The position numbers and the translations under genes are program-made. Shown here piece by piece: positions 1-15,363 of a stretch of 15,363 bases of DNA. The notes beneath the pieces are model-generated. The model saw only the letters and a program-made list of their open reading frames with translations. It did no database searches and was not told the origin of the DNA. Positions within the stretch are counted from its first letter, which is position 1. Each line of letters starts with the position of its first letter. Source of the stretch: an uncultured Oscillospiraceae bacterium (GTDB taxonomy: Bacteria; Bacillota; Clostridia; Oscillospirales; Ruminococcaceae); NCBI GenBank assembly GCA_934446565.1, contig CAKSEO010000055.1, positions 1-15,363 on the forward strand. The letters run 5' to 3'.

Positions 1-28
1 CAAATAGTGTTTTCTGTTTCATATCCTT

Positions 29-37
29 ATTATATCA
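29..37 (-). promoter_or_regulatory. Leftward extended -10 promoter at window edge
   Basis: On the minus strand the sequence reads TGATATAAT (37 to 29), a perfect -10 hexamer with a TGn extension. No good -35 is seen at 17 bp. Transcription would start near 22 and leave the window to the left. An ATG lies at 22-20 on the same strand with AAGGA only one base upstream, so either a leaderless start there or a start further left is possible. The gene itself is outside the window. Confidence 0.4.
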
Positions 38-220
38 CTTTTTTCTTCTTTTTCATAGGGGTTTTTAGAGGTTACCTACAGATTTATTGGGAAAGTCGAT
101 TAGTGTGCGCTTTGGGTATCGCTCTAGAGTTTTCCCCCACAGTCTCTATAAATTACCTGACGTAAAGCTTTACACGGCACAGTTTTATTGAGTGCCTTTC
201 CAAGCGGATAAACACTTATT
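38..220. other. Gene-free AT-rich spacer
   Basis: I see no convincing gene here. The stretch is AT-rich to about 115. It contains a GAGTTTTCCCCC run (near 127-138) that resembles one arm of the hairpin at 271-294, so the repeat-rich zone may begin here. Confidence 0.4.
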
Positions 221-404
221 CCAAAACAGTCCACTGGACTGTTTTGGAGGATATCGCGTTCTAAGCCAGCGGGGGAAAACTCTTGTTTTCCCCCTGCACC
301 CCTTTAGCGCTTTTTTGGCGTTATTCCGTGCTTCGCACGGAGTATTTCGCCTTACGGCGACGAGGGCGCTGCCCTCGACCTGCAAGGGGGGCGCGCCCCC
401 CTTG
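221..404. repeat. Array of six consecutive hairpins (REP/BIME-like)
   Basis: Six inverted repeats follow one another: 221-233/235-247 (13-bp perfect arms, one-base centre); 271-280/285-294 (GGGGGAAAAC with a TCTT loop); 325-331/335-341 (TCCGTGC, TTC loop); 347-351/356-360 (TCGCC); 361-367/371-377 (CGAGGGC, GCT loop); and a perfect 22-bp palindrome at 383-404 made of G6 and C6 runs around CGCG. No reading frame across it has a ribosome binding site or a recognisable protein. It is best read as a dispersed palindromic element or a folded RNA. I associate such blocks with Ruminococcus-type genomes, but cannot check copy number. Confidence 0.7.
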
Positions 405-511
405 ACTCCCAGTTGGGGGTAGCAGTAAATTGGAAACATCCTGCAACGTTAAATTATAGTTTTTCAACCAATTAGCCTTTTCCAACAAACTGGACTGCCC
501 GGGCACCTTTG
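405..511. other. Spacer, nothing recognised
   Basis: About 100 bp between the hairpin array and the promoter region. It has no ribosome binding site, no terminator and no repeat that I can support, apart from a CTGGACTG octamer (490-497) that also occurs in the first hairpin of the array. Confidence 0.35.
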
Positions 512-555
512 TTACAAAATGGTTACAATGTTGTGTAATGGGTTTACAAAGTAAA
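512..555 (+). promoter_or_regulatory. Phased TTACAA repeats overlapping the -35, possible operator
   Basis: TTACAA occurs at 512-517, 523-528 and 544-549, so the copies are spaced 11 and 21 bp, close to one and two helical turns. The last copy overlaps the -35 and lies in the small palindrome TTTACAAAGTAAA (543-555). The second copy forms a TTACA/TGTAA inverted repeat (523-527/534-538). This arrangement would suit a regulator binding one face of the DNA. The regulator is unknown. Confidence 0.4.
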
Positions 556-571
556 TCAGTTGTGTTATAAT
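543..571 (+). promoter_or_regulatory. Sigma-A promoter of the surface-glycan operon
   Basis: TTTACA (543-548), a 17-bp spacer, then TATAAT (566-571) preceded by TGT, giving an extended -10. Transcription would begin near 578, about 30 bp before the proposed GTG start at 607. Confidence 0.8.
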
Positions 572-606
572 ACCCTTGTAAAAATCGAAATGGGGTGGAA
601 AATGTC

Positions 607-1674
607 GTGAATGCTGTGAATGTACCGATACTGATACCTACATATGACCCGACAGAACGAATTATAGCCGTAGTAAGCGGATTAGTCAGCGTCGGATTCA
701 AACGGCTGGTGATCGTAGATGATGGAAGCCGTCCGGAGTGTGCACCGATTTTTTTGGAACTTGCGGAAATGCCACAGTGCACCGTTCTCCATCACGATGT
801 GAACCGCGGGAAAGGTCGCGGGCTCAAAACCGGATTCACCTATATACTGGAACATCTCCCTGACTGCCCGGGCGTAGTCACCACCGATGACGATGGTCAG
901 CATGCGCCTGAGGATATCCTCCGCTGCGCCGAAAAAATGCAGCAGACCGGCAGGGCAGTGCTGGGTGCGCGGGATTTCAGCTGCGACGACGTACCTCCCC
1001 GCAGCCGATTCGGCAACAATTGCACGCGGTTCGTTTTCCGGGCTCTCTGCGGAATAAAAATAACTGATACCCAGACCGGGCTGCGGGCGCTCCCGCTGAG
1101 TTACCTCCCTGCTCTGACCAAACTCAGCGGCGAGCGTTTCGAGTATGAAACCAATATGTTGCTTGAGATGAAAAGGCTTGGACTGCCGTTCGATGAAGTG
1201 AAAATACAGACCATCTACAACGACAAAAACAGCGGGTCGCACTTCCATCCGCTTCGGGATTCCATCAAGATATACGCCGTTATATTCAAGTTCATGCTGA
1301 GCTCCGGGCTGTGCTCGCTCATAGATATAGGGTTATTTACGCTGATAAACCTGCTGACGGCACCGCTGTTCGGCAATGAAGAACTGCGTATACTCACGGC
1401 AACGGTGGGCGCAAGGGTAGTTTCTTCGCTGGTGAATTTCCTGGTGAACAGGAACGGCGTGTTCCGCTCCGGAAAAAACATCAGGCGCGCCGCAGTACGG
1501 TATTACACGCTCGCGGCGTGTCAGCTTGGGGTTTCCTGGCTGTGCGTCAGCGGACTTGCAATGATGTTCGGCGGCGGAGCTAGCATATGGCAGACATTGA
1601 TCAAGATAATTGTGGATACAGTGCTGTTCTTCATTAGTTTCGGGATACAGCGCGACTGGGTCTACGCCGACTGA
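607..1674 (+). CDS. GT2 glycosyltransferase fused to a GtrA membrane domain
   Basis: Likely a polyprenyl-phosphate glycosyltransferase of the DPM1/GtrB type, which loads a sugar onto a lipid carrier at the inner face of the membrane, with a flippase-like GtrA half. The GT2 domain covers residues 5-215: nucleotide-binding PTYDP, VIVDDG (35-40), and DDDGQH with a DxD metal site at 94-96, then TDTQTGLRA. The GtrA part (225-355) shows about four hydrophobic helices near 226-252, 261-281, 298-320 and 328-347 and ends QRDWVYAD. I chose GTG 607 because TGGGGTGG (591-598) is then a well-placed ribosome binding site; an in-frame GTG at 595 would give four more residues but has no site. It is first of three closely spaced genes. 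The sugar and acceptor cannot be told from sequence. Confidence 0.9.
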   Translation: MNAVNVPILIPTYDPTERIIAVVSGLVSVGFKRLVIVDDGSRPECAPIFLELAEMPQCTVLHHDVNRGKGRGLKTGFTYILEHLPDCPGVVTTDDDGQHAPEDILRCAEKMQQTGRAVLGARDFSCDDVPPRSRFGNNCTRFVFRALCGIKITDTQTGLRALPLSYLPALTKLSGERFEYETNMLLEMKRLGLPFDEVKIQTIYNDKNSGSHFHPLRDSIKIYAVIFKFMLSSGLCSLIDIGLFTLINLLTAPLFGNEELRILTATVGARVVSSLVNFLVNRNGVFRSGKNIRRAAVRYYTLAACQLGVSWLCVSGLAMMFGGGASIWQTLIKIIVDTVLFFISFGIQRDWVYAD

Positions 1675-1686
1675 AAGGAGCAGCCA

Positions 1687-2787
1687 GTGACCGATAATAT
1701 GGTTGAAGAAAGACCGCAGCGCAGCAGACCGCGGTTCAAAAAGAAAAAGAAAAGCCGCGCAGCGTGCGTTGTCCGGCGTATTTTGCTGGTGCTGCTGACC
1801 GTTATACTCGCAGTGCTGGCTGCGCTGCTGGGCGTGGTGTACGTCATGGAGAAAGGTCCGTCGGAAACGGCGCGTAATCTTTTCGTCATATCCTGCCGTG
1901 AAACCAGTGCCATCAAATGGGTGCCGAATATCTTCCTTTCCAGCGAGCAGGTGGAGCTCATTGCAGCGCAGAACGCCATTCAGGAAACCGACGACATAAC
2001 CGACCCGGGACTTGTAAAAATACCCGCTCCGGAGGAAATAAAGGACGCCGCAGGCTCCGACCCGGAAATCGACCCGGACGGCGACGGTATTGACATAATC
2101 GACGTCAGCGGCTCCACTTTTAAGGGAAAGATGATGGTTGTCTACGACCCGTCCCGGGTATTTGTGGGGATTTCCGGAAAGTTCGGACTTGAGGAACAGG
2201 GCAAGACACTGCCGGAAATATACGACTCCTACGACAACATTGTCGGTGCCATAAACGGCGGCGGCTTTGACGACCGCCCCGGGCACATGACCGGCGGCGA
2301 ACCTTGGGGTATCGTCATGTCGCAGGGAGAGGTACTCTGGGGGACTCCGATGTACTATACCTGGGACACCATCGGGATAACCTACGACAACAAGCTTGTA
2401 GTAGGAAAGATGACCGTCCAGGAAGCTGTTGACATGGGTGTGCGGGACGCAGTGAAGTTCGGACCGATCCTTATTGTAAACGGCGAGCCGGTGGAGGCAT
2501 TCGGCGACGGAAGCGGACTGAATCCCCGTACCGCGATAGGTCAGCGGGCGGACGGAGCAATGCTGCTGCTGACGATAGACGGCAGGCAGTCCAACAGCAT
2601 CGGCGCTAGCCTTGCGGACGTACGGGATGTAATGCTGGATTTCGGAGCGGTCAACGCCGCGAATCTTGACGGCGGCTCATCCACAAGCATGATCTACAAC
2701 GGAGAGATGATAAACCAGAACGCTAGCCTTATCGGATTGCGCAAGATGTGCACCGCGATACTTGTGAAAGGCGGTGAAGCACAGTGA
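1687..2787 (+). CDS. Membrane-anchored phosphodiester glycosidase (NAGPA domain)
   Basis: Member of the family named after the mammalian uncovering enzyme (N-acetylglucosamine-1-phosphodiester alpha-N-acetylglucosaminidase, NAGPA); bacterial members are often annotated as exopolysaccharide biosynthesis proteins. A Lys/Arg-rich N-terminus (16-30) precedes one transmembrane helix (about 31-54), so the rest should be outside the cell. After an acidic linker (95-140), the domain spans about 145-361, with INGGGF (189-194), KFGPILIVNG (257-266), NPRTAIG (279-285) and LDGGSSTS (327-334), the expected order of family motifs. GTG 1687 is preferred: AAAGGAG (1674-1680) lies six bases upstream and overlaps the previous stop. 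An in-frame ATG at 1699 is too far. The next gene overlaps by four bases. Its likely role is trimming or remodelling a phosphodiester-linked surface sugar, possibly one made by the upstream transferase. Confidence 0.88.
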   Translation: MTDNMVEERPQRSRPRFKKKKKSRAACVVRRILLVLLTVILAVLAALLGVVYVMEKGPSETARNLFVISCRETSAIKWVPNIFLSSEQVELIAAQNAIQETDDITDPGLVKIPAPEEIKDAAGSDPEIDPDGDGIDIIDVSGSTFKGKMMVVYDPSRVFVGISGKFGLEEQGKTLPEIYDSYDNIVGAINGGGFDDRPGHMTGGEPWGIVMSQGEVLWGTPMYYTWDTIGITYDNKLVVGKMTVQEAVDMGVRDAVKFGPILIVNGEPVEAFGDGSGLNPRTAIGQRADGAMLLLTIDGRQSNSIGASLADVRDVMLDFGAVNAANLDGGSSTSMIYNGEMINQNASLIGLRKMCTAILVKGGEAQ

Positions 2788-3884
2788 GAGGAGAACTTTC
2801 TGCAAAGAGATCCCGCAGCCGCAACGGGACGATAGTTTTTTACTCGATATATTTCGTGCTGCTGGCGGCGGTGCTGTCCGCCGCCGTAGTGGGGCTGGGA
2901 AAGCTGTGGGAATTTTTGCAGCACTATGAGGCTTGTCAGGTCTACCACACCATCGACGCGGTGACATCCGAACTGAATTCCGGTAAACTTGACCTGCTTT
3001 ACAGCGGTATTGAGAGCCCAATATCTCCCTACGAAACAGAGGAAGCGGCGCAGCGTCAGCTATCCGAGCGTTTCGCCGGAGAATTCACGTTTAAAAAGAA
3101 CATCAAGGAGAGCACCAAGGAAAATCCGGTCTACACGATACTGTGCGGAGATGACCCTATAGCGTTTGCGAAACTGGCGCAGACCGGAAAGGACGAGCTT
3201 TACGGCTTTGAGATTTTCGGAGTTGAGAGCGTTTACGGTATTCAGCTGGCGCAGAACGAGAGTGTGAGGATATCCTTTCCGACCGGGTGTATCGCCAAGA
3301 TAAACGGCGTAGAGCTCTGCGACTGGTCGGAGCATGAAATTGATGAAATTCCAGAAGCGGCTAAGTTTGAGTATTACCTTGACAGTGCTCCGAAGATGGA
3401 AAGCTACAAAGTGACCGGGCTGATGTACCAGCCGGAGGTGGAGTTCTCCGACGGAGCCGGAAAGGCGTTAGTAACGCGGCGTGACAACAATGGCGCATAT
3501 AGCTGCGACCTTCCGGTATCGGATGGCGGACTTGCCGAAAAAGCAGGTGAGTATGCGTTGGAGTTCTCGGAGCTGTACTCAAAATATATCGCTAACGACG
3601 CATATTTTTCAGCAATTTCCGGCTATATTCCGCAGGATACGGAACTTTATGATGACCTGCGGACGTACGAGGGGCAGTTTTACACCTATCACAGCGGCTA
3701 CGACTTCACTGAGGAGCAGGTACAGCGTGTGACGCAGTATTCAAATACCTGTTTTGCAGTGCGCGTAAGTTATGTTCACAACGTATATTACGGCGGGGAA
3801 ACCTACAGTTATCCTGCTGACAATACGATATACGCCGTGAACACGGAGTCAGGCTGGCAGACAGTCGGGCTGACTATGAACTAA
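2784..3884 (+). CDS. Membrane-anchored extracytoplasmic protein of unknown function
   Basis: I do not recognise a family. The protein (366 residues) starts with a basic segment (KRSRSRN) and one hydrophobic helix at about 16-38, followed by a long, mostly soluble part, so a single-anchor protein facing outward is likely. The soluble part seems to have two portions: about 45-150, rich in charged residues, and about 160-366, rich in Tyr and acidic residues with beta-strand-like stretches. An NTF2-like fold in each is possible but only a guess. The GTG start at 2784 overlaps the previous stop (GTGA), with AAAGGCGG upstream (2768-2775), so translation is probably coupled to the phosphodiester glycosidase. 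A role with that enzyme at the cell surface is inferred from position only. A palindromic insertion begins at the base after the stop codon. Confidence 0.8.
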   Translation: MRGELSAKRSRSRNGTIVFYSIYFVLLAAVLSAAVVGLGKLWEFLQHYEACQVYHTIDAVTSELNSGKLDLLYSGIESPISPYETEEAAQRQLSERFAGEFTFKKNIKESTKENPVYTILCGDDPIAFAKLAQTGKDELYGFEIFGVESVYGIQLAQNESVRISFPTGCIAKINGVELCDWSEHEIDEIPEAAKFEYYLDSAPKMESYKVTGLMYQPEVEFSDGAGKALVTRRDNNGAYSCDLPVSDGGLAEKAGEYALEFSELYSKYIANDAYFSAISGYIPQDTELYDDLRTYEGQFYTYHSGYDFTEEQVQRVTQYSNTCFAVRVSYVHNVYYGGETYSYPADNTIYAVNTESGWQTVGLTMN

Positions 3885-4025
3885 GGCAATACCGCACAAA
3901 GACCATTTATTGGATTTTGTACGTGTCTTGCTTGCATATTTTTCGTCATCTTGCACAATTCGTCCTAGCAAGATGACGAAAAATCTGACTGCGCAATACA
4001 CGCACAATCTTTGTGCGGTATTGCC
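3885..4025. mobile_element. MITE-like palindromic element with CTAA direct repeats
   Basis: The ends are perfect 18-bp inverted repeats (GGCAATACCGCACAAAGA at 3885-3902, its complement at 4008-4025). A second perfect 16-bp pair lies inside (TTTTTCGTCATCTTGC at 3939-3954, its complement at 3968-3983). Between them, TTGTACGTGTCTTGC and the complement of the right arm agree at 13 of 15 bases, so nearly the whole 141 bp folds as one hairpin, with an extra short stretch in the left arm. CTAA flanks both sides (3881-3884 and 4026-4029), consistent with a target duplication. It has no coding capacity, so any movement would need a transposase elsewhere. Confidence 0.75.
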
Positions 4026-4031
4026 CTAAAA

Positions 4032-4059
4032 ATAACGCCCTCGGAAAACTGAGGGCGTT
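4032..4059 (-). terminator. Hairpin, best read as a leftward terminator
   Basis: Stem AACGCCCTC (4034-4042) with GAGGGCGTT (4051-4059). On the minus strand the stem is followed by TATTTTTAG, a U-rich tail; on the plus strand it is followed by AAGCATTC. It could therefore stop leftward transcripts better than the rightward glycan operon. Confidence 0.55.
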
Positions 4060-4077
4060 AAGCATTCTGTATGGCTG

Positions 4078-4106
4078 TTGATAAAGACCTGAAACTGTGA
4101 TATACT
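4078..4106 (+). promoter_or_regulatory. Promoter of the small membrane protein gene
   Basis: TTGATA (4078-4083), a 17-bp spacer and TATACT (4101-4106) preceded by TGA, an extended -10. The start would be near 4113, leaving a leader of about 135 bases. Confidence 0.72.
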
Positions 4107-4110
4107 GTAG

Positions 4111-4143
4111 AAAGAAAAAGGCTGCGCCGGGGAAAGCGCAGCC
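4111..4143 (-). terminator. Leftward terminator, also a 5'-leader hairpin of the rightward gene
   Basis: Stem GGCTGCGC (4120-4127) with GCGCAGCC (4136-4143). On the minus strand it is followed by a TTTTTCTTTC tract, a good terminator shape for leftward transcripts arriving through the small membrane gene. On the plus strand the same hairpin lies about 8 bases from the predicted transcript start. Confidence 0.55.
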
Positions 4144-4247
4144 GAAAATCAGGAGAAACGCATCGAAGGAAAATGTCCTTGCAATTATAAAACAGGATAT
4201 AGTGACAAAAAGTTGCATATTTCTGTGATTTTTTTAGGAGCAAATGG

Positions 4248-4694
4248 ATGGGAATAATTATAGGATTAGTTCTGGTGGTGGTGATACTGCTGCTTGCCGG
4301 GGTCAGCCTTTCGTATATCATTATAGGTATTGCGGGACTGGTGGCGCTCGCAGCGCTGTTCACTCTGGTGTTTTTCGCGGTGTGCTGGGCGGGGCTGCTG
4401 TGTTCAGTCAGGAAGAAAGCGCATTTCACCAGGTTTGAACGCGGGAATAGATTTGAAGCTGCGGTCTATTCGATCGATGGAGAGGAATACTGTAATGTTT
4501 TCCCGGCGGAATTCGTGTTTCGCGAAAAGCTGTATAAGCCGGAACGTGAAATTGTGGTAAGGGTGACACGGCTGGGCAGAGGGAAACGATGCGTTTTCGA
4601 CCGTAATGCTTTCATAACGTCGATCGTGGGATTGCCAGTGAGTCTGCTGATATTTGCAGCGTTTGGCTGGTTGGCTTTTATGCTTGTAAGGTGA
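4248..4694 (+). CDS. Small membrane protein, unknown function
   Basis: 148 residues. Two long hydrophobic segments at the N-terminus (about 2-20 and 23-53) are followed by a charged domain of about 65 residues (RKKAH onward, with FEAAVYSIDGEEY) and a third helix at about 124-147. The soluble part between membrane segments is reminiscent of DUF3592-type proteins, but the match by eye is weak. ATG 4248 has AGGAG (4236-4240) seven bases upstream; another ATG at 4244 is in a different frame and too close. It has its own promoter and a leader with a hairpin and a possible five-codon reading frame (ATG at 4173, stop at 4188-4190). It ends only 25 bp from the convergent ABC ATPase gene. Confidence 0.75.
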   Translation: MGIIIGLVLVVVILLLAGVSLSYIIIGIAGLVALAALFTLVFFAVCWAGLLCSVRKKAHFTRFERGNRFEAAVYSIDGEEYCNVFPAEFVFREKLYKPEREIVVRVTRLGRGKRCVFDRNAFITSIVGLPVSLLIFAAFGWLAFMLVR

Positions 4695-4719
4695 ATTGGA
4701 ATTTAGTATTGAGCGTTGA

Positions 4720-5388
4720 TTAAACGCATGCTATTTTCCCGTCTGCAATGCGTATCAGGCGCTCTGCATGTTTTGCAGTGTTTTCATCGTGGGTTATCAT
4801 CACGATGGTCTTTCCGCACATGTGCAGCGCTTCAAGTATTTCACAAACCACCCGTCCCGAGCGGCTGTCCAGATTACCGCAGGGCTCATCTGCGAGTATC
4901 ATCGATGGTCTCGCTGCAATAGCACGCGCTATTGCAGTACGCTGCTGCTGACCTCCGCTCATTTCACAAGGTCGGTGCCCTGCGCGGTTGAGCAGCCCCA
5001 CCTGCTCAAGAGCTTCCTGCGCGGCCTCCCTGCGCTGCTTGCGCGGAACTCCGCGGTACATCAGAGGTAGTTCGACATTTTCCTGCGCTGTAAGGTACGG
5101 TATCAGATTAAAACTCTGGAACACGAATCCTATCTTGTTCCCGCGAATATGGCTGAGCTTATCGTCCGAAAGCGCAGTCACATTCTCTCCGTCAAGATAG
5201 TACCGCCCGGAGGTTGGCACGTCCAGGCATCCTAGTATGTTCATCAGCGTGGATTTTCCGCTTCCGCTCGCTCCGCAGATGGTGACGTATTCACCGTCCG
5301 TAATATCAAGGGAAACTCCATCCAGAGCCCTGACTGTGCTCCCTCCTACCCGGAAATAACGGCACAGATTTTCAACCTTAATTGGCAT
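4720..5388 (-). CDS. ABC transporter ATP-binding protein, MacB/LolD-like
   Basis: A complete ATPase subunit of 222 residues, of the type that pairs with FtsX/MacB-like permeases in lipoprotein or peptide export. Visible motifs: Walker A GASGSGKST (39-47), Q-loop Q91, signature MSGGQ (143-147), Walker B ILADEP (164-169) and switch His200 in MITHD. The usual EPTGNLD reads EPCGNLD here. I chose ATG 5388 because AAAAGGAG lies eight bases upstream; the GTG at 5397 overlaps that site. No permease gene is next to it: the upstream neighbour is an oxidoreductase and the downstream neighbour is a convergent three-helix protein without an FtsX look. It is therefore an orphan ATPase, and its partner should be elsewhere in the genome. 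Confidence 0.93.
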   Translation of the reverse strand: MPIKVENLCRYFRVGGSTVRALDGVSLDITDGEYVTICGASGSGKSTLMNILGCLDVPTSGRYYLDGENVTALSDDKLSHIRGNKIGFVFQSFNLIPYLTAQENVELPLMYRGVPRKQRREAAQEALEQVGLLNRAGHRPCEMSGGQQQRTAIARAIAARPSMILADEPCGNLDSRSGRVVCEILEALHMCGKTIVMITHDENTAKHAERLIRIADGKIACV

Positions 5389-5432
5389 AACTATCACTCC
5401 TTTTCATGGATAGTCTGCACCGTGTCCGCTTG

Positions 5433-5441
5433 ATTATACCA
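5433..5441 (-). promoter_or_regulatory. Extended -10 promoter of the ABC ATPase gene
   Basis: The minus strand reads TGGTATAAT (5441 to 5433). The -35 position would fall inside the neighbouring terminator stem and does not match, so the promoter would depend on the TGn extension. The start would be near 5426, about 38 bases ahead of the ATG. Confidence 0.55.
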
Positions 5442-5448
5442 CACCACC

Positions 5449-5486
5449 TAAAAAAGCCGCCTGCTTCACAAAAGTGACAGGCGGCT
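5449..5486 (-). terminator. Rho-independent terminator of the lipid operon
   Basis: Stem AGCCGCCTG (5455-5463) with CAGGCGGCT (5478-5486), plus an inner TCAC/GTGA pairing. On the minus strand it is followed by a run of six T. It closes the seven-gene leftward operon about 70 bases after the last stop codon. Confidence 0.85.
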
Positions 5487-5554
5487 GATTCTTTATAACA
5501 GATCGATACGCAGATCAACGTCTGCAATATCTCACCCTGGAAATGCAGAAAATA

Positions 5555-6262
5555 TCACTTGTTCATTTCCCAGTGTGCAAGGGTTATCGTTTCGAATCCC
5601 TTCGGTGAAAGTATCGGCTTAGCGATACGCTTCTTGGTTTCCTCGGAAAGCGCGCGGTTCTGAGCGAACTCTGCGCCTGCCTTGGTTATCTCTGCAAGGT
5701 AGCCCTCGCGCTGGCGCTTTGCCTTTTCCGCAATGAAAAGCTCGCCCTCGGGACATAGGATAGCCGTATAGTGACCCTCGCCCGCAATAAGATCAAGCTG
5801 CTTCAGCAGGGCAGGGTACATCGGCTTTTCGTCAACATAGCCGCAGGTAGTGATGACCACCAGGCGCTTGTCATGCATGGATTCATCGCGCAGCTCATGG
5901 AAGCTTGCATTCTTATCTTCGACAAGATTTCCCATGTACGGCAGCATGAACGGCAGGCAGCGGTCTGTAGTCGCTTTCATCTGCGACGGCATTCCGAAGA
6001 AGTACAGCGGGAAACTCTCGATGACGATATCCGCAGCCTTTATCTTCTCGTAGATATCCTGCATGTCGTCCTTGATAACGCACTGTCCGGGGGTCCTGCT
6101 CCAGCAGGAGAAGCAGCCCAGGCAGGGCTTGATGTCCTTTTTATAGAGGTTTACCTGCTCGACCTCTGTGTCCTCAGGAAAGCCTTTCAGGAACGCCTTT
6201 GTGATGTTCAGGGTATTGCTGCGCTCCGCCTTGGGGCTTCCGTTCAATACTAATACTCTCAT
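5555..6262 (-). CDS. Flavodoxin-like NAD(P)H oxidoreductase, iron-sulfur flavoprotein type
   Basis: 235 residues. The start MRVLVLNGSPK..SNT (1-17) is the FMN phosphate loop of the flavodoxin-like NADPH-dependent FMN reductase family. A compact cysteine set follows: C47, C50, C53 and C61 (CLGCFSCW then GQCVIKDDM), the pattern of iron-sulfur flavoproteins that bind a [4Fe-4S] cluster in anaerobes. A PLYFFGMPSQMK segment (about 86-97) is the expected second flavin-contact region. ATG 6262 has AAGGAG overlapping the preceding stop, and the gap to the phosphopantetheinyl transferase gene is 9 bp, so it is the last gene of the lipid operon. It might reduce the acyl product or an accessory substrate. 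Such proteins are common, so a link to the lipid pathway rests on position only. Confidence 0.85.
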   Translation of the reverse strand: MRVLVLNGSPKAERSNTLNITKAFLKGFPEDTEVEQVNLYKKDIKPCLGCFSCWSRTPGQCVIKDDMQDIYEKIKAADIVIESFPLYFFGMPSQMKATTDRCLPFMLPYMGNLVEDKNASFHELRDESMHDKRLVVITTCGYVDEKPMYPALLKQLDLIAGEGHYTAILCPEGELFIAEKAKRQREGYLAEITKAGAEFAQNRALSEETKKRIAKPILSPKGFETITLAHWEMNK

Positions 6263-6271
6263 TTATTCTCC

Positions 6272-6907
6272 TTAATCGTCGTTTTCCGGCAGGGATATGC
6301 TGTAGTAATACACCCCTCCGCACGCTCTGATGATACCTTCTCTGAATATCCCGGACATAGGGAAATCATCCTGCCCACAGCGCTTATAGTAGCTCTCCCG
6401 ACGCGTCCATTCGCGGTAGAACATGTCCGCCTTTTCCGCTCCGGAGCATATTTGCAGACTGTGCAGCTCCCGCGGCTCCATGAATGTTTTCGCGAGCTCC
6501 TCGATACGCTCTGCGCTGGATTCGCGCGCGTACTGGATATCCGCGCCCACAGACGCGTCAGCGCCTGTCGCAAGGCAGCACATAGCCGCCCCCTCTGAAT
6601 GTGAAATGCTGAAATCCACATCGCTGCGGTTAATGATGCAGGGTCTGCCGTTGTTATCGCGGGTTATCGAGAGGTCACGGCGGTCTATACCGTTCTTTTT
6701 CAGGAGGTTATCTAGCAGCAGAAAGCCGCAGGCGCTCTCCTCAAAGCGGTCGCCGTGTACTCCGGACTTTCCGGCTTTGGAAACGAGGTAGTCGAAGTAT
6801 TCCGCGCATACGCCTGAATACTCAGCGCGAGCCGCTTCTACTCGATGAATGAGCTCCGCACCGCCTGATACTATGCAGGAGCTCCAGTCAAATTTAAGTT
6901 CAGCCAT
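6272..6907 (-). CDS. 4'-phosphopantetheinyl transferase, Sfp type
   Basis: Transfers phosphopantetheine from coenzyme A to the Ser of carrier proteins; the obvious partner is the operon's own ACP. In 211 residues the family motifs appear in order: ISITRDNNGRP-like segment (79-89), FSISHSEG (99-106), VGADIQ (120-125, metal-binding Asp123) and FYREWTRRESYYK (163-175) with the acidic Glu171. The usual VGIDIE has Gln at position 125, and the W-T-x-K-E-S lysine is Arg; both are tolerated in some members. I chose ATG 6907: it overlaps the dehydratase stop by eight bases, so translation is probably coupled. A longer in-frame start (6961) would lie deep in the upstream gene. Its presence suggests that the operon's ACP is a dedicated, possibly non-housekeeping carrier. 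Confidence 0.88.
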   Translation of the reverse strand: MAELKFDWSSCIVSGGAELIHRVEAARAEYSGVCAEYFDYLVSKAGKSGVHGDRFEESACGFLLLDNLLKKNGIDRRDLSITRDNNGRPCIINRSDVDFSISHSEGAAMCCLATGADASVGADIQYARESSAERIEELAKTFMEPRELHSLQICSGAEKADMFYREWTRRESYYKRCGQDDFPMSGIFREGIIRACGGVYYYSISLPENDD

Positions 6908-7349
6908 ATACCGCGCTCTTATCCATTGAGGTGAACAGCATGCTTCCCTTTGCCTTAACAACGCCGTCAGCGGATATCACAGCTGAGAACTCATAGGCTC
7001 CGGCGGCAGCCATGGTAGCCTTTACCTCTATCTCCAGCCTGTCTCCGGGAATAACCGGGCGTACAAACTTGAAGTCCTTGACTTTGAGCAGGACGTACAG
7101 CTTGTTTTCATCGTCTGCGGCGCCGTCCGGTGCGATAACAAGGCTGCAAAGCTGAGCGGCGCTCTCAATGAGCAGCACGCCGGGCATTATCGGCGTCTCG
7201 GGGAAGTGTCCCATGAAGTACGGCTCGTTGACGGAAACGCACTTGATGCCCTTTGCGGATTCGTTGGGGACAAGCTCGGTCACGCGCTCTATCATCTGGA
7301 AGGGCGGGCGCTGCTTTATGCGCTGGTTGATTTCAAGAAGATTCATCAT
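6900..7349 (-). CDS. fabZ: 3-hydroxyacyl-ACP dehydratase, FabZ-like
   Basis: Removes water from 3-hydroxyacyl-ACP to give trans-2-enoyl-ACP. The 149-residue length is typical of a single hotdog domain. The signature GHFPETPIMPGVLLIE (47-62) carries the catalytic pair His48 and Glu62, matching the family pattern. The start PPFQMIERV is also characteristic. ATG 7349 overlaps the FabG stop (ATGA) and has GGAGG nine bases upstream. The symbol is a family-level assignment: in this operon it probably serves a specialised chain rather than housekeeping synthesis. With no enoyl reductase beside it, the double bond it forms may be kept. Confidence 0.9.
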   Translation of the reverse strand: MMNLLEINQRIKQRPPFQMIERVTELVPNESAKGIKCVSVNEPYFMGHFPETPIMPGVLLIESAAQLCSLVIAPDGAADDENKLYVLLKVKDFKFVRPVIPGDRLEIEVKATMAAAGAYEFSAVISADGVVKAKGSMLFTSMDKSAVYG

Positions 7350-8080
7350 AAGCTGAGACCTCCGTCAAGAACTATTACCTGTCCGGTGACGTATGCGAAC
7401 GAATCGGAGCAGAGCTGTGCAACTACGTCAGCGACTTCCTTAGCTGTGCCAAGGCGGTGCATCGGGATAGCCTTGAGATATTCCTCTTTCTTGTCCTCGG
7501 GGATAGCGTCCAGCATTTCGGTTTCGATGAATCCCGGAGCTACTGCGTTTACGCGTATCCCGCGGGGGGCAAGCTCCTTTGCGAGGGTGGCGGTCATGGA
7601 GTTCACCGCGCCCTTTGTCGCGCTGTAAACGCCCTGTCCGTCAACGGCGAGGATGGAGCTTACAGAGGATACGTTGATGATAACGCCCTGCTTTTTGCTC
7701 ATCATCTTGAGCGCCGCCTGCTGTGCGCAGTGGAAATAGCCCTTGATGTTGATATCAAGGCTTCTTGTGAGGGAATCCTCGTTTATCATCAGCAGATATG
7801 CGTCATCAACTACGCCGGCGTTGTTGACCAGCACGTCAAGTCTTCCAAAAGCCTTGTGGGCTTCGCGGAACATGTTCTGAACCTCCTTGAGGTCAGCAGT
7901 GTTCGCCTTTATTGCAACCGCTTTCTGACCGAGCGCTTCTATTGCGGAGACTACCTCCTGCGCCTTTGCCTCGTTAGAATTGTAATTCACCACTATATCG
8001 TAGCCGCATTCCGCCAGGCGCAGCGCGCAAGCCTTGCCTATTCCACGGGAAGCGCCTGTTACCAGTGCTACCTTTTCCAT
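7346..8080 (-). CDS. fabG: 3-oxoacyl-ACP reductase, FabG-like
   Basis: NADPH-dependent ketoreductase of the short-chain dehydrogenase family, reducing 3-oxoacyl-ACP to 3-hydroxyacyl-ACP. In 244 residues: cofactor loop TGASRGIG (8-15), NNAG (86-89), and catalytic Asn111, Ser139, Tyr152 and Lys156 in YSATK. The end VTGQVIVLDGG is typical of FabG. A perfect AAGGAGG lies four bases before ATG 8080. It is separated from the ketosynthase gene by a 139-bp gap holding short repeats, and overlaps the dehydratase gene by four bases. The symbol is at family level; a polyketide ketoreductase of the same fold would look the same. Confidence 0.92.
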   Translation of the reverse strand: MEKVALVTGASRGIGKACALRLAECGYDIVVNYNSNEAKAQEVVSAIEALGQKAVAIKANTADLKEVQNMFREAHKAFGRLDVLVNNAGVVDDAYLLMINEDSLTRSLDINIKGYFHCAQQAALKMMSKKQGVIINVSSVSSILAVDGQGVYSATKGAVNSMTATLAKELAPRGIRVNAVAPGFIETEMLDAIPEDKKEEYLKAIPMHRLGTAKEVADVVAQLCSDSFAYVTGQVIVLDGGLSL

Positions 8081-8162
8081 TTGTCCTCCTTAAAAACGAT
8101 TCGGAACCCTAAAACTCTGAACGGAATCCAGGCACCTGCATATAACAGGCGAATTAAAATCC

Positions 8163-8209
8163 GTCGCGAAGCGACACCATAATTCCGCATTCCGAATTCC
8201 GGATTCCGA
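8163..8209. repeat. Heptad tandem repeat and short hairpin inside the operon
   Basis: Four copies of ATTCCGN (8182-8188, 8189-8195, 8196-8202, 8203-8209) lie next to a perfect GTCGC-GAA-GCGAC hairpin (8163-8175). This occupies most of the 139-bp gap between the ketosynthase and ketoreductase genes, the only large gap in an otherwise tight operon. It resembles dispersed short tandem repeats of other bacteria. I see no internal promoter or terminator that I would defend. Confidence 0.6.
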
Positions 8210-8219
8210 ATTTGAAATA

Positions 8220-10553
8220 TTACGCTTTCTTGAGCACTACTGCGGAGTAAGACCCGCCTGCGCCCCATGCCGCCGCCAGTACATACTTGTAACCGGAGAC
8301 GTCAACGTCGGCAGCCTTGCCGCCGATGTATGCCTTAGCGGTACCGCCGAGCTTACCAGCCAGGAGCTTTGCAGCGTAAGCCGCCTGCTCTGCGCCTGCA
8401 GCCGCTCTTGCTTCGCCGATGGTCTCCCTTACTGCGAAAACAGGGATATCCTTGCCGAACACTTTCTTATAAGTGGAAAGTTCCAGCTCGTCTATTGTCT
8501 TGTGACCGTTTGCGAAGCCGCTTACAGCGTCGATGTCAGAAATGGAGATACCAGCGTCAGCGCACGCAGTTTCGATTGCCTTTGCAAGTGCGTCCTCAGA
8601 GCCGCTTACAGTGCCGAATTCAACCGCGTGGTGAGCCATTGCGCAGCCTGCTACCTCGGCGTACTTCTCGGCGCCGCGCTTCTCAGCGGAGGAAGCTTTC
8701 TCAACGATGAGGGAGACCGAACCCTCGCCGAGCACGAAGCCGGGCTTCTCCAGGGAGTAGGGCTTTGTTTCAGCCAGCAGACCCAGTTTGCCGTAAAGCT
8801 CTGCGTCTACATCGGTGTTCTCATCCGTGCCGCTTGCAACCACGATATTCTCGCTGCCGTTGTGGAGTACGTCAGCGGCGTAGCATATGCTCTGCAGTCC
8901 CGCCTGAACGCTGTTCGCAACGGTAACGTTATAACCCTTGATACCGGCGAAAATGCTGAAATATCCGCCAGCGGCATTGTAAACCGTATTCGGGAAAGAG
9001 AACGCACTGCCGTTAGCAGTACCGCCCTCGACAACGGCTTTCTGGAACCCAACGATCTCGGTCATGGGTCCGTCGGAAGTGCCAACAACTATGCCGATAT
9101 CGTTCTCGTTGCTTTCGTCGATGGTGATTTTGCCGTCTGCGAGCGCTCTCATGCCGCTTATCAGCTGGATCTGGCTGAAGCGGTCGAGCTTGCGGTAGAA
9201 CGCCATCTTTATGCCGTGCTCCTTGTAGTCGTCGGAGGTGATAGCGGCGCGGATACCCTTGCCTTCTTCCTCCGTATTGCCGACTACCTCGCCGATACCG
9301 GTGATATAGAGCTTCTCAGCGTTTGTGTTGTCAGGAATTTCGTGGGGCTTCTTTGCAAATACGATACTTGCATTGTTGCCGCCGAACGCAAAGGAGTTGG
9401 AAACCGCGTAATTAACAGGCTTCTCGCGCTTGGTGTTCGGAACGAAATCTATCTCGCCAGCCTTTTCCTTGAGCACCGCAAGGTCCTCGTCAGAATAGCC
9501 GATGGTCGGAGGAACAACGTCCTCGCATACAGACTTGACGGTAAGCACAGCCTCGATAGAGCCAGCCGCGCCCAGACAGTGACCAGTCATGGACTTGGTG
9601 GAGCTTACGGAAAGGTGCTTGTTCTCGTCAAACAGTGTGTGCAGGGACAGGAACTCAGCCTCGTCGTTCTTGGCTGTACCTGTGCCGTGCGCGTTGATGT
9701 AGTCGATGTCGGTGAACTCCAGACCGGAGGTCTTTACTGCGCGTCTGATGGCGCTCATCTGACCTTGTCCGTCGGGACGGGGAGCGGTGATGTGGTGCGC
9801 GTCGGAGCTTACGCCGGAGCCGAGTATCTCGCAGTATATCTTCGCGCCGCGAGCCTTTGCATGCTCGTAGCTCTCTACGATAAGTATGCCTGCGCCCTCG
9901 CCGAGGGTGATACCGTTGCTGTGGTTGAACGGGGAGCATGCGTCAGCCGCCAGAGCGTGCAGAGCGTGGAATCCCGCGAACGCCAGCGATGAAAAGCTGT
10001 CAGAGCCGCCCGCAACAAATGCGTCAGCCTTGCCCGCTCTGATAAGGTCAGCGGCATAGGAAAGGCTCATCGTACCCGCAGCGCATGCGTTTACGATGTT
10101 GGCGGTAGCGCCGTTCAGCCCGAAGTGCTTCGCAACGTTGTTGGCGATAGCGGCAGCCGGCATTCTGAGAATATCGGACGGCTTAGCGGAGCCGGTCTTG
10201 TGCTCATCGGTGTAGTACTTGTCAATGCTTGCGGCGCCGCCGACGCAGTTGCCGACGATAACGCCTATGCGGTCGGAATTATCCGCAGTCACGGTGTAGC
10301 CTGCGTCCGCCAGAGCCTCGCCCGCCGCCTTTATGCAAAGCAGGGAGCTACGGTCGTAATCCTCGCCGGAAAGCTGCTCGGAGCTTTCAGCCACCTCAGC
10401 GCCCTTGTTGGCGTAGCAGCCCTCGGTGCTGACCGACTGTACCTCGCGGATACCGGTGACGCCGTTGGACGCAGCGCTCCAGCACTTGTCCGTGCCGTCG
10501 CCGAGCGCGCAGATAAGTCCGAGACCTGTTACAACGATCCTTCTGTCGCTCAT
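8220..10553 (-). CDS. Double beta-ketoacyl synthase: active KS fused to chain-length-factor-like KS
   Basis: A 777-residue fusion of two ketosynthase domains. The first (about 3-402) has the full triad: Cys157 in NACAAG, His289 in NAHGTGT and His325 in TGHCLGAAG, so it should condense acyl and malonyl units. The second (about 413-777) keeps the fold (FVLGEGSVSLIVE, 606-618; final GAGGSYSAVVL) but, aligned by eye, has Val549, Phe680 and Glu714 at these positions, with Gln550 next to the lost Cys. This matches the active/inactive pairing of KS and chain length factor in type II polyketide synthases, here in one chain. ATG 10553 follows the ACP stop after one base; an in-frame TTG at 10577 lies inside the ACP gene and is unlikely. 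Two partly redundant FabF-type synthases are the alternative, but the loss of all three residues argues against it. Confidence 0.88.
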   Translation of the reverse strand: MSDRRIVVTGLGLICALGDGTDKCWSAASNGVTGIREVQSVSTEGCYANKGAEVAESSEQLSGEDYDRSSLLCIKAAGEALADAGYTVTADNSDRIGVIVGNCVGGAASIDKYYTDEHKTGSAKPSDILRMPAAAIANNVAKHFGLNGATANIVNACAAGTMSLSYAADLIRAGKADAFVAGGSDSFSSLAFAGFHALHALAADACSPFNHSNGITLGEGAGILIVESYEHAKARGAKIYCEILGSGVSSDAHHITAPRPDGQGQMSAIRRAVKTSGLEFTDIDYINAHGTGTAKNDEAEFLSLHTLFDENKHLSVSSTKSMTGHCLGAAGSIEAVLTVKSVCEDVVPPTIGYSDEDLAVLKEKAGEIDFVPNTKREKPVNYAVSNSFAFGGNNASIVFAKKPHEIPDNTNAEKLYITGIGEVVGNTEEEGKGIRAAITSDDYKEHGIKMAFYRKLDRFSQIQLISGMRALADGKITIDESNENDIGIVVGTSDGPMTEIVGFQKAVVEGGTANGSAFSFPNTVYNAAGGYFSIFAGIKGYNVTVANSVQAGLQSICYAADVLHNGSENIVVASGTDENTDVDAELYGKLGLLAETKPYSLEKPGFVLGEGSVSLIVEKASSAEKRGAEKYAEVAGCAMAHHAVEFGTVSGSEDALAKAIETACADAGISISDIDAVSGFANGHKTIDELELSTYKKVFGKDIPVFAVRETIGEARAAAGAEQAAYAAKLLAGKLGGTAKAYIGGKAADVDVSGYKYVLAAAWGAGGSYSAVVLKKA

Positions 10554-10554
10554 A

Positions 10555-10800
10555 TTACGCACCCATGTGTTCCTCAACGTACTTTGTGAGGGTCTCGATG
10601 GTCTGGAAGTTCTCTCTTGCTGCGCCGGTCATCTGAACGCCGAACAGGTTGTCGATACCTGCGATGATCTCGATGGAGTCGATGGAGTCAAGACCGATGT
10701 CGTCGCCGAACAGCTCGCTGGTGTATTCCAGCTCGTCAGCGGGGATTCTCAGGTTCTCTACCAGCATGTTCTTGATCTTCTCTGCGATCTCTGTGTTCAT
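10555..10800 (-). CDS. Acyl carrier protein
   Basis: 81 residues, the usual size of a free-standing ACP. It has the acidic helical composition of the family and the attachment motif GLDSIDSIE (36-44) with Ser39 for phosphopantetheine. The motif reads DSI rather than the DSL of housekeeping ACPs, fitting a pathway-specific carrier. The start ATG 10800 has AGAGG upstream. It lies between the acyltransferase gene (49-bp gap) and the ketosynthase gene (one base gap), so it should be made in step with the ketosynthase. The phosphopantetheinyl transferase four genes downstream is its likely activating enzyme. I avoid the symbol acpP because the housekeeping gene is probably elsewhere. Confidence 0.93.
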   Translation of the reverse strand: MNTEIAEKIKNMLVENLRIPADELEYTSELFGDDIGLDSIDSIEIIAGIDNLFGVQMTGAARENFQTIETLTKYVEEHMGA

Positions 10801-10811
10801 AATTAATACCT

Positions 10812-10845
10812 CTCAAAAATAAAAATTGTCCTGCGGAAATTCCGC
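10812..10845 (-). other. Small hairpin with U-rich tail between acyltransferase and ACP genes
   Basis: GCGGAA (10833-10838) pairs with TTCCGC (10840-10845). On the minus strand it is followed by a T-rich stretch (TTTTTATTTTT). The stem is too short and tight for an efficient terminator, but it could act as an attenuator or mRNA end so that ACP and acyltransferase levels differ. Confidence 0.3.
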
Positions 10846-10849
10846 TTGT

Positions 10850-11548
10850 TTACTTGTTTTCCTCCGGAGCATAGCTTTCGGAATAGGTGTCCGTCTTGCC
10901 GTATTTCTGCTCCAGAATGCCGTAAAGCCGCTTGGTTTCGTCCTCAGCCTGCTTCATCAGCTGCTTTGCGTACTGCGAGTGGCGCATATTATCCGGGCAA
11001 TTGCTCTCGATGGGATTTCCGACTAGCAGCCTCTGTCGCCTGCCGAATACCATGTGATAGCCGCCGTAGATAGCCGCCGGAACTACGCACGCGCCTGTCG
11101 AAGCGCACACCAGCGCCGCGCCGGGCTTGAATTTCTCGATCTTACCCTCCCTGGCGATACCGCCCTCCGGGAAGATTATCAGAGAGCCGTTGCGGTGGAT
11201 GAGCTCCTCCGCGGTGGCATACCAGCTCGCGTCCGCGCCGTCAAGGTCGATGGGGAAACACCTGCACCAGCCGATCATCGTGCCGACGCCCTTTTTGTCG
11301 AACCAGCTCTTTTTAACGAGTACATATGGCTTGTACCGTCCCAGTACTGCGCCTGTGAAAGCTCCGTCGAAGTGGTGCGTGTGGTTGAACACGAACACTG
11401 CGGGCTTGCCCTTTAGCTGCTTCTTAACGGACTTGTCGACCCACTCGACCTTAGGTCTGAAAAGGAAATACACTATCCAGGTGATGATGACCTGATATAT
11501 CTTTCCCCAGGTGGACTGTTTCAAGGGGCTTTTATTGTCGTTCTGCAT
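10850..11548 (-). CDS. PlsC-type 1-acyl-glycerol-3-phosphate/lysolipid acyltransferase
   Basis: 232 residues with the two hallmark motifs of glycerolipid acyltransferases: NHTHHFD (55-61; His56 and Asp61 of HX4D) and FPEGG (126-130). A hydrophobic stretch at about 17-31 anchors it to the inner face of the membrane. It would take an acyl chain from ACP or CoA and place it on a lysolipid or another hydroxyl acceptor. ATG 11548 has AGGGAG six bases upstream; a longer frame to 11584 lacks a site. It is the first gene of the leftward operon, directly after the promoter. Standing next to an ACP, it may use this operon's acyl-ACP. It could also be the ordinary PlsC of phosphatidic acid synthesis; the sequence does not decide. 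Confidence 0.88.
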   Translation of the reverse strand: MQNDNKSPLKQSTWGKIYQVIITWIVYFLFRPKVEWVDKSVKKQLKGKPAVFVFNHTHHFDGAFTGAVLGRYKPYVLVKKSWFDKKGVGTMIGWCRCFPIDLDGADASWYATAEELIHRNGSLIIFPEGGIAREGKIEKFKPGAALVCASTGACVVPAAIYGGYHMVFGRRQRLLVGNPIESNCPDNMRHSQYAKQLMKQAEDETKRLYGILEQKYGKTDTYSESYAPEENK

Positions 11549-11593
11549 TATACGCTCCCTTCGGGCACCGCTTTTCAGCAACACCTATATGTA

Positions 11594-11622
11594 ATTATAC
11601 CTGGATTTCCTTTTTATTTCAA
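11594..11622 (-). promoter_or_regulatory. Promoter of the seven-gene lipid operon
   Basis: On the minus strand: TTGAAA (11622-11617), a 17-bp spacer, TATAAT (11599-11594). The start would be near 11587, about 40 bases before the acyltransferase ATG. It is the only strong leftward promoter that I see in the operon. Confidence 0.82.
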
Positions 11623-11669
11623 TGGACAATCAGCACCACTACGTCCTATAAGGGACAGTTTGTTGCATA

Positions 11670-11685
11670 ACTGTTGCGCAACAGT
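11670..11685. promoter_or_regulatory. 16-bp perfect palindrome, candidate operator
   Basis: ACTGTTGC followed directly by GCAACAGT. A second TGTTGC lies just upstream (11661-11666). The palindrome is centred about 90 bases upstream of the lipid-operon start and about 235 bases upstream of the cellobiose phosphorylase start. No regulator gene is adjacent that I can link to it. Confidence 0.4.
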
Positions 11686-11858
11686 CAGAACAAAACGTTT
11701 TTTCTCCGAAATCAACAAAATCTGCGGCGTGCTTCGTGGCAAATTGGTGATTTTTCCTTTAAATATGAATTGCAAACACACGCACTGGATTTGTTCAATA
11801 TTACTAATATTTGCCCCTGATTTTCGGTTTTTAAGTAAAAATCCAAAGCAAAAAAAAT
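11686..11858. other. AT-rich spacer, no gene seen
   Basis: The stretch is AT-rich with long A and T runs. A reading frame of 84 codons crosses it (11660-11914), but it has no ribosome binding site and no family resemblance, and it runs through the promoter of the next gene, so I do not call it. Confidence 0.4.
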
Positions 11859-11872
11859 TGTTATCGTTTTCA
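11859..11872. promoter_or_regulatory. CcpA catabolite-responsive element (cre)
   Basis: The minus strand reads TGAAAACGATAACA, a full match to the cre consensus TGWAANCGNTNWCA. It ends four bases before the -35 of the cellobiose phosphorylase promoter, about -53 to -40 from the predicted start. CcpA or another LacI-family regulator with a central CG is likely. The position allows either repression or activation. Confidence 0.6.
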
Positions 11873-11876
11873 GCCC

Positions 11877-11905
11877 TTGTAAAATCTTCAGTAATATTGT
11901 ATACT
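11877..11905 (+). promoter_or_regulatory. Promoter of the cellobiose phosphorylase gene
   Basis: TTGTAA (11877-11882), a 17-bp spacer, TATACT (11900-11905). The start is near 11912, giving a leader of about 120 bases. Confidence 0.72.
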
Positions 11906-11922
11906 TATTTATAGCGGCTCGT

Positions 11923-12012
11923 ACTTTCCGGAACGTTCATCTGCGGAAAGTGCAAAATAAGCCGGAATAACCAGCTTCGAGGGGCAGACCCCCCTCGGCT
12001 CCTTACAGGAGC
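11923..12012 (+). repeat. Three hairpins in the 5' leader of the phosphorylase mRNA
   Basis: ACTTTCCG/CGGAAAGT (11923-11930/11944-11951), CGAGGGG/CCCCTCG (11978-11984/11991-11997) and GCTCC/GGAGC (11998-12002/12008-12012). The third ends 13 bases before the AAGG ribosome binding site (12025-12028). The second and third recall the G/C-rich palindromes at 361-404. They may stabilise the messenger or be a dispersed repeat. No known riboswitch pattern is visible. Confidence 0.5.
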
Positions 12013-12034
12013 AAGCAAGGAAGGAAGGTCACTG

Positions 12035-14509
12035 ATGAAATTCGGTCATTTTGATGACAAAAATCGTGAGTATGTAATTACTTCACCCCGCACCCCCTAT
12101 CCGTGGATAAACTACCTCGGAACCCAGGGTTTCTTCTCTCTGATATCCAACACGGCAGGCGGCTACAGCTTCTATAAGGACGCTCGTCTGCGCCGTATCA
12201 CCCGTTACCGCTACAACAACGTCCCCATCGACATGGGCGGCAGATACTTCTACATCAAGGACGGCGACACCATCTGGAACCCCGGCTGGTCCCCTGTAAA
12301 GACCGAGCTCGACAGCTACGAGTGCCGTCACGGCATGGGCTACACCATCATCACCGGCAAGAAGAACGGACTCAAGGCTGAGGCTACTTTCTTCGTTCCG
12401 CAGAACTACGACGGAGAAGTGCAGCAGCTCGTTCTCACTAACGAGAGCAACTCCGCAAAGACTTTCAAGCTGTGGTCCTTTGCAGAGTGGTGCCTGTGGG
12501 ACGCTCAGGACGACTGCACAAACTTCCAGCGTAACTTCTCCACCGGTCGTGTTGAGGTAGTAGGCTCCACCATCTACCACAAGACCGAATACAGAGACAG
12601 ACGCGACCACTTCGCATTCTACACCGTAAACGACACCATCGACGGCTATGACACCGACCGCGATTCCTTCATCGGTCTGTACAACGGATTCCACAATCCG
12701 CAGGCTGTTCTCGACGGCAAGGCTACCAACTCCTTCGCTGACGGCTGGTCTCCCATCGCTTCCCACTACAAGGAGATAACCCTTGCGGCAGGCGAGAGCA
12801 AGACACTCGTGTTCATCCTCGGCTATGTTGAAATGCCTGTTGCTGAGAAGTTCGAAGCTGACGGCAAGACCATCAACAAGGTAAAGAGCAACGCAATGAT
12901 CGAGAAGTACAACACTCCCGAGAAGGTTGCCGCAGGTCTTGCAGAGCTGAGAGAGACATGGGACAAGCTCCTCGGAATCCTCAACGTTGACACTCCGGAC
13001 GACAAGGTAAACCGCATGGTCAACATCTGGAACCAGTACCAGTGCATGGTTACATTCAACCTCTCCCGTTCCGCTTCCTACTTTGAGAGCGGTATCGGAC
13101 GCGGCATGGGCTTCCGTGACTCCAACCAGGATGTCCTCGGTTTCGTTCATCAGATCCCCGACAGAGCAAGAGAGCGTATCATCGACATCGCGTCTACCCA
13201 GTTCCCGGACGGCGGCTGCTACCATCAGTATCAGCCCCTCACCAAGAAGGGCAATGCAGACATCGGCGGCGACTTCTCCGACGACCCGCTGTGGCTCATC
13301 CTCTCCGTTTCCGCTTACATCAAGGAGACCGGCGACTGGAGCATTCTCGACGAGATGGTGCCCTACGACAATGATATGTCCGTTGCACAGCCCATGCTCG
13401 AGCACCTCAAGGTTTCTTTCTACCACATCGTAAACAACCTCGGCCCGCACGGTCTGCCCCTCGCAATGCGCGCAGACTGGAACGACTGCATAAACCTCTC
13501 CTGCTACTCCGACACTCCCGGTGAGTCTTTCCAGACCTACACCAACCCGAAGTTCAAGGCAGAGGGTGGCTACTCCAAGGTTGCAGAATCCGCATTCGTG
13601 GGCGCGCTGTTCACCTATGCAGGCCCGAACTATGTTCAGATACTCAACCACCTCGGCAAGACCGATGAGGCTGCAAAGGCACAGGCAGAGATCGACAAGA
13701 TGAAGAAGGTTATGATGGATTCCGCATGGGACGGCGACTGGTTCCTCAGAGCTTACGACGCTGAGGGCAAGAAGATGGGCTCCAAGGAGTGCGAGGAAGG
13801 TCAGATCTTCATCGAGCCGCAGGGCTTCGCCATCATGTCCGACATCGACGCAGAGGCTTCCAAAAAGACCCTCAAGGCTATCGACGAAAGACTGAACACC
13901 CAGTACGGTCTGGTGCTCAACAACCCCGCATTCACCAAGTACTATATCCAGTACGGTGAGATCTCCACATATCCCGGCGGATACAAGGAGAACGCAGGTA
14001 TCTTCACTCACAACAACGCATGGATCATCTGCGCTGCCGCATACGCCGGCGAGGGCGACCAGGCGTTCAAGTACTACTCCGAGATCGCTCCGGCGTTCAC
14101 CGAGGACACTTCCGATATCCACAAGACCGAGCCTTACGTTTACGGTCAGATGATCGGCGGTAAGGACGCAGGCGCTGATATCGGCAAGCAGGGCGACAAC
14201 TTCGGTCAGGGCAAGAACAGCTGGCTGACCGGTACAGCAGCATGGAACATGGTTGCTATCTCCCAGTACATTCTGGGTATCGCAGCTGACTTCGACGGCC
14301 TGAAGATCGACCCGTCCATTCCTCACGAGTGGGACGGCATGAAGGCTACACGTCAGTTCCGCGGCGCTACCTACGACATAACAGTCAAGAACCCGAACCA
14401 CGTTTGCAAGGGCGTTAAGAGCATGACCGTAGACGGCAAGCCCGTAGATGGCAATGTTATCCCTGTAATGGACGGTGGCGAGCACACCGTTGAGGTAGTT
14501 CTCGGCTGA
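12035..14509 (+). CDS. cbp: Cellobiose phosphorylase (GH94)
   Basis: Splits cellobiose with phosphate into alpha-glucose 1-phosphate and glucose in the cytoplasm, saving ATP when cellulose fragments are eaten. At 824 residues it matches the size of clostridial cellobiose phosphorylases, and its start ([16 protein letters not shown], then [11 protein letters not shown] and [17 protein letters not shown]) follows the Clostridium thermocellum enzyme as I recall it. The N-terminal part (to about 300) fits the beta-sandwich, the middle (about 320-740) the alpha/alpha barrel. The ADWND motif (480-484) holds the catalytic acid Asp (481 or 484). No signal peptide is present. ATG 12035 has AAGG six bases upstream. 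Codons end mostly in C or G (AAG, GAC, TAC, TTC, ATC), unlike the flanking genes, which suggests high expression. A cre site and promoter precede it; a terminator follows. Confidence 0.95.
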
Positions 14510-14530
14510 TAGCTGACAGACATCACAAGA

Positions 14531-14564
14531 GGCGCCGGAGCATAAAGCCCCGGCGCTTTATTAT
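14531..14564 (+). terminator. Terminator after the phosphorylase gene
   Basis: GCGCCGG (14532-14538) pairs with CCGGCGC (14550-14556), with further pairing inside, followed by TTTATTAT. The ribosome binding site of the next gene starts one base after this tract. Confidence 0.8.
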
Positions 14565-14576
14565 AGGAGGTGTGCG

Positions 14577-15257
14577 ATGTTCAGAGGGACTATACTGCTG
14601 ATAGACCGTTTTTCCAGCATGAATACGCTGATAAACAGCTATCTCACTGCGTCCGGATTCGTGGTGGAATGCGTGCGCTCGCTGAGTGAGCTTGGTGCGA
14701 TCAGGCTGAATACAGTTCATCTTGCGCTGTTGGATATCGGCACTGCCGGTGACAAGCTGAATTCCGTGCTCAGTCAGATGAAAGCGGCTGGCGTTCCGGT
14801 AATAGTACTGACTTCTGAAAGCGATTACTCCGGTCGGCTGACTGCTTTAGAGCTGGGTGCCGCTGACGTCATGAGCCGCCCGCTGGATATTGCCGAACTT
14901 GTAGCCAGGATACGCGCCGCGCAGGCGCGCACACAGGTGTCAGTGTCAGGCTTCGACCGCCCTCCGGCAAGTTTTGGCGGGCTTTTAGTGGATATTTCAA
15001 AGTACCACGCTGAGCTTGACGGCGAGCCTCTCAATATCACGCCAAAGGAGACGGCTTTGCTGTATCTGCTGATAAGCAGCCCGGACAAGGTCTTCAGCCG
15101 CGATGAGCTGTCCAGGCAGCTTCGCAGCTCCGGCAGCTCGTCTGACCGCACAGTCAACATGTTCATAAGCCGACTGAAAAAGGCGATAGGGCGCTATGGA
15201 CAAAATATCGAACCCGTACGCGGGGTGGGATACAAATTCAAAAGCGATAACAAATAA
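14577..15257 (+). CDS. OmpR-family response regulator with an eroded receiver domain
   Basis: 226 residues: a receiver domain (about 4-117) and a winged-helix DNA-binding domain (about 128-222; ITPKETALLYLLISS, VFSRDELSRQL, DRTVNMFISRLKKAIG, VRGVGYKF). The phosphate-accepting Asp53 (LALLDIG) and Thr79 (VLTS) are present. The acidic pair that binds Mg is reduced to Asp10 followed by Arg (LLIDRF), and the invariant Lys of the K-P motif is Arg101 (SRPLD). Phosphorylation may be weak or absent. ATG 14577 has a perfect AGGAGG six bases upstream. That site directly follows the terminator of the phosphorylase gene, and I find no promoter in between, so it may be expressed only by readthrough. No histidine kinase is in the window; the gene starting at 15361 could be one. 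Confidence 0.88.
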   Translation: MFRGTILLIDRFSSMNTLINSYLTASGFVVECVRSLSELGAIRLNTVHLALLDIGTAGDKLNSVLSQMKAAGVPVIVLTSESDYSGRLTALELGAADVMSRPLDIAELVARIRAAQARTQVSVSGFDRPPASFGGLLVDISKYHAELDGEPLNITPKETALLYLLISSPDKVFSRDELSRQLRSSGSSSDRTVNMFISRLKKAIGRYGQNIEPVRGVGYKFKSDNK

Positions 15258-15283
15258 AAACGGGGCTGTCAGAAACAGCCCCG
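15256..15283 (-). terminator. Hairpin with a leftward U-tract, just after the regulator gene
   Basis: CGGGGCTGT (15261-15269) pairs with ACAGCCCCG (15275-15283). On the minus strand it is followed by TTTTTATTT; on the plus strand by TTGCAGCTTG. The stem is strong, so it may also help stop the rightward transcript, but the tail favours leftward use. Confidence 0.6.
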
Positions 15284-15296
15284 TTGCAGCTTGTCG

Positions 15297-15325
15297 AAAA
15301 AGTCCAGCGAAAGCTGGGCTTTTTT
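15297..15325 (+). terminator. Rightward terminator after the regulator gene
   Basis: AGTCCAGC (15301-15308) pairs with GCTGGGCT (15313-15320), with one G-T pair, across a GAAA tetraloop; T5 follows and A4 precedes, so it may act in both directions. Confidence 0.78.
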
Positions 15326-15334
15326 ACGTAAATA

Positions 15335-15343
15335 TGGTATAAT
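15335..15343 (+). promoter_or_regulatory. Extended -10 promoter of the gene at the right edge
   Basis: TGGTATAAT gives a perfect -10 with TGn. The -35 position (15315-15320, TGGGCT) overlaps the terminator and matches poorly. The start would be near 15350, giving a very short leader. Confidence 0.5.
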
Positions 15344-15360
15344 AAAAAAGGGTGATAAAA

Positions 15361-15363
15361 ATG
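15361..15363 (+). CDS. Start codon of a gene running off the window
   Basis: Only the ATG is inside the window. GGGTG (15350-15354) lies six bases upstream and a promoter just before that, so a real gene start is likely. Its product cannot be known from one codon; by position it could be a partner of the response regulator. Confidence 0.45.

Follow-up and report, generated by a model that had tools for sequence, protein, structure and literature searches.

A candidate highly reducing type II polyketide-like operon with a fused KS-CLF protein in Clostridia

Aryl polyene (APE) clusters contain a ketosynthase (KS), a chain-length factor (CLF), a ketoreductase (KR), a dehydratase (DH) and an acyl carrier protein (ACP; PMC8358021). 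In highly reducing type II polyketide synthases (PKS), KS-CLF, KR and DH are described as giving polyenes (PMC10698177). Pathways of similar logic are described in Bacillota. The pks cluster of the gut bacterium Limosilactobacillus (Lactobacillus) reuteri R2lc, as described in PMC6498181, encodes one 688-aa 3-oxoacyl-ACP synthase, an ACP, a KR, a DH and a 4'-phosphopantetheinyl transferase (PPTase) without an enoyl reductase. An orange pigment with absorption at 405-409 nm depends on this cluster, which is also tied to mammalian receptor activation. In the granadaene operon cyl, a fatty-acid-like KS (CylH/I), KR, DH, ACP and PPTase produce a polyene, the haemolytic pigment granadaene (PMC6985545). 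The celluxanthenes or flavoaffinins (yellow affinity substance) of cellulolytic Clostridia are reported to be made by iterative type I PKS (PMC12144888, PMC11839114).

A seven-gene operon with parts of this kind was found in a contig of an uncultured Oscillospiraceae bacterium; the whole stretch analysed, 15,363 nucleotides, is referred to as the window. All seven genes are on the minus strand, with intergenic spacing from -8 to 139 bp. They encode, in order, a PlsC-like acyltransferase (LPLAT; 10850-11548, ATG start taken from the sequence; PF01553, E 1.8e-19), an ACP with the DSID site (10555-10800; PF00550, E 3e-10), a KS-CLF fusion (8220-10553), a FabG-like KR with intact Ser-Tyr-Lys (7346-8080; PF13561, E 4.7e-66), a FabA/FabZ-type DH with His48 and Glu62 (6900-7349; PF07977, E 3.8e-24), a PPTase (6272-6907; PF01648, E 6.1e-10) and a flavodoxin-fold, FMN-reductase-like flavoprotein (5555-6262; PF03358/PF02525). 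The operon of the initial annotation, with its promoter and terminator, is thus confirmed in coordinates and gene order. It had also been described as lacking an aryl ligase, an enoyl reductase, a malonyl transferase and a thioesterase, and indeed none of these (for the reductase, no canonical one) was found among the seven genes with Pfam and NCBIfam. An ABC ATPase gene (4720-5397) lies beyond the operon terminator.

By description, the L. reuteri pks shares with the operon the single KS protein, ACP, KR, DH, PPTase and the lack of an enoyl reductase, and the length of its 688-aa protein suggests that this, too, is a KS-CLF fusion. It additionally contains acetyl-CoA carboxylase, malonyl transferase, an MFS transporter, a PadR regulator and a metallo-hydrolase, whereas its 15 genes as described include neither a PlsC-like acyltransferase nor a flavoprotein, both present here (PMC6498181). 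The malonyl transferase, the CylF/GcvT-like gene and the exporter of the granadaene operon are absent from the seven genes. The operon works like these two, without several of their parts. In actinomycetes, highly reducing type II PKS of the ishigamide type are heterodimers, whereas here KS and CLF are fused; the acyltransferase and the flavoprotein are further differences. The parts listed above for APE clusters are shared, but aryl starter enzymes are missing from the seven genes, and the model of the ApeI-type dehydratase, PF22818, scores 22.5 bits, below the 28.5 cut-off. The celluxanthenes are polyene pigments of strict anaerobes that belong to the same bacterial class, but the cex system is assigned to an iterative type I PKS, while the operon proteins are discrete apart from the fusion. 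The initial annotation knew of no product that had been described for such a cluster in organisms of this type. This holds in a narrow sense only, since the pigments of the functionally similar pks and cyl clusters are described in other Bacillota.

The promoter TTGAAA-17-TATAAT (11594-11622, minus strand) has a consensus score of 11/12. It is one of two sites with this score among the 23 promoter-like sites that a scan found in the window, against 11.4 expected. Its -35 and -10 boxes are identical in all eight aligned upstream regions (the window and seven chosen close relatives). The pattern TTGA-N19..21-TATA[A/C]T precedes the acyltransferase gene in 31 of 43 loci with enough upstream sequence, compared to 0.8% of shuffled upstream regions. 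Upstream of the promoter there is an 11-nt direct repeat (11661-11682; GCAACA on the minus strand), a candidate regulator site. A GC[AG]ACA pair occurs in seven of the 43 related upstream regions, six of them from close relatives, and in no shuffled ones. When an exact match was required, the shared upstream motif was found in none of 161 loci. The intrinsic terminator (5449-5486, minus strand), a hairpin at approximately 5455-5486 with its T run, has an energy of -23.2 kcal/mol (z -4.9), and none of 200 shuffles was equally stable.

Among 80 kept of the 123 relatives found, 57 loci had enough flanking sequence. In all 57 the fusion stands with an ACP and a KR, and the flavoprotein is nearly constant (56/57). 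The PPTase is present in 22 loci. The complete seven-gene order is likewise retained in 22, and therefore the operon is more than a chance arrangement. The DH (31/57) and the acyltransferase (30/57) both vary, and the absence of the DH and the acyltransferase from the core in 26 loci counts against a polyene pathway. The distribution of the fusion is patchy: it was found in 14 of 396 genomes of the family to which G001, the genome of a 98%-identical relative, belongs, and in 6 of 394 genomes of the order of Ruminococcus bromii. Related sets are present in R. bromii (ATCC 27255) and Lachnospira eligens (ATCC 27750), both cultivable and thus sources for a product search. Among the titles and abstract openings listed, none treated the operon in either species, and the available part of a study of pig gut arylpolyene clusters does not mention Ruminococcus (PMC9964075). 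A cellobiose phosphorylase gene neighbours the operon in the window. A functional link is not supported, as a match near the operon was seen in two of the 80 loci, both from close relatives, although many loci are short.

The fusion had been called a double ketosynthase. The fusion itself stands, but only one half is predicted to be catalytic. The KS half (residues 1-409; 9327-10553) retains Cys157, His289, Lys320 and His325 in all 82 aligned sequences. In the second half (residues 410-777 and the stop codon; 8220-9326) neither histidine is retained in any of the 82 rows, and the cysteine opposite Cys157 is absent from all 81 readable rows. Gln550 is conserved in 81 of 82 rows. The classical reading, with glutamine replacing the active cysteine, is not adopted for it, as the alignment sets Val549, not Gln550, opposite Cys157. 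A more distant homologue, P0071, does have a cysteine in this half, which counts against the main reading given below. The best full-length PDB match of the fusion model is 6riw, the KS-CLF of PfaC from a polyunsaturated fatty acid (PUFA) synthase (TM 0.77 by query length, rmsd 7.8, 18% identity). The VIA-align rows comprise model residues 1-404 only and thus do not cover the CLF half. By residue loss and predicted fold, the second half is a chain-length-factor-like partner lacking catalytic residues, fused in one chain.

The match to PfaC brings up the possibility that the operon is a dissociated relative of the Pfa synthases, in which KS-CLF, KR, DH and PPTase, together with a flavin-dependent reductase, would make a chain with double bonds that are partly reduced or methylene-interrupted. 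The presence of a KR, a DH, an acyltransferase, a PPTase and an almost invariable flavoprotein agrees with it. But any KS-CLF fusion is expected to resemble PfaC, the operon proteins stand alone, tandem ACPs and multidomain proteins are absent, and by Pfam there is no PfaD-type reductase. PfaD is of the nitronate-monooxygenase type, whereas the flavoprotein has the NQO/azoreductase fold. We consider this origin distinctly unlikely.

In a quick tree search, with long branches flagged, the KS halves form one clade (SH-aLRT 100) apart from 25 FabF proteins. They join fused proteins of Priestia and Streptomyces and PDB 9s5h_B (SH-aLRT 88), and the CLF halves group with the second half of each of two further fused proteins (SH-aLRT 99); the tree was built without Iga11 and ApeO. 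The fused Priestia megaterium protein is 34.6% identical to that of the operon, and its halves fall beside the operon's. It is encoded in a plasmid cluster which, from its GCV_T gene, we take to be cyl-like. Thus the KS does not group with housekeeping FabF, an outcome that would have spoken against a dedicated pathway. By sequence, the KS half is nonetheless closer to FabF (285 bits) and 9s5h_B than to the ishigamide-type KS 6kxd (200 bits for the ishigamide KS), and the whole fusion barely reaches the NCBIfam fabF model (494.5 vs 493.75 bits, over two stretches).

Nor, judged from a close relative, is the operon the only fab-type set. The G001 genome has a separate FabH-FabG-FabF-AccB-FabZ-AccC-carboxyltransferase operon, which together with the KS tree supports the proposal of a KS/CLF-KR-DH-ACP set apart from primary fatty acid synthesis. 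The single FabD of this genome fits the suggested supply of malonyl units from primary metabolism. An enoyl reductase, FabV, is encoded elsewhere in it. FabN/FabO-type enzymes carry out anaerobic unsaturated fatty acid synthesis, and the operon might in the same manner be an auxiliary fatty-acid branch, its KS, KR and DH acting with the housekeeping enoyl reductase to make unsaturated or unusual phospholipid chains, with the second half of the fusion purely structural. Curated models do class the KS as FabF-like and the DH as FabZ-like; the acyltransferase is PlsC-like, PlsX adjoins the L. eligens set, and in the Saccharofermentans-type loci inspected the core is placed before a FabH-FabK-FabD-FabG-FabF set. 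On the other hand, the patchy distribution ill suits a basic membrane function, the closest genome has its own FabF and FabZ, and the residue loss in the CLF half and the PPTase of 22 loci are more typical of polyketide sets. Such a branch therefore seems rather unlikely.

We place at roughly 60% the reading that the operon is a highly reducing type II PKS-like pathway to a conjugated polyene acyl-ACP which is released onto a lipid. It rests directly on gene content, catalytic residues, the predicted KS-CLF fold, conservation and the separateness from primary fatty acid synthesis in a close relative. Two features of such a PKS are present: a KS with intact residues beside a CLF partner that has lost them, and a dedicated KR, DH and ACP. 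Active residues are kept in the KR (81/81 rows), the DH (His48 and Glu62 in 53/54, one gap), the ACP (Ser39 in 78/79, one gap) and the acyltransferase (Hx4D and FPEG motif residues in 45-46 of 47, one row gapped). In the order of steps that we infer, the PPTase would arm the ACP, and housekeeping FabD and acetyl-CoA carboxylase would supply malonyl-ACP. Condensation of the malonyl units would fall to the fused KS-CLF, with chain length governed by its CLF half, and KR and DH would convert each beta-keto group to a double bond. The chain would stay conjugated because the operon has no enoyl reductase, although FabV could still saturate it in trans. The acyltransferase would then move the polyene off the ACP and onto an acceptor such as a glycerolipid, and the product would therefore be a membrane polyene lipid.

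The transfer step bears on another possibility, that the pathway yields a free pigment or an acid, short or cyclised, while the acyltransferase serves only to remodel lipids. Indeed, 27 of the 57 loci have no acyltransferase; in the L. eligens stretch none was matched and an alpha/beta-hydrolase is encoded upstream, and patatin-like proteins adjoin 16 loci. However, the operon begins with the acyltransferase gene, the motifs of the enzyme are intact, and its distances correlate with the KS distances (Spearman 0.88; 1081 pairs, not independent of one another). Besides, no cyclase was found among the seven genes (Pfam, NCBIfam). We consider this reading very unlikely.

In the polyene lipid pathway the flavoprotein is proposed to perform a redox step. 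It carries the motif Cx2Cx2Cx7C (Cys 47, 50, 53 and 61). It was not seen in loci L038, L078 and L079 despite at least 9.5 kb of downstream sequence, which counts against this pathway. It is probably not the missing enoyl reductase of primary fatty acid synthesis, as FabV is present in G001 and G002 and FabK in G003 and G006; a search for these two enzymes found neither in G005. A more far-reaching suggestion is that the operon is a strictly anaerobic stand-alone machine that loads polyunsaturated or polyene chains directly into glycerolipids of the membrane in gut Clostridia, including R. bromii, the four-Cys NQO-fold flavoprotein being a reductase of a type new to the synthesis of polyketide or fatty acid chains; this we regard as unlikely. 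With the polyene lipid pathway, the known list of parts would grow by a final lipid-transfer step and by a flavoprotein that is nearly constant. As Bacillota pathways of similar logic are tied to a haemolytic pigment and to receptor activation, it is worth studying the chemistry of a relative found in common gut species.

R. flavefaciens DSM 25089 is reported to have neither a cex-like cluster nor celluxanthenes (PMC12144888). The operon as the source of the yellow pigment of R. flavefaciens is not supported. There is no record of this species among the 80 kept of 123 relatives. Of the 396 genomes of the G001 family, 24 have at least eight cohesin matches and are presumably R. flavefaciens-like. 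None of them is among the 14 KS-CLF carriers; this is weak evidence, since an overlap of 0.85 is expected by chance. Seven of the 14 carriers have one to three cohesin matches.

The seven genes of the operon lie on the minus strand in the order acyltransferase (PlsC-like, PF01553), ACP, ketosynthase (KS) fusion, ketoreductase (KR), dehydratase (DH), phosphopantetheinyl transferase (PPTase) and flavoprotein. A promoter (11622-11594, minus strand) precedes them and a terminator hairpin (near 5455-5486, minus strand) lies at the 3' end of the operon; the initial annotation, which had claimed a seven-gene operon between these two elements, was borne out in genes, promoter and hairpin. The promoter boxes show no differences across eight aligned upstream regions (the window and seven chosen close relatives), and a looser form of the promoter is seen in 31 of 43 upstreams. 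Further upstream, at 11640-11700, there are GCAACA repeats with 11 bp spacing, an 8+8 palindrome ACTGTTGC/GCAACAGT (11670-11685) and the sequence GTCCTATAAGGGAC, all shared with close relatives. The repeats, present in 7 of 43 upstreams, are a candidate regulator site. The genes for the KS fusion and the ketoreductase are separated by a 139-bp gap, whose length varies among close relatives; it contains two tandem copies of the 14-nt sequence AATTCCG(C/G)ATTCCG (8181-8208).

The fusion had been described as a double ketosynthase. An alignment of 82 sequences (the window, 80 related loci and Lachnospira eligens) supports this for the first half only. Residues 1-409 are a complete KS, with Cys157, His289, Lys320 and His325 invariant in 82/82. 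The second half (410-777) is 28% identical to the first over 355 aligned positions, and opposite Cys157 the 81 readable rows of the 82 have Phe, Ile, Val, Ala, Asn, Ser, Tyr or Trp. The positions opposite the two histidines are occupied mainly by Phe and Glu and never by His (0/82), and Gln stands beside the Cys position in 81/82. The counter-case is a more distant homologue, P0071, with Cys at that position (one of the 18 homologues that were aligned first). The AlphaFold2 model of the fusion (pTM 0.89, mean pLDDT 80, some loops below 50) has as its best whole-chain PDB match the PfaC KS-chain-length factor (CLF) structure 6riw, with which it shares 18% identity at a TM of 0.77 (by query length) and rmsd 7.8. 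Each of the remaining 49 matches listed covers about 420-450 columns, or one half. We read the protein as a KS with a CLF-like partner built in, rather than two ketosynthases.

The operon is not the sole fab set, as judged from G001, the genome of the nearest locus, L001, whose fusion is 98% identical. There, a single contig carries FabH, FabG, FabF, AccB, FabZ, AccC and carboxyltransferase genes consecutively, and the same row occurs in G002 and G005. Ruminococcus bromii ATCC 27255 (G003) and Ruminococcaceae bacterium P7 (G004) have FabK, FabD, FabG, FabF, AccB, FabZ, AccC and carboxyltransferase. Among five genomes examined (G001, G002, G003, G005, G006), each has a single FabD; FabV was found in G001 and G002, and FabK above its cut-off in G003 and G006. 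Matches in G001, the operon's own included, number three for PPTase and three for PF01553. The claim that the KS stands apart from FabF also held in a tree of 91 rows (29 KS and 29 CLF halves from the 82 fused proteins, 25 FabF and 8 others), built by quick search with SH-aLRT support only and with long branches flagged. One branch sets the KS halves on their own side (100), and FabF is grouped with two Streptomyces KS on a separate branch (96). The CLF halves join the second halves of the Priestia megaterium and Streptomyces plasmid fusions, apart from every KS (99). The KS halves, the KS of these two plasmid fusions and PDB 9s5h_B unite at 88, which is not strong, with long branches flagged there.

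Of 7998 scored candidates, 946 proteins reached E 0.001 or better against the CLF half, 120 of them listed. Scanning the contigs of genomes yielded 123 relatives, the best 80 of which were kept. Gene content was counted in the 57 loci with at least 1.4 kb before and at least 3.3 kb after the fusion (23 left out), by tblastn with the window's proteins at E 1e-4. ACP and KR matched in all 57, flavoprotein in 56, DH in 31, acyltransferase in 30 and PPTase in 22. The complete seven-gene set, ordered as in the window, occurs in 22 loci; seven lack PPTase alone, 26 have the ACP-KSCLF-KR-flavoprotein set, one lacks PPTase and flavoprotein, and one lacks acyltransferase and PPTase. The flavoprotein matched in 71 of the 80 kept loci. 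Six of the nine loci without it stop within 2.7 kb, and L038, L078 and L079 gave no match despite at least 9.5 kb of downstream sequence. The other operon genes show pairwise distances that correlate with those between KS halves (Spearman 0.69 to 0.90, the pairs being non-independent). Joint inheritance of the genes would lead to this pattern, and so would shared ancestry of the hosts.

The interpretation as a highly reducing type II polyketide/fatty-acid pathway is partly supported, and neither of the two findings that the initial annotation had named as speaking against it was made. The reaction course proposed here is modelled on the highly reducing type II PKS as described in PMC10698177, with the Limosilactobacillus reuteri pks (PMC6498181) as precedent. 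The dedicated ACP would likely carry the chain through repeated condensation, keto reduction and dehydration, and the absence of enoyl reduction would likely yield a conjugated polyene. Because the PlsC-like acyltransferase is the first gene, and in view of its motifs and co-inheritance, we infer that it releases the polyene onto a lipid. Some loci have no such enzyme, so chain release must differ there.

Immediately past the operon terminator is a lone ABC transporter ATPase gene (4720-5397, minus strand); no permease was seen among the ORFs scanned nearby, and the adjacent ORF (4248-4694) has no Pfam match. On the plus strand, 595-3884 holds the gene of a polyprenyl-phosphate glycosyltransferase-like protein, followed by two 366-aa ORFs, the first without an NCBIfam match. 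A GH94 cellobiose phosphorylase gene is followed by a putative OmpR-type response regulator ORF (12035-15257, plus strand). A link between the phosphorylase and the operon is not supported: among the 80 loci, many of them short, both genes have near-operon matches in L001 and L014 only, two close relatives.

The distribution of the fusion is patchy. Full-length copies occur in 14 of the 396 genomes in the family of G001 (of the 320 with any match, most have FabF-type ones only), in 4 of 60 genomes of the R. bromii genus and in 6 of 394 of its order. Named carriers among the best 80 of 123 relatives are R. bromii ATCC 27255, R. bromii YE282 and Ruminococcaceae bacterium P7. L. eligens ATCC 27750 has the fusion (53.5% identity) on its large plasmid. 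Genes for malonyl transferase, a carboxyltransferase and PlsX stand with it, as does one for a flavoprotein that shares 42% identity with that of the window; no acyltransferase match was found alongside. One genome of the R. bromii genus, G403 (C60:48751-51060 and C52), has a second KS-CLF fusion of full length (44% identity) and KS matches within open frames up to 6648 aa. A Priestia megaterium plasmid (L102, 4797-14656) encodes a fused KS-CLF, malonyl transferase, KR, DH, ACP, PPTase, thioesterase, a GcvT-like protein and an MFS pump, and this cluster resembles a granadaene operon.

All 26 Saccharofermentans-type loci (within L048-L077) have genes for an asparaginase-like protein and a protein of about 210 aa upstream of ACP-KSCLF-KR-flavoprotein; in those of the 26 viewed gene by gene, fab genes stand downstream. 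An EAL/GGDEF protein of about 1285 aa is also encoded in 23 of the 26. The 210-aa protein has no match in Pfam or NCBIfam, and from its Cys, His and WG motifs we read it as papain-like. In L050 (14109-15594), L041 and L047, a TetR-type regulator and a patatin-like protein with DUF6363 are encoded directly downstream of the operon, and in L. eligens a TetR-type regulator lies upstream of the set.
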